Shown piece after piece: positions 1-64,000 of a DNA stretch of 64,000 bases; within the stretch, counting starts at the first letter, position 1, and each line of letters begins with the position of its first letter. Where the stretch lies: assembly GCF_032163395.1 (NCBI RefSeq), contig NZ_CP119968.1, positions 2,155,501-2,219,500 of the forward strand, given 5' to 3'. Source of the stretch: Gloeocapsopsis dulcis. GTDB lineage: Bacteria > Cyanobacteriota > Cyanobacteriia > Cyanobacteriales > Chroococcidiopsidaceae. The notes under the pieces were generated by a model, which worked only from the letters and a program-made list of their open reading frames with translations, searched no databases and was not told the origin of the DNA. A program made the translations under genes and the position numbers.

Positions 1-95
1 AGTGTAAGTTTTAGCCATGGCGATTTCGAGTATTCAATGCTGGCAGTATTCTTAATAAGTATCACCTGTTACCTATTACCCATTACCTTGTACCT

Positions 96-1325
96 ATGAC
101 GAAGCTAGCGTATTTAGAGTGTCCTACTGGTATTGCGGGAGATATGTGTTTAGGGGCACTTGTCGATATTGGTGTTCCCTTGGAGTATTTAATAGAACAG
201 CTTAAGGGATTAGGCATTGCTCAAGAGTATGAGTTACAGGTAGAGCCAGTTCACCGCAAGGGACAATTAGCAACCAAAGTTCACGTAAGATTGCTACAAA
301 AACATCATCACGGACGACATTTACCAGAAATTGAGCAACTTATTACATCTGCTAAATTACCATCACGGGCGCAAAAGTGGAGTTTAGAAGTCTTTCGCCA
401 ACTTGCAGTAGCCGAAGGAGCAGTTCATGGTATTGCACCCGAAAAAGTCCACTTTCATGAAGTTGGTGCAGTCGATGCAATTGTTGATATTGTCGGTACT
501 TGTTTAGGGTTGGATTGGTTGAAAATTGATAAATTGTACTGCTCAGCGCTGCCTACAGGAGGTGGTACAGTAAAAGCGGCACATGGGCGATTGCCAGTAC
601 CCGTTCCAGCAGTATTAAAGTTATGGCAAATGCGGGGCTGTCCAGTCTATAGTAACGGTATTGAGCGAGAATTAGTTACACCTACCGGAGCTGCGATCGC
701 AACAATTGCTACTGATTTTGGCGCTCCACCTGCCATGACTTTGCACAAAATTGGCTTAGGAGCTGGTTCTAGTGATTTGCCAATTCCCAATATTTTACGC
801 CTATGGTTAGGTGAGAGTAGAGGTCAGGAATCAGAGATCAGGAATCAGGGAGTTAACATTAGTGATGTCAATTCTTGTATAGAGACAATTGCGGTATTAG
901 AAACGCAAATTGATGATTTGAGTCCCCAAGCGATCGGGTATGTTTTTGATGCCTTATTTGCGGCTGGCGCTGTGGATGTGTTTACACAGTCAATTGGAAT
1001 GAAAAAGTCACGTCCTGGAATTTTACTCACTGTAATCTGCCATCCTGAACAGTTGGACGCTTGTGAAGCTGTCTTATTTCAAGAAACAACAACTTTGGGT
1101 ATTCGTCATTCATTGCAGCAACGCACTATTTTGCCACGAGAAATTCAAAAAGTTGATACTGAATATGGCACAGTAAGGGTTAAGGTTGCCTGGATGGAAA
1201 AAAAGTTGGTTAATGTCCAGCCAGAATACGAAGACTGTGCGCAACTAGCAAAAAAACATCAAATTGCTTGGCGCGAAATTCACCGACAGGCGTTACATAG
1301 CTGGTATACACAACTTGAAAACTAG
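96..1325 (+). CDS. larC: Nickel insertion protein LarC (pincer cofactor synthesis)
   Basis: The 409-aa product opens with the LarC signature ([12 protein letters not shown]) and carries [16 protein letters not shown] near residue 121 and TPTGAAI near residue 198, all typical of the LarC/DUF111 family. LarC inserts nickel into the pyridinium dithiodicarboxylate mononucleotide of the nickel pincer cofactor used by lactate racemase-type enzymes. larB, larE and larA are not seen here, so the client enzyme is unknown. Around residues 238-254 there is a hydrophilic stretch ([14 protein letters not shown]) encoded by a short direct repeat (tcaggaatcag, about 826-848), which looks like an in-frame insertion of a cyanobacterial intergenic repeat. 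The ATG at 96 begins the conserved region; upstream is short degenerate repeat (acctgttacctattaccc). Confidence 0.93.
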
Positions 1326-1368
1326 TGATGGCAAGCGATCGCTTCATGTCATAGTGCCAATGACAAAA

Positions 1369-1413
1369 AAAGTCAGGCGATTGGTGTATATCAAATCCAA
1401 ACTTCCTGACTTT
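1369..1413. terminator. Bidirectional stem-loop between convergent genes
   Basis: Arms AAAGTCAGG (1369-1377) and CCTGACTTT (1405-1413) pair perfectly over 9 bp around a 27-nt loop, with an A-run before and TTTAT after. It lies between larC and the convergent lipoprotein gene, so it could end both transcripts. Confidence 0.6.
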
Positions 1414-1463
1414 ATAGCGCGATCAACTTAACAGCAGTTTTAATTAAGCACGATTCAGCTTGA

Positions 1464-2222
1464 TTATTCTACAGTCTCACCAACTTTATCGCCTGCTTTA
1501 TAAAGCGATCGCTGAGTAGCTTTTCCAGCTTGATAAGCTTTGTCTTGGACGTCTTTACCGGCTGCTGTGACGTTCTCTGCTGCACGACTTGCACTTCGAT
1601 TTACATCTCTAGCCGTTTCTTTAGCGTTTTCTTTAACGTTACTTGCAGCGCGGTTAGCACCGTGAGTCACATCATCAGTTGCATCAAGGGTATTCTCCTT
1701 GATATTTTCAGTACCCCGCTTTGTTGCTTTGCCTAATTCTGCGGCTGTACTTTGCGCTTTATCTTGAGCGGCTTTAGTGCTACGCTGTACATTCTTACCA
1801 AAATCTTCTGCGTTCTCACCTTTCTTGTCAAGAATGCGCTTGGTGTTTTCGCCTACACTACCTGTTTCGTCAATTACGTTTCGCTCAGCGTTTTCCTTAA
1901 GCGCAGCTGCGCGATCAGCAGCCTTTTCTAATCCTCGTGCTCTAGGATCTACGTCACTGAATTCATTCATTGACCCTCCTTCAAAAGGAGTAGTCACAGC
2001 TTTATCAGGAACTTCTGGTCTTGGATTGGAGCTATTTTTGAGCTGAGTTTTGCTTTCAGATTGCATCCCAGAGGGAACGTCCTGTCTACCACTTGACAAA
2101 CCAGGTGTCCGAGCTTGCACAGAGTTACAAGCTGTGCTTGTAAATAGTACAATTCCTGCTACCAAAGCCATTAATATCTTGCTCAGTCGAATTGTTTTAA
2201 TTGCAGCAATGATTTTGCTCAT
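1464..2222 (-). CDS. LEA-like lipoprotein (DUF6658-type)
   Basis: The 252-aa product has a basic N-terminus, a hydrophobic segment at residues 13-30 and a lipobox-like STAC near residue 32, so it is probably an exported lipoprotein. The mature part is low complexity and strongly charged, rich in Ala, Lys, Asn, Asp and Glu. From about residue 95 it has repeated amphipathic units such as AAENVTAAGKDVQDKA and ASNVKENAKETARDV, like late-embryogenesis-abundant or CsbD-type stress proteins. Its first 35 residues resemble those of the next gene (MSKI/MSKL, RLSKIL/RLRQIL, STACN), so the two are tandem paralogues. A role in desiccation or envelope stress is inferred; no catalytic motif is visible. Confidence 0.75.
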   Translation of the reverse strand: MSKIIAAIKTIRLSKILMALVAGIVLFTSTACNSVQARTPGLSSGRQDVPSGMQSESKTQLKNSSNPRPEVPDKAVTTPFEGGSMNEFSDVDPRARGLEKAADRAAALKENAERNVIDETGSVGENTKRILDKKGENAEDFGKNVQRSTKAAQDKAQSTAAELGKATKRGTENIKENTLDATDDVTHGANRAASNVKENAKETARDVNRSASRAAENVTAAGKDVQDKAYQAGKATQRSLYKAGDKVGETVE

Positions 2223-2397
2223 ACTGATACTCCATGCGATTTTGTTTGAATGGAAAAGTTGACTAAATGCCCTAACTGTGTCGTATTTACTTGCAGCTAA
2301 ATCTTTATTGCTGCCAACTTACACCTTTTAGTAAAACGACAGTTTTTGTGGTGCAACTTCAAAGTAAATTAGGGCAAAAAACCGTTATTACTTCACA

Positions 2398-2961
2398 CTA
2401 CTTGCGTCTCAATCCTGGATTAGCTGTAGCTTCTGGTCTTTTACTTGCCTCATCAGCTTTCTCACCAACAAACTCAGATGCTTCTCCAAAAGCCTCTTGT
2501 ACTTTCTCTAACCGCTTCTCAACACGGTTTCCTAGATCAGCATCACGTTGGATCAGTCCACCAGAAGTAGGTTGCTTGAAGTCTTCAGCTGTTTTGACTG
2601 GTAGTTGTGCTTCTTTTTTCACTCTACCTGAAGGTGTCTCTGCACCTGGATAAAGGATATCAGACTCATCTGTAGCAGCAATTAGCTGTGAATTCAACTG
2701 CAAGCTAGCTTGATTTCGCTCCTTAGCATTCGTATTCTTGACTTTGGTGTCTGTAGACATATTGTACTTGGTGTATGCGTCTCCGCCTCCCTTGTAGGGA
2801 TTATTAGCACCACCAGCTTGAACTGCAGGATTATCAGGGTTGGCACCTCGGACATCACCGGGATTACACGCAGTACTAAATACAAGCAATATACCAGCCA
2901 AAAAAACTGTGAGAATTTGGCGCAGTCTCAGTTTTTTGATAATACCCACTAACTTACTCAC
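2398..2961 (-). CDS. Exported lipoprotein, paralogue of the downstream LEA-like gene
   Basis: The 187-aa product has a signal segment ending in STACNPG (lipobox near residue 32). A Gly/Asn-rich linker with NNPYKGGGDAYTKYN follows, then a Lys/Glu-rich C-terminal half. The N-terminus matches the neighbouring 252-aa lipoprotein, but the C-terminal half lacks its repeated amphipathic units. It resembles cyanobacterial DUF6658-family proteins, whose function is unknown. It is transcribed towards its paralogue, 175 bp away. A good Shine-Dalgarno (AAGGAGG) precedes the ATG. Function is not assigned beyond likely envelope location. Confidence 0.7.
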   Translation of the reverse strand: MSKLVGIIKKLRLRQILTVFLAGILLVFSTACNPGDVRGANPDNPAVQAGGANNPYKGGGDAYTKYNMSTDTKVKNTNAKERNQASLQLNSQLIAATDESDILYPGAETPSGRVKKEAQLPVKTAEDFKQPTSGGLIQRDADLGNRVEKRLEKVQEAFGEASEFVGEKADEASKRPEATANPGLRRK

Positions 2962-3393
2962 AAAGTCCTCCTTTCATTTTCAAGCATCCCAAATGCTGGG
3001 ATTAACATTTTTTTAATTGTCGCGTTGGGTTTTCATAACCATTTTTGAATTCCCACTGCGCTGCAATCAACACAACAGTAGATATACAGCAAAATGAGTC
3101 AGCGTTATTGATTTCGATAGTTAACTTTAACCACTGAATGATACTAAAAAACAACTAGCGATCGCTGCCTCTAGCAAAGGTCACATTATTAGTCTAATAA
3201 AATCCTGTTGTTATCTAACTGTAGAGAGATTTATCTCGTTGTATATTTCTCTGTGTTAAGACTTGTTGAGCAAAAAAAACGTTACTTGTATTATTTGAAG
3301 CAGTGCTATATGTAAAAAACATCAGATTACTGGTTTAACCAAACGGAGAAACTAACTGCTCTAAAAGTTGATTTTAGTTATAGGAGGCATCAA
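2962..3393. other. Intergenic region, divergent promoters
   Basis: AT-rich spacer between the divergent lipoprotein and flippase-like genes. It must hold both promoters. I see no gene, tRNA or strong inverted repeat; the only clear element is the AGGAGG at 3382-3387 discussed with the next gene. Confidence 0.5.
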
Positions 3394-3420
3394 ATTCTTA
3401 AGTTATTAAAGCAATTTTGG

Positions 3421-4347
3421 GTGTACCTAAAACCATACAGCCGATGGGTTATTGTAGGAGCGACGCTATTCTTTCTACTGCAAGCATTAATCCGTCACTG
3501 GCAAGAAGTTACTACAATCCAAATTTCTTCTACAGGATGGAGAATCTTAACAGGTGCATTGTGTGTAACATTTTTTGCACATATTTGGTCAGGTTGGGTA
3601 TGGACTTGGATTTTAGGAGAATTAAATCAACAAGTCAATAAATATCAATTTCTTCGTGTCTACTTAAAAACTAACATTGCTAAGTATTTGCCAGGCAACG
3701 TTTGGCATTATTATGGTCGGATTACTGCTGCCAAAAAGGCAGGAATTTCTACTAGCATAGCAACTTTAAGTGTATTACTAGAACCACTACTCATGGCAGC
3801 GGCTGCTTTAATAATTGTTTTAGTGGGTATTTTTTTTGAAGTAACAAATTACCGTCTTCCATTAATTTGGTTGTCTGTTTTAGGCTTAGCAACTGTTTTA
3901 ATCGCGATTCACCCGCGATTTTTAAATATAGCAATTCGCTTTTTAGGAAAATTAAAGCTCAAGAAGAATCAACCTAACATAATAGCTCCTAATGGCTATA
4001 TGCTGATACGTTATCCTCTAAATCCTTTATTAGGTGAACTAGGTTTTGTTTTACTACGTAGTATCGGATTCTTACTAACGCTGCTAGCTCTCAATTCGTT
4101 GCAGTTAGAGCAATTACCTTTGCTGTTGGGAGCTTTTAGCCTAGCATGGCTACTTGGTTTGATTGTTCCAGGAGCACCTGGAGGGTTAGGAGTTTTTGAA
4201 GCAACGGTGATCGCGCTTTTAGAACACAGCTTATCTCCTGGTATCGTCATTAGTGCGATCGCTTTCTATCGGTTAGTAAGCATTCTTGCTGAAGCTGCGG
4301 CTGCTGGATTTGCTTGGTTAGATGAACATCGCCTAGATTTTAATTAA
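3421..4347 (+). CDS. Flippase-like membrane protein (LPG synthase TM/UPF0104 family)
   Basis: The 308-aa product has about eight hydrophobic helices and the family features KYLPGNVWHYYGR (about residue 80) and the GAPGGLGVFEA loop (about residue 251). This is the integral-membrane domain also found in lysylphosphatidylglycerol synthases (UPF0104), without the catalytic synthase domain. Such proteins are often linked to lipid or glycan export; the substrate is unknown. The coordinates use the GTG at 3421, but no ribosome-binding site precedes it. A perfect AGGAGG (3382-3387) sits 6 nt before an in-frame ATT at 3394, adding nine residues (ILKLLKQFW), which is the likelier true start. The 3' end overlaps the convergent next gene by 8 bp. 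A second family member lies at 39054. Confidence 0.85.
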   Translation: MYLKPYSRWVIVGATLFFLLQALIRHWQEVTTIQISSTGWRILTGALCVTFFAHIWSGWVWTWILGELNQQVNKYQFLRVYLKTNIAKYLPGNVWHYYGRITAAKKAGISTSIATLSVLLEPLLMAAAALIIVLVGIFFEVTNYRLPLIWLSVLGLATVLIAIHPRFLNIAIRFLGKLKLKKNQPNIIAPNGYMLIRYPLNPLLGELGFVLLRSIGFLLTLLALNSLQLEQLPLLLGAFSLAWLLGLIVPGAPGGLGVFEATVIALLEHSLSPGIVISAIAFYRLVSILAEAAAAGFAWLDEHRLDFN

Positions 4348-5566
4348 GTTTTACAGGAATATTATCTATATAAATCGCACACATTACATTAAAAATATCA
4401 AGAAAAGTATTCATCTTATCTCGTTCTTTTTCAGAAAATTTTTCATAATATCTAATTAATTCTGCAATACAAGTTTCAAGATGAATCCGGCAACCTTTAC
4501 AAATCAATAAGATCTTAATCAAAAGCATGACTAGCGTTAGTGGATTTCCTTGGGATATCAGGTTAAGGAACATTGGAGATGGCTCGTGGTGGTTTTCAGT
4601 TGTTAAATATTCAATGACTGTATTACAAGTTCTCAAAACTAACGCATCTGTTACCTCTTTTTCATTAGAGTTAACATTTAATGTTATTAATTTTTTTGAC
4701 AAATTGATTCTTGAAGTATCTCCTACTTCACTATTATTACTAGAATGAACTAAAAACTTTTCTAATCTTTCTTTAAACTGGCGATAATTAAGATTTTTTG
4801 TTTGCTTGAGAAAAAGGTTGGCAGTGCTTGCATAACTAGCAGGATCGCGCTTGGCGACAATTAACTTAATTAGACGTAGAACTTCCTCTGGTAAGTTAGT
4901 AGGATTTTTATGTTTATCTATGTTAGAAGACTGAGAAGAAGCCATGTACATTGCTAAATCAAATTTAAATTGGTATTTTAGCCTGCTAGCTTCATTCCGC
5001 GCAGCTTCTCGTTGTTCTATGGGTTTTCTGATATCGTTAGATTGAGCTATTAACGTATGTGATGTATAACTCTGATGCCGTCTCGTTTGTTGTTGCTTCT
5101 GGCATTTATCAGCAAATGCTTTAACTTCTATATAACTCTCACTACTGATAAAATCTTCTACCCAAATCCGGAGAGGGTTTTGCGTAGGTAATATAACAGG
5201 TTGATTATCTGAAAGATTTTCAAAGATGGCAATTAAGTATTCTATATATCGCGTTTTTTTTGTGAGTTTCCAATTATTAAGTAGGATATAGCAGCAACGC
5301 TTGATTGTATTGTGAAATTCTTCTTTATTATTACTGGTAATAATCTCTTGTATTGCTTGAAGATGATCTAATTTATTTATTTTTGGAGGCAAAATAAATA
5401 AATCAATGAAGTGTTGTAGTACTGTTTCTGCTGAATGCTGCTTAATATTTTCTAGCAAAAAGCTATAAATAGACTCTTGAGATTGCGCAAGACTACGAGG
5501 TTGTTTATCTGACTGAACAACTGCATCGGTATATTTATAGCTTGCTGGGTGTGGGAAATTCAACAT
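4340..5566 (-). CDS. Hypothetical protein, all-alpha, unrecognised
   Basis: I do not recognise this 408-aa protein. It is rich in Lys, Asn, Ile and Leu, looks entirely alpha-helical, and has no signal peptide, membrane helix or catalytic motif that I can see. A polar stretch at about residues 145-210 separates two helical halves. The DNA is more AT-rich than its neighbours and has few HIP1 octamers, which may mean lower constraint or acquisition. The ATG at 5566 is the first in frame. It is convergent with, and overlaps by 8 bp, the flippase-like gene. It sits directly downstream of the tRNA-Leu on the same strand. Confidence 0.7.
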   Translation of the reverse strand: MLNFPHPASYKYTDAVVQSDKQPRSLAQSQESIYSFLLENIKQHSAETVLQHFIDLFILPPKINKLDHLQAIQEIITSNNKEEFHNTIKRCCYILLNNWKLTKKTRYIEYLIAIFENLSDNQPVILPTQNPLRIWVEDFISSESYIEVKAFADKCQKQQQTRRHQSYTSHTLIAQSNDIRKPIEQREAARNEASRLKYQFKFDLAMYMASSQSSNIDKHKNPTNLPEEVLRLIKLIVAKRDPASYASTANLFLKQTKNLNYRQFKERLEKFLVHSSNNSEVGDTSRINLSKKLITLNVNSNEKEVTDALVLRTCNTVIEYLTTENHHEPSPMFLNLISQGNPLTLVMLLIKILLICKGCRIHLETCIAELIRYYEKFSEKERDKMNTFLDIFNVMCAIYIDNIPVKLN

Positions 5567-5772
5567 ACAGGTTTTTAAAGGTAAAGCTCCTCCTCTATAT
5601 AGAGAGATAGCTTGTTTTACGTATATTTTCTTATATGAGAAGTTGAACTATTGAAAAATTGAGACTTCGATGCACAATTTAAATGAAACTTGATTGAAAA
5701 TATGGCATATTTACCTAACGTAGTTCATCAGTAAAATTAGTGATTTATTAACTATGTCAAGGTTTTCAGGTA

Positions 5773-6167
5773 TGGGGGCAGAGAGACTTGAACTCTCACG
5801 ACCATTTACGGTCAACGGATTTTCATTCTCTTGCAGCTTTCGCTACTACCTTAAGGTTTTTTACCTTACTAGGCTTTGAGAATTGGACTCTCTCTTTACC
5901 CTCGGCTGAACGTTAGGGTAGCTCCCGTCGAGTCTCTGCACCTTCCGAAATGAGGGGTCAGGAGCGAGGAGTGAGGATTTAGGGTTTAGATACTATACTT
6001 TTCCCTAATACCTTCATACTTCGTGCTTTCCCTTTCGGCTTGGCTCAGGATTGCCATATCTGAATCAGATTTAGGTTTCCCTGAGTTTGAGAGCGGTCAC
6101 TTGACAAGTTTCTTTGCCAAGGCTCAATTGTTTAAGTCCGTAGCGTCTACCATTCCGCCACGCCCCC
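5773..6167 (-). tRNA. tRNA-Leu(UAA) split by a group I intron
   Basis: On the minus strand the 5' exon (6167-6134) starts GGGGGCGTGGCGGAATGGTA and ends ACGGACTT. The 3' exon (5823-5773) starts AAAATCCGTT and ends TGCCCCCA. The acceptor arms GGGGGCG and TGCCCCC pair, giving an 85-nt mature tRNA without encoded CCA. The intron interrupts the UAA anticodon loop at the position conserved across cyanobacteria and plastids. One of few leucine tRNAs in such genomes, it should be essential. Confidence 0.95.
5824..6133 (-). other. Self-splicing group I intron in tRNA-Leu(UAA)
   Basis: On the minus strand the intron begins AAACAATTGAGCCTTGG and ends GAGAATG with a terminal G. It contains conserved core segments: CTCAGGGAAACCTAAATC, AATCCTGAGCC, GGTGCAGAGACTCGACGGG and AGAGAGAGTCCAATTCTC. 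This is the classical cyanobacterial IC3 tRNA-Leu intron. At 310 nt it is somewhat long; the extra length lies in the peripheral P6b-like loop (about 5950-6045), which holds degenerate short repeats (tcaggagcgaggagtgagg). No homing endonuclease is encoded. Confidence 0.93.
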
Positions 6168-6353
6168 GTTTGAGATTGGGTTGTTGTGTAACAACTTATC
6201 CCGTTTGTCTATTGCACCATTAAATTGCAATCTATGCAACAACTTTAGCAAAAAAAATTAGCGATCGCCTGTAATATTCTTCCTGCAATCAATCGCAGCA
6301 GCTAGGGAGAAAAGCGGTAGAATAGCTAAAAACAAACGATTTACGCGGGTTCA

Positions 6354-6605
6354 ATGGATAGCTTACTAGAGTACCTTAACCAAAACCAACCGATTGCGAT
6401 CGCGCTACTGTACCTTGTCCTGGCGGGAGCATATCTGCTTGTCGTTCCTTTAGCAATCATGTTGTACCTAAAACTGCGTTGGTATAACGCCACATCGTTT
6501 GAGCGGGGCTTTATGTACTTCCTAGTGTTCTTTTTCTTTCCAGGGCTATTACTGCTAGCGCCATTTATAAATTTTCGCCCCCAGCGTCGGCAAATTTCTA
6601 GTTAA
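6354..6605 (+). CDS. ndhL: NAD(P)H-quinone oxidoreductase subunit L
   Basis: The 83-aa product has two transmembrane helices and the NdhL pattern [19 protein letters not shown]. NdhL is a small membrane subunit specific to the cyanobacterial and plastid NDH-1 complex, which runs cyclic electron flow and respiration in the thylakoid membrane. The length is normal for the family. The next gene begins 4 bp after its stop, and the order ndhL-DUF3007-trpA is common in cyanobacteria. Confidence 0.93.
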
Positions 6606-6608
6606 ACC

Positions 6609-6935
6609 ATGAACAGAATTACGGTTATTGGTATTGGGCTTGGCGTGTTTGTTGCGGGTGGTGTTGTCTATGCCATCTTGCAGGTGGTTGGTTTAGATAG
6701 CTTAACAGCAGGCGTGTGGAGCCAAGTTTTGTTAGTTGGTGCCTTGGTGGGATGGTTAGTAACTTATCTCACTAGAGTATTAAGACAAGATATGACGTAT
6801 CACCAGCAACGGCAAAATTACGAAGAAGCTTTTTTGCAAAAAAGGCTAGAGGAACTGACACCAGAAGAATTAGCAAAATTACAAGCAGAGATTGAACAAG
6901 AAAACAAATCTCGCGATCAATCCTCAAAGGTGTAA
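6609..6935 (+). CDS. DUF3007 family membrane protein
   Basis: The 108-aa product has two transmembrane helices (about residues 5-28 and 38-58). A charged C-terminal coiled coil follows, with QKRLEELTPEELAKLQAEIE. It matches the cyanobacterial and plastid DUF3007 family. The family is usually found beside ndhL; its role is unsettled, with links to photosynthetic membrane complexes being inference from neighbourhood. The 4-bp gap to ndhL indicates co-transcription. Confidence 0.88.
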   Translation: MNRITVIGIGLGVFVAGGVVYAILQVVGLDSLTAGVWSQVLLVGALVGWLVTYLTRVLRQDMTYHQQRQNYEEAFLQKRLEELTPEELAKLQAEIEQENKSRDQSSKV

Positions 6936-6978
6936 AGTGTTGGATGTTGTCTTTGATCGCCGACACTACCATTGAAAG

Positions 6979-7765
6979 ATGAACTCAATTTCTGATTGCT
7001 TCAAGTCGCTGCGATCGCGCGGTGCTTGTGCTTTAATTCCCTTCGTGACTGCTGGCGATCCAGACTTGGAGACAACGGCTGAAGCTTTGCGGGTTTTAGA
7101 TGCTGCTGGAGCAGATATCATTGAACTCGGAGTACCGTACTCCGATCCGTTAGCAGATGGGCCTGTGATTCAAGCCGCAGCAAGTCGGGCACTACAAAAA
7201 GGAACGCGCCTTGAACAAGTTTTGGAAATCGTGCGCGAGGTAAGTCCTACACTGCGATCGCCAATTGTTTTATTTATGTATTACAACCCGATTTTGAATC
7301 GGGGAATTGAGACATTTTTACAGCAAATTGTGGATGCTGGTGTCGCTGGTTTAGTTGTGCCTGATTTGCCACTAGAAGAAGCTGAAGGGCTGCTGAAACC
7401 CGCTCAAGAGGTAGGGATTGAAGTTATATTATTAGTCGCTCCAACCAGTTCCCCAGAAAGGATTGAAGCGATCGCCCGTGCTTCGCAGGGATTTATTTAT
7501 TTAGTCAGTGTGACTGGCGTTACCGGAATGCGATCGCAAATGGAGGCGCGAGTACCTGAACTACTTAAACAAATACGTAGTTACACCGACAAACCCATTG
7601 GTGTCGGTTTTGGCATTTCTGCCCCCGAACAAGCGCGACAAGTACGTGAATTGGGTGCAGACGCCGTGATTGTTGGAAGTGCGATTGTCAAACGCTTAGC
7701 AGACGGAACTCCCCAAACAGGATTGCAAGCAATTGGGGAGTTTTGCCAAAGTTTAAGGGCGGCAA

Positions 7766-7776
<11 letters not shown>
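6979..7776 (+). CDS. trpA: Tryptophan synthase alpha chain
   Basis: The 265-aa product has all TrpA landmarks: the general-base Glu in [17 protein letters not shown] (about residue 47), [21 protein letters not shown] and the phosphate-binding GVGFGIS. It cleaves indole-3-glycerol phosphate to indole and glyceraldehyde-3-phosphate and passes indole to TrpB. It follows DUF3007 by 43 bp and is probably in the same transcript. Its last 11 bp overlap the convergent aldo/keto reductase gene. Confidence 0.97.
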
Positions 7777-8746
<970 letters not shown>

Positions 8747-8871
8747 TTTGCTCCTTGATTAGTTTCAACGTATTTGCGGGAGTCCCCACGTTCAGCAGCG
8801 CGGCGTGGGGAGGTAGAGCGGGTTGGCGGAGGTACGGAGCCAACCAGTAATCTGTGATATAATTTATACAT

Positions 8872-9155
8872 GCTGAAATGTTCTAAAGGCACTCGTTTTA
8901 CCCGCGAGCAACGGTTGTAGCAGTAGGCAAGTATCTGGTGCATAGATGCGTAACTGGGTAATGGGGCACTCCGAGAGGATAAACTCGGTGAAGAAAAAAT
9001 ACTTGGAGTCCAGCATCTTGTATGCTGGTGGGAACTCAAGATGTAACCGTGCCTGGAGGTTCGGAAAGCAATCTGTCTGTTGGTGTCCATCAGCATCGGC
9101 GTTGTGAGTACAGGGCTACTGAAAGCCACAAGCTCAGCCGTTAGGCGGCTTGGAG
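8872..9155 (+). ncRNA. HEARO / omega RNA (IscB/IsrB-type), orphan copy
   Basis: This stretch resembles HEARO RNA, the guide (omega) RNA of IscB/IsrB elements. Features are stacked hairpins and the 3' block TGAAAGCCACAAGCTC followed by AGCC/GGC and AAGC/GCTT pairings (about 9119-9151). Visible stems include CCGAG/CTCGG (8971-8975/8984-8988) and CCAGCAT/ATGCTGG (9010-9016/9022-9028), the latter enclosed by CTTGGAGT/AACTCAAG. About 285 nt fits the family. In full elements the iscB or isrB reading frame follows directly; here a truncated host gene follows on the other strand, so this is a solo RNA. Identity rests on remembered family features, and the ends are approximate. Confidence 0.6.
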
Positions 9156-9239
9156 TAGGTTACTAACTCGTTCACCTTGTTCGCCATCAATTTCCTTTAG
9201 TTTTGCCCAACCGCTTTCATATCGGGTTTTTCCATTCAC
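9141..9239 (-). pseudogene. 5' fragment of a carboxymuconolactone decarboxylase-family gene
   Basis: Directly after merR, a GTG at 9239 overlaps the merR stop (GTGA) and opens a frame beginning VNGKTRYESGWAKLKEIDG. This is the usual N-terminus of carboxymuconolactone decarboxylase-like proteins. After about 28 codons it runs into the HEARO-like RNA and ends at a TAA near 9143. The remainder, including the catalytic Cys-His region, is absent from the window. It was presumably the middle gene of a merR-cmd-akr operon. Confidence 0.6.
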
Positions 9240-9649
9240 AGGTTTCTCCTTGTTTGCTCATTTTGGACAATAGCGGCGCGATCGCTTTGTTGTGCTTCCA
9301 ACTCCTGATAGTGTTGAATTTTCCACTGAATCACCTTCAAGTTCTGCTGAAGTTCTGCGATACGCTTTTGAACCTCAAGTTCATGCGCTTCTAGAATTGC
9401 GCGGCGATCGCCGATTGCTTCTGGTTTTTCCCGTAACAAGGTAGCGAACTGCTGCATTTGACGAATTGGCATTCCTGTAGCCCGTAATCGAGTCAAAAAT
9501 TCAATCCGAGCAATATCTGCTGCTGAGTAACGGCGATGCCCATTGCTTCCCCTATTAACTGGCTCAAGTAGCCCATTGCGCTCGTAATAGCGCAGTGTAT
9601 GCACACTCAAACCCGTTCGCGCTGCAACTTGTCGAATGTCTGTGTCCAT
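9236..9649 (-). CDS. MerR family transcriptional regulator
   Basis: The 137-aa product has a MerR winged helix (VAARTGLSVHTLRYYERNGLL) and a C-terminal dimerising coiled coil (about residues 75-125). It has no Cys, so thiol or metal sensing by the protein itself is unlikely; it groups by appearance with AdhR/NmlR-like aldehyde regulators. I place the start at the ATG at 9649, because a GTG at 9658 would overlap the promoter -10 element. It probably controls itself and the downstream cmd fragment and aldo/keto reductase. It is divergent from an MFS exporter. Confidence 0.88.
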   Translation of the reverse strand: MDTDIRQVAARTGLSVHTLRYYERNGLLEPVNRGSNGHRRYSAADIARIEFLTRLRATGMPIRQMQQFATLLREKPEAIGDRRAILEAHELEVQKRIAELQQNLKVIQWKIQHYQELEAQQSDRAAIVQNEQTRRNL

Positions 9650-9656
9650 GAATATC

Positions 9657-9687
9657 ACCTTAGAACTTAGAGCGCACTCTAAGTCAA
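9657..9687 (-). promoter_or_regulatory. MerR-type promoter with long spacer and operator palindrome
   Basis: On the minus strand TTGACT (9687-9682) and TAAGGT (9662-9657) are separated by 19 bp, the abnormal spacing typical of MerR-activated promoters. The spacer region carries a perfect inverted repeat ACTTAGAG-N4-CTCTAAGT (9665-9684). Transcription would begin around 9650, that is at or next to the merR ATG. Confidence 0.8.
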
Positions 9688-9852
9688 GCCTTTTTCAGAA
9701 AAAATTGAAAGCGCAGTAACGCGCAATTACAGACTAACGATGACTTGTACAATATACGCGGGTAATGCAAAAATTGCATAGCAGTGCTAAATCATATCGA
9801 AGACACGCTAGCTAGCGCAGCCCAAAAACTACCCGTAGCTTAAAGGAAGATT

Positions 9853-11124
9853 ATGGCTGACCCTAGGGTTCATGTAGAAGAAGCAAACCGGAAACAAAGG
9901 CTAAAGCAACATCATCGCTTGTTTTTATGGCTTTCTCTCGCCGCAGGCTTGATTTTTTTACAGGGATATATGATTGCACCACTTATCCCTCGTCTAGCAC
10001 AAATTTTTCAAGTTCCAGAGCAAGAAATTGGCTTTATTGTCCCAGCATATATGCTTGCTTATGCACTGGCAGCCCTCTTTTACGGAATCCTTTCGGATCG
10101 TTTCGGTCGCTGGCCTGTGATGCGTGCTTCGGTCTGCATCTTCATTATCTGTACAGCACTTACTGCAACAGCCCAATCTGCCTCACAGATGGTTCTCTGG
10201 CGTCTTTTAACTGGGCTAGGTGCTAGTGGGGTCATACCACTGACGTTTGCTTTGATTGGAGATTTATTTCCCTTTCGCGAACGAGGACAGATGCTGGGTA
10301 TGGTATTTGCTTATATGGAGGGTGGCATGGCTTTCGGCTCTGCGGGTGGAGCGATTCTTGAACCCTTTATAGGCTGGCAGGTACTATTTATTGGTACATC
10401 TGTTGCAGCAGCTATCGTTCTGTGGCGCTTGCATCGTTATGCAGCACTGTTCGATACTCCACAGGCTGCTGAGCCACTACGCTCGATTCGTCAGGTTTTT
10501 GCAGGCTACCGCAGTGTTCTGTCAACTTGGCGCGGAAAGCGGACTTACATCTATGTCTTTTTAAACGCAATCTTTCACTCAGGGGTTTATACCTGGCTAG
10601 GACTTTACTTGTCGCAGCGCTACAACTTGGGAGAGGCTAGAATCGGGCTAGCAATTTTTGGATACGGCATTCCAGGTTTAATTTTTAGTCCGATGATTGG
10701 CAGAGCGGTGGATCGTTGGGGACGCAAATGGCTTATCCCACCAGGACTTGGCATAGCTGCTATAGCAGGGTTTATGATGATCTTCCAGATTCCCTTGACC
10801 TTGACTACTACTGCTATTCTGATTTTGTCTCTTGGCTATGACCTCACTCAACCTTTGTTTGCAGGAATTGTGACAGATCTAGGTTCCGTAAGAAGTCTAG
10901 GGCAAACGATGGGGTTCAAAGTGTTTACGCTATTCACTGGATTTGGAATTGGTAGCCTCATATTTGGTGAGGCGCTTCGTTGGGGCTTTGGTCCGACGCT
11001 GGCTATATTTAGTACAATGCAATTGCTGGCAGCGGTTGCCGCAATTCCTTTATTCCGCTCCGAGACTCCTAAGAAAGAGGCAGAAATTAAAGCAGTAGAA
11101 GCTTGGGATGAACAAGAGGAATAG
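9853..11124 (+). CDS. MFS transporter (drug:proton antiporter-like)
   Basis: The 423-aa product has 12 predicted membrane helices and the MFS motif-A loop GILSDRFGRWPVM between helices 2 and 3, with a degenerate repeat GRAVDRWGRKW in the second half. This points to DHA1-type efflux. The N-terminal 24 residues are basic and cytoplasmic. It is divergent from the MerR gene, 203 bp apart. Control by that MerR is possible but not shown: the palindrome reads towards merR. Substrate unknown. Confidence 0.88.
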   Translation: MADPRVHVEEANRKQRLKQHHRLFLWLSLAAGLIFLQGYMIAPLIPRLAQIFQVPEQEIGFIVPAYMLAYALAALFYGILSDRFGRWPVMRASVCIFIICTALTATAQSASQMVLWRLLTGLGASGVIPLTFALIGDLFPFRERGQMLGMVFAYMEGGMAFGSAGGAILEPFIGWQVLFIGTSVAAAIVLWRLHRYAALFDTPQAAEPLRSIRQVFAGYRSVLSTWRGKRTYIYVFLNAIFHSGVYTWLGLYLSQRYNLGEARIGLAIFGYGIPGLIFSPMIGRAVDRWGRKWLIPPGLGIAAIAGFMMIFQIPLTLTTTAILILSLGYDLTQPLFAGIVTDLGSVRSLGQTMGFKVFTLFTGFGIGSLIFGEALRWGFGPTLAIFSTMQLLAAVAAIPLFRSETPKKEAEIKAVEAWDEQEE

Positions 11125-11134
11125 AGATACAGAG

Positions 11135-11626
11135 TTAAGGTTGAATGATACGATGCATATCCAGCGATGGTGGGGCAATTTTTGTTTGGCTGATCATGTC
11201 GTGAATTTGTCCTCGGTGGTGCGTTTGATGGTTAAAAAAGTGGGCTACGAGTAGATTGGTAGGATCGTTGCAGACGCGCCCAGAATTGTTTTTGTATTGA
11301 ATTGTGCTGCTCAAAAAATCCTCAGTTAAACCAGCAGCAAAGTTTTTGATACGTTCGTCTTCAGTTTGTCGCACTTGCCGCAGTTCGTCAAAGTCCTTGT
11401 AGAGAATTGCATCAAGATTGGTAGATGGCATGGCTTTACCCTCGAAACGTCCTAACCAAATGCGATCGCCTACCATAATATGATTTAGTGTTCCATGGAT
11501 ACTTTTAAAAAATGCTGGACGAGTTTGTTTGCGTTCATCATCACTTAATTGAGCGCAAGCTTCATATAGTTTGCGATTTGCTAATGTGTTGTATTTTGCT
11601 AGTAATTGAAAATGATTGGTAAGCAT
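11135..11626 (-). CDS. DinB-family protein
   Basis: The 163-aa product is a four-helix-bundle DinB/DfsB protein. Putative metal-ligand histidines occur in TLNHIMVGDR (about residue 49) and in HFFNHQTHHRGQIHD (about residues 133-147). The family includes thiol-dependent transferases, but this member's substrate is unknown. I chose the ATG at 11626 because AAGGAGA precedes it. An upstream extension would run into transposon remnant sequence. It converges on the MFS gene with a 10-bp gap. Confidence 0.88.
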   Translation of the reverse strand: MLTNHFQLLAKYNTLANRKLYEACAQLSDDERKQTRPAFFKSIHGTLNHIMVGDRIWLGRFEGKAMPSTNLDAILYKDFDELRQVRQTEDERIKNFAAGLTEDFLSSTIQYKNNSGRVCNDPTNLLVAHFFNHQTHHRGQIHDMISQTKIAPPSLDMHRIIQP

Positions 11627-11699
11627 AGATTCTCCTTTATCACATAGCTTGACGAATGAATTCACCGCTATACAAACCAAGTCCACCTCCGTGGAATTA

Positions 11700-11825
11700 C
11701 AGGTGAAGTACCCGCGCACTCCGTAAAACTTCGTGCGGGGCTTCCTAGTCTGACCTTGCCATTAGTTACTTTTGGGCTTACGAGTCATGTCCTACCCGAA
11801 GAATTGGCTTTTGACCAACCTCCAC
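11700..11825 (-). mobile_element. IS200/IS605 (tnpB-type) right-end remnant
   Basis: Read on the minus strand, the block AACTAATGGCAAGGTCAGAC, then TAGGAAGCCCCGCAC, then a hairpin (CCGCAC/GTGCGCGG) and GGGTACTTCAC resembles the 3' end of cyanobacterial tnpB genes with the overlapping omega-RNA and right-end hairpin. No transposase frame survives. The DinB gene lies just downstream. Confidence 0.5.
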
Positions 11826-12031
11826 TTAGTGGATAGATACCATAGACATAACGTCCATTAAGTCCATGCCACACTCTGAACACCATTGCTCAAACCCAGT
11901 TCCTAAGCAAACTTGGCAGTGAATGTATACTTCGCCAGGCGCAAAGTTAATTGCGTCGTCTTCATATTCATTGATAAATCCATTTTCAGACTCGTTGCAG
12001 TATCTCCAGCGATTGCGATCGCCAAAACTTC
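11825..12031 (-). pseudogene. Small Cys-rich (zinc-ribbon-like) gene fragment
   Basis: An open frame without an obvious start runs from about 12031 to a TAA at 11827-11825. It encodes a short protein with Cys pairs (CQVCLGTG, CSECGMD) preceded by an acidic region (NEYEDDAINFAPGE). The CxxCxGxG pattern resembles DnaJ-type or other zinc-binding modules. No start codon or Shine-Dalgarno is visible, and it abuts a transposon remnant, so it is probably a 5'-truncated fragment. Confidence 0.35.
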
Positions 12032-12108
12032 ACGTAATTCCAGTAAATTTCCTGAAGGCTTTCTTACAAAACTTTGGATAGGCTAATTCTAGATTTTTTT
12101 TAATCAGC

Positions 12109-12483
12109 ATGAAAAGCTTATTCATATTGTTATGTTTGGCTGCCATTGGTTTCGCTGGCAAACCAGTCGCAGCATCTCTTTTAGCTCTTACTAGCAACCA
12201 AGATCAGTATCAAATTAAGTGGCAAGGAGTATCTGGACAAGAAATATTTGGAAGTTATTCAATCCAAGATGCAGATTTCAACAAGCCCGTGCGAGTTGAA
12301 TCTATCCACTTAAAATTGCCGCACAAAGTAGATTTTTCTAGCTCCAAAAACTCAATAGTCTCTGCAACTGGATTCGCCACAACGGGAAATCAAGTAACAG
12401 TTGAAATTTACAAAAATGGGCTGAAATGTGGCAAGACAGTAATGGTCGGTTCTGGAGTTCCTGCAAATAAAGTTTGCGAGTAG
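12109..12483 (+). CDS. Small secreted protein, unrecognised
   Basis: The 124-aa product has a signal peptide (residues 1-22, cleavage near VAA-S). The mature domain is short and beta-rich, with QDQYQIKWQGVSGQEIFGSY and two Cys near the C-terminus (LKCGK and KVCE) that could form a disulfide. I recognise no family. It stands alone between transposon debris and a DUF29 gene. Periplasmic or extracellular location is the only supported inference. Confidence 0.6.
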   Translation: MKSLFILLCLAAIGFAGKPVAASLLALTSNQDQYQIKWQGVSGQEIFGSYSIQDADFNKPVRVESIHLKLPHKVDFSSSKNSIVSATGFATTGNQVTVEIYKNGLKCGKTVMVGSGVPANKVCE

Positions 12484-12572
12484 AGTGATTTAATCACTTT
12501 TTACTCAGGGCGGTCGTGCGAAAACACGTTTCCATCTAATATTAATTGGCTCAATATAAAACTCTTACTTTA

Positions 12573-12622
12573 GTGTGCGAAGGTACACTTTGTTTATGTA
12601 GCCCCGACTTTAGTCGGAGGGC
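12573..12622 (+). repeat. Dispersed repeat, copy A
   Basis: About 50 bp containing GTGCGAAGGTACACTTTG and TGTAGCCCCGACTTTAGTCG. Related copies occur near 23895-23942 and, inverted, at 61563-61618. Each contains the CGACTTTAGTCG-like hairpin. Confidence 0.6.
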
Positions 12623-12677
12623 ATCTGCAATTCATGTTGGTTCAAAATAAAATTAAAGCTGAATTGAGTCGTTCATC

Positions 12678-13109
12678 ATGGAAGAACTGCTGACTCTCAA
12701 AGAAATGCTGCTTAAGGATGACATTCCTAGTGCATTAGCGATCGTTGAAGAACTTGAAGAAATGGGTCGTAATGACATTATTAAAACAATTCGGAGTTAC
12801 GCAGTCATCTTGTTGTTACACCTCATCAAACAGCAAGCAGAAAATCGGACAACTCGTTCTTGGCAAGTTTCAATTCGTAATTCTGTGCGAGAAATTCAGC
12901 GAGAGAATAAGCGTTGTAAGGCAGGAGGTTACTATTTAACATCAGAGGAGTTGCTTGAAACTTTGGAGGAAGCTTACTTGAATGCACTCGATGAGGCTTC
13001 GCTGGAGGTAGAAGAAGGGCGCTATGAACCGGAAGAATTAGAGCAACGTGTGAGTAAAGTAGAAATTTTACATCATGCGCTGAATTTAATTGCACCATTG
13101 AATAGTTAG
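12678..13109 (+). CDS. DUF29 family protein
   Basis: The 143-aa product matches the DUF29 layout: an acidic N-terminal helix ending VEELEEMG, then LLLHLIKQQ, SWQVSIRNSVREIQR, and a C-terminal ELLETLEEAYLNA-type helix. DUF29 proteins are abundant in cyanobacteria and of unknown function. The N-terminus is slightly shorter than usual (the W/Y-rich start is missing). The Glu-rich C-terminal third looks helical. Nothing in the neighbourhood suggests a role. Confidence 0.75.
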   Translation: MEELLTLKEMLLKDDIPSALAIVEELEEMGRNDIIKTIRSYAVILLLHLIKQQAENRTTRSWQVSIRNSVREIQRENKRCKAGGYYLTSEELLETLEEAYLNALDEASLEVEEGRYEPEELEQRVSKVEILHHALNLIAPLNS

Positions 13110-13129
13110 AAATTATTTTGTTGATTTGT

Positions 13130-13930
13130 TTATCGAGTATGCTGTGCTAAAAAGTTCAGCATTGCACTAGACACTGCATCTGGTGCATCAATTAAAAAAT
13201 CATGACTGCCACGCTCAAGAATCACAAGTTCAGCATTAGGAATACCTTGAGCCAGTTGCTTGGAAAACTTGATTGGCGTGAGAATATCTTGCTGACTTAC
13301 CAAAACTAACGTAGGACAACTAATTTGCGGTAAACGGTCTAAGGTATCGCTGTTAATAATCGCTCGACTTTGATGATACAGCCCGTGTGGAGTCGGCAGG
13401 AAAGGATACTCCATCTGGAACTTGAGTGCTTCTTCTATAGCACCAGGAGTCGAGTAAAACTCTTCACTAACAGCCCAGGGTAGCAGCACGTAAAAATAAG
13501 CTTCGGGATCTAAAATGCGCGGGAGATCGCCAAGCGTCTCAATAATGCTACAGAATCGGCGATCGCCTTTGGCAAGTGTTGCCAGTAGCATGAGGCTATG
13601 AACCTTTTCTGGGTGTGCCAATATTAACTCTTGAGCAATTTGACCGCCCATTGAATGACCAGCAACATGAACTTTATCCACACTAATGTGTTCTAGTAGT
13701 ATTGCCGCATCATCCGCCATTTGTTTAATACTGTAAGGACTATCCGGCGCAGAACTTTGTCCAATACCACGATTATCTAGGCGAATGACTTGATACTGCG
13801 CGACGAGTGAAGGCATTAATAAGTCCCAGTGGGCATAATCGCAGGCGAAACCAGGAATTAATAACAAAGGTTCGCCTGTTCCCTGAATGTCGTAGAACAA
13901 TTCAATTCCGTTAGCCTGAAGTTTGGGCAT
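13130..13930 (-). CDS. Alpha/beta hydrolase
   Basis: The 266-aa product has the alpha/beta-hydrolase fold: LLLIPGFACD (oxyanion loop), DNRGIGQSS, the nucleophile elbow GHSMGG (Ser near residue 93), an Asp in VSQQDILTP and the catalytic His in ERGSHDFL. I use the ATG at 13930 (MPKLQANGIELFYD); a longer frame would overlap the upstream GST gene. It lies 13 bp after GST and probably closes the detoxification operon. Substrate unknown. Confidence 0.9.
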   Translation of the reverse strand: MPKLQANGIELFYDIQGTGEPLLLIPGFACDYAHWDLLMPSLVAQYQVIRLDNRGIGQSSAPDSPYSIKQMADDAAILLEHISVDKVHVAGHSMGGQIAQELILAHPEKVHSLMLLATLAKGDRRFCSIIETLGDLPRILDPEAYFYVLLPWAVSEEFYSTPGAIEEALKFQMEYPFLPTPHGLYHQSRAIINSDTLDRLPQISCPTLVLVSQQDILTPIKFSKQLAQGIPNAELVILERGSHDFLIDAPDAVSSAMLNFLAQHTR

Positions 13931-13943
13931 GGGCAATTGTGAA

Positions 13944-14648
13944 TCAGTTTTGCTGGATCGTGTTTGCTGATTGATTAAACAACAAGTTCCGTGACTTCTC
14001 AATATCGAGTGCTTGATCTTTAAATGCTTCTGCTTTCTCGTAAGCACGAATCGTCGCTGGACGTGCTTTTATTGCCTCAAACCAACGTTGTAGATTGGGA
14101 AAATTCTCTAGCTTCTGCCCTTGGCGCTCATAGGGTACAATCCACGGGTAAGCAGCAATGTCAGCAATCGAATAGTGATTACCAGCAAGAAAAGTGCGAT
14201 CACTTAACCTTTTATTCAACACCGCATACAAGCGTCCTGTCTCATTGACATAGCGATCTATTGCATAAGGAATCTTTTCAGGTGCATACTGACTAAAATG
14301 ATGATTTTGCCCTGCCATTGGTCCTAAACCGCCCATCTGCCAGAATAACCATTGCAGAACTTCAGCACGTTCGCGGATATCTGTTGAAATTAGTTTCCCA
14401 GTTTTTTCTGCTAGATACAGTAAAATTGCTCCCGATTCAAACATGGAAATGGGTTCGCCGCCATCAACAGGGGCGCGATCGACAATCGCTGGGATACGAT
14501 TATTTGGGGCAATCTTGAGAAAATCGGGTTTAAACTGATCTCCCGTGCCAATATTGACAGGAATAATCGTATAAGGAATTTCAACTTCCTCTAAAAACAT
14601 TGTAATTTTGTGACCATTGGGCGTTGTCCAGTAATAAAGCTCAATCAT
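13944..14648 (-). CDS. Glutathione S-transferase family protein (YfcG/Ure2-like)
   Basis: The 234-aa product starts MIELYYWTTPNGHKITMFLEE, the N-terminal thioredoxin-like domain with the TxPN motif of Ure2p/YfcG-type GSTs. The glutathione-binding FESGAILLYLAEKTG is at about residue 65, followed by an all-helical C-terminal domain (SIADIAAYPW). It likely acts as a disulfide-bond reductase or conjugating enzyme. AGGAG precedes the ATG at 14648. An alternative GTG at 14687 overlaps the upstream gene's stop. Confidence 0.92.
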   Translation of the reverse strand: MIELYYWTTPNGHKITMFLEEVEIPYTIIPVNIGTGDQFKPDFLKIAPNNRIPAIVDRAPVDGGEPISMFESGAILLYLAEKTGKLISTDIRERAEVLQWLFWQMGGLGPMAGQNHHFSQYAPEKIPYAIDRYVNETGRLYAVLNKRLSDRTFLAGNHYSIADIAAYPWIVPYERQGQKLENFPNLQRWFEAIKARPATIRAYEKAEAFKDQALDIEKSRNLLFNQSANTIQQN

Positions 14649-14683
14649 TGGTATCTCCTGATATTGATTAGGGGGTAAGTGCT

Positions 14684-15754
14684 TCACAAACCACTCGCGT
14701 ATTGAATCGGTAGCAGTTTTTCTGCTTGGTGTAATTCTTGCGCCGCACGGTAAGCCCAGTAAGGATCGCGTAACATTTCGCGCCCAATCAGAACAATATC
14801 AGCACGTCCATTACGGATAATTTCATCAGCTTGCACTGGACTTGTAATCGAACCTACCGCCGCCGTCGCGATTTCAGCTTCGTGGCGAATCTTCTCAGCA
14901 AAAGGCACTTGCCAACCTGCTCCGAAGGGATAGTTTTTGTAATCGGGAGAATTAAAACCCGAACTACAATCAATCAGATCTACACCTTCGATTTTTAACT
15001 TTTTAGCGAGTTCTACCGAGTCTTCGATTGTCCAACCGCCTTCTACCCAATCGGAACACGATAACCGCGCTGTGAGTGGGAAACGTTCTGACCAAACTTC
15101 TCGCACGGTTTGCGTTGTCTCAATCGCAAAACGAATACGGTTGACAAAACTACCGCCATACTCATCTTTGCGTTGATTAGCGAGGGGGGAGTAAAAACTG
15201 TGTGCTAAATATCCGTGGGCAAAATGTAATTCCAACCACTCGTAACCTGCTTCTAAAGCGCGCAATGCGGCGGCACGAAACGCATTTTGCACTTCTTGAA
15301 TGTCTTCTTTTGTCATTTCGTTAGGAACCCGCCATAGCTTGTTACCAAAAGCTAATGGACTCGGTGCGATAGTTTCCCAACCGCCTTCTTCATCTTTGAG
15401 TGAATGATCGCCTTCCCAAGGACGTGCGGAACTTGCTTTTCTGCCAGCGTGGGCAATTTGAATTCCTGGTACTGCACCATGCGCCTTAATAAATTGGTTG
15501 ATGCGTTGTAGCGGTTCGATGTGCTTGTCTGCCCAAATTCCGGCATCACCAGGAGAAATGCGTCCCCGCGCTTCGACTGCGGTAGCTTCGGCAATAATTA
15601 ATCCTGCACCACCCACTGCACGAGAACCAAGGTGAACTAAGTGCCAGTCGGTTGCTACACCATCGTGCGAACTGTACTGACACATTGGGGAAACACCAAT
15701 ACGGTTGCGTAATGTGATGCCTTTGAGTTGATAAGTATCGAATAACTGTGGCAT
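14684..15754 (-). CDS. NADH:flavin oxidoreductase (YqjM/NamA-like old yellow enzyme)
   Basis: The 356-aa FMN-binding TIM barrel has the YqjM-class features: SPMCQYSSHDG with the Cys that tunes FMN, IQIAHAGRKA, HFAHGYLAHSF (catalytic Tyr, substrate-binding His) and the C-terminal IGREMLRDPYW. Such enzymes reduce electrophilic alkenes, such as alpha,beta-unsaturated carbonyls. It sits between the quinone-reductase-like ADH and the GST, which supports a reactive-electrophile detoxification operon. Confidence 0.94.
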   Translation of the reverse strand: MPQLFDTYQLKGITLRNRIGVSPMCQYSSHDGVATDWHLVHLGSRAVGGAGLIIAEATAVEARGRISPGDAGIWADKHIEPLQRINQFIKAHGAVPGIQIAHAGRKASSARPWEGDHSLKDEEGGWETIAPSPLAFGNKLWRVPNEMTKEDIQEVQNAFRAAALRALEAGYEWLELHFAHGYLAHSFYSPLANQRKDEYGGSFVNRIRFAIETTQTVREVWSERFPLTARLSCSDWVEGGWTIEDSVELAKKLKIEGVDLIDCSSGFNSPDYKNYPFGAGWQVPFAEKIRHEAEIATAAVGSITSPVQADEIIRNGRADIVLIGREMLRDPYWAYRAAQELHQAEKLLPIQYASGL

Positions 15755-15772
15755 TATTTTTCTCTTTGATGA

Positions 15773-16777
15773 TTAAAAGCGAATGCAAATCTTACCGAAG
15801 TGCGAACCACTTTCCATATATTTGAGTGCTTCTGGGGCTTCGTGGAAGGGGTACACGCGATCAACTACTGGGCGTAATTTGTGCAGTGCGATCGCCTGAT
15901 TCATTGCCGCAAACATCTCGCGCGAACCAACATAAATTCCCTGTACGCGGACGTTTTTCATCAAGATTGAGGCGGTAGCAACTTCGCCTTTACCGCCACT
16001 TAAAACTCCAATCAAACTAATTTGTCCGCCGTAGCGTACCGCCCGTAGCGATTCGGTTAACGTTCCCGCACCACCTACTTCAACAACGTAGTCAACACCG
16101 TTATTTGCTATGACATGAGCTTTTTTGCCCCATTCAGGGATTTGTTTGTAATTAATCGTTTCTGCTGCACCCATTTGCCGCACGCGTTCCAGTTTCTCGT
16201 CACTGCTTGATGTGGCAATTACCTTCGCACCCGCAAGCTTGGCAAACTGCAAGGCAAAAATTGAAACTCCTCCAGTTCCTTGCACCAATACGGTATCACC
16301 TGCTTTTAAATTACCTGCGTGAAAAAGTGCATTCCACGCCGTCACAGCCGCACAAGGTAACGTCGCGGCTTCCTCATCGGTAAGATGTTCAGGTACGCGA
16401 ACAACGCCATCTTCATGCAGCACCGCGTACTCAGCTAAAATTCCATCGATTGCGCCTCCTAATGCAGATTGAGCAATTTCTTCGGTAAGTTCACCACCTA
16501 CCCACTTTTGAAAGAAAATTCCGGCAACGCGATCGCCGACTTTAACTCGTGTCACGCCTTCGCCTACTGCGACAACGGCACCTACACCGTCAGAAAAAGG
16601 AATCCTCGGTAAAGGTAGCTTGGGATTGTACAAACCTTTGACTACCATCAAATCGCGGTAATTCAAGGAAGCCGCACGCATTTTAACGAGTACCTGTCCG
16701 TAACCAGGAGTAGGATCAGGACGTTCGGTGAGTGTCAGCGCATCCAAGCCAAATTTTTGAACTTCGTAAACTTTCAT
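15773..16777 (-). CDS. Zinc-independent MDR alcohol dehydrogenase / quinone reductase
   Basis: The 334-aa product has the GroES-like N-domain (PFSDGVGAVVAVGEGV) and a Rossmann domain with VQGTGGVSIFALQFAKLAGA for NAD(P)H. The structural-zinc cysteine cluster of classical ADHs is missing, which places it near quinone and enone reductases. It is the first enzyme gene after the MerR regulator, with a palindromic operator 24 bp upstream. Substrate is inferred to be a quinone or enal. Confidence 0.92.
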   Translation of the reverse strand: MKVYEVQKFGLDALTLTERPDPTPGYGQVLVKMRAASLNYRDLMVVKGLYNPKLPLPRIPFSDGVGAVVAVGEGVTRVKVGDRVAGIFFQKWVGGELTEEIAQSALGGAIDGILAEYAVLHEDGVVRVPEHLTDEEAATLPCAAVTAWNALFHAGNLKAGDTVLVQGTGGVSIFALQFAKLAGAKVIATSSSDEKLERVRQMGAAETINYKQIPEWGKKAHVIANNGVDYVVEVGGAGTLTESLRAVRYGGQISLIGVLSGGKGEVATASILMKNVRVQGIYVGSREMFAAMNQAIALHKLRPVVDRVYPFHEAPEALKYMESGSHFGKICIRF

Positions 16778-16799
16778 CAGACTTTACCTTTCATTAACC

Positions 16800-16815
16800 T
16801 TGACGTTAACGTTAA
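16800..16815. promoter_or_regulatory. Candidate MerR operator, copy 1
   Basis: TTGACGTTAACGTTAA is a near-perfect palindrome just upstream of the ADH gene. The same motif appears before merR (17244-17259), so the MerR-family protein encoded between them probably binds both. Confidence 0.65.
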
Positions 16816-16832
16816 TATAAATCGAAAAAAAA

Positions 16833-17222
16833 TTACTGGTTACTAATCTGTGCGATGTATTGTTGAATTTTTGTAATATTTTCTTGCAACTCACAGCGGA
16901 ACTGTGCTAGAGCGGCAATTTTTTCATCGGTTTCTTGAAGATGGGCTTGGAGAATTGCTAAGACTTTTTGCTTGGCTTTGAGTTCAGTAGGATCTTCGCA
17001 GTACAAATCAATCACACTCGCAATCTCTTCTAGAGTTAATCCCAACGCCTTCAAGCAATCGATTTTTTGCAGTCTCGCAAATTCAGCTTCAGTGTAGTAG
17101 CGAAAGCCTGCACCTTCGCGTTCACTTGGTTTGAGTAACCCTAAGTTTTCGTAGTAGCGAATTGTTCTTGGAGTAACATTAGCTTTCTGGGCTAGTTCCC
17201 CGATTCGCATTTTTTCAGTCAC
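16833..17222 (-). CDS. MerR family transcriptional regulator
   Basis: The 129-aa product has the MerR helix-turn-helix (IGELAQKANVTPRTIRYYENLGLL) and wing, then a long coiled coil (about residues 75-125). A single Cys lies in IDLYCEDP, where many MerR sensors have their effector site, so redox or electrophile sensing is possible. It precedes the ADH-OYE-GST-hydrolase genes by 55 bp. It should regulate them through the TTRACGTTAACGTTAA sites. Confidence 0.9.
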   Translation of the reverse strand: MTEKMRIGELAQKANVTPRTIRYYENLGLLKPSEREGAGFRYYTEAEFARLQKIDCLKALGLTLEEIASVIDLYCEDPTELKAKQKVLAILQAHLQETDEKIAALAQFRCELQENITKIQQYIAQISNQ

Positions 17223-17243
17223 TTTATTTTTTGATGCACCACA

Positions 17244-17259
17244 TTAACGTTAACGTTAA
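17244..17259. promoter_or_regulatory. Candidate MerR operator, copy 2
   Basis: TTAACGTTAACGTTAA is a perfect 16-bp palindrome 22 bp upstream of the merR start. It matches copy 1 at 15 of 16 positions, consistent with autoregulation. Confidence 0.65.
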
Positions 17260-17288
17260 CTTGAAGTTACAGTTTTTTTAGCATGATG

Positions 17289-18500
17289 TCAAGTATTTAT
17301 CAACTTCCAGCATTCGGTAGCGATCGCCCAATCTTCTTGAGTGTTGATTAGCAAAACACGCACGGTTGAATCAGCAGTAGCAATGTCGGTATCACCTGGA
17401 GAATCGGCATTTTTAGCTATATCTAGCTTTAAACCAAGAAAAGCAAACGATTCACACGCCAAAGCGCGTAATTGTGCTTGATTTTCACCAACACCGCCCG
17501 TAAATACTAATGCATCTAAACCACCCAGAGTTGCTAGCATCGCACCGATGTGTTTGTGTAAAGAATGTACGTACATATCAAAAGCGAGTTGGGCACGGGA
17601 GTTACCTGAGGCGATCGCACTTTGAATTTCGCGCATATCTTGAGAAATTCCAGAGATTCCCTTTAACCCAGAAGCGTAATTTAAAATTTCATCTAACTTA
17701 TCTGCATCAACTTCGCGATCGCGCAGCAGGTAAATTAAAATACCTGGATCAATTGAGCCACAGCGACTCCCCATCATTAACCCTTCTAGCGGAGTAAAGC
17801 CCATTGTCGTGTCAATGCTTACCCCATCACGAATTGCGGATAACGAGCAACCGTTGCCTAAATGACAAATAATCAGACGTAAAGACTGTAAATCGCGATT
17901 TAACAGCGTTGCAGCCCGATGGGCACAATACTGGTGACTAATACCGTGGAAGCCATAGCGACGAATACCTTGCTCAAACCATTCATAGGGACCTGGATAA
18001 ACTGCAGCGCTTAGTGGTATTTGACTATGAAAGGCAGTATCAAACACTGCGACTTGTGGTAAAGATGGTAGCAGTTGTTCAATAGCTTCAATTCCTTCAA
18101 GATTTGCTGGATTGTGCAAAGGAGCAAAATCAGATAAAAGTAAAATAGTATCTTTGACTTCAGGAGTAATCAACGTTGCTTCGCGGTAATCTTGACCGCC
18201 ATGGACGACGCGATGACCTGCAATATCAATCTCAGCAAGATCGTCAATCACCTGCGTTTTACCGCTCACTAAAGTATCTAATAAGTAAGAAATAACCTCA
18301 GGACGCGAATCGGTTTCGAGTTCAGTTTCTAAAACTTCATCTTGAGCATTAATTTTAATTGCGGCTACTCCCTGATGCCGACTCCAGTCTACTTTAGCTT
18401 CCCACAGCGGATGCAAAGGTGAATCGGGTAAAGTGTCACTGAGTTCATACAAACAACTTTTCTGACTACTAGATCCTGCATTAAGTACAAGAATTTTCAT
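17289..18500 (-). CDS. ackA: Acetate kinase
   Basis: The 403-aa product has the acetate kinase signatures LVLNAGSSSQKS, HRVVHGG, DTAFH, RRYGFHGISH, HLGNGCS, TMGFTPLEGLMMGSR and FTGGVGEN. It interconverts acetate plus ATP with acetyl phosphate plus ADP; in cyanobacteria it serves fermentative acetate formation and acetyl-CoA balance. No pta or phosphoketolase gene lies next to it in the window. The ATG at 18500 begins the conserved N-terminus. Length is normal. Confidence 0.97.
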   Translation of the reverse strand: MKILVLNAGSSSQKSCLYELSDTLPDSPLHPLWEAKVDWSRHQGVAAIKINAQDEVLETELETDSRPEVISYLLDTLVSGKTQVIDDLAEIDIAGHRVVHGGQDYREATLITPEVKDTILLLSDFAPLHNPANLEGIEAIEQLLPSLPQVAVFDTAFHSQIPLSAAVYPGPYEWFEQGIRRYGFHGISHQYCAHRAATLLNRDLQSLRLIICHLGNGCSLSAIRDGVSIDTTMGFTPLEGLMMGSRCGSIDPGILIYLLRDREVDADKLDEILNYASGLKGISGISQDMREIQSAIASGNSRAQLAFDMYVHSLHKHIGAMLATLGGLDALVFTGGVGENQAQLRALACESFAFLGLKLDIAKNADSPGDTDIATADSTVRVLLINTQEDWAIATECWKLINT

Positions 18501-18848
18501 AGAAATAGCCTTTTTCTCATATGACTACTGTAGCGATTCAGAAGCTTGAGGATGTGTTGTTAACAGTACACAAGTGTTTTTCGTTTGATTAGCTAAGCGA
18601 TTGTGAATACTCATATCAGTGTTTGGAAAGTCTAACGCAAAAATACTCAAGCTCAAGATAGAATCAGACTAATTCGCAATTAGGTTGAAATTGAGCCGAG
18701 ATAAGTACCATCTTGTCTGAAAGCTAGACTTAGTAACACAATAGGTATTTATGCTACTGTCAATCGACAGGAAAACAAAGTACACAACTGATACGGTGTG
18801 TGAAATAGCTTTAATCCGTCCCATACGATAGAGGGGGCGATCGCGCTT
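18501..18848. other. Intergenic region between divergent ackA and histidine kinase
   Basis: Holds both promoters. The only element noted is TGTGTTGTTAACAGTACACA-like DNA (about 18553-18572), whose TGTTAACA centre is palindromic and could be an operator. No gene, tRNA or other strong structure is seen. Confidence 0.4.
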
Positions 18849-21356
18849 ATGCTAGGCTGCGTTCCCAAAAGACTTACTGCAGGATTTTTTGTTGTATTAG
18901 CATTTGTATTGGGCAATGCAGCAATTTCATATCGCAGTACGCACAAACTGATTACTAACGAACAAGCGATCGCGCATAGTCATCAAGTGATCGCCGAACT
19001 AGAAACAACACTCTCAAGACTCAAGGATGCAGAATCAGGGCAGCGGGGATACTTACTCACAGGAGACACTCAATACTTAGCACCATATGTGTTGGCAAGA
19101 ACTCAAACACAGGCGCAGCTTGCCAAACTCAAGCAGTTAATCGCAACTAACCCTGGGCAACAACAACAAGTTGCGCTGCTTGAACAGAAAATGACTGCCA
19201 AACTTGAAGAACTAGAACGCACAATCGACTTAGAGCAGAAAAATAACTTTAATGCTGCCAGAAATCTTGTGCTATCTGTTGAGGGAAGACAATTAATGAA
19301 TGATGTTCGCCAAATTATCGGCGAAATGGAAAAAAACGAGCGGCTAAGGTTACAACAGCGCGCTCAACAGTCACAAATTGGCTTTCGCGATGAGACGGTA
19401 ACATCCTCAATTGCTACGTTACTGAACGTCGCGCTGCTGATGCTGTTATATTACTTAATGCATCGCTACATCAAACAGCGCCAACAAGCAGAAAAATCAC
19501 TCAGAGAAGCTAACCAAACACTAGAAACACTGATTCAATCATCACCACTGGGAATTGTGGCACTGACACCAAGTGGAAAAGTAAGTTTATGGAATCCTGC
19601 AGCTGAAAGAATTATTGGCTGGAACAATCGCGAGATTATTAACCAGTGCTTGCCAATTCTCGACAATCATCAACTAGATCCTCACCTCCGCGAACGCATT
19701 TTACAAGGTGAAGCAATTTATGATATTGAACTCAGGAGTTATAAAAAAGATGGTCAAGCGATCGCAATTTCACTTTCTACTGCACCACTGCGCGATGCTA
19801 CCAATCAAATTAATGGCATTATGGCAGTTATTGCCGATATTAGCGATCGCTACGCTGCAGAACAAATAATTCGCGAACAAGCGGCATTACTTGATATTGC
19901 TACCGACGCAATTTTTGTTCAAGACTTAAAAAAACGAATTTCTTTCTGGAATAAAGGCGCAGAACGTTTGTATGGCTGGCTAGCTCAAGAAGCTTTGGGA
20001 AAAAATGCTGATGAACTTTTACACGCAGAACCAGTATTAGAAATTTCAGTTTCGCAAGAAAAACTCAACACTCATAGTGAGTGGCAAGGTGAGTTACGTC
20101 AAGTAGATAAAAATGGCAAACAAATTATCGTAGCAAGCCGTTGGACATTAGTCCGCGATGCACAAGGAAACCCCAAATCAATTTTAGTTGTTAATACGGG
20201 AATCACAGAAAAGAAGAAGCTAGAAGCACAACTTTTACGCATACAACGCATGGAAAGTATTGGTACGCTAGCAGGTGGAATTGCCCACGACCTTAACAAT
20301 GTATTGACACCGATTTTAATGTCAGTGCAACTTCTGCAGATGAAATTCAGCGATTCTCAAAGCCAAAATTTGCTCAATTCATTAGAAAATAATGTTAAAC
20401 GAGGTGCGGCATTAGTCAAACAAGTACTATCATTTGCGCGTGGCTTTGAAGGCGATCGCATTACCTTACAAGCCAGACACTTAATATCAGAAATTACTCA
20501 TCTAATTCAAGAAACTTTTCCCAAATCAATTGAACTCGTTACAGACATCTCTGCTAATTTATGGGCAATTTTTGGTGATACTACTCAGCTTCATCAAGTC
20601 TTAATGAATTTAGTTGTAAATGCTCGTGATGCGATGCCTAATGGAGGTATTTTAAGTATTCAAGCCAAAAATGTTATCATTGATGAACAGTGTGCCCAGA
20701 TGAATTTGGAAGCAACAGTTGGGTGTTATGTAGCAATTACTGTTACTGATACTGGTGTTGGTATTCCACCAGAAATTATAGAGCGGATCTTTGAACCATT
20801 TTTTACAACTAAAGAAATCGGCAAAGGTACTGGATTAGGACTTGCTACAGCAATTGGGATTGTAAAAAATCATGGGGGCTTTGTAAATGTTTATAGCGAA
20901 GTAAGCAAAGGATCGCAATTTATTGTGTACTTACCAGCAACAGAAGGAACTGAAACACAAACAATTCAGGAGGGAGAAATTCTCTCAGGTAATAGTGAAT
21001 TAATTTTGGTTGTGGATGATGAAACAGGAATTCGGGAAGTTACTAAACTCTCTTTAGAAACATATAATTATCGTGTTTTAACTGCTAGCAATGGCGTTGA
21101 AGCATTGGCAATATATACTAAGCGCCAAAATGAGATTTCTGTTGTTTTACTTGATATGATGATGCCTTCTATGGATGGGGCAATTACAATTATGACATTG
21201 CAGAAGATGAATCCCTTAGTGAAAATTATTGCTATTAGTGGCCTTATCTCAAATGAAAAAATTGCCGCAACAACTGGCTCAGGCGTACAAGCTTTTTTAC
21301 CAAAACCTTATACAGCAAAAGAGTTACTAGAAACTCTCCATAGTGTGATTAAGTAG
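18849..21356 (+). CDS. Hybrid sensor histidine kinase (CHASE3-PAS-PAS-HisKA-HATPase-REC)
   Basis: The 835-aa product has an N-terminal membrane helix, a CHASE3 sensor domain with [15 protein letters not shown] (about residues 30-170), a second helix near 190 and two PAS domains (about 220-330 and 345-460). The HisKA box GGIAHDLNN has its His near residue 480. HATPase motifs are [21 protein letters not shown] and GTGLGLAT, and a C-terminal receiver has its phospho-Asp in LLDMMMP (about residue 768). It is a complete phosphorelay kinase. The multi-domain response regulator 195 bp downstream is the obvious partner. The signal is unknown. Confidence 0.93.
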
Positions 21357-21551
21357 AGGATTTAGAGTAGATATAGCCAGAAATTATGCCTTTTAAAAAT
21401 AGGTAATAGGTAATGGAAAGCACTTACCATTTAGCCCAACAAAAGTTAATAGCCAATAGCTAATCGCGATTTAATGACCAATGACCAGCTCCCAATTACC
21501 GCTTAATAGTTAGTATAAGTGTGAAGAGACGACAGGCGTGAGCCATCCACT
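21357..21551. repeat. Short degenerate repeats between kinase and regulator
   Basis: The spacer contains short iterated words (taggtaataggtaatgg, aatagccaatagctaat, aatgaccaatgaccag) of the kind spread through cyanobacterial intergenic DNA. It has no coding potential that I can see. Confidence 0.55.
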
Positions 21552-23843
21552 ATGAAAATATTGATAGTAGAGGATGACGAATTTATTACTGAAGCGCTGC
21601 GCTTAGTTTTGACGCAGCAACACTATGCAGTAGAAACAGCAAATGATGGCGAAGCCGCTTGGGAATTAATACAAGTGTTTGCATACGATCTGATTTTGCT
21701 TGATGTTAAGTTACCCAGGTTAGATGGTATTAGTCTCTGTCGTCGGTTGCGATCGCGTGGCTATCAAATGCCGATATTGCTAATTACAGGACAAGATAGC
21801 AGCCACGATCGCGTCGTTGGTTTAGATGCAGGTGCAGATGACTATTTAGTTAAACCATTTGATCGGGATGAGTTGGTGGCGCGAGTTCGTGCTTTGTTGC
21901 GTCGTGGAGATATAACATCAGCACCAGTACTAGAGTGGGGGAAACTGCGTCTCGATCCGAGTAGTTGTGAAGTGACATACGATCGACAACTAATTCATTT
22001 AACGCCCAAGGAGTACGCACTTTTAGAACTTTTTTTGCGGAACAGTCGCCGTGTATATAGCTGCAGTGCAATCTTAGATCACCTATGGTCGTTTGATAAA
22101 ACTCCTGGTGAAGAAGCAGTCAGAACACAAATTAAAGGCTTGCGACAGAAATTAAAAGCCGTAGGTGCAAATGACTTAATCGAAACAGTTTATGGCATTG
22201 GCTACCGCTTAAAACCACTTGAAGCCGAATCTACACTAGCAGTAGAAATTGGCAAGCAAACGCAACAACAAACTTTATTTGCGATCGCTGGGGTGTGGCA
22301 TCAATTTAAAGAGCGCGTCAGTCAGCAAGTAACATTACTAGAACGAGCAATTATCGCCCTCCTGCAAGAAAAACTCACCGATGAACTACGAGCAACAGCA
22401 GAATACGAAGCACATACATTAGCAGGTTCTTTAGGAACATTTGGCTTGGGCGAAGGTTCGCGCATTGCCAAAAGAATTGAGCGCATATTTCAAGGAAATC
22501 AGGCGATCAGACACGAAACAGCAGGACACTTGTGTCAACTAGTAACAGCTTTAAGACAAGAAATACAGCGTCCTGAAGCTGAAGTTGTGACAACGCGGCA
22601 AGAAGATACATCACCATTATTGTTAATTATTGACAGCGATCGCTTGCTCACAGAAGAGTTAGCATCCACTGCACGACAACAAGGAATCCCTACAGCAGTT
22701 GCTAATAGTGTCATTACTGCACGCGAAGCCATTTACCGTGACAATCCTCAGATCGTGTTACTTGATATTGCAATTTCCCCGACAATTGAGGAAAGTTTAC
22801 AACTGATAGCAAAATTGCACGCTCAAACGCCATCAGTTACTGTTTTGGTTTATACGGCACGCGATAGTTTAGGCGATCGCCTGGCAGTCGCCAAGCATGG
22901 AGGACGTTATTTTTTCCAAAAGTCAACTCCACCTGCACAAGTAATTGATAAAGTGTCTCAGGTGTTACAAAGTAGCGATCGCACTGTTGCCAAGGTGATG
23001 GTAGTTGATGACGATCCGCAAATTCTGGCTACCGTCCGTAGCTTACTCGAACCTTGGGGCATGAAAGTGATAACTCTAGCCGATCCGCGTTGCTTTTGGG
23101 AAACGCTGGCAAGTGCTATTCCAGATCTACTAATTTTAGATATCAAAATGCCCCACATTAGTGGAATTGAACTGTGCCAAGTCGTACGTAACGATCCACT
23201 TTGGGGTAGTTTACCAATTGTGTTCCTCACTGCCTACAAAGACACTGATGCCGTTAATCAAGTTTTTGGTGCAGGTGCAGATGATTTTGTGAGCAAGCCA
23301 ATTGTTGGTCCAGAATTGGTTACTCGGATTGTCAATCGCTGGGAACGCATCAAGCTTTTGCGTAATCTTGCAGAAACTGATCCACTCACAGGAGTATCTA
23401 ACCGCCAAAAAGCAATTCAAGAATTTGAGACATTACTTAAGCAAGGCAAAGCAGACGATCAATTCCTTTCTTTAGCAATAATTCGCTTAAACTCTTTGCA
23501 ACAAATTAACCTGCGCCACGGTTATGCTACAGGAGATAACGTATTGCGGCGTATTGGACAACTTCTGCAACAATTCTTTCATGACGAAGCGATCGTCTGC
23601 CGTTGGGCAGGAGCAGAATTTATGGTAGGAATGTATGAGACAAGTCGCAGTGATGGCAAAGAAAGATTGAGCGTAGTGCAAGAAACACTGCATCAAGAGT
23701 TTGTCGCGGATAGTAATGAATTTCAACTCGACTTCATAATTGGCTTTGCGCACTGTCCCGAAGATGGGACTGATTTGCAATCACTTTACCTAGCTGCTAC
23801 TACGGCACTTGCACCCATGAAACTGGCAGCAACGTCTGCTTAA
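21552..23843 (+). CDS. Multi-domain response regulator (REC-wHTH-Hpt-REC-REC-GGDEF)
   Basis: The 763-aa product has a receiver (phospho-Asp in LLDVKLP near residue 51) and an OmpR/PhoB winged helix ending VRTQIKGLRQKLK...VYGIGYRLKP (about 125-225). An Hpt domain follows with the phosphorylatable His in EAHTLAGSLGTFG (about residue 293), then a second receiver (about 352-470), a third receiver with ILDIKMP (about 480-600) and a GGDEF fold (about 605-760). The GGDEF motif reads AGAEF, so the metal-binding third residue is Ala and cyclase activity is probably lost. DNA-binding and phosphorelay functions look intact. It likely acts with the hybrid kinase upstream. Confidence 0.92.
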   Translation: MKILIVEDDEFITEALRLVLTQQHYAVETANDGEAAWELIQVFAYDLILLDVKLPRLDGISLCRRLRSRGYQMPILLITGQDSSHDRVVGLDAGADDYLVKPFDRDELVARVRALLRRGDITSAPVLEWGKLRLDPSSCEVTYDRQLIHLTPKEYALLELFLRNSRRVYSCSAILDHLWSFDKTPGEEAVRTQIKGLRQKLKAVGANDLIETVYGIGYRLKPLEAESTLAVEIGKQTQQQTLFAIAGVWHQFKERVSQQVTLLERAIIALLQEKLTDELRATAEYEAHTLAGSLGTFGLGEGSRIAKRIERIFQGNQAIRHETAGHLCQLVTALRQEIQRPEAEVVTTRQEDTSPLLLIIDSDRLLTEELASTARQQGIPTAVANSVITAREAIYRDNPQIVLLDIAISPTIEESLQLIAKLHAQTPSVTVLVYTARDSLGDRLAVAKHGGRYFFQKSTPPAQVIDKVSQVLQSSDRTVAKVMVVDDDPQILATVRSLLEPWGMKVITLADPRCFWETLASAIPDLLILDIKMPHISGIELCQVVRNDPLWGSLPIVFLTAYKDTDAVNQVFGAGADDFVSKPIVGPELVTRIVNRWERIKLLRNLAETDPLTGVSNRQKAIQEFETLLKQGKADDQFLSLAIIRLNSLQQINLRHGYATGDNVLRRIGQLLQQFFHDEAIVCRWAGAEFMVGMYETSRSDGKERLSVVQETLHQEFVADSNEFQLDFIIGFAHCPEDGTDLQSLYLAATTALAPMKLAATSA

Positions 23844-23851
23844 CTTAGAAA

Positions 23852-23871
23852 AAACCTGTTTTCACAGGTTT
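23852..23871 (+). terminator. Rho-independent-like terminator of the response regulator gene
   Basis: AAACCTGT and ACAGGTTT pair around a 4-nt TTTC loop, followed by TCTCTAATCTTTTTT. It lies 9 bp after the regulator's stop codon. Confidence 0.7.
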
Positions 23872-23894
23872 CTCTAATCTTTTTTCTCGTGAAT

Positions 23895-23942
23895 CCGTGT
23901 AAATAGAATTGGTTTATGAAGCCGTGACTTTAGTCAGGCTTC
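23895..23942 (+). repeat. Dispersed repeat, copy B
   Basis: The stretch TTTATGAAGCCGTGACTTTAGTCAGGCTTC is a diverged copy of the repeat at 12573-12622. It overlaps the 3' end of the next minus-strand gene, supplying its last codons. Confidence 0.5.
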
Positions 23943-24387
23943 GCAGCTGTTTCAAGCCGTAAATTTCTAGAATCATAAAAGCCAAGACTGCGATCGCACT
24001 AAATGCAATCAAATCTTTACCTGCTAATGTCAGTACGCTGTCGAATGAAAAGAGCAGAATGACGCTAGCAATAATCCAATCAATCTCGATTAAGATAATC
24101 GTCCATACAGCAACAGCATTAATCGGGCGATATGAAGCAACGGCGTAAACTGCCATTCCAACTACAAGCAACCCAATTCCTAAAATTTTCAATTGATCAG
24201 GTAACGTCAACCCAAACATAACGAACGTATTGATTACCAATAGCTTGGCGATTGGGTGAGATGCTAGTAGCAAAATGATACCGCTAAGAACACAGACGAA
24301 ACTATCGAGTTTCAGAGTTGTTTCTAAGGATGGCATGGCAAACACAACTTTTTTAAGCATGACTGTTCTTGAAGATAGAAGGTTCAC
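23914..24387 (-). CDS. Small integral membrane protein, unrecognised
   Basis: The 157-aa product has four predicted transmembrane helices (about residues 27-47, 55-75, 80-110 and 115-145). It has no recognisable catalytic or transport motif and resembles small cyanobacterial inner-membrane proteins of unknown function. A start at residue 10 or 18 (MLKK or MPSL) is possible. The last residues (LTKVTAS) are encoded by a dispersed repeat, suggesting that the C-terminus was altered by repeat insertion. It is divergent from an XRE regulator. Confidence 0.65.
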   Translation of the reverse strand: MNLLSSRTVMLKKVVFAMPSLETTLKLDSFVCVLSGIILLLASHPIAKLLVINTFVMFGLTLPDQLKILGIGLLVVGMAVYAVASYRPINAVAVWTIILIEIDWIIASVILLFSFDSVLTLAGKDLIAFSAIAVLAFMILEIYGLKQLRSLTKVTAS

Positions 24388-24520
24388 ACAGCGGAAGGTT
24401 GCAACTTTTCAAAACAACTTACTCCGCTTACTCTGAATTATTAGCTCTCAATTGAATAGAAACAATTACCTCACAGGTAATTAGAATGATGTTTGATGTT
24501 GCAGAATTACAATAAGTCAG

Positions 24521-25339
24521 ATGCCGCCATCAGTTGAAGATAGACGCAGTTCATTCGGGCATTGCTTGCGACAGTGGCGCGATCGCCGAGGTTTAAGTCA
24601 GCTTGATTTAGCCGTAATTAGCAGTGTTTCGCAGCGACATATTAGCTTTTTAGAATCTGGACGTGCAAATCCCAGTCGAGACATGATTCTAGAATTAGCC
24701 ACAGTGCTAGATATTCCATTAAGAGAGCAAAACGTGATGCTTACTGCAGCCGGATTTGCACCAATATACTCCGAAAGCGATCTTCACGATCCTCAAGTCG
24801 AGCCAGTTCGCAAAGCTTTAGACTTTATCTTGCACAAACAAGAACCATATCCTGCAGTAGTAATAGATCGGTATTGGAACTTACTGCAAAGCAACAGCGC
24901 CGCCACACATTTCATGAATTTGTTGATCGAGCCTCAAGCCTTACAAAAGTTTGATCGCGTTAATTTGATGAGCTTAATGTTTGATCCTCAGGGATTGCGC
25001 CCTTTCGTTGCCAACTGGCAAGAGGTTGCAGGACATTTAATTCGGAGAGTCCATCGTGAAGCAGTTGTAGAAGGACAAAGTGAGAAATCAATTGCATTAC
25101 TCAATGAACTACTGGCATACCCTGATGCACCGCAATCGTGGCGCGATCTGCAATGGGAGTGGCATACACCCTTACTTACTGTGAATTTTGTTAAAGGCGA
25201 TCGCTGTTTCAATTTCTTCTCAACGATCGCTACTTTAGGAACACCTTATGACATTACACTCCAAGAAGTGCGAGTTGAATGCTTGTTTCCTGCAGATGAG
25301 GTAACAGAGGAAAACATTAGGAAGTTACCAAATTTTTAA
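24521..25339 (+). CDS. XRE-family regulator with MmyB-like ligand-binding domain
   Basis: The 272-aa product has an N-terminal helix-turn-helix (LRQWRDRRGLSQLDLAVISSV, with SQRHISFLESGRANPS as the recognition region, residues 14-60). The C-terminal domain has AVVIDRYWNLLQSNSAA and LLTVNFVKGDRCFNFFSTIATLGTP-type segments of MmyB-like PAS-fold regulators. Members bind fatty-acid-like ligands in some bacteria; the ligand here is unknown. It may control the divergent membrane protein. Confidence 0.88.
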   Translation: MPPSVEDRRSSFGHCLRQWRDRRGLSQLDLAVISSVSQRHISFLESGRANPSRDMILELATVLDIPLREQNVMLTAAGFAPIYSESDLHDPQVEPVRKALDFILHKQEPYPAVVIDRYWNLLQSNSAATHFMNLLIEPQALQKFDRVNLMSLMFDPQGLRPFVANWQEVAGHLIRRVHREAVVEGQSEKSIALLNELLAYPDAPQSWRDLQWEWHTPLLTVNFVKGDRCFNFFSTIATLGTPYDITLQEVRVECLFPADEVTEENIRKLPNF

Positions 25340-25344
25340 TTTTG

Positions 25345-25376
25345 AGTCCTAAAGAGTTTTTAATTTTGAGTTAACT
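25345..25376. repeat. TTGAGT-type short repeat
   Basis: The segment TTTTGAGTCCTAAAGAGTTT followed by TTAATTTTGAGTTAACT is shared with the arrays near 29428-29577 (which contains the reverse complement) and 42958-43031. It is a common cyanobacterial intergenic repeat type. Confidence 0.5.
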
Positions 25377-25394
25377 CCACAGATCAATTCTAAT

Positions 25395-25825
25395 TTATAT
25401 TGTCGAGGAAAGGCGCGTGGCAAGACTGGGGAATCGTGGACAAGAGACCAAGTGGTACTGTCTTGGGCACAGGTGAAACGAGATACTTACAACGGGCGGG
25501 ATGGACATAATGTTGTTCTTCATGAATTCGCCCATCAGTTGGATCAGGAGGATGGTAGAGCTGAGGGTGTTCCGATTTTGCAGCGAAACTCAGACTATCC
25601 CATTTGGGCGCAGGTGATGACAGAAGAATATCAACACTCTGCCATGATGTTGAACGAGGCGTGAAGACTGTAATGGATAGCTATGTTGCAATGAATCCCG
25701 CAGATTTTTTTGCCGTAGCGACTGAGACATTGTTTGAAAAGCCGTACCAATTGCTAAAGAAGCATCCAGCACTTTATAAGCAACTGCAACGCTACTATCA
25801 ACTCGATCCGGTGCAATGGGCTTAG
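25395..25825 (+). pseudogene. mtfA: Zinc-dependent peptidase MtfA, truncated and frameshifted
   Basis: The reading GESWTRDQVVLSWAQVK, then GHNVVLHEFAHQLD (the HExxH-type zinc motif of the M90/MtfA family), breaks near 25635. It continues one frame over as VERGVKTVMDSYVAMNPADF and TLFEKPYQLLKKHPALY to a TAG at 25825. The N-terminal half, about 120 residues, is missing. MtfA is a cytosolic peptidase that inactivates the Mlc repressor in E. coli. This copy should be inactive. Confidence 0.8.
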
Positions 25826-25877
25826 TTATGTTCAACGTATTTTATGTTATCTGGGCGATCGCACTATAGAATACGAG

Positions 25878-26075
25878 TCATCCAATAATAACCTCTCGGA
25901 TAATTGTTCCTAGAGCTAGTTCAACGGGGGTCGGTTCAAGATAGAGTTCAATTGCCTTCGGATGTTTTCCAGGGCTTCTTCTGTTTCTCCTGCAGACACA
26001 ACCTGGCAACTCCGGACACCAGATTGCCCAATTTCCGGTTTCTGGATCGGGTTCAAGCACCACACGCCATTTTAT
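25878..26075 (-). pseudogene. HicB-like antitoxin gene with compensating frameshifts
   Basis: The frame starts near ATAAAATGGCGTGTG (a likely decayed ATG) and encodes VVLEPDPETGNWAIWCPELPGC, then nonsense, then AIELYLEPTPVELALG, a HicB N-terminal domain. Between them the +1 frame reads AGETEEALENIR, the expected HicB sequence, so a deletion and a nearby compensating indel flank about 14 scrambled residues. No HicA toxin is seen next to it. HicB normally binds and neutralises the HicA mRNA-degrading toxin. Confidence 0.65.
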
Positions 26076-26318
26076 CGGATTGTACTTATGAAGTTTGTCT
26101 GATTCGATGATTAGTGATCATCTGTTGTGTCAGTGCTGCGGCAATGCGCGATCGCCAATAAGAGTGCAAGTTCCTGAGTAAGCAGTCAGTGGTTACGGTT
26201 CTAGAGAATTAAGGGTGATCGCTCCATTTTTCTTGGTTGTTGGATCGATCACCTGTGCTGTTGTTGCTGCGGAAATGGGCGATTGCGCCTATAACAATGA
26301 ATGTGACGAATTCTTTCG

Positions 26319-28201
26319 TTATGCTCTTCTAGTGCGATAAGCCTGATACGGATGCGTTAGCTTATCGGGATATTTAAGTTCTAATTGACCATCACTTACC
26401 ATCTGATTCAAATAGCTAGTTCTTAATGTATTTGGAGAACGATCCAAAAGCTCTGCCAACTCTTTTTGGGTTAAAAATTGTTTGCGACAAAGTTTTAGAA
26501 TTACTTCCTGCATTAACTCTTTTGAAGCCTTACCTTTTTCTCTGACAGGAGCTGCGAGTGCAGAAAGAGATGACAAATGATCGGAGCTTGCGGGCAAATG
26601 ATCGGAGCTTGCGGGCAAATGATCGGAGCTTGACAATAAATCTTTTCCTGATGACTCAATATCTAACCTGTAGCTATGTTCTACTAAATTGTCGTCTGAG
26701 CAGGGCGGCTCACCTGGAAAAAAGTAGAAAGTACCTCGCGTAGCACCGTCAGATTCAAGAAAACCATCTCTAACAAGGGAAGACAGCACTTGACTCAAAT
26801 CTCGAGGATGAGCTGTCGTCATATCCTTAAGGCGGGCATGAGTAACTTTCCCTTCATTGGCAACTGTTACCAGCGCAAGCATTTGATCATTGGAAAGTTC
26901 TCGAAAAGGCGATCCAAACCGATCATCAAGCTTTTTGAGGGTTTCTTCGGGGAGCAGACTCACCATTTTCATAGATAGTAAAGTCTGCTCCGGCTCCAAT
27001 TGCTCCCAAAGCTCAGGTAATCGCCAATGTTGTTGCTTCCAGTTATTGTATATTCTAGGTATTCCTGAGCCTGCTTGCTCTCCTAGTCCAACCAGTTGAA
27101 ACATCTTTTGTAAGTTGCGATTTCGGCAGTCACTAATTCCCCCTTGTTTAACTTCTTCTAGTGGTAAACGCATAGAACCGGGGTTGCGAAAACCAAACAT
27201 ATCTGGTCGTTTTACCACAAGGATTGACACCCGTCCGGTATAATCTGCATGAATCAGTGTGTTTACTAAAGCCTCACGTAATGCTTCGTGCACAGGTGTT
27301 TCATCTATACGCTCCGTTCCTTTAAGTTTGAAAGGAACTTTAAGGTCTGCGAAAAGCTTTTGAATCACCCGTCGGTAAAAATCATAAAGATTACCTGACC
27401 ACGTTCCGTCTGTTGTCAATCGGTCTACCCAACGAGCCTCAGTCTTAGGTCGAGGACTTTCCTGATAATCAACTACATAATTAGGGACAGCATCGAGAAT
27501 TGAGCGTAGCTTCCCAAACATAAGTAGACCAGCAAGTCTAAGACCTTCTACTCCAGTTTGCCGATCACGACCCCACCCACCAATAGACCGAAGAAATTCT
27601 CGATCATCCAGCTCGAGCCAAGGATGATCAGGTTTAGTAGCCTTAAACAGATTTCGATAAACGTTAAATGTGTTGAGATTTAAATCTTCAAAACTGTAAC
27701 CCTCCAGCAGCCTAGCATCTCGTACATCTTCGACTTGCTCGGCTAACATCCGCCTAACTGTCTCTTCATCGCAGAGGTAATCGCCTTCGTAGTTGCGTCG
27801 ATAGGTTCCTGTTAAAGGATTTTGTTTTATATAGACTGGGCGCTGCGTTCGTCTTGCTCGTGGTACTTGTACTCGAATTACTTGTTTGCTCTGAATATTG
27901 ATGACTTCTACCATCGCATTAGTCAGCAGATTGACACTAACTCTCTAGCGATTATTTAGACCATCCCAAAGGTTTTTTAATACGTTGGATGGGTTAGCAA
28001 TGCCAGTAACATCAAATTTTCTTTTAGATAGCTCATCAATCCTAAAAAAATTACTCCACCTTGAGTATTTGCCATTGCAACATAAGACTCGAAGAAGCTT
28101 TTGGGACATTCACCTTGCCCATCATGACCTGCAGCTTTTTTAACTTCGACATCATAGCCCTCAGCTAATTCTTCAAGGTCTATTAGACTCAGGTTTGCCA
28201 T
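26319..28201 (-). pseudogene. AlbA_2 / RecG-like ATP-binding protein, broken
   Basis: The N-terminal part starts at ATG 28201 (ANLSLIDLEELAEGYDVEVKK, then YVAMANTQGGVIFLG), an AlbA_2 (Schlafen-AlbA) domain. Near 28036 one base is lost. The correct frame then continues as ELSKRKFDVTGIANPSNVL and meets an in-frame TAG near 27942 before resuming at 27914 for 531 open codons. That part has a HATPase_c_4-like region (EALREALVNTLIHADYTG), a winged helix and three copies of a 7-residue SSDHLPA-type repeat. These proteins are probably regulators or defence-linked ATPases. The 531-aa part could still be translated from its own ATG. Confidence 0.75.
26574..26633. repeat. 21-bp tandem repeat, three copies
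   Basis: CAAATGATCGGAGCTTGCGGG occurs at 26574-26594 and 26595-26615, with a third, partial copy to about 26633. It lies in the open C-terminal frame of the AlbA/ATPase gene and encodes repeated SSDHLPA. Confidence 0.9.
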
Positions 28202-28473
28202 TGTTCGCCTCTCGTTGAGTACTTCCTTAACCAAAACTCCTATGATAGTTAGATTGTAGCCATTGCGATAAGAGGACAAAGTAGCGGGGCGCGTTATGCA
28301 ACGCTAACCTCAGCTCACAACTGATGACCATTCAACTGGCGCGATCGCTCTTTTACTCCCTAAGCGCGATCGCGCCTTGCTAGAATTTTGTCATTTACAA
28401 ATGCATTGAAAAACTCAGGCCAGCCATTGAGCTAATAGAAGCGATCAATGCGTAAACGGTGAACCGACGCATT

Positions 28474-28654
28474 ATGATTATTGGAGAAGCAGCAAATCGT
28501 ATTTCACAGGAAACACGTCAAATCTCCTGAATCATCTTCCTTAAAGACGGGTGTTCGGAAGCGGAATATTGTGTTACATGAATATGCAAATGTGAACCTT
28601 GGCATCGTTTGGAATACCGTTCAATCTAGGGTATTGGAATCAGAAACCAGCTAA
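28474..28654 (+). pseudogene. HepT-like (DUF86) HEPN toxin fragment
   Basis: ATG 28474 opens MIIGEAANRISQETRQ and hits a TGA. The sequence resumes in another frame at about 28550 with VRKRNIVLHEYANVNLGIVWNTV. This contains the HEPN RNase motif Rx4HxY (RNIVLHEY). HepT is the toxin of MntA/HepT modules. The N-terminal helices and the MntA nucleotidyltransferase are missing. It is clearly decayed. Confidence 0.7.
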
Positions 28655-28673
28655 TTGCTGGAGAAAGCCAGTA

Positions 28674-29357
28674 TCAAGTACGAACAGCTTCTAAAATACG
28701 AGAAAAGTAAAAGCGAGTGCGTGTCATTGCTTGGCGTTGGATTGTCAAACCTTGGCTATTGAGAATTTTCACAACATCAGCTTCTTTGTGTAAATAAGCA
28801 CGAGTGGCTTTACTAGGTCCTGGAAAGAAACTACCAATCTTTTTCAGTAAACTCAAGGCAGGAGTTTTAGGGGCAAAGCTAAGAAGCAAGCGCGATTCGG
28901 CTAACGAACATAAATGCGAAATCATCTCTGCTGCTTGATCTTGTGGGTAGTGAATTAGCACGTCCAAACAAATCACAGTATGATATTTGCCACTAAGATG
29001 TTCTAAATCTTGTACCGTAAAGGTGAGATTATCTGTGTTAGCTAATTCTGCCACAGCGCGATCTTGCGCTTCTCCCACCATCTTTTCTGAAATGTCACTC
29101 GCGTACACTCTTGCCCCAGCTTGCGCCAAGGGAATACTCAGACTTCCCACACCACAACCTGCATCACAAATCGACATTCCTGCTAAATTATCGTCTTGTA
29201 GCCAATTGAGAACTGTTTCGACGGTTTGTTGATGTCCGTTACGGATATCGAGTTGTACTTTATTGACTTCACCGCCGCAATAAATTCGTCGCCAGCGATC
29301 AAACCCCGTAGAGTTAAAGTAATCCTTGACTATTGTTTTATCGTCTGCTGCGTTCAT
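28674..29357 (-). CDS. chlM: Magnesium-protoporphyrin IX methyltransferase
   Basis: The 227-aa SAM-dependent methyltransferase has the family pattern VKDYFNSTGFDRWRRIYCGG at the N-terminus, SAM motif I ICDAGCGVGSLSIPLA, then VICLDVLIHYP and a C-terminal RTRFYFSRILEAVR. It transfers a methyl group to the C13 propionate of Mg-protoporphyrin IX in chlorophyll synthesis. I use the ATG at 29357; a TTG at 29384 would add nine residues. The downstream neighbour is pseudogene debris, so it is probably monocistronic. Confidence 0.94.
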   Translation of the reverse strand: MNAADDKTIVKDYFNSTGFDRWRRIYCGGEVNKVQLDIRNGHQQTVETVLNWLQDDNLAGMSICDAGCGVGSLSIPLAQAGARVYASDISEKMVGEAQDRAVAELANTDNLTFTVQDLEHLSGKYHTVICLDVLIHYPQDQAAEMISHLCSLAESRLLLSFAPKTPALSLLKKIGSFFPGPSKATRAYLHKEADVVKILNSQGLTIQRQAMTRTRFYFSRILEAVRT

Positions 29358-29427
29358 AAAACTAGATTTATTATGAGTTCCCAACGCTTTAACTTACCAT
29401 GGGTTGAGAGCAAAGAGCGCAGGGGAG

Positions 29428-29577
29428 CAGGGGAGAGGGAGAGTTATGAGTTCTCAGTGTTGAGTGCTGAGCTTAAGAGAGTGGTGAAGTGTTGAGTGTT
29501 GAGTTATGAGTTATTTTCTTCAATTCAAAACTCAAAATTAAAAATTAAAAACTCTTTAGGACTCAAAACTCACGCAT
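29428..29577. repeat. Array of TGAGTGTTGAGT/ACTCAAAACTCA repeats
   Basis: The first half carries iterations of gttgagtgttgagttatgagtt. The second half carries the inverted form (caattcaaaactcaaaatt, ttaggactcaaaactcac). The two halves could fold into a long hairpin between chlM and nagA. The same words recur near 25345 and 42958. Confidence 0.65.
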
Positions 29578-29583
29578 TCAAAA

Positions 29584-30765
29584 CTAATCACTAGCCACTA
29601 ATACACTCTCTAATCTGCACCAAGTCAGTTCTTTTATAGTTTCATTCCAGTTCCAGCGTAGTAGTTGGGTTGCAGGATTACCGATGAATTCTGGTAAGTG
29701 AATTGCTTTACGGGGTGCTGTTGTAGCAAGCGCGATCGCACTTCCAGCATCACAAACACCCCAATCTACCAAATTTTGGACTCCTACGAGCAAGGGCAGT
29801 GTTGTTCCCGCTAGAGTGCCGTCAGCTAATTTTGCTGTACCACGATTGACCGTAATTTGGCGCGTATCCCAAGGGTAAGCGCCATCGGGCAACCCTAGAG
29901 GTGCTAAGGCGTCGCTGACAAGAAAGATTTTTTGTTCGTAACCGCTTGCTTGAAGCAAAATTTTCAGCATTATTGGACAAACGTGCTGTCCATCGGCAAT
30001 TAAGCCACACCAAACACCAGGATGGACGATCGCCGCACCCAACAGCCCTGGTTCGCGATGATGAAGTCCTGGCATCGCGTTAAATGCATGAGTTACCATT
30101 GTTGCCCCACGTTCAAAGGCGCGTTGTGCTTCGTCTGCGGTAGCTTGGGAGTGACTGAGGCTGATTGTAATACCAAGTGAACGAAGATAGGCGATCGCTT
30201 CGCCAGTAGCGTCTAATTCGGGTGCTAAGGTGATAACTTTGACGATCGACGCATAGTCACCAATAACACGCTGAACTTGTTCGATTGTCAGTGGTAACAA
30301 ATACTCGGCGGGGTGCGCACCGCGCTTCTGGTAATTCAGAAATGGTCCTTCTAAATGCACTCCCAAAACTTTGGCTTGTTGCGGCTGGGTCTGACTTTGC
30401 ATAAATTCGGCAATGACAGCAAGCGATCGCTGAAAATTCTCTATCGAAGTTGTCACCAGTGTCGGTAAAAAACCATCAACTCCCTGTTGCCACAAAAACT
30501 TACAGATTGCTTCTAATTTGGGAAAATCTCTGGCTTCAATTTCAGGAAAAGCAAGCCCCAGCGCACCATTAATTTGTAAATCAACGCCTCCTAAAGAAAT
30601 CCAATCTCCAGCAACGTCTAAACCCCGCGCTGGTTTTCCTTCACTCATCGGTAATATCTGAGTTATCCTGTCCTGAGCAATACAAATTTGCTGTAAGTCT
30701 AGATAACCTGGTAGCCGTGCATTAATAATATTCAAGTTAGCGATCGGTGCTATTGATTCTGTCAT
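29584..30765 (-). CDS. nagA: N-acetylglucosamine-6-phosphate deacetylase
   Basis: The 393-aa amidohydrolase has [13 protein letters not shown], the metal-ligand Glu in [10 protein letters not shown] (about residue 140), LSHSQA and [17 protein letters not shown] with metal and substrate histidines, and the catalytic Asp in [11 protein letters not shown]. It removes acetate from GlcNAc-6-P in amino-sugar recycling. The usual HxH motif near the N-terminus is replaced, as in other NagA proteins. ATG 30765 directly follows a GTG. It is divergent from purE with a 62-bp gap between start codons. Confidence 0.93.
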
Positions 30766-30827
30766 CACTTGTGTCAGAAGATAAACCCAAGTGCAATCCC
30801 AGTTTACAACTAACCCTAACTCTTCAC

Positions 30828-31346
30828 ATGACTCAACCTCTTATTGGCATTATCATGGGCAGCGATTCCGATTTGCCCACTATGCAAGAGGCGATCGCAG
30901 TTTGTACCGAATTTGATGTGGCGTGTGAAGTGGCGATCGTGTCAGCGCATCGTACGCCTGAGCGCATGGTAGAATACGCCAAATCTGCTCACCAGCGCGC
31001 CATTAAAGTCATCATTGCAGGTGCAGGTGGGGCGGCGCATTTACCAGGGATGGTTGCTGCTTTAACTCCTTTACCCGTGATCGGAGTTCCTGTGCCTAGC
31101 CGCCATTTACAAGGAGTTGATTCGCTCTACTCGATTGTACAGATGCCAGCAGGTATCCCTGTTGCTACTGTTGCGATCGGCAATGCTAAAAATGCTGGAT
31201 TACTTGCAGTGCAAATTCTCGCCACTCACAGTCCTGAGTTACTTCAACAAGTGCAAGCATATCGTGCTGCTTTAACTGCCACTGTGATGGAAAAGCAAGA
31301 CAAACTTGAGGAAGTAGGCTATCAAAATTACTTATCTAATTTGTAA
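30828..31346 (+). CDS. purE: N5-carboxyaminoimidazole ribonucleotide mutase
   Basis: The 172-aa product has the PurE class I signature [13 protein letters not shown] at the N-terminus, [10 protein letters not shown] (about residue 44) and [13 protein letters not shown]. It rearranges N5-CAIR to CAIR in purine synthesis. I chose the ATG at 30828, which begins the conserved region; a longer frame would overlap nagA. Length is normal. Confidence 0.96.
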
Positions 31347-31765
31347 CAAAATTTATCAATCAAAAACGATGCATTTTCTGCATAATTTTGACATAAAGAA
31401 CACAAACAATTACTTTTTCCTAGATTCTTTATGCTTTTCTGCTGCTAGCAGGCATTTACGAACTTTTGGTTTTTGCTCCAAGCTAGCAAAAGCAATCTGC
31501 CAGTAACTGTAATTAATTATACAGATCGCCAGCTTAAAAAAATACAAGATCATAATCTCAAAACTATCAATAATTCCTTATGAGGACTCATCTCATAGCC
31601 TGATCGGGTTCTGGAATTATTGGAATCTGTGTGAGTAAGTAAGCTGCGAATAGATAACAGGCACCTATGATTGCAGCTTGTACAGCTAGCTGAGCATAAA
31701 GCATAAATAGCTATTTCATTAAAGCAATGACAATGTGTTTTCGCAGTTAAGGATCGGTTCAAGGA
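31347..31765. other. Intergenic region upstream of amt
   Basis: A 419-bp spacer between purE and the ammonium transporter. It holds the NtcA-type site listed separately. I see no gene in it; the open frame on the opposite strand has no recognisable product. Confidence 0.5.
31509..31522 (+). promoter_or_regulatory. NtcA-binding site (GTA-N8-TAC)
   Basis: GTAATTAATTATAC matches the NtcA consensus exactly, and a TACAAGAT/CATAAT A+T-rich -10-like region follows at 20-28 bp. It lies 243 bp before the amt start. NtcA activation of ammonium transporters under nitrogen limitation is well established in cyanobacteria. Confidence 0.7.
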
Positions 31766-33394
31766 ATGAAGCTAAAACTAAAGCACAAGAAGAAATGGAG
31801 AAATGATAGAAAGCGACCGCAGGCAAGTCGGTACGCTAGTAGCTCCTCTGTAAGAACAAGTACATTTTTTACGCAGTTGCAGAAGGCAATCAAGCGACTG
31901 TCTCCTACTTGGCGAGCCTGCATTCCGCTGTCAATTTTTATTGTATTAGCTTGGGGTTATGCTGCTGTTGCCCAAGATGCTCCTGCAGCTAGTCCCGATC
32001 GCACAACACAAGATTTATTAGATCTTAGGGTAGGCTTAGACACCCTATGGGTGTGTGTTGCTGCCTTTCTAGTGTTCTTTATGAACGCTGGTTTCGGAAT
32101 GCTAGAAACCGGCTTCTGCCGTCAGAAAAATGCTGTCAACATTCTGTCTAAAAACTTGATCGTGTTTGCATTGTCTACCATTGCTTTCTGGGCGATCGGA
32201 TTTGCACTCATGTTTGGCGATGGTAATGCTTTTTTTGGCACAAATGGTTGGTTTTTGACAGGTGCAGACAATAGCCCATCAACAGGAGATGCCTACCAAG
32301 GTGTCTTTAGCGCTTTAAACTGGACAGGCGTACCTCTAGCCGCAAAATTCTTGTTCCAGTTGGTATTTGCTGGAACAGCAGCAACGATTGTCTCTGGAGC
32401 CGTTGCTGAGCGCATCAAGTTTGTTGACTTTTTGATTTTTAGTCTTTTACTCGTAGGAATCGCTTATCCGATCACTGGTCACTGGATTTGGGGTGGTGGT
32501 TGGCTAACTGATGCTGGGTTCTGGGATTTTGCTGGTTCAACCGTAGTTCACTCAGTCGGTGGTTGGGCAGCGCTAACGGGAGCAGCGATTTTGGGTCCCC
32601 GCTTGGGTAAATACCAAGATGGTGTTTCTGTCGCCATGCCAGGACACAACATGAGTATTGCGATGTTGGGTTGTCTCATCCTGTGGTTAGGCTGGTTTGG
32701 GTTTAACCCTGGTTCTACGATGGCAGTAAGTCCTAGCATTGCGCATATTGCTGTAACAACAAATATTGCCGCTTCAACAGGTGGTATTGCGGCGACAATC
32801 GTTGCTTGGCTATACCTTGGTAAGCCTGACTTATCAATGATTATTAATGGTATCTTGGCAGGTTTAGTGGCAATTACCGCACCTTGTGCATTTGTGAGCT
32901 TGCCTTGGGCAGCAGTGATTGGTTTCATTGCTGGTGTTATTGTTGTCTTCTCCGTTACTTGGTTTGATAAAATCCGCATTGACGATCCTGTAGGTGCTAC
33001 TTCAGTTCACCTCGTTTGCGGTGTCTGGGGAACGCTTGCAGTTGGTTTATTTGCTGAAGGACCTGGCGGTGCTTTGAATATTTACGAAGAAGGTGCAGGT
33101 CCCATCCGTGGCTTATTACTTGGTGGTGGATTTGGAGCATTGGTGCCGCAAATCATTGGCGTTCTCGCGGTTGGTGGCTTCACGGTTTTGGTTACGACGA
33201 TCTTCTGGTATATCTTGAAGGCTACTTTGGGTATCCGAGTCACACCTCGAGAAGAAGTCGAAGGTTTGGATATCAGCGAGCACGGAATGGAAGCTTATAG
33301 TGGTTTCCTCAAAGAGGCAGATGCGAGTGGAATGGCAGATCCTAGTGTGTACGGTGCTACACGACGTCCTGGTGATGTTTCTAGTACATACTAA
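31766..33394 (+). CDS. amt: Ammonium transporter
   Basis: The 542-aa product has an unusually long, basic N-terminus (about 50 residues, [10 protein letters not shown]-rich) before a signal-like helix ending AVAQDAPA. The 11-helix Amt core follows: [54 protein letters not shown] and [25 protein letters not shown], with the twin pore histidines. It takes up ammonium across the plasma membrane. The likely control is NtcA through the upstream GTA-N8-TAC. The N-terminal extension may be partly mis-started, but no later ATG precedes the signal helix. Confidence 0.95.
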
Positions 33395-33431
33395 TATTGC
33401 TTAACGTACTACTGTAATTTCTCCATATCAT

Positions 33432-33461
33432 AACCGTCGCAACTGTGTGGCGGTTTTTTTT
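33432..33461 (+). terminator. Terminator of amt
   Basis: AACCGTCGC (33432-33440) pairs with GTGGCGGTT (33447-33455), with two G-U pairs, around a 6-nt loop. A run of eight T ends it. Confidence 0.8.
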
Positions 33462-33569
33462 GTAGGGCTATTAAGCACAAGTATTTCATTAAAGACAGCA
33501 TTAAATTAGCATCTAAGCGTTTTATGATCGATCTTGAGATGCTCCAGAATTATGAGAGGCAACACCTGC

Positions 33570-34766
33570 ATGGATACAAAAGCTTTTAAGCGATCGCTCC
33601 AACATTCACAAAATTACCACCGTAAAGGATTTGGACATCAAGTAGAAGTCGCCACGCAGCTGCAATCTGAATATCAAAGCAATCTGGTGCAGGAAATTCG
33701 CGAGAATAACTACACGCTGCAACGCGGTGATGTCACAATTTATTTAGCTAAAGCGTTTGGTTTTTGCTGGGGTGTGGAACGTGCTGTTGCTATGGCTTAC
33801 GAAACTCGCCAGCACTTTCCTCAAGAAAGAATTTGGATTACTAACGAAATTATTCACAATCCTTCAGTCAATCAGCGCCTACGGGAAATGCAAGTTGGCT
33901 TTATTCCTGTAGAAGATGGCAATAAAGACTTTTCGATTGTTGCATCAGGAGATGTTGTGATTCTCCCTGCTTTTGGTGCGAGTGTTCAAGAAATGCAACT
34001 GTTGAATGACAAAGATTGCACAATTGTCGATACCACTTGCCCTTGGGTTTCCAAAGTTTGGAATACAGTAGAAAAGCACAAGAAAGGCGAACACACCTCG
34101 ATTATTCATGGTAAATACAACCACGAAGAAACTCTAGCAACAAGTTCTTTTGCAGGCAAATATTTGATCGTGTTGAATTTGGCACAAGCTGAGTATGTTG
34201 CCGATTACATTCTCAATGGCGGTGATAAAAACGAATTTTTAGCAAAATTTAGCCGCGCTTGTTCCGCAGGATTTGACCCCGATCGCGACTTAGAACGAGT
34301 CGGAATTGCCAACCAAACAACAATGCTCAAAAGTGAAACCGAGCAAATTGGTAAGCTATTTGAGCATACAATGTTGAAAAAATATGGTCCGACAAAGTTA
34401 AACGACCATTTTCAAAGCTTTAATACGATTTGCGATGCGACACAAGAGCGTCAGGATGCCATGTTTGAGCTTGTAGAAGAGAAGCTAGACTTAATGGTTG
34501 TGATTGGCGGCTTCAATTCTTCTAACACGACACACTTGCAAGAAATTGCCGTTGAACGCCAAATTCCGTCATATCACATTGACAGTGTCGATCGCATTGG
34601 TCCAGGGAATTGTGTAGAACACAGACAACTAAGTGGCGATCTGGCAGTAACTGAAAATTGGCTACCAGAAGGTGCGATCGCAATTGGAGTGACTTCTGGA
34701 GCCTCTACTCCTGATAAAGTTGTGGCAGATATTATTCAAAACATATTTGATATTAAATGCAGTTGA
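33570..34766 (+). CDS. ispH: 4-hydroxy-3-methylbut-2-enyl diphosphate reductase
   Basis: The 398-aa product has the three iron-sulfur cysteines in context ([34 protein letters not shown]) and the proton-relay TNEIIHNP. It makes IPP and DMAPP, the last step of the MEP pathway. The N-terminus [20 protein letters not shown] and the roughly 400-aa length are typical of the cyanobacterial and plant form, longer than the E. coli form. The ATG at 33570 is preferred over upstream in-frame starts. Confidence 0.97.
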
Positions 34767-34838
34767 GATTGTTTTGTGCTCTAGGTGACACGATCGCTAG
34801 ATAATAGTGATGCAGCGTAGAGGAGCAAGTGGCAGCAT

Positions 34839-35312
34839 ATGATTAGGTCGTGGATGGTAATTGGAGCTGTAGCTTTTCTTGTTGCACTTGCTGCTAATTT
34901 TTTTACAAGAGGCGATCGCCGCTGGTTCCAACACTTGCGTCGCCCTGGATGGTTGACGTTTGAGCCATTAATTCCAATTATCTGGACAATTATTTTTATC
35001 TGTGGCGCTTGGTCAGCATATCTTGTTTGGGAAGCTAATCCTGGTGCTAATTTTACCTGGCTGTTAATGGGGTGTTATTTATTACTAGAAATAGTGACTG
35101 TTGCCTACAATCCAGTCATGTTTAGAACTCGTAGCCTTAAGGTGGGAACTATTCTCGGTGGTACTGGTGTAATTATTGGTCTTTTGTTAGCACTCACTGT
35201 GTTACCAATTTCTGGTTGGGCAGCGTTGTTACTTGTACCGTACTTGCTTTGGAGTCCAATTGGTACATATACTACTTGGGTAATGATGCACCTCAATCCT
35301 GCCGATGTGTAG
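34839..35312 (+). CDS. TspO/MBR family membrane protein
   Basis: The 157-aa product has five predicted transmembrane helices and a TspO-like layout, including RRPGWLTFEPLIPIIWTIIF (compare the P-W-x-F...P...W motif) and the C-terminal YLLWSPIGTYTTWVM. Aromatic residues expected in the tetrapyrrole-binding cavity are partly retained. It is somewhat divergent and may belong to a TspO-related subfamily. Functions in porphyrin transport or stress are inferred. It stands alone, 72 bp after ispH. Confidence 0.8.
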   Translation: MIRSWMVIGAVAFLVALAANFFTRGDRRWFQHLRRPGWLTFEPLIPIIWTIIFICGAWSAYLVWEANPGANFTWLLMGCYLLLEIVTVAYNPVMFRTRSLKVGTILGGTGVIIGLLLALTVLPISGWAALLLVPYLLWSPIGTYTTWVMMHLNPADV

Positions 35313-35435
35313 CAGTTTTCTTCGGCATACACTAACCGCGAACTCTATTCGCTAGAGCTATGGAGAATCAGCAGATAATGGAATAACCAAGGCAAGAATT
35401 CTTTTTTCACCTTTTGTCTGAAGTGGAGGTTGCCT

Positions 35436-36152
35436 GTGTCTGCGATCGCTCAAACTTCTTCCCAACTGGCTATTTCCTATCCTTTGCTACCTGACGATTT
35501 TCCCTTGCCGGATGATCCAGTGGAAAATACAGATCAGCCTTTATTGGCAGCTGCTTTGCGCCAGCCTTTGACAGCGTTTCCCAATTTAATGCAGGATGCT
35601 CTGGTTGTTTCTAACTTTGCTTTGTGTGCCGCGATTGAGGAACGCATTATCTGCAAAGCGCCAGATTGGATGTACGTGCGCCCTGTAAAACCTTGGCAGT
35701 CGTCTCAAGCTCGCCGCAGCTATACTCCTAATACTGAAGGAACAGTTCCCCAAGTAGTAATGGAGTTTCTCTCTGCTACCTATGGTGAAGAATACTCGGT
35801 TGAGTTTACAGAAGGGGTAGGCAAGTGGTTCTTTTACGAGCAAGTGATTCAAGTCCCTCGTTATATTATTTTTCGACCGGATACAGGGCGGATTGAAGTT
35901 TATGCGCTAGAGTCTAGACGTTATCAACTCGAATTGCCAAACGCATCAGAGCGTTACTGGATTCCTGGTTTAGAGCTATTTCTAGGGGTCTGGGAGGGAA
36001 CACACGAAGGCAGAACTGGCTATTGGCTGCGCTGGTGGAATGCTCAGGGAGAGTTACTGTTGTGGTCGGAAGAACGGGCAGAACAAGAACGCCAACGGGC
36101 GGAAAGATTAGCAGAACGGCTACGTCAGCTGGGAGTAGACCCAGAAGTTTGA
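35436..36152 (+). CDS. Uma2-family (DUF820) putative endonuclease-like protein
   Basis: The 238-aa product has the cyanobacterial Uma2/DUF820 layout: PLLAAALRQPL, CAAIEERIICKAPDWMYVRPV, VMEFLS, FYEQVIQVPRYIIF (partly matching the restriction-like fold, with Glu and Lys/Arg but a poor PD-ExK core), and a charged C-terminal coiled coil (EERAEQERQRAERLAERLRQ, residues about 208-227). Such proteins are abundant in cyanobacteria; nuclease activity is unproven. GGAGG at 35424 fits the GTG at 35436. Confidence 0.82.
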   Translation: MSAIAQTSSQLAISYPLLPDDFPLPDDPVENTDQPLLAAALRQPLTAFPNLMQDALVVSNFALCAAIEERIICKAPDWMYVRPVKPWQSSQARRSYTPNTEGTVPQVVMEFLSATYGEEYSVEFTEGVGKWFFYEQVIQVPRYIIFRPDTGRIEVYALESRRYQLELPNASERYWIPGLELFLGVWEGTHEGRTGYWLRWWNAQGELLLWSEERAEQERQRAERLAERLRQLGVDPEV

Positions 36153-36404
36153 GTGCTGTAGGTAGAGATCGCATTCCTTGACATAGCTACCAAATGCGAT
36201 CGCCTCTTCAACCGACTGCAAGGATGGCTTGTTAATAGATATAACTCGCACAATTTCCTAACCTTAGCCAAGACAAATCCTTGAATTGTTATTAATTCTG
36301 AGACTCAGATGATAGAGCTTGCTATACAATTTAGCTCCATTAGAGTCTTGCTAGCAGATGCAATTCATGCACCTTGTTAAGAGCAAGCTTGCACTTAACT
36401 AAAG

Positions 36405-37367
36405 ATGACCAAACTCATTATTCAAATTCCTTGCTATAACGAGGAACGCACACTAGGAATCACGCTTGCAGCCCTACCCCGCAAGTTACCTGGAATTGAT
36501 TGTATTGAGTGGTTAGTTATTGATGATGGCAGTCGCGATCGCTCTATTGAAGTAGCCAAAGCCTATGGCGTCGATCATATTATTCATTTTCCAACAAACC
36601 AAGGCTTAGCCAAAGCATTTATGGCAGGGTTAGAAACTAGTCTCAAAGCTGGGGCAGATATTATTGTTAACACTGACGCAGATAATCAATACTGTGCTGA
36701 AGATATTCCTAAGCTGATTCAACCGATTCTATTACACCAAGCAGAAATTGTCATTGGTGCTAGACCAATTTGGCAAACAAAGCAGTTTTCGTTATCTAAA
36801 AAACTGTTGCAAAAATTAGGTAGTTGGGTAGTTCAAATTGCCAGTAATACTAAGGTTCCTGATGCGCCAAGTGGTTTTCGAGCATTTAGTCGAGAAGCTG
36901 CATTACGACTCAATGTATTTAATAACTATACCTATACATTAGAAACAATTATTCAAGCTGGGCAAAAAGGTATTGCGATCGCCTCGGTACCAATTCACAC
37001 AAACCCAGTCATGCGTCCCTCACGGCTAGTCAAAAATACGCCTAGGTATGTTGTGCGATCGCTTTTTACTATTCTGCGCATTTTTATGATTTATCAACCA
37101 CTACGCTTTTTCCTCATTTTAGGTAGCCTACCATTTAGTGTTGGAGTATTGTTAGGAATTCGCTGGTTGCTATTCTTTTTCTTTGAAACTTCTACACGTA
37201 CGCGAGTACCAAGTTTAATTCTCACAGCTATCTTAATTTTGATTGGTTTTCAGTTGTGGATGTTTGGTTTAGTTGCAGACTTAATGGCAGCAAATCGCAG
37301 ACTAGTAGAAGAAGTTCAGTTACGAATGCGGCGGAGTGATGCACACAAGAGGGGCGAGGAATTTTAA
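36405..37367 (+). CDS. Glycosyltransferase family 2 with C-terminal membrane helices
   Basis: The 320-aa product has the GT-A fold: IQIPCYNEERTLGITLAAL, VIDDGSRDRS, the metal-binding VNTDADNQY and SGFRAFSREAALRL. Two C-terminal transmembrane helices (about residues 232-255 and 268-290) anchor it to the membrane, as in dolichyl- or undecaprenyl-phosphate hexose synthases. It probably transfers a sugar to a lipid carrier. It is the first of three same-strand genes with a toroid-like protein (42-bp gap) and a flippase-like protein. Confidence 0.92.
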   Translation: MTKLIIQIPCYNEERTLGITLAALPRKLPGIDCIEWLVIDDGSRDRSIEVAKAYGVDHIIHFPTNQGLAKAFMAGLETSLKAGADIIVNTDADNQYCAEDIPKLIQPILLHQAEIVIGARPIWQTKQFSLSKKLLQKLGSWVVQIASNTKVPDAPSGFRAFSREAALRLNVFNNYTYTLETIIQAGQKGIAIASVPIHTNPVMRPSRLVKNTPRYVVRSLFTILRIFMIYQPLRFFLILGSLPFSVGVLLGIRWLLFFFFETSTRTRVPSLILTAILILIGFQLWMFGLVADLMAANRRLVEEVQLRMRRSDAHKRGEEF

Positions 37368-37409
37368 GGACAGCTTTTATTCTCACTACTATACAAATGT
37401 CAATTACTT

Positions 37410-39005
37410 ATGTCTCACCGTGATTTATTTGCCCGTAGTGCTTTAGCTAATATTCCCAAAATCCTCACCCTGCTAGATCGCAATACCCATAGTCCTACTT
37501 ATGGCTGCTTTGATCGTAACTTTTGGCACTACAAAATTATTGACTTTCCAAGTGGGATGGCACAGGAATTTGTTTTGCCGCTTGCCTTAGCTTACAATAC
37601 CGATGTGCCTAATAATCCTTTCTACCACCAACTAGTTATTCGTGATTGGGTAGAAGCAGGGATGATTTATGCTGCACAAAGTGCGCACCGCGACGGTTCT
37701 TGTGATGACTATTTTCCTTACGAACGTGCGAGTGGGGCTGCCGCTTTTTCTTTACTGGCTTGTATTGAGAGTTATACGCAACTTGAGCTCAATAATCCTG
37801 CACTGTGGCACTTTTTTTCGCGACGGGCAGATTGGTTAGCAAACTATCAAGAAAGCGGGCGATTAAGCAATCATCAAGCATTAATTACGCTGTGTCTATT
37901 ACAACTTTCTAAGTTATTGCAAACATCGCGGTGGCAGCGGGCGATCGCTCAACGTTTAGAACTGGTACTATCGTGGCAAAGTTCTGAAGGGTGGTTTCAA
38001 GAATACGAAGGCTGCGATCCTGGCTACCACACTATGACAATTTCCTGCTTGGCAAGAATTTACCAACTCCAACCCGAGGTGCGGTTAAAAGAAGCACTGA
38101 TCAAAGCTGTAAACTTAGCAGTACAGTTTGTTCATCCTGATGGTTCCTATGGTGGAGAATACACGAGTCGCAACACCTATAATTTCTTTCCCCACGGTTT
38201 TGAGGTTGTTGGGCGCTGGATGCCAGAAGCATTGCAAATTAGCGATCGCTTCCTCGCAGGACTTGCTCAAGGATTAGCACCTTGTTATGCCGACGATCAT
38301 ATCATCGGACATCATACTTGGAATTATTTATTAGCATGGCGTGATTTTGTTCCAGAACGCCCTACACCAATGGTACGCCCTCAAGGGCGAGTCTGGTTAA
38401 AAGAAGCAAAAATTTTAATTGAACGGCGAGAAAATACAGAGTTATATTTAGCCCTAAACAAGGGAGGAGTATTCAAACTATTTCGCAACAATCAATTAGT
38501 TGTATCAGACACGCAAGTTTCACTCCAAGTTGAAGTTAAAGGTAAACTGAAAAACTGTGTTGCTCATCTTATTGATACTTATGACATTACCATCAACGAT
38601 GAAGAAATAACAATTGCTGGTGCTATGGGTTGGGCAAAGCAAAAGCAGATGACTCCGCTAAACTTACTGATTTTACGTATTGTCATGCTCTCTTTTGGGC
38701 GTTTTTTCCCTAATTTAATCCGTAAGTTACTCCAAAAGATGCTAATCACAGGTAAACAGAATGCTCCATTTTACTTCATGCGAAAACTCCGCTGGAGTCA
38801 AGGGAAATGGTGCGTTACTGATGAAGTGCATACTCAAACATGGCATAACGTCATTCATGCTGGAATTAGTGGCGATCAAACTTCAATTTATGTTGTTATG
38901 AGTCGCACATTTCAATTAAATCACCTACAACCGTGGATAAATTTAACACCACAAATTAGAAGGCTCCCTCTTGGAGAAGCACTGAAGCTGGAGCGCTATT
39001 TCTAA
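37410..39005 (+). CDS. Alpha/alpha-toroid-like protein, possibly glycan-active
   Basis: This 531-aa protein has no signal peptide. Residues about 1-320 look like an alpha/alpha-barrel with regularly spaced aromatic motifs (TYGCFDRNFWHYK, HRDGSCDDYFPYERASGAA, WQSSEGWFQEYEGCDPGYHT, PDGSYGGEYTSRNTYNFFPHGFE). Such motifs occur in polysaccharide lyases, heparinase-like proteins and terpene-cyclase-like toroids. The C-terminal 200 residues are beta-rich (ELYLALNKGGVFKLFRN), like the heparinase II/III C-terminal domain. It lies between a lipid-sugar GT2 and a flippase-like protein, so a role in a lipid-linked glycan is likely. Enzymatic activity is not established. Confidence 0.7.
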   Translation: MSHRDLFARSALANIPKILTLLDRNTHSPTYGCFDRNFWHYKIIDFPSGMAQEFVLPLALAYNTDVPNNPFYHQLVIRDWVEAGMIYAAQSAHRDGSCDDYFPYERASGAAAFSLLACIESYTQLELNNPALWHFFSRRADWLANYQESGRLSNHQALITLCLLQLSKLLQTSRWQRAIAQRLELVLSWQSSEGWFQEYEGCDPGYHTMTISCLARIYQLQPEVRLKEALIKAVNLAVQFVHPDGSYGGEYTSRNTYNFFPHGFEVVGRWMPEALQISDRFLAGLAQGLAPCYADDHIIGHHTWNYLLAWRDFVPERPTPMVRPQGRVWLKEAKILIERRENTELYLALNKGGVFKLFRNNQLVVSDTQVSLQVEVKGKLKNCVAHLIDTYDITINDEEITIAGAMGWAKQKQMTPLNLLILRIVMLSFGRFFPNLIRKLLQKMLITGKQNAPFYFMRKLRWSQGKWCVTDEVHTQTWHNVIHAGISGDQTSIYVVMSRTFQLNHLQPWINLTPQIRRLPLGEALKLERYF

Positions 39006-39053
39006 AGTTAATTAAGACGGAAGATTGGATACATATATCTAATTTTTATTTTA

Positions 39054-40001
39054 ATGAAAAGAATTATTTCTATCTTTGTTAGTCTCATCATCCTGGGAAT
39101 TATTTATTGGAAAATTGACTTTTCTCGGTTGCTACAAGTTTTACAAAATAGCAATGGTTGGTGGATGGCGATTAGTTTGAGCATGGTTATTCCATTAACT
39201 CTCCTCACTGCATGGAGATTGCAACAATTAATGCCTACAGGTACACGATTAGGATTTGGTGAGGCAAATCGTTTAATTTTGGCAGCAAGTGTTTTGAATA
39301 TGGTCTTACCATCAAAAATGGGGGACATTGCCAAAGCTTTTTTTATGAAAGAAAGAGGACATATAAATGGTTCGCTATCCTTATCTTTAGTCGTCTTTGA
39401 AAAAGCTTGCGATCTGCTTTCATTACTTTTATGGTGTGTATTTGGATTAATATTCTACTCACAGCAAAACTGGCTATTCTGGCTAATGACAGCTAGTGTT
39501 AGCTTAGGATTACTTTTCGGTGTGCTGTTACTTGCTTCACAACAATTTGCCCAAATCTTTTTTGATATCGGTAAATTTGTCTTACCAAAATTGAGATTAA
39601 AGCTAGAAAAGCTACAGTTCTCTTGGGGGCAGATGCACAATTATTTTTGGTGCGATCGCACTCACTTATTACTAATAGTTACAACTTCTATATTTATTTG
39701 GTTTTTACATTTATTACAAATCTGGTTGTTTATTCTTGCTATTAATGCCTGGACACCCTTTTTGGCTAACCTCGCATTATCTCCGTTAGCAATTTTAGCA
39801 GGGTTATTACCTTTAACTTTTGCCGGAGTGGGAACTCGTGATGCTGCACTTATTGTATTTTATCAACCTTATTTCAATGCCCCAACAGCAGCAGCTTTAG
39901 GATTGCTGTGTACTTCACGATACATTATACCAGCGATCGCTGGTATACCTTTTCTAGGACAATATTTAACAATATTACAAACTATACGCAATAAAAAATA
40001 G
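39054..40001 (+). CDS. Flippase-like membrane protein (LPG synthase TM/UPF0104 family)
   Basis: The 315-aa product has about eight transmembrane helices and the family features LNMVLPSKMGDIAKAFFMKERG (about residues 82-103) and PLTFAGVGTRDAALIVFY. Like the gene at 3421 it lacks a catalytic domain. It follows the toroid-like gene by 48 bp and shares its direction, making a GT2-toroid-flippase unit. Transfer of a lipid-linked product across the membrane is inferred. Confidence 0.88.
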   Translation: MKRIISIFVSLIILGIIYWKIDFSRLLQVLQNSNGWWMAISLSMVIPLTLLTAWRLQQLMPTGTRLGFGEANRLILAASVLNMVLPSKMGDIAKAFFMKERGHINGSLSLSLVVFEKACDLLSLLLWCVFGLIFYSQQNWLFWLMTASVSLGLLFGVLLLASQQFAQIFFDIGKFVLPKLRLKLEKLQFSWGQMHNYFWCDRTHLLLIVTTSIFIWFLHLLQIWLFILAINAWTPFLANLALSPLAILAGLLPLTFAGVGTRDAALIVFYQPYFNAPTAAALGLLCTSRYIIPAIAGIPFLGQYLTILQTIRNKK

Positions 40002-40094
40002 TCTATTTGATATTAAATAATAACTGCATATTTTTTTACATTGAGTTAGTCTAGCCATCAGATTTAGTATTTTATAATTGCCGGAGTCTAAAAT

Positions 40095-41180
40095 TTATGT
40101 GCTTGTACGATTGGCTCGGATATGACGTAATGTAACAATGATTAGAGTTATCAAAGTAATAGGAATAATAAATGCTTGAAACACTAAGCTAAATATAGGC
40201 AAACCGTCGTGCTGAGTAGAGTACAAAATTAGGTATGTTGTATAAGCAACGTAATAGCCGAGAAATAAAACTCCTTCCCAACGCGAGATGACATTACCTG
40301 TAAAGAAAATTGGCAAGCAGGCGATCGCAGTTGCAATCATAACGGGAATATCAAACCGTAGGGCTGAAGCAGAAACAGTGATGCCATCTGGGGAGAAAAT
40401 ACTTGCTAAGCCCAATACTGCCAAAATATTAAAAATATTACTGCCAACAACATTTCCTACAGCGATATCGCGTTCGCCGCGAATACTCGCAACAACAGAA
40501 GTTGCTACTTCTGGTAAAGACGTTCCTGCAGCAACAATTGTTAGTCCAATAATCAACTGGCTAACACCAATAACTTGGGCAATCGCGATCGCGCCATTGA
40601 CTAACCACCGCGAACCAATTATGAGTAATACCAAACCACCAAGAATTAATCCTAAGTTGACTAGCCAAGCCGAGCTACCATAATTACCATACTCTTTGGC
40701 ATATTCTTCTTGCACAGCCGTATTTTTTTCCTTGCGGCTTTGGTAAATCAAGAAAATAGTATAAACAACACCACTAATAAATAATAAGAACCCATCTAGT
40801 CTGCTAATTCTGCCATCGTAACCTAACAAGTGAGTTAAAAATGATACACCAATCATGATGGGTACATCAAATCTGACTAACTGCTGAGAGACAAACAGAG
40901 GAGCAACTAGGGAAGATACGCCCAAAATAAATAAAACGTTAAAGATATTACTGCCAACAACATTACCCACAGCAATATCTGCCTGTCCAGCAAAAGCAGA
41001 TTGCACACTAACAGCAAGTTCTGGAGAACTTGTACCGTAAGCAACGATTGTTAAACCAATGACTAAGGGTGATATGCCTACACTAGCAGCAAGGCGAGAT
41101 GCTCCGCGCACTAATAATTCCGCACCGGCAACTAGCAGTACTAACCCGATAATTAATAAAACAATTGTTGTAATATCCAT
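40095..41180 (-). CDS. Calcium/sodium antiporter (CaCA, YrbG-like)
   Basis: The 361-aa product has the two inverted alpha repeats of the CaCA family: GTSSPELAVSV...NVVGSNIFN and GTSLPEVATSVVA...NVVGSNIFN, each in a five-helix half, for about ten transmembrane helices. It should exchange Ca2+ for Na+ or H+ across the plasma membrane. I chose the ATG at 41180 (MDITTIVLL); 11 upstream in-frame residues are possible. It is next to, but reads with, the cpc operon on the same strand, 145 bp after the last cpcG. Confidence 0.92.
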   Translation of the reverse strand: MDITTIVLLIIGLVLLVAGAELLVRGASRLAASVGISPLVIGLTIVAYGTSSPELAVSVQSAFAGQADIAVGNVVGSNIFNVLFILGVSSLVAPLFVSQQLVRFDVPIMIGVSFLTHLLGYDGRISRLDGFLLFISGVVYTIFLIYQSRKEKNTAVQEEYAKEYGNYGSSAWLVNLGLILGGLVLLIIGSRWLVNGAIAIAQVIGVSQLIIGLTIVAAGTSLPEVATSVVASIRGERDIAVGNVVGSNIFNILAVLGLASIFSPDGITVSASALRFDIPVMIATAIACLPIFFTGNVISRWEGVLFLGYYVAYTTYLILYSTQHDGLPIFSLVFQAFIIPITLITLIIVTLRHIRANRTST

Positions 41181-41325
41181 AAACGGTATGACATCACTGG
41201 GTCCAGTTGCCACTTGCCTTGACGCATAGCTAACAATAAATGTTAGGCGATCGCCACTCGACGTGCGGAAACTAGACCCAGTTGATTAAATAACAAAACT
41301 AAGAATTAAAACCCCAGTTCACAGT

Positions 41326-42099
41326 TTAGCGCCTACTACCCGAAGTATTCCGTACCGGAACCATGTTCATGTAGTCAATGTTGTGAGCAGAGACTCCTTG
41401 AGCATAGTTTTGCTTAGGTGCGATCGCATCTGCCATATCGCGATATTTGCGGGGGTCGCCTTCGCGGAGCTGACGCTGTTCGTACTTGCGGCTGTAAAAT
41501 TGCTCCAGAGCAAAACGCCAATCAGTTGTGACGGTACCAGCTGTTTCGCGGAAATCTTCACCGTAGCGGGGAGTTACTAAGTTGAAGGGGCGACCTTCCA
41601 TGCGCTTGCGCTGATAAGGTACGGTATAGTCCCCAAAGTTATCAGTATACTCTTCGCTATCAAGCAAGGCATCAACAAAACCGTGGAAGCCTAATGTCCC
41701 AATTTTGATGGACCAAGCAATTTGTTCATCTTGATTGAAAGATGACCGACCGAGAAAGCGCTTCAAGCAGATATCAACAAGGCGGTAGTTATTGTTAACT
41801 GCAACAACCATTTGATAAAACCGTTCTGACTTCGCTAGTCCGCGTATAAAATCGCGCACGCTGATTGCACGATTTTTCAGTTGCGATTCTAGTTGTAGTT
41901 GACGGTTTGCTTTGAGAATTTCATGCTCGCTGAAAACCTGGCGATACGCTGCCCAGATCAAGTCTTGAATCTCTGCTGGCGAGTTAGCGTCTTCCACACG
42001 GTAGATGTATGGAGTTTCATCGTCGAGATCCGCAACGCCAAAGCTGCGGACGCGGTGATTTTGTGTTGTTGGTTTGTACTGAAGCAACGGCAATGCCAT
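41326..42099 (-). CDS. cpcG: Phycobilisome rod-core linker CpcG (copy 3 in the row)
   Basis: The 257-aa product starts [21 protein letters not shown], the CpcG N-terminus. It has the conserved linker domain ([31 protein letters not shown]-type, [38 protein letters not shown]). It attaches phycocyanin rods to the allophycocyanin core. It is the last of three tandem cpcG genes and ends the cpc operon. Confidence 0.94.
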
Positions 42100-42165
42100 G
42101 CTGGTATCTCCGTTTCAAAATAAGTTTAGTTGTCAAAAATTGGGGAAACTCAGTTTATTCAGCTG

Positions 42166-42909
42166 TTACAACCGGACAGGGAAGCTAGCTGAAGGATTGA
42201 CTGAAACTGGTACCCCTTGTTTATTATCCCGTGTCATGTCCGGAATTTGGATATTGGCAGTACTAACCGACGTAAATCGCACTTGTCGCGTGTTGATTGA
42301 GTTTGCCATTTCCATGAAGTTGTTGATGTCACCCCACTTGTAGCGCTCTTTTTCCTCCTTGTCGCGCCAGTAGTCACTATAACGTGGTGTCACTAAATTA
42401 AAGGGACGATCTTTAAAGCGACGGCGCTGATACGGTACTGTAGTATCGCCAAAGTTGGTTTGGTATTCTTCACTATCGACTAAAGCATCCACAAAGCCAC
42501 TCCAGCCCATAGTCGCAATTTTAATCGACCACGCAATTTCTTCGTCTCGATTGTAGGGCGCACGACCCAAGAGTCGTTTTAGACCAACTTCCACAAGTCG
42601 ATAATTAGAATTTGTTTCTACAACCAAGCGACGAAAGCTTTCTGATTTAGCTAAGCCACGAATGAAATCGCGTACGGTAATCGCACGATTTTTCAGTTGT
42701 GATTCTAATTGGGCTTGGCGGTAAAACTTCAGTGTTTCATGTTCGCTGAATACTTGGCGGTAGGCTGCCCAAATTAATTCTTGGATTTCGCTATCAGACG
42801 CACAATCTTCTAGACGGTAAATCCAAGGAGTATCCTCGTTGGGTACTTCATAACCCGATACCCGCTGGTTTTGGGAACTCGGTTGATATTCAAGTAAAGG
42901 AATTGGCAT
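42166..42909 (-). CDS. cpcG: Phycobilisome rod-core linker CpcG (copy 2)
   Basis: The 247-aa product starts [23 protein letters not shown] and has the linker domain with [36 protein letters not shown] and [13 protein letters not shown]. It docks rods to the core. It is 66 bp upstream of copy 3 and 123 bp after copy 1. The upstream spacer carries a TGAGT repeat. Confidence 0.94.
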
Positions 42910-42957
42910 AGGTTTAATTGGGTGTTCAGGGTCACTCTGGTGTGAATGGCGAAGGGA

Positions 42958-43031
42958 GAGTTATGAATGTTAAGTGTTGAGTTAAGAACGTTACAAAAGT
43001 CTTCTCAAAACTCAAAACTTAAAACTTTTTG
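42958..43031. repeat. TGAGT/ACTCA repeat between cpcG copies
   Basis: GTTAAGTGTTGAGTTAAG is followed by TCTTCTCAAAACTCAAAACT and CTTTTTGATT. The two halves are partly complementary, as in the 29428-29577 array, and could act as a weak terminator or processing hairpin inside the operon. Confidence 0.5.
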
Positions 43032-43032
43032 A

Positions 43033-43881
43033 TTACTCCACCGTGGGATTAGCCGAGGGAATATAGCGATAAGGCAAGGCAGTTTCTTTGGGTTTAACTG
43101 CACGCTGGAGAGAATTTTCACTGCGAGTCATGTCAGGAAGTTCTATATTTTTTACTTGCGAGGTAACACTAGCAACTGTTCGCTGATAGTTACGCTCATT
43201 GGGTAAAAGGCTTCCTGCCATTGTAAAAAAGGTGTTAGAAATTGCTTGACGTGCAGCTTCTTGTTTGGGCATATTTTGTGTACGTCCTACCTGATAATAA
43301 GAACGTCCTGATATGGATTGTAATGTCTGGCGATCGCGCCAATACTCTCCATAACGCGGATTGACTAAATTAAATGGACGTTCATTAAAGCGACGCCGTT
43401 GGTACGGAACTACATCATCACCAAAATTCTGCCGGTACTCTTCACCATCGACTATCGCGTCAATAAACCCATTCAAGCCACGCGTCGCAATCACAATTGA
43501 CCAAGAAATTTGTTCGTCTTTCCCGTAAGATGCTCGTCCTAAAAATCGCTTAAAGGTGATATCGACTAAGCGGTAGTTAGAGTTCGTTTCTCCTACCAAT
43601 TCACGGTAAACTTCAGATTTACCTAGACCGCGAACAAAATCTCGTACTGTAATGGCGCGATTGCGCAGTTGTGATTCCAGAAAAGGTTGGCGATACGTTT
43701 CTAAAATCAAGTGTTCGCTAAAAATTTGGCGATAAGCTGCCCAAATTAATTCGTTGATGTCTGTATCCGATGTGACATCAGTCATTCGATAAGCTCTCGG
43801 ATCGTCTTCATCAGGAACTTCGTAGCCTGCAACTCGTTGATTTTGTGTTGTAGGGGTAATTTCAAGTAAGGGTATTGACAT
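43033..43881 (-). CDS. cpcG: Phycobilisome rod-core linker CpcG (copy 1)
   Basis: The 282-aa product starts MSIPLLEITPTTQNQRVAGYEVP at ATG 43881 and has the linker domain ([38 protein letters not shown]). It has about 30 more residues than the next two CpcGs, in a C-terminal tail with TVASVTSQVKNIELPDMTRSE that may change core docking. It lies 40 bp after cpcF. The three tandem CpcGs should give rods of different core position. Confidence 0.94.
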   Translation of the reverse strand: MSIPLLEITPTTQNQRVAGYEVPDEDDPRAYRMTDVTSDTDINELIWAAYRQIFSEHLILETYRQPFLESQLRNRAITVRDFVRGLGKSEVYRELVGETNSNYRLVDITFKRFLGRASYGKDEQISWSIVIATRGLNGFIDAIVDGEEYRQNFGDDVVPYQRRRFNERPFNLVNPRYGEYWRDRQTLQSISGRSYYQVGRTQNMPKQEAARQAISNTFFTMAGSLLPNERNYQRTVASVTSQVKNIELPDMTRSENSLQRAVKPKETALPYRYIPSANPTVE

Positions 43882-43921
43882 TTTGGCAACCTTATTATAA
43901 AAAACAAAAATTTGTAAAAGT

Positions 43922-44551
43922 TTAGTCTGAAGTTGTCCTAAATAATTGTGATTGAGCGAGTTGCACGCGCGATCGCACTGCGGCATCTTTCTCTGTTGCT
44001 AAAATTTGCGCAAACTTATCTTGAATTTGTAGTTCAGACGTTGTTGCTAGCCCTTGCAAGCCCACAACTGCAGCATAACGAATCGACCAATCAGCATCTT
44101 TGATAATCAATTCCAAAGTCTCTAGCGCTTTTGTTTGGACAGTACTGCGTTCATTCGTTGCTAGTTCACTCCACCGTAAAGCACCCAAACCTTTAGCAGC
44201 CGCACGGCGCACACTAGGAGCAAAATCGGTCGCAGCCGATGCGAGTAAAATATCTAAAGCTCGCGGGTCAGCGATCGCCGCTAATGCTCGAATGGCATAT
44301 GCTCTCGCGCCGTAGTTGTAATCATCAAGTTGTGCGATTAACGGTTGTACTGCTAGACTACCAATCTGAATTAACCCTTGTACAGCCGCTGCAGCGGCGG
44401 TGGGATTGTTATAACCCAAGACCGCAATCAAGGTTGATATCCCTGCTGCGACTTCAGCAGATGCCAAATCCTTGACTGCTGCAACTAAGCGTGGAGCAGA
44501 GTCTGCTTGTTCGACGGCGCGAATAAGAGCTTGGGCTTGGGCTTCGGTCAT
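43922..44551 (-). CDS. cpcF: Phycocyanobilin lyase subunit beta, CpcF
   Basis: The 209-aa product is made of HEAT-like repeats (AVQGLIQIGSLAVQPLIAQL, RAYAIRALAAIADPRAL, VRRAAAKGLGALRW), as expected for CpcF. With CpcE it attaches phycocyanobilin to Cys84 of CpcA. It lies 17 bp after cpcE in the operon. Length and start (MTEAQAQALIRAVEQADS) match the family. Confidence 0.95.
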   Translation of the reverse strand: MTEAQAQALIRAVEQADSAPRLVAAVKDLASAEVAAGISTLIAVLGYNNPTAAAAAVQGLIQIGSLAVQPLIAQLDDYNYGARAYAIRALAAIADPRALDILLASAATDFAPSVRRAAAKGLGALRWSELATNERSTVQTKALETLELIIKDADWSIRYAAVVGLQGLATTSELQIQDKFAQILATEKDAAVRSRVQLAQSQLFRTTSD

Positions 44552-44568
44552 TGAAGGGTCGGGGTGTT

Positions 44569-45387
44569 TTATAAAAGTGAGTCCATTAAGTTCATGACTT
44601 GGATGGCGTCTTGAGTCAGTGTTTCGTGCAGTTTAACTTGATGCTCTAGCAGTCCTTTGAGCGCAAGCAGTTTGAAACTATTTTCTACAGCACATCGAGC
44701 GATCGCCTCTCTTGCTGGCAAATATCCAATCGCGCCCAAATCACTAAGAGCTGTGCGCCGCAGTTGTAAGTCATTACCTTCTAAAGCCTGCATTAAGCGT
44801 TGACCGTAGCTGTCTTGCTGCGTCAACTGATACATTGCTCGCGTAGCCGCGTACTGTACCTTAGCTTGGGGATGCTCTAAAAAAGGTTGAATCAGTGATA
44901 TTGCCTGTTTTGCTTGCAGCGCCCCTAGAGCTTCGATTACCGAGTCATAGGGTTGAGTCAAGTGCGGACGTCCTGGAATTGCTACAGCTGCCTCTACACC
45001 ACCTGTTAATAATTCCATTAGTGCAGGAATTGCAGTTGGCGCGTCTAACATTCCTAAAGATTGAGCAGCTGCTTCGCGTACGTAATAATCGTCGCACGCT
45101 AAACAGCGAATCAACCCAGGCACGGCTTGCGTGTCACCGAGTTTTCCCAAAGCTCTAGCTGCGTTTCGCCGGAGCGGATATCCGCCTAATTCTGTGCGAT
45201 CTGCTTCATCTTCTAAAGCTACGATTAAAGCTTCTACCGCCGCTGGCGTATTGACGCGAAATTTGCCCAACCACCAAGCAGCATAGTAGCGCAAGCTCAA
45301 ATCAGGCGATTGCAAGTTGGCGATCGCCTGTTCTACGGTAAGTCCTTGTGTTTCTGCTGCGGAATCTTGTGACCAGTTGGACTGCAT
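44569..45387 (-). CDS. cpcE: Phycocyanobilin lyase subunit alpha, CpcE
   Basis: The 272-aa HEAT-repeat protein has LTVEQAIANLQSPDLSLRYYAAWWLGKFR near the N-terminus, RRNAARALGKLGD and REAAAQSLGMLD repeats, and the CpcE GGVEAAVAIPGRPHLTQPYDS insert. It forms the heterodimeric lyase with CpcF. Its start codon overlaps the last base of the cpcD stop, so it is probably translationally coupled. Confidence 0.95.
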   Translation of the reverse strand: MQSNWSQDSAAETQGLTVEQAIANLQSPDLSLRYYAAWWLGKFRVNTPAAVEALIVALEDEADRTELGGYPLRRNAARALGKLGDTQAVPGLIRCLACDDYYVREAAAQSLGMLDAPTAIPALMELLTGGVEAAVAIPGRPHLTQPYDSVIEALGALQAKQAISLIQPFLEHPQAKVQYAATRAMYQLTQQDSYGQRLMQALEGNDLQLRRTALSDLGAIGYLPAREAIARCAVENSFKLLALKGLLEHQVKLHETLTQDAIQVMNLMDSLL

Positions 45388-45638
45388 TAGTCAGAACTAT
45401 TTCCATCAACGCTTAACGGCTGAATACTGACAATTTTGCCACCCAGGCGGGTAATTCGTTGCATTTCTTCGTTCATCCGATTGTAAGGAACTGTAACGAA
45501 TACACTGCCACTACGACGAATATCGTAGTTATTTTTGTCAGTTTCTTGATTCTGACGCCAGCCTACTACTTCATAACGAAATACGCGGCTGGCGGTAGAG
45601 GATACCCCTCCGTTTCCAACAGTTGTTTGACCAAACAT
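45387..45638 (-). CDS. cpcD: Phycobilisome small rod-capping linker CpcD (copy 2)
   Basis: The 83-aa CpcD-domain protein starts MFGQTTVGNGG and contains FRYEVVGWRQN, SGSVFVTVPYNRMNEEMQRI and GGKIVSI. It caps the outer end of phycocyanin rods. A near paralogue lies immediately upstream (45701-46027); the two share MNEEMQRI and the FRYEV start. The end overlaps cpcE by one base. Confidence 0.94.
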   Translation of the reverse strand: MFGQTTVGNGGVSSTASRVFRYEVVGWRQNQETDKNNYDIRRSGSVFVTVPYNRMNEEMQRITRLGGKIVSIQPLSVDGNSSD

Positions 45639-45700
45639 TACTGCTTTGTATCTCCTGTAGTGAGGTGAGATGTAAATCTAGCTGACTCGCGGGTTGCTAT

Positions 45701-46027
45701 TTAATCTTTATCTGCACCTGCGGCCTTATTTTTGCCTTCAGCTTTTAAGTTTTGCGTCACTGCTGTTGCTTCGCTTTTAGCTTGCCCATTACCTTCAATC
45801 GTCAGCGGTTCAATACTCACGATTGTGCCACCCATGCGGTGAATTCGCTGCATTTCTTCATTCATCCGATTGTAGGGAACGCTAATAAAGAAACTACCGC
45901 TACTCCGAATTGGATAGCTCAGTTGATCGTTTTCATATGTCTGACGCATTCCTCTGACTTCGTAGCGAAACATCCGATTTTCGGCGTTGCTGAGTCTGCC
46001 ACTGCCAAGTCCAGTTTGACCAAACAT
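45701..46027 (-). CDS. cpcD: Phycobilisome small rod-capping linker CpcD (copy 1, extended)
   Basis: The 108-aa protein has the same CpcD domain (FRYEVRGMRQT, SGSFFISVPYNRMNEEMQRI, GGTIVSIEPL) plus a 25-residue Lys/Ala-rich tail (AKSEATAVTQNLKAEGKNK) that the second copy lacks. Tandem CpcDs suggest a recent duplication. The tail may alter rod-end binding, which is inference. It sits between cpcC (112 bp) and copy 2 (62 bp). Confidence 0.92.
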   Translation of the reverse strand: MFGQTGLGSGRLSNAENRMFRYEVRGMRQTYENDQLSYPIRSSGSFFISVPYNRMNEEMQRIHRMGGTIVSIEPLTIEGNGQAKSEATAVTQNLKAEGKNKAAGADKD

Positions 46028-46139
46028 TTTTATTTGTATTTCCTTGTAGTATTTAGACTTTAAATTGGGGTACGAGCAAGAAGCGCAAAGCCCAAGAAAA
46101 CCCTCTAGCCTCTAACTCCTCGCTCCTTGCCCCTATCTC

Positions 46140-47021
46140 TTATGCTCGAGTGACGCTGATAATCCTGCCACCTTTTTTGGTGATTTCCTGGTACTTTTGC
46201 GTAAGACGCTCGTAAGGCACTAAAAACGCAGTGCTACTCCGGCGTACTTTTGGATATCCAGGTTGCAAAATGCCAACGACTTCAATGCGGTATATCCGTC
46301 CGCTTGCTTCAGATGTACCACCAAGGGCTTTTCTTGGTGCAGCATCATTAGGAATTGCAGCGTGTTTCCAGCTAGAACCACTACTACCCGCTGGTTGCAC
46401 AATATTGGAAGCTTGATTGCGTCCAAGTTCGCGGGTTAACCGAGGAGATTTACCGCCTACTGTGCCGCGATCGCTCGTAGCATATCCGCGATACAGCTGA
46501 AACATGCGTGTAAAACCAGTGGTTTGTACGCCTGGCTCTACCATAAAGCCGCGATAGTACGGCACTACGTTATTGCCAAAGCTGTTTTCGTATTCAATGC
46601 TATCGATATGCGAATCAATCTCAGCATCGTAGCCTTGTTCCTCACATAACTGCGTGTGGTAGGCTAGTTCTTCTTCACTGTATGGTGCCCGACCTAAGAG
46701 ATGCTTGAAATTGAGTTCAACAAAGCGTTGATTTGAATTCGGATAGAAAAACTTGTTTTTGTATAAATCTGATTTAGCAACGGCGCGGACAAAATCTCGA
46801 ACTGTGATATTTCCCTGCCGTAATAGCGATTCAGCAGAGGTTAAACGTTCTGCTTTCATCACGTAGTCGTTGCCCAATACCTGACGATAGACAGCGCGAA
46901 TAACTGTTTGAATGTCATCTTCTGTCCAATCAGGTCGCAGCTCGACTCTTGATGAAGCATCAAACGCCGAAAGACCAAGTCGCCCTGCTGCTGCTAAATT
47001 GTTCACCATTAAAGCACTCAT
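46140..47021 (-). CDS. cpcC: Phycocyanin rod linker CpcC
   Basis: The 293-aa product starts [20 protein letters not shown] at ATG 47021, preceded by GGAG. It has the PBS linker domain ([50 protein letters not shown]) and a C-terminal CpcD-like domain ([36 protein letters not shown]). It joins phycocyanin hexamers in rods. It is the only CpcC in the operon; many relatives carry two. Confidence 0.94.
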
Positions 47022-47146
47022 CAACGGTTCTCCAACGCAATAAATTTTGATTCTGCAAAATTGGAAAAACAATGCCCGGAAAAATTAGCAACTGCTAGCT
47101 TTTTGTGCCAACACTCGCTCACTCTTCCGGGCATCGCACCTGAATA

Positions 47147-47635
47147 CTAGCTCAGGGCGTTAATGGCGTAATCAATGTAGGTGTTGGCTTCGTTAGCTGC
47201 TTGACCTTGCAAGCCGTGGTTGGACTTGATGTGCTTCAATGCTTCGACGTACCAGCTAGGAGATAGATCAAAGGTGCGGTTGATTTCATCTAAACCAGCA
47301 ATTAAGTACTCGTCCATAGGACCTGTACCACCAGAAACTAGGCAGTAAGTCACCATACGGAGGTAGTGACCGATATCACGAGCACACTTGGACTTACCAC
47401 GCGAATCAGCAGCATACTGAGGTCCCTGCATTTGGGTGGTGTAAGGGAACTTTTGATAAACTGCTTGAGCAGCTCCATCGATCAGTTGCTGTGACTTTTG
47501 AGTCAATGCTCTCGCAGCTTCCATGCTAGCTGCTGCCCGATCAAAGCGACCATTGATAGCTTGTAGTTCAGTGTTGCTTAAAAAACGACCTTGGGTATCT
47601 GCAGCACCAATTGCTTCTGTAATTGGGGTTTTCAT
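47147..47635 (-). CDS. cpcA: C-phycocyanin alpha subunit
   Basis: The 162-aa product has [21 protein letters not shown], the chromophore Cys84 in [18 protein letters not shown], and [13 protein letters not shown] near the C-terminus. It binds one phycocyanobilin, attached by CpcE/F. It follows cpcB by 60 bp. Length is canonical. Confidence 0.98.
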
Positions 47636-47695
47636 TGTTGCAATATCTCCTTTTGTTTTCTCGTAGTTTACTTAGCTATATGAGCTTTGAAAATA

Positions 47696-48214
47696 TTAGG
47701 CAACAGCAGAAGCAGCGCGATCAAAGTAGCTAGCTACTTCAGACATTAACTGGCTGCAATCACCTTGGGTAATACCGTTGGGGTCGTTAGCAATCTTAAC
47801 AGCGGCATCTTTCATCTTTTGCACGCCAGCAGCAACTGAACCACCAGGTACGCCCAAAGCTTGATAAGTTTCACGCAGACCGTTCAAGCAGCGATCGTCT
47901 AGTACGCTAGCATCCCCAGCCATTACAGCATAAGTTACATAGCGTAAGATAATTTCCATGTCGCGTAAGCAAGCAGCCATACGACGGTTGGTGTAAGCAT
48001 TTCCACCTGGTTGAATCAACTGTGGCTGCTCTTCAAACAACGCACGAGCTGCATCGGTAACAATACTCGAAGCATTACTGGTGATGCGATTAACTGTGTC
48101 CATGCGCTTGTTGCCGTCTTTCACCATGTTGGTGAGAGCATCCAATTGCTCGCTGCTGAGGAACTCACCTCTAGAGTCAGCTTGGGATACTACTTTGGCG
48201 AATGCATCTAACAT
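47696..48214 (-). CDS. cpcB: C-phycocyanin beta subunit
   Basis: The 172-aa product starts [19 protein letters not shown] at ATG 48214, preceded by AGGAG. It has the Cys82 chromophore context [20 protein letters not shown] and Cys153 in GDCSQLMSE. It is the first gene of the cpc operon (cpcB-A-C-D-D-E-F-G-G-G). A longer upstream frame is not conserved sequence. Confidence 0.98.
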
Positions 48215-48757
48215 CGACTTTATTCTCCTAATGAGCGAAAAGTAGAGTGCTGTTTTTAAAAAATCAGGCAGGAATGTTGTTGTATGCAGTTGGAATTGAC
48301 TGCAACAGACTCCGCTTAAACACTTTTTCAAGCTTTCCTCAGTTACTCTCGGTTGCCGTAAGTCAGGGATCAAACGGTACCAGGAGAGAAATCTGAGAGA
48401 CCTTGTGACTTTTATGAGAAAGTCGTCAACTTGATAACGAGTGTTTTTTGTTGCTTTTGCCTGTCACTTAACCCCTCCAGGTAATCTTTATACAATGCCG
48501 TCGTGTCATTATTTTTTACGAGTTGTTAAGTTTTACTTGTGAGTAGTAAACAAAAGCTCAATTCCTTTACATACAAGGGATTTGCCCCCATAATCTGAGC
48601 AACTACCGTAACAAAACTTAGCGTATTTATACTCAATATCTTCTCAAGCAGTTTTTTTGTGTTTTCTTAATTTCAGCTATAAGCAACGAATGACAAGGCT
48701 TTACAGCTCATCTGTTTCATTTCACTTGTGTAACTTCTATTAAGAAAAATGAAGTAA
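48215..48757 (-). promoter_or_regulatory. cpc operon leader and promoter region
   Basis: The region upstream of cpcB is more than 500 bp with no gene. It should hold the strong light-driven cpc promoter and its usual long 5' leader. I can point to AGGAG before cpcB but cannot place the start site. Confidence 0.5.
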
Positions 48758-48940
48758 TTGTATCTAAATATTTCAGTTAATTATCTCAATTTAGTCATGA
48801 AGCAGATCATTTCCCACATTTTTTGTCAAACGATGGACTCAAGAGGGCTTAAAGGTCAGAAAATTTCTTTGACACCAAAGCAGGGATTTAATCAGGACGC
48901 CTTGTGTTATGTCTCAAGGAATATAGACACAAATATTTTT

Positions 48941-48968
48941 TTTCAAGAAGAAATATTTCTTCTTGAAA
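48941..48968. repeat. Perfect 28-bp palindrome
   Basis: TTTCAAGAAGAAAT is followed immediately by its exact reverse complement (ATTTCTTCTTGAAA) with no loop, next to a run of eight T. It lies 47 bp before the tnpB remnant and may be an end hairpin of that element. It lacks the T-run after the stem that a + strand terminator would need. Confidence 0.8.
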
Positions 48969-49014
48969 CCAGATGATTTGCCTGCGGTGATACCTTCTAG
49001 TAGGGGCAAGGTAA

Positions 49015-49600
49015 TAAAACTTAACTTAGGATTAACTAATTTTGTAGTAGCTTCAGCTAATTCTAAAATCAAACAACCCAATGGATGAAAAAGTATTAGA
49101 GAAATCTCAAGCGCAAACAACAAAAGTTAGCTCGGAAATTCAAAGGCTCTAAAAGTAGAGGCAAAGCTAGAAAGCTGGTTGCTAAAACTCACTCGAAAGT
49201 TACTCCTTGTCATGTTCGCGAGCATCTTGAAGAAAAGATTTTCTACATAAACTATCCTGCAAAATATCAACGAAAATTAAGTGATTGTTGTAGAAGATTT
49301 GGCAGTTAAAAATATGGTAAGAAACCCTAACTTATCCAAGGCAATAAGCCAAGTATTTTGGGGAATGTTCTGTACAATGTTGAAATATAAAGCAAAACAA
49401 GAAGGAGAATATATTTAGAAAATGAGAGATTTTTTCCTTCTAGTAAAACTTGCTATGTCTGCTTGAATGTTGTAAATAGTTTGCCCTTAGATATTCGATC
49501 AAAAGTCCACACATGAGTCTGTGAGTTCCGAAGCCCACTCTATACCGATGCTCAGTTAGCAATGGGTAGTTCACATCACTAAAACTTTTGCTAGGAGAGC
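49015..49600 (+). pseudogene. tnpB: IS200/IS605 tnpB (IS1341-type) remnant
   Basis: Scattered frames read LGLTNFVVASANSKIKQPN, then KGSKSRGKARKLVAKTHSKV, then VVEDLAVKNMVRNPNLSKA, GMFCTMLKYKAKQEGEYI and FFPSSKTCYVCLNVVNSLPL. These are successive segments of TnpB, ending in the first half of its zinc finger. Several frameshifts and stops show that it is dead. TnpB is the RNA-guided nuclease of IS605-type elements. The N-terminal third is unrecognisable. Confidence 0.8.
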
Positions 49601-49610
49601 TTTTTAAGCT

Positions 49611-50564
49611 CTAATAACAAGAAGTAGTGGTTCTGCGGCGCAGGACTTCCAGAAGTGTCACCAAAGTAGCTGGCAAAGACGCGATCGCCTCAATTACTTC
49701 TCCACTGACAGGGTGTTGCAACCTCAGTTTCCAAGCATGAAGTGCTTGTCCAGGAAGATTTACACCGACTGAATGACCCGAACTATACACAGGATCTCCC
49801 ACAATCGGATGACCTAAAGAAGCACAATGAACACGAATTTGATGCGTACGTCCCGTTTCTAGCTGAAAGTGCATGAGTGTATAGTTACCTAATCGCTCTA
49901 AAATGCGCCAGTGGGTAATTGCAGAACGCCCTCCCTTCTCCACAGGTACAACAGCCATTTTTTTGCGATCTACTGGATGGCGACCGATAGGAAGGTCAAC
50001 TGTACCACTCTCGGTTTTAGGTACACCATAGACAACGCCTAGATATTCCCTACGGGCAGTTTTCGCTTTGAGTTGTGCTTGCAGATGTTGTTGCGCAAAA
50101 TCTGTTTTGGCGATCGCGATCGCACCCGTCGTATCTTTGTCCAAGCGATGCACAATTCCAGGACGCTGGACGCCACCGATACCTGGTAAGTTAGGACAGT
50201 GCGCGAGTAATGCATTGACTAATGTACCTCCAGCGTGACCAGGTGCTGGATGAACGACTAACCCTGCTGGCTTGTTAACGATTAACAGCGAGTCATCTTC
50301 GTAAAGAATATCTAGCGGAATATTTTCCGGTTGCAAATCTAGCGGTTGTGCATCGGGAATTTCAACTGTAATGCGATCGCCTGGTTTTACAGCAACTTTT
50401 TTAGACGTGCAAATTTTACTGTTGACTTGTACTTGCCCTTGTTCGATTAGGTGTTGGATACGCGATCGCGACAAATCAGGTAATTCTTGTGCCAGATAAC
50501 GGTCAAGGCGATCGCTTTGTGTTTGAACTTGAATGTCGATTGTCAATTCAGACTTCCCGCACAA
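49611..50564 (-). CDS. rluD: Ribosomal large-subunit pseudouridine synthase (RluA/RluD family)
   Basis: The 317-aa product has an N-terminal S4 domain (DRLDRYLAQELPDLSRSRIQ, residues 17-75). The RluA catalytic domain has the Asp in HRLDKDTTGAIAIAK (about residue 143), VNKPAGLVVHPAPGH and ETGRTHQIRVHCASLGHPIVGD. It modifies uridines in 23S rRNA. The GTG at 50564 is used because no later ATG precedes the S4 domain. It is divergent from the CBASS-like effector. Confidence 0.94.
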   Translation of the reverse strand: MCGKSELTIDIQVQTQSDRLDRYLAQELPDLSRSRIQHLIEQGQVQVNSKICTSKKVAVKPGDRITVEIPDAQPLDLQPENIPLDILYEDDSLLIVNKPAGLVVHPAPGHAGGTLVNALLAHCPNLPGIGGVQRPGIVHRLDKDTTGAIAIAKTDFAQQHLQAQLKAKTARREYLGVVYGVPKTESGTVDLPIGRHPVDRKKMAVVPVEKGGRSAITHWRILERLGNYTLMHFQLETGRTHQIRVHCASLGHPIVGDPVYSSGHSVGVNLPGQALHAWKLRLQHPVSGEVIEAIASLPATLVTLLEVLRRRTTTSCY

Positions 50565-50822
50565 AGTAAATGAACAGCAAGGCTCTGTACTATAAACTGT
50601 TCGACTGGCTAAAGCTTCTGTTGAGATAAAGCAGCTCTAAAGTGAATTGTTAGAACTTAAGGGACTAGCGTTTGCTATTAATTGAATCAAACTGGGTACG
50701 GGTATCCCTACCTCCTTAGTAGTTCTTTGGTACTAAACCTAAAGATAAGACAGTTCGCTATATAGCGTCAACAAACCAAGCGGTACACTAAATATAGAGA
50801 TAGCTACTTGGAGCAAGCTTTC

Positions 50823-51464
50823 ATGCACGCCTACGCAACAAACGCTTCCGAGCGAGAATCTACTCCAATTTGGTTGGCGTTTTTTGCTGTAGTTGCTGCT
50901 CTAATTTTGAGTTCTGGGTTGAAGTTCACAAACTTAGAAGTCCCTTGGTGGGTTGATGCTCCTTCAGTCATGGGATTTTACGGTCTAATTTATCAATGGT
51001 TTGATAAATACCTGTGGTGTCAGAAGCTCAAATTTATATCATTCTCATCGATTCCAAATCTCCAAGGAACTTGGGTAGGAGTTGTTCATTCGTCTTATGG
51101 TGGTGAAACTGACGTTCCAGATGTAATTTTGTATATTCGGCAAACTTGGACACGCTTAAATGTGCGGTTGACTACCCAAAATTCCAGTTCATATTCCATT
51201 ATGGCAGCAGTCAATACGCAGGAATCTTCAGAACCTTGTTTGAAATATGAATATATGAACGAACCGTCTGCTCTAAGTGTCAATACTATGAATGCTCATC
51301 GAGGCACAGCTAATTTACAGTTATCCCCAGATGGTAATGAATTAGTTGGGGACTATTTCACTGGTCGTGGCAGACAAAATCTCGGAACTATGGAATTCAA
51401 GCTTGTTTCTCGTGAGTATTTGACGCGAGCAGAAGCTTTAAGAAGAGCAACTCAACAACCTTGA
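50823..51464 (+). CDS. Cap15-like CBASS effector (2TM plus beta-barrel)
   Basis: The 213-aa product has two membrane helices (about residues 16-33 and 42-60), a short basic linker and a beta-rich soluble domain with LQGTWVGVVHSS, DVILYIRQTW, GTANLQLSPDGNELVGDYFTG and GTMEFKLVSREYL. This is the layout of the S-2TM-beta/Cap15 CBASS effector, whose barrel binds a cyclic nucleotide and whose helices then disrupt the inner membrane. The CD-NTase gene begins 36 bp after its stop. I chose the ATG at 50823 (GGAG 9 nt upstream); a TTG at 50808 would add five residues. Confidence 0.8.
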   Translation: MHAYATNASERESTPIWLAFFAVVAALILSSGLKFTNLEVPWWVDAPSVMGFYGLIYQWFDKYLWCQKLKFISFSSIPNLQGTWVGVVHSSYGGETDVPDVILYIRQTWTRLNVRLTTQNSSSYSIMAAVNTQESSEPCLKYEYMNEPSALSVNTMNAHRGTANLQLSPDGNELVGDYFTGRGRQNLGTMEFKLVSREYLTRAEALRRATQQP

Positions 51465-51500
51465 TAAGGTTCTTCGTTTGTTCTAAGCATACTAAACCTC

Positions 51501-52376
51501 ATGGCTATTTCTGAATCTCAACTTCAAACTTGGTCTAATCAGGGAGCAATTATATCGGCTCAAAATACTCATCAGTCTATTAGGAACGCATTGCAAAGTT
51601 ATCAGTGGTCTTCCAATATTGCTTACAATAGCTACTTGCAAGGTTCATACAGAAATTCAACCAATATTCGTGGTGATAGTGATGTGGATCTTGTAGTGGA
51701 ACTTACTTCTGGCTTTTACTCAAATTTGACGGCAGAAGAGAAATTTCAGTTAGGGATGACATCCGCTGATTATACTTGGGCTGCTTTTCGGCAAGATGTA
51801 ATTGCTGCACTATCTAAGTATTATGGTTCTCAACATGTTGATACATCGGGTAGTAAGTCGATCAAGCTATTACCTAATAGTGGACGACTCAAAGCAGATA
51901 TTGTTGTAGCAGCAACTTATAAGCATTACGAGAAGATGAAATTAGTAGCAGAAGGTATGACGTTTTGGACAGTGCCTGGAGGACAACAAATCTGTAACTT
52001 TCCAAGACGACATTATGATAACGGTGCAGCCAAAAATTCCAATCAACAAACTCGTGGGTGGTATAAGCCTACAGTTCGAGTTTTCAAGAATGCTAGAAGT
52101 CGTATAAATACGGGACTTCTTTTTCCAAGGCAATTTCCTTCCTACTTTATTGAGTGTCTCTTATACAATGTTCCAAGCAATAAATTTGGTGTTAGTTTTC
52201 AATCGACATTTACAAGTTCACTCAATTGGTTAAGCACTGAATTGAATAGTGGTAACTGGCAACGTTTTGTATGCCAAAATGAGATGAGCTACCTATTTGG
52301 AAACTCATCAGTTCAGTGGAATATTGATGACGCTCGTGATTATGTAGGGAAGTTGATAAATCTTTGGAATACGTAA
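51501..52376 (+). CDS. CBASS cyclic nucleotide synthase (CD-NTase)
   Basis: The 291-aa product has the nucleotidyltransferase motif GSYRNSTNIRGDSDVDLVVE with Gly48-Ser49 and the DxD Asp61/Asp63, and the third Asp in KADIVVAA (Asp133). It also has the OAS1-type C-terminal helical region with GGQQICNFPRRHYDNG and TRGWYKPTVRVFKNAR. This is a cGAS/DncV-like enzyme with all catalytic residues intact. It should make a cyclic oligonucleotide upon phage infection that activates the upstream membrane effector. No HORMA/TRIP13, E1/E2 or JAB genes are present, so this is the minimal (type I) arrangement. Product identity is unknown. Confidence 0.88.
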   Translation: MAISESQLQTWSNQGAIISAQNTHQSIRNALQSYQWSSNIAYNSYLQGSYRNSTNIRGDSDVDLVVELTSGFYSNLTAEEKFQLGMTSADYTWAAFRQDVIAALSKYYGSQHVDTSGSKSIKLLPNSGRLKADIVVAATYKHYEKMKLVAEGMTFWTVPGGQQICNFPRRHYDNGAAKNSNQQTRGWYKPTVRVFKNARSRINTGLLFPRQFPSYFIECLLYNVPSNKFGVSFQSTFTSSLNWLSTELNSGNWQRFVCQNEMSYLFGNSSVQWNIDDARDYVGKLINLWNT

Positions 52377-52586
52377 GGTGATTGATTGTGGTTGCGCAGT
52401 CGAACAACCCTGTTGGAGGGGACTAGCAAAGATCTCGGTGGTGTTGAATAAGGTTACTTTCAGCCGCTCAACTGGAACGTTATCTTGCTTTATTCCTAAG
52501 TTGTGACGGTACATACGGTACCTAAAGGTTATATGTAAGAAGTTCAGCATTAAGTTAGCTTTAATTGTTGCAACGATGCGTGTTCT

Positions 52587-53303
52587 ATGAACTTCGACCA
52601 AGCTGATTTTGAAGTGCGGTGTGAGTGGGGTAAACAAGGAGTTTTGCAATTAGCTCCTGTTAGTGATGTCATTATCGTTGTAGATGTTCTCTCATTCTCG
52701 ACGTGCGTTGACATTGCTAACAGCCAGGGAGCGATCATCTATCCCTACCAGTGGAAAGATGAATCTGCACAAGTATTTGCTCAGTCCGTTGATGCGGAAT
52801 TAGCAGACAAGCGCGGCGGCAGTCGTTACTCATTATCCCCAGCATCGTTAATGGCAATTAGCAAAGAGGCGCGGTTAGTGCTTCCCTCTCCTAACGGTTC
52901 ATCTTTGAGCTTGACAGCAGAAGCAACTCCGACTTTAACTGGATGTTTAAGAAATTGTCGAGCCGTTGCATTAGCAGCCATGAGTTATGGACAGAGGATT
53001 GCCGTTGTACCAGCAGGTGAGCAATGGAGTGATGGTAGCCTTCGTCCGTCCTTTGAGGACTTAATTGGAGCAGGTGCACTCATCAGTTATCTTGGCGGTA
53101 GTCTGTCACCAGAGGCGCAAGCCGCAGCCACAGCATATCGAAACTTTCAATACAGTCTAGAGTGTCTAATCAAGCAATGTGGCTCTGGCAAAGAACTGAT
53201 TGAGCGAGGTTTTGAGCAGGATGTTGAGTTAGCAGCAGAGTTAAATGTCAGCGATTGTGTTCCTACATTGGTTGACAGAGCCTATATCAATCCCGCAAGA
53301 TAA
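52587..53303 (+). CDS. comB: ComB-like 2-phosphosulfolactate phosphatase family protein
   Basis: The 238-aa product has the ComB layout with VVDVLSFSTCVDIA, RLVLPSPNGSSLS, AVALAAMSYGQRIAVVPAGEQW and DLIGAGALISYLGG, and a C-terminal ELIERGFEQDVELAAELNVS. ComB removes phosphate from 2-phosphosulfolactate in coenzyme M synthesis; in cyanobacteria the family is common and its real substrate is not settled. It follows the CBASS-like pair by 210 bp and is probably unrelated to it. Confidence 0.85.
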   Translation: MNFDQADFEVRCEWGKQGVLQLAPVSDVIIVVDVLSFSTCVDIANSQGAIIYPYQWKDESAQVFAQSVDAELADKRGGSRYSLSPASLMAISKEARLVLPSPNGSSLSLTAEATPTLTGCLRNCRAVALAAMSYGQRIAVVPAGEQWSDGSLRPSFEDLIGAGALISYLGGSLSPEAQAAATAYRNFQYSLECLIKQCGSGKELIERGFEQDVELAAELNVSDCVPTLVDRAYINPAR

Positions 53304-53547
53304 TAACTCCAATGCAGCAGACGTTCGTGCTACTGATATTGAGTATCCAATCGAAGCATTGATTGAGATGGCGATCGCAAGCTTCCTTGACTTAGAGGCG
53401 TTAGGTTTTGCAGATTGTAAACTCCCTATTCATATTCAGTGTAGCTACCCTGCACGTCCGCTGATTAAAATCATCACAGTATATGAGCCTGGTCTTCGGC
53501 GATGGAAGGATGACTTTACTCAAAGGAGGCATAGTAACGATGACTAA
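53245..53547 (+). CDS. DUF4258-like toxin, probably 5'-altered
   Basis: The C-terminal half (LGFADCKLPIHIQCSYPARP, LIKIITVYEPGLRRWKDDF, TQRR) resembles the end of DUF4258 toxins, which typically finish VYEPDPxxWxxFxxRR. The N-terminal half (ATDIEYPIEALIEMAIAS) does not match, and the only ATG (53245) overlaps comB by 59 bp, so the start is doubtful. A later TTG (53359) or ATG (53368) is possible. It overlaps the next gene by 8 bp, as toxin-antitoxin pairs often do. Confidence 0.5.
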   Translation: MSAIVFLHWLTEPISIPQDNNSNAADVRATDIEYPIEALIEMAIASFLDLEALGFADCKLPIHIQCSYPARPLIKIITVYEPGLRRWKDDFTQRRHSNDD

Positions 53548-53773
53548 TAATTGGCAAGAAAGGTTAGTTGATAAGCAAGTAACCTATACCTTAGAGCTAA
53601 ACGGTAAGATCTTTTTAATTGAGAATGTTCCTGCTCGCGTAAATGAGGAAACTGGAGAGCAACTTTTCTCTTTCTCTACTGTTGAGCGTTTACAGCAGAT
53701 GATTTTAGACGGGGGAGAACCAGATCATTTTGTTCAAGTTCCTGTATATAACTACGTAAGTAGCGCAGGATAG
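53540..53773 (+). CDS. YgiT-type antitoxin-like protein without zinc cysteines
   Basis: The 77-aa product has the YgiT/MqsA-N pattern YTLELNGKIFLIENVPARVNEETGEQLFS and STVERLQQMI. It contains no Cys at all, so the CxxC zinc knuckles typical of the family are lost. ATG 53540 is preceded by AAAGGAGG and overlaps the stop of the DUF4258-like gene (ATGA), suggesting a coupled toxin-antitoxin pair. It lacks a helix-turn-helix, so autoregulation by this protein alone is unlikely. Confidence 0.65.
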   Translation: MTNNWQERLVDKQVTYTLELNGKIFLIENVPARVNEETGEQLFSFSTVERLQQMILDGGEPDHFVQVPVYNYVSSAG

Positions 53774-53811
53774 TACGTTGCTGCATTGCGCTACTAGTTC
53801 GAGCGCGGTTG

Positions 53812-54002
53812 TAAGGTTTTACCTAAAGCTGTGCGATTTTTATCTTATTGCATCAGTCGCATCTATCTTTCAAACTGGGCGACAGCCAGACAAAATATTG
53901 TGCATATTTACCACTTTACCAATCACAGCGATCGCCGGTGCGCTGAATTTCACTTCTATTTGCGTCACAATTGTGGCTAATGTGCCAATCAATTCTTCGT
54001 CA
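53812..54002 (-). pseudogene. Diverged copy of the cobA 3' end
   Basis: About 190 bp is nearly the same as 54768-54958, the 3' end of cobA plus 27 bp after its stop (roughly 85-90% identical by eye). It starts AGGTTTTACCTAAAGCTGTG and includes AACTGGGCGACAGCCAGACA and GCGATCGCCGGTGCGCTGAA. It has no start and its own frame is broken. The two copies flank the PIN-type module, suggesting insertion or duplication at cobA. Confidence 0.8.
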
Positions 54003-54108
54003 AGTTACGTTGAGGCGGGGTGGTAAGACAGTAGCTTAAAGGCAGTAACATAAAGCGTTAGGCATCGGAACAAACGTCAAGCTGCCCATTCTGTTAACTC
54101 TTGCTGCA

Positions 54109-54594
54109 ATGAAACCACAAGTGTACGTTGAAACTTCCATTCCCAGTTTTTATTACGAGGTACGTTCTACGCCTGACATGGTGGCAAGACGCGAATGGAC
54201 GAGGGAATGGTGGAGTAATGCAAGTAAGAACTATCGGCTTGTGACTAGTCTTGCTGTGCTGGATGAACTTAACAGAGGTAGCTTTCCCCGAAAGACTGAG
54301 GCAGTAGAAATGCTCAGCGGCTTGCTATTTGTTCCTATTGAACCCACAATTGCTGAAATCGTTGAAGTGTATATTCAGCAACACCTGATGCCCAAAGATC
54401 CAGTTGGAGATGCGCTACATCTTGCTCTAGCTTCATATCATAAGTGCGATTTTCTGTTGACCTGGAACTGTCGGCACTTAGCAAATGCGAACAAGTTCGG
54501 TCACATTCGACGAGTCAACGTTATGCTTGGATTGTACGTTCCAACACTAGTTACGCCATTAGAGTTAATCGGAGCGCCAGATGATGAAGGATGA
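54109..54594 (+). CDS. PIN-domain (VapC-like) toxin
   Basis: The 161-aa product has PIN-like features: the N-terminal VYVETSIPSFYYE (Glu where Asp is usual), LVTSLAVLDELNRG, DPVGDALHLALASYH with conserved Asp, and FLLTWNCRHLAN near the C-terminus. It is probably an RNase toxin of a type II system. It overlaps a 55-aa putative antitoxin gene by 14 bp. The pair lies in the interval between two copies of the cobA 3' end. Confidence 0.75.
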   Translation: MKPQVYVETSIPSFYYEVRSTPDMVARREWTREWWSNASKNYRLVTSLAVLDELNRGSFPRKTEAVEMLSGLLFVPIEPTIAEIVEVYIQQHLMPKDPVGDALHLALASYHKCDFLLTWNCRHLANANKFGHIRRVNVMLGLYVPTLVTPLELIGAPDDEG

Positions 54595-54748
54595 GGCAAT
54601 TAGCCAAATACGCGAAGTCCGCCACATTATTTCTGAGGAGCATGGACATGACCCTCAAAGGTTAGTGGACTATTACATCGAACTTCAGAAGCAATATCCT
54701 CAAGCTCAGTTCCAAGACAACCAGCCAGAACCTGTTCAAGCGTCATGA
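54581..54748 (+). CDS. Small antitoxin-like protein
   Basis: The 55-aa frame starts ATG ATG at 54581, overlapping the PIN gene's 3' end, and ends at TGA 54748. It encodes MMKDEAISQIREVRHIISEE, then HGHDPQRLVDYYIELQKQYP. This is helical and resembles antitoxins found with this class of PIN toxins. The overlap suggests translational coupling. It is too short for family confirmation by eye. Confidence 0.65.
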   Translation: MMKDEAISQIREVRHIISEEHGHDPQRLVDYYIELQKQYPQAQFQDNQPEPVQAS

Positions 54749-54767
54749 AAGCTAGCTGCTAATATGA

Positions 54768-54958
54768 AGGCTTTTACCTAAAGTTGTGCGATTTTTATCT
54801 TATTGCATCAGCCGCATCCAATGTCCAAACTGGGCGACAGCCGGACAAAATATTGTGCATATTTACGACCTTGCCAATCACCGCGATCGCCGGTGCGCTG
54901 AATTCTTTCTCTTCCATGTGCGCCACAATTGTGGCTAATGTGCCTATTAATTCTTCTT
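54768..54958 (-). repeat. 3' end of cobA, second copy of the direct repeat
   Basis: The repeat at 53812-54002 corresponds to this stretch, which spans the last 160 bp of the intact cobA and 27 bp beyond its stop. The copies are in the same orientation, 950 bp apart start to start. Confidence 0.8.
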
Positions 54959-55592
54959 GTTCTGGGCGCGTACCCCACCGAACTAAAGCTATGGGAGTTT
55001 CTAAACTTAATCCGGCCTCGTGCAACTGTTCAATAATGTGAGGTAGGTTGTGAATTCCCATGTAAATGACAATCGTTTCAGAACCATGAGCGATCGCTTG
55101 CCAATTGACAATCGGGTTATACTTGCCTGCTGCTTCGTGACCTGTAACAAAAGTGACTGAAGAACTGTAGCTACGATGCGTTAATGGAATCCCTGCATAA
55201 GCGGGTGCAGCTATACCGGAAGTAATCCCAGGAACAACTTCAACAGGCACTCCAGCTTTCACTAAATCCGCCATTTCTTCGCCACCGCGACCAAAAACAA
55301 ACGGATCTCCGCCTTTTAGCCTGACAACGATTGCATTATCTCGTGCTTTTTTAATCAGGAGTTGCGTAATTTCTTCCTGAATTAACGAATGACGTCCCCG
55401 ACGCTTTCCCGCGTGAATTTTCTCTGCCTGCGGGTTAATCATCATCAAAATTGCTGGACTGACTAATGCATCGTAGATCACAACGTCTGCACACTCTAGC
55501 AATCCCTTACCTTTTAGCGTCATCAATCCTGGATCTCCAGGTCCTGCACCCACCAAATAAACCTTACCCAATTCCTCTCTCTCTGCGTGCAT
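54795..55592 (-). CDS. cobA: Uroporphyrinogen-III C-methyltransferase
   Basis: The 265-aa SAM-dependent methyltransferase has VYLVGAGPGDPGLMTLKG, ADVVIYDALVS, VRLKGGDPFVFGRGGEEM and EVVPGITSGIAAPAYAGIPLTHR. It makes precorrin-2 for siroheme and B12. It is the standalone enzyme rather than the fused CysG. It follows cbiX by 6 bp. Its 3' end is duplicated downstream (53812-54002). Confidence 0.95.
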   Translation of the reverse strand: MHAEREELGKVYLVGAGPGDPGLMTLKGKGLLECADVVIYDALVSPAILMMINPQAEKIHAGKRRGRHSLIQEEITQLLIKKARDNAIVVRLKGGDPFVFGRGGEEMADLVKAGVPVEVVPGITSGIAAPAYAGIPLTHRSYSSSVTFVTGHEAAGKYNPIVNWQAIAHGSETIVIYMGIHNLPHIIEQLHEAGLSLETPIALVRWGTRPEQEELIGTLATIVAHMEEKEFSAPAIAVIGKVVNMHNILSGCRPVWTLDAADAIR

Positions 55593-55598
55593 TGTGGC

Positions 55599-56378
55599 TT
55601 ATTTCTCAACCAAATCCCAAATTAAACCAGCTAACTCAGCACTCGCGCCAATCGGTTCAGTTAAACGTAAATTTATCCCTGGTAATTGCCTTTGCAATTG
55701 CGCTACTGATTGAGCGATCGCATCGGTAATACCTCCCGGAAACAGAAAGTACGGTATGATGCCAATTTGCTGATAACCTGCTTTCACTAGTGCTTGTAGG
55801 CGTGTTTCTAAACTTGGTGCTATTGCCCAATAAGTATCTACGGCGTTCAGTTGCTTTGCTATTGCTTCGACTGGTTCTTTTGCACCAGGGCGGCGACTGC
55901 CGTGAGACAATAAAACCCAGGTTTCGATATCCTTTGTAGCCTTCTTTGCTAAGAATTGCACTAAACCTGGATGCGTACCGAGATAAGGTCGCAAATCAAG
56001 TGTAATTTCTCCTAAAGTTTGTTGAGCGATCGCAACTTGGGCGGGAATATCTTCTTTAACGTGCGTTCCAGGTAAGAGAAATATCGGTACAATCTGCACT
56101 TTGTTGTAGCCTTGAATAAGTGCGCGACCGCTAAATTCTACGATTTGCTGCGCTAATGACAACGGACTTAGCTCTAAACACGCTCTATCAACCAGTGGCT
56201 GCTTAATTGGACTTATGCTTACAGCAGGCAAGCGACGAAAGCGATCTCCAAAACGCTGCTGATTACTGACACTAATTTGTTCTGGCGAGTAAGAAAGCAA
56301 CCTAACCAACTGCTCCATAGCAACTTCTGGTCGCGGATCGCGACTTCCATGTGATACCAGCAAATAAGCAGATGGCAT
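55599..56378 (-). CDS. Sirohydrochlorin chelatase (CbiX/SirB-like)
   Basis: The 259-aa product has two tandem chelatase-like halves, each with LLVSHGSRDPR- or VLLSHGSRRPG-type motifs bearing the metal/porphyrin His, and VQIVPIFLLPGTHVKEDI and IGIIPYFLFPGGITD. The duplicated layout is that of the long CbiX form. It inserts Fe2+ (siroheme) or Co2+ (B12) into sirohydrochlorin. It is upstream of cobA by 6 bp, so the two enzymes form a siroheme/cobalamin operon. Confidence 0.92.
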   Translation of the reverse strand: MPSAYLLVSHGSRDPRPEVAMEQLVRLLSYSPEQISVSNQQRFGDRFRRLPAVSISPIKQPLVDRACLELSPLSLAQQIVEFSGRALIQGYNKVQIVPIFLLPGTHVKEDIPAQVAIAQQTLGEITLDLRPYLGTHPGLVQFLAKKATKDIETWVLLSHGSRRPGAKEPVEAIAKQLNAVDTYWAIAPSLETRLQALVKAGYQQIGIIPYFLFPGGITDAIAQSVAQLQRQLPGINLRLTEPIGASAELAGLIWDLVEK

Positions 56379-56531
56379 TAACTAAGTAATATCAATATCG
56401 TTATCTCTGTAGCTATTATAATTAAAACCTTATTCCTGATTTATTCTGTATCATTTTTATCCATTTTGGACAACTGTAGCTAAAGTTAAAACTTGTTGTA
56501 AAGCTTAAAAATTTAGGTTTTATAAGAATCT

Positions 56532-56566
56532 AAAAGGTCAGTAAGAAATTTACCTACTGACCTTTT
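56532..56566. terminator. Bidirectional terminator after the manganese catalase gene
   Basis: AAAAGGTCAGTA (56532-56543) and TACTGACCTTTT (56555-56566) form a perfect 12-bp stem around an 11-nt loop. It sits 33 bp after the catalase stop, and the terminal A-run on the + strand gives the U-run for minus-strand transcripts. Confidence 0.85.
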
Positions 56567-56599
56567 CAAATTTATTTTTACAATTGATGACTAAGTGTT

Positions 56600-57289
56600 T
56601 TATTGCTTATCAGCGACTGGGTCAGCAATATAGCGGAAGGTAGGCTCAGAATTCCAAGGACCACGCTCATCTTGCTTGCCATTTGTAGATAGATTGTAAT
56701 AAATATCTACTGTTTCATCTGGCTGAATTTCACCAAAGAATGGATCAGTAAGCTTACCTAGAGATTCTAGTGCCTTCATAAACATCTGGGTATGTGAGAT
56801 TTCTCTGGTGAGTAGATGCACTAAAGTATTCTTAGTACCTTCATCAGGGGCTAACTTAATTAGCTCCTCATATGTTTGACGCGCACCCGCTTCAGCAGCG
56901 ATATTAGCCCGTAGATCGCGGACTACGTTACCACCTTCGTTGAGATAGGTAGCTGACCAAGCGTTACCTTGACTATCCAAAAAGTGAGGTCCCATACCAC
57001 GTACCGCAAACAATGTGCTTTTATAAGCTTCTGTCTGGTCTACGTTTTTGGTGTGCGCTTCAATTAGTTTGCCCACCATTTCTAAGTGACTAAATTCCTC
57101 AATTGCAATATCCTGGAGCATATCCTTAATGCCAGGATGCTCAACATGAAATGACTGTACCCAGTATTGTAAAGCAGCAGAAAGCTCGCCTGTTGCTCCC
57201 CCAAACTGCTCTAAAAGTAGTTGTGCAAAACGGGGATTTGCTTCGTCAATATCTACAACGTGAATTGGTTCTTTTTTGTGAAAAAACAC
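56600..57289 (-). CDS. Manganese catalase family protein
   Basis: The 229-aa ferritin-like four-helix protein carries dimanganese ligands in context: the first Glu region GGATGELSAALQYWVQSF, EEFSHLEMVG (E-x2-H) and, in the second half, AAEAGARQTYEEL and REISHTQMFMKAL (E-x2-H). It should break down hydrogen peroxide. It is shorter than classical Mn catalases (about 270-300 aa), lacking part of the C-terminal extension. It is monocistronic, with a strong terminator. Confidence 0.92.
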   Translation of the reverse strand: MFFHKKEPIHVVDIDEANPRFAQLLLEQFGGATGELSAALQYWVQSFHVEHPGIKDMLQDIAIEEFSHLEMVGKLIEAHTKNVDQTEAYKSTLFAVRGMGPHFLDSQGNAWSATYLNEGGNVVRDLRANIAAEAGARQTYEELIKLAPDEGTKNTLVHLLTREISHTQMFMKALESLGKLTDPFFGEIQPDETVDIYYNLSTNGKQDERGPWNSEPTFRYIADPVADKQ

Positions 57290-57685
57290 AGTGTTCTCCC
57301 TCTCTTTTACTGCAATGCGTTAAATTTAATTGGACAATTTGTGGTAGGATGCCTTTAATTAACCAACTTAAATTTAATTCAGACGAGTTGTAATCTTTAC
57401 TAAAATATTAGTCTTGATAGCTAACCTATACTTACACCGGAAGAAAGATTTTGCAGTTAAAAGTTTCTACCCAAAGTTAGCATTTTCAAGCTTTTTTGAG
57501 TTTTTTCTAAATTAAATTAAGAAATTAATTCAGTGTACTTCCAAGCACATATTTAATGTTGTATATTATACATTGGCTTACTGTAGTAAAAGAATAAGGT
57601 TGACCTCAAAGCGGAAAGGAAACAAAAATAATTTAGGAAAGTCAATCCAAAATATAAAAAAGTCTATATAAGGAATTAAGTCCTC
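57290..57685. other. Intergenic region, divergent promoters
   Basis: AT-rich spacer between the catalase and M16 peptidase genes. It must hold both promoters. I see no gene, RNA or marked repeat. Confidence 0.45.
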
Positions 57686-60538
57686 GTGTTCTTCTTCAAA
57701 CGCCGCCAGAGGCTGGCAATTTTATTATTTAGCTTTTGCCTAAGTGGGATTTTACTGTTTAACACTAGTTGGGCTGCAACACAACCAGCACCTGTACAAG
57801 ACACTAATAGATCAGCAGTTAACCAATCACTCTCAGTTACAGATAATGTCCGCAAGACAGTTTTAGAGAACGGTCTAACAGTACTCACAAAAGAAGTTCG
57901 GACTGCACCAGTTGTGAGTGTACAAGTGTGGTACCAAATTGGTTCGCGGGATGAAGCACCAGGAGTAAATGGTATTGCCCACCAATTAGAGCATATGCTG
58001 TTTAAAGGCACTACCGAACGTCCAATCCAGTTTGGGCGCTTATTTAGTGCTTTGGGAAGTGACTCTAATGCATTTACTAGCTATGACCAGACGGCATACT
58101 TTGGCACAGTCGAGCGTAATAAGCTTCAGGCATTGCTAGCGATAGAAGCAGACCGCATGCAAAACGCTTTGATAGACCCTCAAGAACTGGAAAACGAAAA
58201 ACGAGTTGTCATTTCCGAGTTACAAGGATACGAGAACGATCCAGGTTATCGCCTCAGTCGCGCTGTTATGCGAGCAGTATTTCCTAACAGTCCTTACGGA
58301 TTACCTGTAGGTGGCACGAAAGCCGATGTACAAAAGTTTACAGTTGAGCAAGTGCGTGAATATTACCGCAATTACTATAGCCCAGACAATGCAATTTTAG
58401 TAGTTGTGGGAGATTTTGACACTGATACGACCTTGGCAACCGTTAAAGAAACATTTGGCAAAGTAGCCAATCAGAAATTAGCAACGCCAAGCCTAACACA
58501 AGAGAAACTAAGAGCAATCCTGATTCAAAGTCGGAACCAGCAAACAGATAGTAGTAGCCAGGAGTTTGATCAAAACAATCAACTACAGACACCCGAAACC
58601 CCAATTGTGCTGCGCGAACCAGGTGCAGCAGCTTTATTACACACAGTTTATCCGTTACCAGACGTCAATCATCCTGATGTACCAGCACTTGATGTGATGG
58701 ACTATATTTTGAGTGAGGGCAGGAATTCACGGCTGTATCAAGCATTAATTGAAACAGGTTTAGCAAGTAATGCTAGGGGTTCGGTTGCTAGCATGAAAAC
58801 ATCCGGTTGGTATAGGCTAGCAGCAACCGCTGCGCCAGGTCAGGCGTTGCCCAAAATTGATAGTGTTATGCAACAGGCGATCGCCCAACTCCAAGCAAAA
58901 GGAGTAACGCCACAAGAAGTGAACCGTGCTAAAGCCTTAGTCAAAGCCACAGTCATTTTAAGTAATCGCGATATTACCTCGCAAGCAATGCAGTTAGGCT
59001 ATGACCAATCTACTGCAGGCAACTATCGATACAGCGATCGCTATTTAGCAGCAATTGAGCAAGTTACATCTGCAGATGTCCAGCGCGTTGCTAAGACTTA
59101 CCTCCAACTACAAAAGCGCACACTGGGCTTTTTTGAACCAACCATGCTTCAAGAAGGGCAATCTGCTGGCGTCGAAGAGGCAACTCAAACCCATGAAAGC
59201 CTCACCGCAGGGCCGCCCGTTGACCCCGCAGAGGTGGCAAAATACCTACCATCAATCGCATCTACAACCCCAACAGTACGTCAGTTACCTGAGCAATTTA
59301 AACTCACAAACGGATTAGAAGTATTACTCTTAGCAGATAAGAGTACGCCAACAGTAACACTAAGTGGCTATATCAAGGCTGGTTCAGAATATGATGCCAA
59401 TGCAACAGCAGGACTTGCTACACTGACAGCAGATAACTTGATGAATGGTACTAAAACTAAAGACGCCCAGACATTGGCTGCAGCATTAGAAAATCGCGGT
59501 GCTAGGTTAGAATTTGCCGCTTTTCGTGAAGGAGTTGATGTTACCGGCTATAGCTTGGCTACCGATCTACCAGTTTTGATTCAGACATTTGCGGATGTTA
59601 TGCAAAATGCGAACTTTCCTGTTAATGAATTAGAACTTGCACGACAACGTGCTTTAACGAATTTAAAGCTAGAGTTAGATTCACCTGCACAAGTAGCGCG
59701 GCGTCAATTTCAACAAACTATTTACCCGCAAAACCATCCTTACCATAGCTTTTCCACCGCAGAAAGCTTACAGCGTATTAGCCGTGAAGATGTGATGCGC
59801 TTTTATCAACAGCATTATCGTCCCGATCAAGTGATCTTGACTTTTGTCGGAGATTTTGAACCACAACAAGTACGATCGCTTCTCGAACAGCAACTCAAAG
59901 ATTGGCAAGCGCAAGGTAAACCACCTGCAGTCACTTATCCGCAAGTGTCACCACCAAAATCAGTAGTACAGCGCAACCCAGTTCTTCCTAGTAAAACCCA
60001 AGCGGTGACTTTGATGGGATATAAGGGAATTGAACGGCAAGATCCCCGCTACTACAGTGCCTTGGTGTTAAATCAAATCTTGGGTGGAGATACGCTATCA
60101 AGTCGGTTAGGAACCGAAATTCGCGATCGCCAAGGTTTAACTTATGGCATTTATAGCTATTTTCAAGCAGGCAGAAATGCGGGTCCATTTTTAATTCAAA
60201 TGCAAACCTCACCTGAAGATGCTGCACGGGCGATCGCAAGCACAATTCAGTTGTTGCAGCAAGTTCATACTCAAGGAGTCAATCAAAATGAATTAGATAC
60301 CGCAAAGCGATCGCTCACAAGTGGCTATACTGTTTCCTTGGCAAATCCAGATGATATTGCGAATCAAATTTTAATCAATGCTGTGAATGAACTGAGTGCC
60401 GAAGAACTACGCGCATTTTCGCAAAAACTACAGTCAGTAACCCTGAGTCAGGTGAATCAAGCTGCTAAAGAGTTGCTCCAACCAAATAATATCGTGGTAG
60501 TTACCGCAGGACCAGGAAGGAGTACCGCCAACAGATAA
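57686..60538 (+). CDS. M16-family zinc peptidase, two-domain, exported
   Basis: The 950-aa product starts with a signal peptide (about residues 1-32). The N-terminal M16 domain has the inverted zinc motif HQLEHMLFKGT (HxxEH, about residue 100) and the distal Glu in ENEKRVVISELQGYENDP. The second M16 domain (from about residue 525) has the fold but no HxxEH, having AGLATLTADNLMNGT at that place. This is the usual active-inactive pair of M16B peptidases, forming a clamshell. It probably degrades peptides in the periplasm. The GTG start is at 57686 with AGGAA upstream. Confidence 0.93.
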   Translation: MFFFKRRQRLAILLFSFCLSGILLFNTSWAATQPAPVQDTNRSAVNQSLSVTDNVRKTVLENGLTVLTKEVRTAPVVSVQVWYQIGSRDEAPGVNGIAHQLEHMLFKGTTERPIQFGRLFSALGSDSNAFTSYDQTAYFGTVERNKLQALLAIEADRMQNALIDPQELENEKRVVISELQGYENDPGYRLSRAVMRAVFPNSPYGLPVGGTKADVQKFTVEQVREYYRNYYSPDNAILVVVGDFDTDTTLATVKETFGKVANQKLATPSLTQEKLRAILIQSRNQQTDSSSQEFDQNNQLQTPETPIVLREPGAAALLHTVYPLPDVNHPDVPALDVMDYILSEGRNSRLYQALIETGLASNARGSVASMKTSGWYRLAATAAPGQALPKIDSVMQQAIAQLQAKGVTPQEVNRAKALVKATVILSNRDITSQAMQLGYDQSTAGNYRYSDRYLAAIEQVTSADVQRVAKTYLQLQKRTLGFFEPTMLQEGQSAGVEEATQTHESLTAGPPVDPAEVAKYLPSIASTTPTVRQLPEQFKLTNGLEVLLLADKSTPTVTLSGYIKAGSEYDANATAGLATLTADNLMNGTKTKDAQTLAAALENRGARLEFAAFREGVDVTGYSLATDLPVLIQTFADVMQNANFPVNELELARQRALTNLKLELDSPAQVARRQFQQTIYPQNHPYHSFSTAESLQRISREDVMRFYQQHYRPDQVILTFVGDFEPQQVRSLLEQQLKDWQAQGKPPAVTYPQVSPPKSVVQRNPVLPSKTQAVTLMGYKGIERQDPRYYSALVLNQILGGDTLSSRLGTEIRDRQGLTYGIYSYFQAGRNAGPFLIQMQTSPEDAARAIASTIQLLQQVHTQGVNQNELDTAKRSLTSGYTVSLANPDDIANQILINAVNELSAEELRAFSQKLQSVTLSQVNQAAKELLQPNNIVVVTAGPGRSTANR

Positions 60539-60739
60539 AAATTGCGATCGCCTGCAGTAAAGCAGTACGCTCAGGTAAAGATAAATTACTTTAAGATAGA
60601 AAGTAATACTTTATTAAAATGCTTTAATAGGCGATCGCATCTTGACTTACAGCAGACTCACTTCTGTGGTCTATTTATCTGAAAACTGCTGTAGCTGTCA
60701 TTCCTATCTGTATACCCTCAGTCATCCCATCGATATCTC

Positions 60740-61567
60740 ATGAACATTCTTAGCAACTTACTATCTCAACCAACTCCAGCCCCGCGTCAGAAAAAGCAAC
60801 GTAGAGGTATCGAGATCAAATCAGTGCGTGAAATAGAGATCATGCGACAATCAGCAAAGATTGTTGCTACTGTGCTAAAAGAAATTTCTGAGATAGTACA
60901 GCCAGGAATGACAACAGCTGATTTAGATGCTTATGCTGAAAAACGCATCCGTGAAATGGACGCAACTCCTAGCTTCAAAGGCTATCACGGCTTTCCTGGT
61001 TCAATTTGTGCGAGTATCAATAATGAAGTCGTACACGGTATTCCCAATTCCAAGAAAGTTATTCGCACTGGAGATGTTTTAAAAGTAGATACAGGTGCTT
61101 ATCATCAAGGCTTTCATGGTGACTCGTGTATTACTATTGCTGTTGGCGAAGTCACACCTGAAGCCGCAAAATTAATTCGGGTAGCTGAAGAAGCACTATA
61201 CAAAGGTATCGCCCAAGTCAAAGCTGGAAACTACCTTATGGATATTGCCGGAGCAATTCAAGACCACGTAGAAGCCAACGGTTTTGTTATTGTAGAAGAC
61301 TTTACAGGTCACGGTGTTGGTCGCAATCTTCACGAAGAACCTTCAGTGTTTAATTTCCGGACGCGGGAAATGCCGAATGTCAAGTTAAGAGCAGGAATGA
61401 CACTGGCAATCGAACCGATTTTGAATGCTGGATCTAAGTTAACTCGGACATTAAGCGATCGCTGGACAGCTGTAACTGTAGATAACTCCCTTTCTGCTCA
61501 GTTTGAGCATACTGTGTTAGTGACCGATAGTAGTTATGAAATTCTGACAGATCGGACAAAACTTTAG
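60740..61567 (+). CDS. map: Methionine aminopeptidase, type I
   Basis: The 275-aa product has the type I MetAP metal ligands: two Asp in [21 protein letters not shown], His in [12 protein letters not shown], Glu in AIEPIL and Glu in QFEHTVLVT. It removes the initiator Met from nascent proteins. A basic N-terminal stretch of about 30 residues ([10 protein letters not shown]) precedes the catalytic core. It stands between the M16 gene (201 bp) and the phosphonate transporter, reading against it. Confidence 0.96.
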
Positions 61568-61618
61568 GCAAGCCTTGCGACTGAAGTCGGGGCTACACAA
61601 ACGAAGTGTGACGATCGC
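61563..61618 (-). repeat. Dispersed repeat, copy C
   Basis: On the minus strand: GTGCGATCGTCACACTTCG, then TTTGTGTAGCCCCGACTTCA, then GTCGCAAGGCTTGCCT. It matches the copy at 12573-12622 in order and spacing, and overlaps the last codons of map. Confidence 0.65.
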
Positions 61619-61654
61619 ACGCTATATAGTAGGAGTTTTATTTCTTTAACTTCA

Positions 61655-62401
61655 TCAAGCCACCGATCGGGTTTTATAAATTACATCACTATCCGAATCG
61701 CTAAACTGATGCGTTGGAACATCTAGAACTAGTTTACCCGCTTGAATACCAAGAATACGGTCACTATACTGCGTTGCTAATTCGACTTGGTGTAAGTTGC
61801 AGATAATCGTGATGCCTTCCTTCTCACAAAGCGATCGTAACAGTCGCAGCACTACATGGGCAGTCTCAGGGTCAAGACTGGCAACTGGTTCATCTGCCAG
61901 AATCAAGCGAGCTTTTTGGGTAAGGGCACGGGCAATCGCAACTCGCTGCTGTTGCCCTCCCGAAAGACAATCGGCGCGTTGAAAGGCAACTTCTAGTAAT
62001 TGCACCCGCTCTAAGGCAGCTAGTCCTTCACGCAGTAAATTAGCAGGAAACTGACTCGTTAAACATCGCCAGAGCGGCAGGTCTGGTAAACAACCTCCCA
62101 GGCAATTCTCTAGAGCCGTGCGACGCCTCACCAAGTTAAATTGCTGAGCCACCATTGCAATCTGCGTGCGTGCCTGTCGTAGCTCCAAGGCAGAGCAGTG
62201 GGTCAAATTCCGTCCTTGAAACCAAATCTTTCCTGTATCAGGTTGAGTAAGTTGTAAAAGGCAGCGCAGTAAAGTGGTTTTCCCAGAGCCACTCGCACCT
62301 AGAATTGCAGTGAAGCTATGAGGCACAATTTCAAAGCTAAGATTTTGGAGTGCAAAGTGACCGCGCCGGTAGGATTTGGTTACATTTTCAACGATAATCA
62401 T
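61655..62401 (-). CDS. phnC: Phosphonate/phosphite ABC transporter ATP-binding protein
   Basis: The 248-aa ABC ATPase has Walker [16 protein letters not shown], the Q-loop region, the signature [15 protein letters not shown] and Walker [16 protein letters not shown]. It shares its order with the permease (2 bp apart) and the substrate-binding protein, matching the PhnC-D-E type of importer for phosphonate or phosphite. Confidence 0.9.
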
Positions 62402-62402
62402 G

Positions 62403-63257
62403 TCAATTCAATCGCTGGCGGAAGTAGGCACTCAATGCGTCAATTAGACTGACCATAGCTAAAATCAGCAGCAAAATGGTACACAGGCGAGGAAAGTCGA
62501 GCAGCTTTAAACTAACTAGCAATTCGTAACCGATACCTCCAGCTCCAACGATACCTAAAATTACAGAAGAACGGACATTAAATTCCCATAAGTACAAACT
62601 GATGCCAATCAAGCCAGGCAGAGCTTCGGGCAAGACCGCAAAGGCAAAGGTGCGAAGGCGATCGCTCCCAGTGGCTTCAACGGCTTCAATTGGCTCGCTA
62701 GGTAATGATTCCAACACTTCAGCATAGAGCTTTGCCATCGATCCAGTTGTGTGAAATGCTACACCTAAAGCTCCAGCAAAGGGTCCTAAACCTACAATTG
62801 AAACAAAAAATAAAGCGAAAATAGCAGTATCAATACCGCGTAGTAAATTTAATAGCCCTCGCAAGGGAGTAGCTAACGATTGCACCGGAGTAATATTTCG
62901 CGCAACTAACAACGCTAGAGGAACGGCAACCAGAATTGCACAACCTGTACCGACAATGGCGATCGCCAAGGTTTCCCAAATTGCTTCAAAAAAGATGAGT
63001 AGCTCTGAAAAATCAGGCGGAAACAGACGAGACAGCCATTCTCCCACCGTAGGGATGCGCTGCCAAAATTGCAACAAATCGACTTTTGCTGTGCGGGCAC
63101 TAGCAATCAGTAGAGCGATCGCTAGCACTCCCCAAAAGCTACGATGCAAAAGTCGCCAAACACCTCCCTGTCGTCGCTGCTCCGTTGCCAGGATTGCATC
63201 TAAATCAGGGGAATAGTTAGCTCGATCAACCTCATACTTAGTAAATGGAAAGGTCAT
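62403..63257 (-). CDS. phnE: Phosphonate/phosphite ABC transporter permease
   Basis: The 284-aa product has about six transmembrane helices and the EAA-type loop GVAFHTTGSMAKLYAEVLES...EAVEATGSDRLRTFAFAVLPEALP, as in PhnE permeases. It ends 2 bp before phnC, and its start overlaps the 3' end of phnD by 4 bp (ATGA). Phosphonate, phosphite or methylphosphonate import is the expected role; a C-P lyase or ptxD gene is not in view. Confidence 0.9.
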   Translation of the reverse strand: MTFPFTKYEVDRANYSPDLDAILATEQRRQGGVWRLLHRSFWGVLAIALLIASARTAKVDLLQFWQRIPTVGEWLSRLFPPDFSELLIFFEAIWETLAIAIVGTGCAILVAVPLALLVARNITPVQSLATPLRGLLNLLRGIDTAIFALFFVSIVGLGPFAGALGVAFHTTGSMAKLYAEVLESLPSEPIEAVEATGSDRLRTFAFAVLPEALPGLIGISLYLWEFNVRSSVILGIVGAGGIGYELLVSLKLLDFPRLCTILLLILAMVSLIDALSAYFRQRLN

Positions 63258-64000
63258 TTTAGCTTGCCAACTAATAATCCTGCTTGCTCAATCGGAGCGT
63301 AGTTACTGCCGTCGGATGCGACAAACCCCGTGTAGTTCTTGGGTAATAAAGTTTTGGCTCGTTCTGGAGGTAGATTGACTAGCGCTTCTTGCAACTGAGT
63401 TTTGATTGTCTCTGGGAAACTACCTCGCACCACAATTGGGTCATTAGGTAACGGGTTAGATTGCCAGATAATCTTGAGTTTACTCTTGTCAATCTTGCCT
63501 TCGTCGGTCAAAACATCTAGGTTGCGGTCGTAGTCAGAGGCAATATCTACTTGGTTGCTGAGTACAGCGATCGCTTGCGCAGCGTGACTGGCACCTTCGT
63601 TATAGTCGAATACAGCTTTTGGATCGAGATGGCGTCGCTTAAATTCTGCCTGAGGAATGAGCCAACCCGACGTCGAGCCTACATCTGCTAAACTCAGCCT
63701 GAGTTTAGTACCTTGCTGGCTTTGGGCAATCGCCTCCTCTAAGGTATTGAACGGTGCATCTGCCCGTGCCATTAAAACTGAATAATAGGTAGGCTGGTCT
63801 TTGTACTTGACAGTAGCAATTGCCTGCAGGGAAGGATCGTTGTGCTGTGCCAATATGTAGCCCCAAGGACCCAACCAAGCAACATCCAGAGTGCGCGATC
63901 GCAATGCTTCCGAAATGCCAATCCAGTCATCCGCCACTGTCACCTCAGCTGGAAAATTTACTTGCTCTGCTAGTGCGTTAAACAATGGTTCAAACTGTTT
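63254..64000 (-). CDS. phnD: Phosphonate/phosphite-binding protein PhnD, partial at window end
   Basis: The C-terminal 248 residues or so of a periplasmic substrate-binding protein are present, with WLGPWGYILAQ, SLADVGSTSGWLIPQAEFKRR, NQVDIASDYDRNLDVL and SNPLPNDPIVVRG, the class-II PhnD/PtxB/HtxB pattern. The frame continues open to base 64000, so the signal peptide and first part lie outside. Which reduced phosphorus compound it binds cannot be told from this part. It precedes phnE and phnC in an operon. Confidence 0.88.
   Translation of the reverse strand, partial: KQFEPLFNALAEQVNFPAEVTVADDWIGISEALRSRTLDVAWLGPWGYILAQHNDPSLQAIATVKYKDQPTYYSVLMARADAPFNTLEEAIAQSQQGTKLRLSLADVGSTSGWLIPQAEFKRRHLDPKAVFDYNEGASHAAQAIAVLSNQVDIASDYDRNLDVLTDEGKIDKSKLKIIWQSNPLPNDPIVVRGSFPETIKTQLQEALVNLPPERAKTLLPKNYTGFVASDGSNYAPIEQAGLLVGKLK

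Follow-up and report, generated by a model that had tools for sequence, protein, structure and literature searches.

The question raised by this locus of Gloeocapsopsis dulcis is what a block of stacked hairpins without a protein gene of its own could serve for. In the window, which is the whole stretch of 64,000 nucleotides that was analyzed, the interval 8766-9163 is flanked by an aldo/keto-reductase-like ORF (7766-8746, minus strand) and a MerR-type gene (9236-9658, minus strand, MerR_1 by Pfam). A first-pass annotation read the hairpins as an orphan HEARO RNA of about 285 nt (8872-9155). The RNA is real, but its bounds had to be corrected: the structured part extends over approximately 8866-9163 and the element over roughly 8766-9163, the start being approximate. 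About 300 nt after TATAAT at 8858-8863 are without a gene-like ORF, the ORF list of the window holds no nuclease frame adjoining the RNA block, as the annotation had stated, and tnpA and tnpB are both absent inside 8766-9163. The description of stacked hairpins with a terminal sequence and GCC/GGC pairing was also correct, since TGAAAGCCACAAGCTC (9120-9135) closes the non-coding block and a GCC/GGC hairpin (9129-9152) comes after it. The folding energy of the window RNA alone is ordinary (minimum free energy z -0.45). The features of the element and its right flank are as follows.

8766-8827 (start approximate), plus strand: left end of the element with a hairpin, 8783-8790/8804-8811 (inverted repeat, 8/8)
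8858-8863, plus strand: TATAAT, likely -10 box of the RNA promoter (by eye)
8866-8961, plus strand: 5' domain with H1 (8892-8895/8905-8908), H2 (8931-8935/8945-8949) and PK1 (8898-8904 with 8955-8961) (covariation, model R1)
8964-9163, plus strand: TnpB-type omegaRNA scaffold (homology to tnpB 3' ends and covariation)
8964-8969/9049-9054, plus strand: stem 1 (covariation)
9043-9048/9158-9163, plus strand: pseudoknot PK2 (covariation)
9129-9152, plus strand: terminal hairpin of the scaffold
9158-9163, plus strand: GGTTAC, right end of the element and last scaffold nucleotides (comparison with other copies)
9164-9183, plus strand: predicted guide, i.e. flanking DNA past the right end (expected from the reRNA anatomy given in PMC8612924)
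9164-9239, minus strand: fragment resembling the N-terminus of a carboxymuconolactone decarboxylase (cmd), cut at the right end (by eye)

The HEARO identity did not hold. With permissive filters, cmscan found no Rfam family at E<=1 in 7000-11000, and a search of the whole G. dulcis genome gave no match to the HEARO model RF02033. As a positive control this model was found in 2 of 19 family genomes, one match being over the cut-off, and the matches there are clearly another RNA than that of the window. The first-pass annotation had also proposed to look for iscB/isrB elsewhere in the genome; the search with PF14239 (RRXRR, IscB/IsrB-type) found none, its built-in control giving no signal anywhere, and the model does recognize genes downstream of weak HEARO matches in two other loci (L013 and L022). 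HEARO/IscB identity was rejected on these negative searches, together with the difference between the window RNA and the true HEAROs with RRXRR-type genes in the family. Regarding the latter, the RRXRR-type gene of L013 (149-1472) has upstream a HEARO match of 31.9 bits, that is, a divergent HEARO below the Rfam cut-off, while another genome (G003) carries two HEARO copies (L023 and L024), separated by about 10 kb and each with an ORF behind it; the stretches 1501-1999 of these two look identical and their left flanks differ.

It is the 3' part of the RNA that points to its kinship. Over its last ~200 nt (8964-9163) it matches the omega/reRNA region that lies at the 3' end of the genes in one clade of tnpB, a homology first seen in L048 of the own genome and in L012 and then in most of the L048 relatives compared, which bears out the claim of an orphan omega-type guide RNA on a solo mobile element. 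The conserved motifs of the scaffold are CCTGGAGGTTC and AGGGCTACTGAAA, and the 3' ends of the L048-clade tnpB genes have CCT(G/A)GAGG(T/C)TC, AGGGCTACTGAAA, stem 1 and PK2 in common. Blocks in the tnpB genes are ordered GGGCTG..GTAAAC-CAGCCC..GAGGCTC..AGGGCTACTGAAA..hairpin..GTTTAC, and the order in solo RNAs is identical, plus an insertion between the first two blocks, whose distance is 8-11 nt in tnpB rows of the alignment vs 28-122 nt in solo rows. The stem-1 loop is 20-110 nt larger in solo copies, and in the window RNA the insertion in this loop amounts to ~70 nt relative to the tnpB copies.

Both long-range pairings of the scaffold were compared with block shuffles in 34 rows (20 solo and 14 tnpB), 26 of them distinct, the blocks having been picked by eye at constrained positions, which favors the structure. 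Stem 1 is 96.2% paired against 72.4% in the shuffles, with 31 cells altered in both partners where the shuffles give 6.8 (0/500), and PK2 95.5% against 85.6%, with 19 such cells against 4.2 (0/500), or 3 against 0.4 in solo rows alone. Variants of stem 1 include GGGCAC/GTGCCT, GGGTCG/CGACCT, GGGGTG/CACCCT and GGCGGG/CCCGCC among others, and those of PK2 are GTAACC/GGTTAC, GTAAGC/GCTTAC, GTAAAC/GTTTAC, GTAAGT/ACTTAC and GTCAAT/ATTGAC; PK2 is broken in one tnpB locus (L125). The 16 tnpB loci L116-L131 entered without L119, L130 and L131, because the matched part of these is not the C-terminus. Solo rows left out were L073 and L097 (near copies of L074 and L078), and also L077, L079, L081, L084, L085, L086, L088, L095 and L096. 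In the omegaRNA of ISDra2 TnpB, as described in PMC10097598, a pseudoknot joins the last scaffold nucleotides to -102 to -106 inside the stem-1 loop, and the topology of stem 1 and PK2 in the window is the same. The window RNA possesses homology to the tnpB 3' RNA region, a stem 1 and a guide-proximal pseudoknot, all marks of a TnpB omegaRNA/reRNA, and lacks one further mark, encoding in cis at the 3' end of tnpB. In L073 and L074 a ~70-nt AATTCTCAATTCTC/AATCAAGAATCAAGA repeat (~1595-1680) lies in the linker between 5' domain and stem 1; matches to it (query 599-676) recur at many places in the genomes of these two loci.

In front of the scaffold stands a separate 5' domain. Across eight copies 92.5% of its cells are paired vs 69.6 in shuffled alignments, 32 cells are changed on both sides vs 10.8 (0/500), 11 pairs are changed on both sides vs 7.4 (2/500) and 18 further pair types are found vs 15.1 (46/500), in an alignment padded by eye to the structure, which favors that structure. 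PK1, in which the loop of H1 is paired with GGGTAA at 8956-8961, is not included in R1, the covariance model of the first ~95 nt of the RNA, and copies found afterwards with R1 therefore test it. A loop-tail helix scoring at least 5 is present in 19 of 21 new distinct copies, compared with 4.5 when loops were shuffled and 6.7 when tails were swapped; the observed mean was reached by 0/500 shuffles. The 5' domain was seen in no tnpB element examined, and compensatory changes keep it across several genera.

Recurrence and covariation show the block to be more than chance. Of 100 related genomes, 13 (the own one and 12 of 99 others) contain matches to parts of window 8750-9200, and the pairings covary; the sequence is thus not unique, uniqueness being one of the grounds on which the first-pass annotation would have dropped its reading. 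Some of these loci share only the left end, which there stands before tnpB genes (L006, L016, L009 and L011), others the right end only, at a tnpB 3' end (L010 and L012), while the RNA itself is found without a nuclease in L002, L004, L014, L018 and L007 and partially in L003 and L005. Across 388 genomes of the order R1 has 37 matching places, which fall in 21 genomes including that of G. dulcis; six of these places (G099:C9, G099:C3, G170:C1:182005, G170:C1:4597799, G127:C43 and G204:C230) are not among the 31 loci compared. In a phylum sample 2 of 386 genomes match, namely that of G. dulcis and one other from its order. A pattern scan of genome contigs gave nine stretches, six confirmed by R1 and three from Bacteroides/Bacteroidales not confirmed; it names Scytonema sp. 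NIES-4073, a Moorena genome and Xenococcaceae genomes as carriers. The pattern was found in no viral contig (0), and plasmids gave no match. One contig (L154, JACCVJ010000447.1) is titled as a Tatlockia sp. MAG; it is identical with G017:C203, from the same family as the window genome, and the bin is probably misnamed.

No tnpB lies downstream of the 5' domain in any of the 27 copies for which 270 or more downstream bases are available, by ORF lists and by tblastn with 48 ORFs from tnpB loci, a query set that found 5/5 control tnpB loci and is not exhaustive, as it missed a TnpB seen by Pfam upstream of the L084 copy. The remaining four of the 31 copies end at a contig end (L086, L088, L095 and L096), and in L092 tblastn found a piece of tnpB ~1.2 kb upstream. 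Among R1 matches no autonomous element carrying the 5' domain plus tnpB was found. L084 was first read as such because 1.4 kb separates its two domains; this was rejected, since ORFs of helix-turn-helix and DDE_3 transposase type lie in the insert. At 1501-2950 of L084 a DDE_3 transposase element interrupts the solo element, and the TnpB gene is divergent upstream. Decay does occur in the family, as the 3' part is lost or altered in solo copies L077, L079, L081 and L085.

Subterminal hairpins are present at both ends of the element. In the own genome tnpB L048 is preceded by a left end of the same style (GCGGGAGTCC-hairpin-GGAGG), and blastn of the window left end against the own-genome tnpB loci gave no match before L048. 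Right ends in other copies are GCTTAC, GTTTAC or GGTTAC, and the exact right end is given by an empty site: in genome G059 the place that L074 occupies in G099 is unfilled, the left flank ...TCAC joining the right flank directly. The L074 element is 461 bp long (1432-1892), stands 3' of a short motif and has no target duplication, a pattern seen for this relative only. The clean empty site shows that this relative is mobile, and it is what mobility of the IS200/IS605 type leads one to expect. For the window copy, four relatives (G001, G002, G010 and G014) have both flanking genes and no element, and their intergenic DNA is too different to give a clean empty site.

The claim that a fragment similar to a cmd N-terminus stops at the edge of the element was confirmed by eye: 26 codons run on the minus strand from 9239 to 9162 into the element, a piece so short that neither Pfam nor a PDB sequence search recognized it. 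That the element destroyed a cmd gene is plausible, but the C-terminus is missing on the other side, at the left end, and in the four relatives both cmd and the element are absent at this place. In the relative G013 (L067) the space between the AKR and MerR genes shows, by eye, remnants of a cmd-like C-terminus (LPASFPAAFNGIAAVKEVFQARDAQ) and of an SDR-like sequence, which points to a cmd gene having formerly occupied this place.

With regard to expression, a promoter scan found no two-box promoter, only the TATAAT at 8858-8863, and many copies carry a TATAAT-like sequence at the same distance. The predicted guide 9164-9183 has no second genomic target at <=3 mismatches (the reversed control pattern has five matches). 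Possible protein partners reside in the genome. There are 48 matches to the TnpB zinc-ribbon family, some with stops; L048-clade TnpBs with the same omegaRNA type are L048/L116 (410-aa frame) and L146, the motif is absent from the third clade member (L147), and only 1 of 30 tnpB loci L032-L061 has it. L048 matches OrfB_IS605 and Cas12f1-like_TNB (Pfam) and aligns with solved TnpB/Cas12f over an aspartate, a glutamate and an aspartate, which we take to be the RuvC residues. Five matches to Y1 transposase (PF01797) were found, three full length and without stops, so that a Y1 transposase is available and may be regarded as a candidate mover of the element ends.

Some copies are accompanied by a gene. 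A divergent ORF resembling ribbon-helix-helix (RHH) proteins, 44-57 aa long, lies just upstream in seven copies (L007, L008, L017, L071, L077, L080 and L093), broken in L079 and, by eye, also present in the Scytonema copy; Pfam recognizes RHH_1 in L077, and L080 is without a match over the cut-off. No RHH gene accompanies the window copy. A divergent ORF of this kind is also found at three tnpB loci of the own genome (L033, L044 and L052), which lack the scaffold 3' motif. In five RHH copies a palindrome GTGTA..TACAC overlaps the promoter, and a copy such as L093 has GTGTACC-GATAT-GGTACAC at the RNA promoter. Inverted repeats scoring at least 5 at the promoter, present in 7 of 8 RHH copies (one a pseudogene) vs 10 of 22 without RHH, do not separate the two groups, and only the recurring GTGTA..TACAC form is suggestive.

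From these comparisons of sequence we consider it likely that 8766-9163 is a non-autonomous element of the IS200/IS605 type and that it yields a standalone TnpB-type guide RNA, on which a resident TnpB presumably draws in trans. As it has no protein gene and only an RNA resembling TnpB guides, it probably borrows the TnpB of other elements in the genome. The RNA would be transcribed from TATAAT at 8858, giving a guide RNA of ~300 nt plus guide in which the TnpB-type scaffold follows a pseudoknotted 5' domain; the transcript would run past the right end, the flanking DNA serving as the guide. A resident TnpB of the matching clade would bind this RNA in trans, and a resident Y1 transposase would move the element ends. 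After excision the RNA-guided TnpB would cut the empty donor site, and repair from the sister copy would restore the element, following the model set out in PMC8612924.

The same RNA could be what is left of a decayed tnpB element from which tnpB was deleted, the RNA part being a relic or a transposition end. Stops in some of the 48 tnpB-type matches, the missing cmd C-terminus beside the left end and the truncation of several copies would agree with this. A relic, however, would not retain two pseudoknots, nor does decay account for a separate 5' domain which occurs in no tnpB element here and is conserved with compensatory changes over several genera, for the recurrence of copies without tnpB in 21 of 388 genomes, or for one copy being polymorphic as a clean insertion, and we regard this explanation as rather unlikely. 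It is likewise unlikely that we are dealing with a structured RNA with another job, for example in regulating transposition or neighboring genes, which has its right end in common with tnpB elements. The 5' domain without counterpart in the ISDra2 omegaRNA, the enlarged stem-1 loop of solo copies and the divergent RHH gene in seven copies speak for such a role, but the core of an omegaRNA, namely stem 1, the guide-proximal PK2 and GGGCTACTGAAA, has been retained, as TnpB would need.

A HEARO/IscB-type omegaRNA is suggested by the length and hairpin style, and omega RNAs of IscB can occur orphaned; HEARO RNA is in this sense also a transposon-borne guide RNA which can occur without a nuclease. 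The window RNA differs from it in sequence and structure and gives no covariance-model match, although RF02033 is detectable elsewhere in the family, PF14239 is absent from the genome (with the silent control mentioned above) and the guide side and pseudoknot are of the TnpB type, the guide of HEARO RNA being at the other end. This identity is therefore very improbable.

Accepting a standalone TnpB-type guide RNA as the likely product, its closest known counterpart is the ISDra2 omegaRNA/reRNA, with which, as described in PMC8612924 and PMC10097598, it shares stem 1, the pseudoknot, the right-end hairpin and a flank-derived guide. In contrast to that RNA, it does not overlap tnpB, its stem-1 loop is larger, and it has a promoter-like box of its own and an extra pseudoknotted 5' domain of ~95 nt. 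Hairpin ends, the lack of an ORF and insertion without target duplication are characters that the window-type element has in common with non-autonomous IS200/IS605 derivatives (PATEs, MITEs), but it also has a guide RNA that is conserved and looks functional and, in some copies, a regulator gene. A conserved structured RNA first seen apart from TnpB and later tied to it is already described, in PMC11061315, for the RAGATH-18-derived reRNA of IS607 TnpB; that one lies downstream of a tnpB gene, while the window RNA is without any Rfam match. No report of standalone TnpB guide RNAs was found in literature judged mostly from titles, and a word search of PMC12558985 gave no occurrences.

More tentatively, and on the same sequence comparisons, it is possible that cyanobacteria harbor a class of protein-free or RHH-only elements, each with a guide RNA, its own promoter, a 5' domain and sometimes an RHH repressor, which would be RNA parasites hijacking TnpB in trans. 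In that case the 5' domain may be a new module for loading, stability or switching, unlike any known omegaRNA.

One warning for annotation is that cyanobacterial orphan omega-like RNAs need not be HEARO. Should the RNA act in trans, a guide RNA by itself would be enough for a mobile element to persist, and the guide would be separated from its nuclease much as in CRISPR arrays and tracrRNA genes. As for the conserved 5' domain, it may represent a natural extension by which TnpB guide RNAs are improved or regulated. TnpB is the ancestor of Cas12, and a step in the origin of Cas12 systems would, if this reading is true, become testable.
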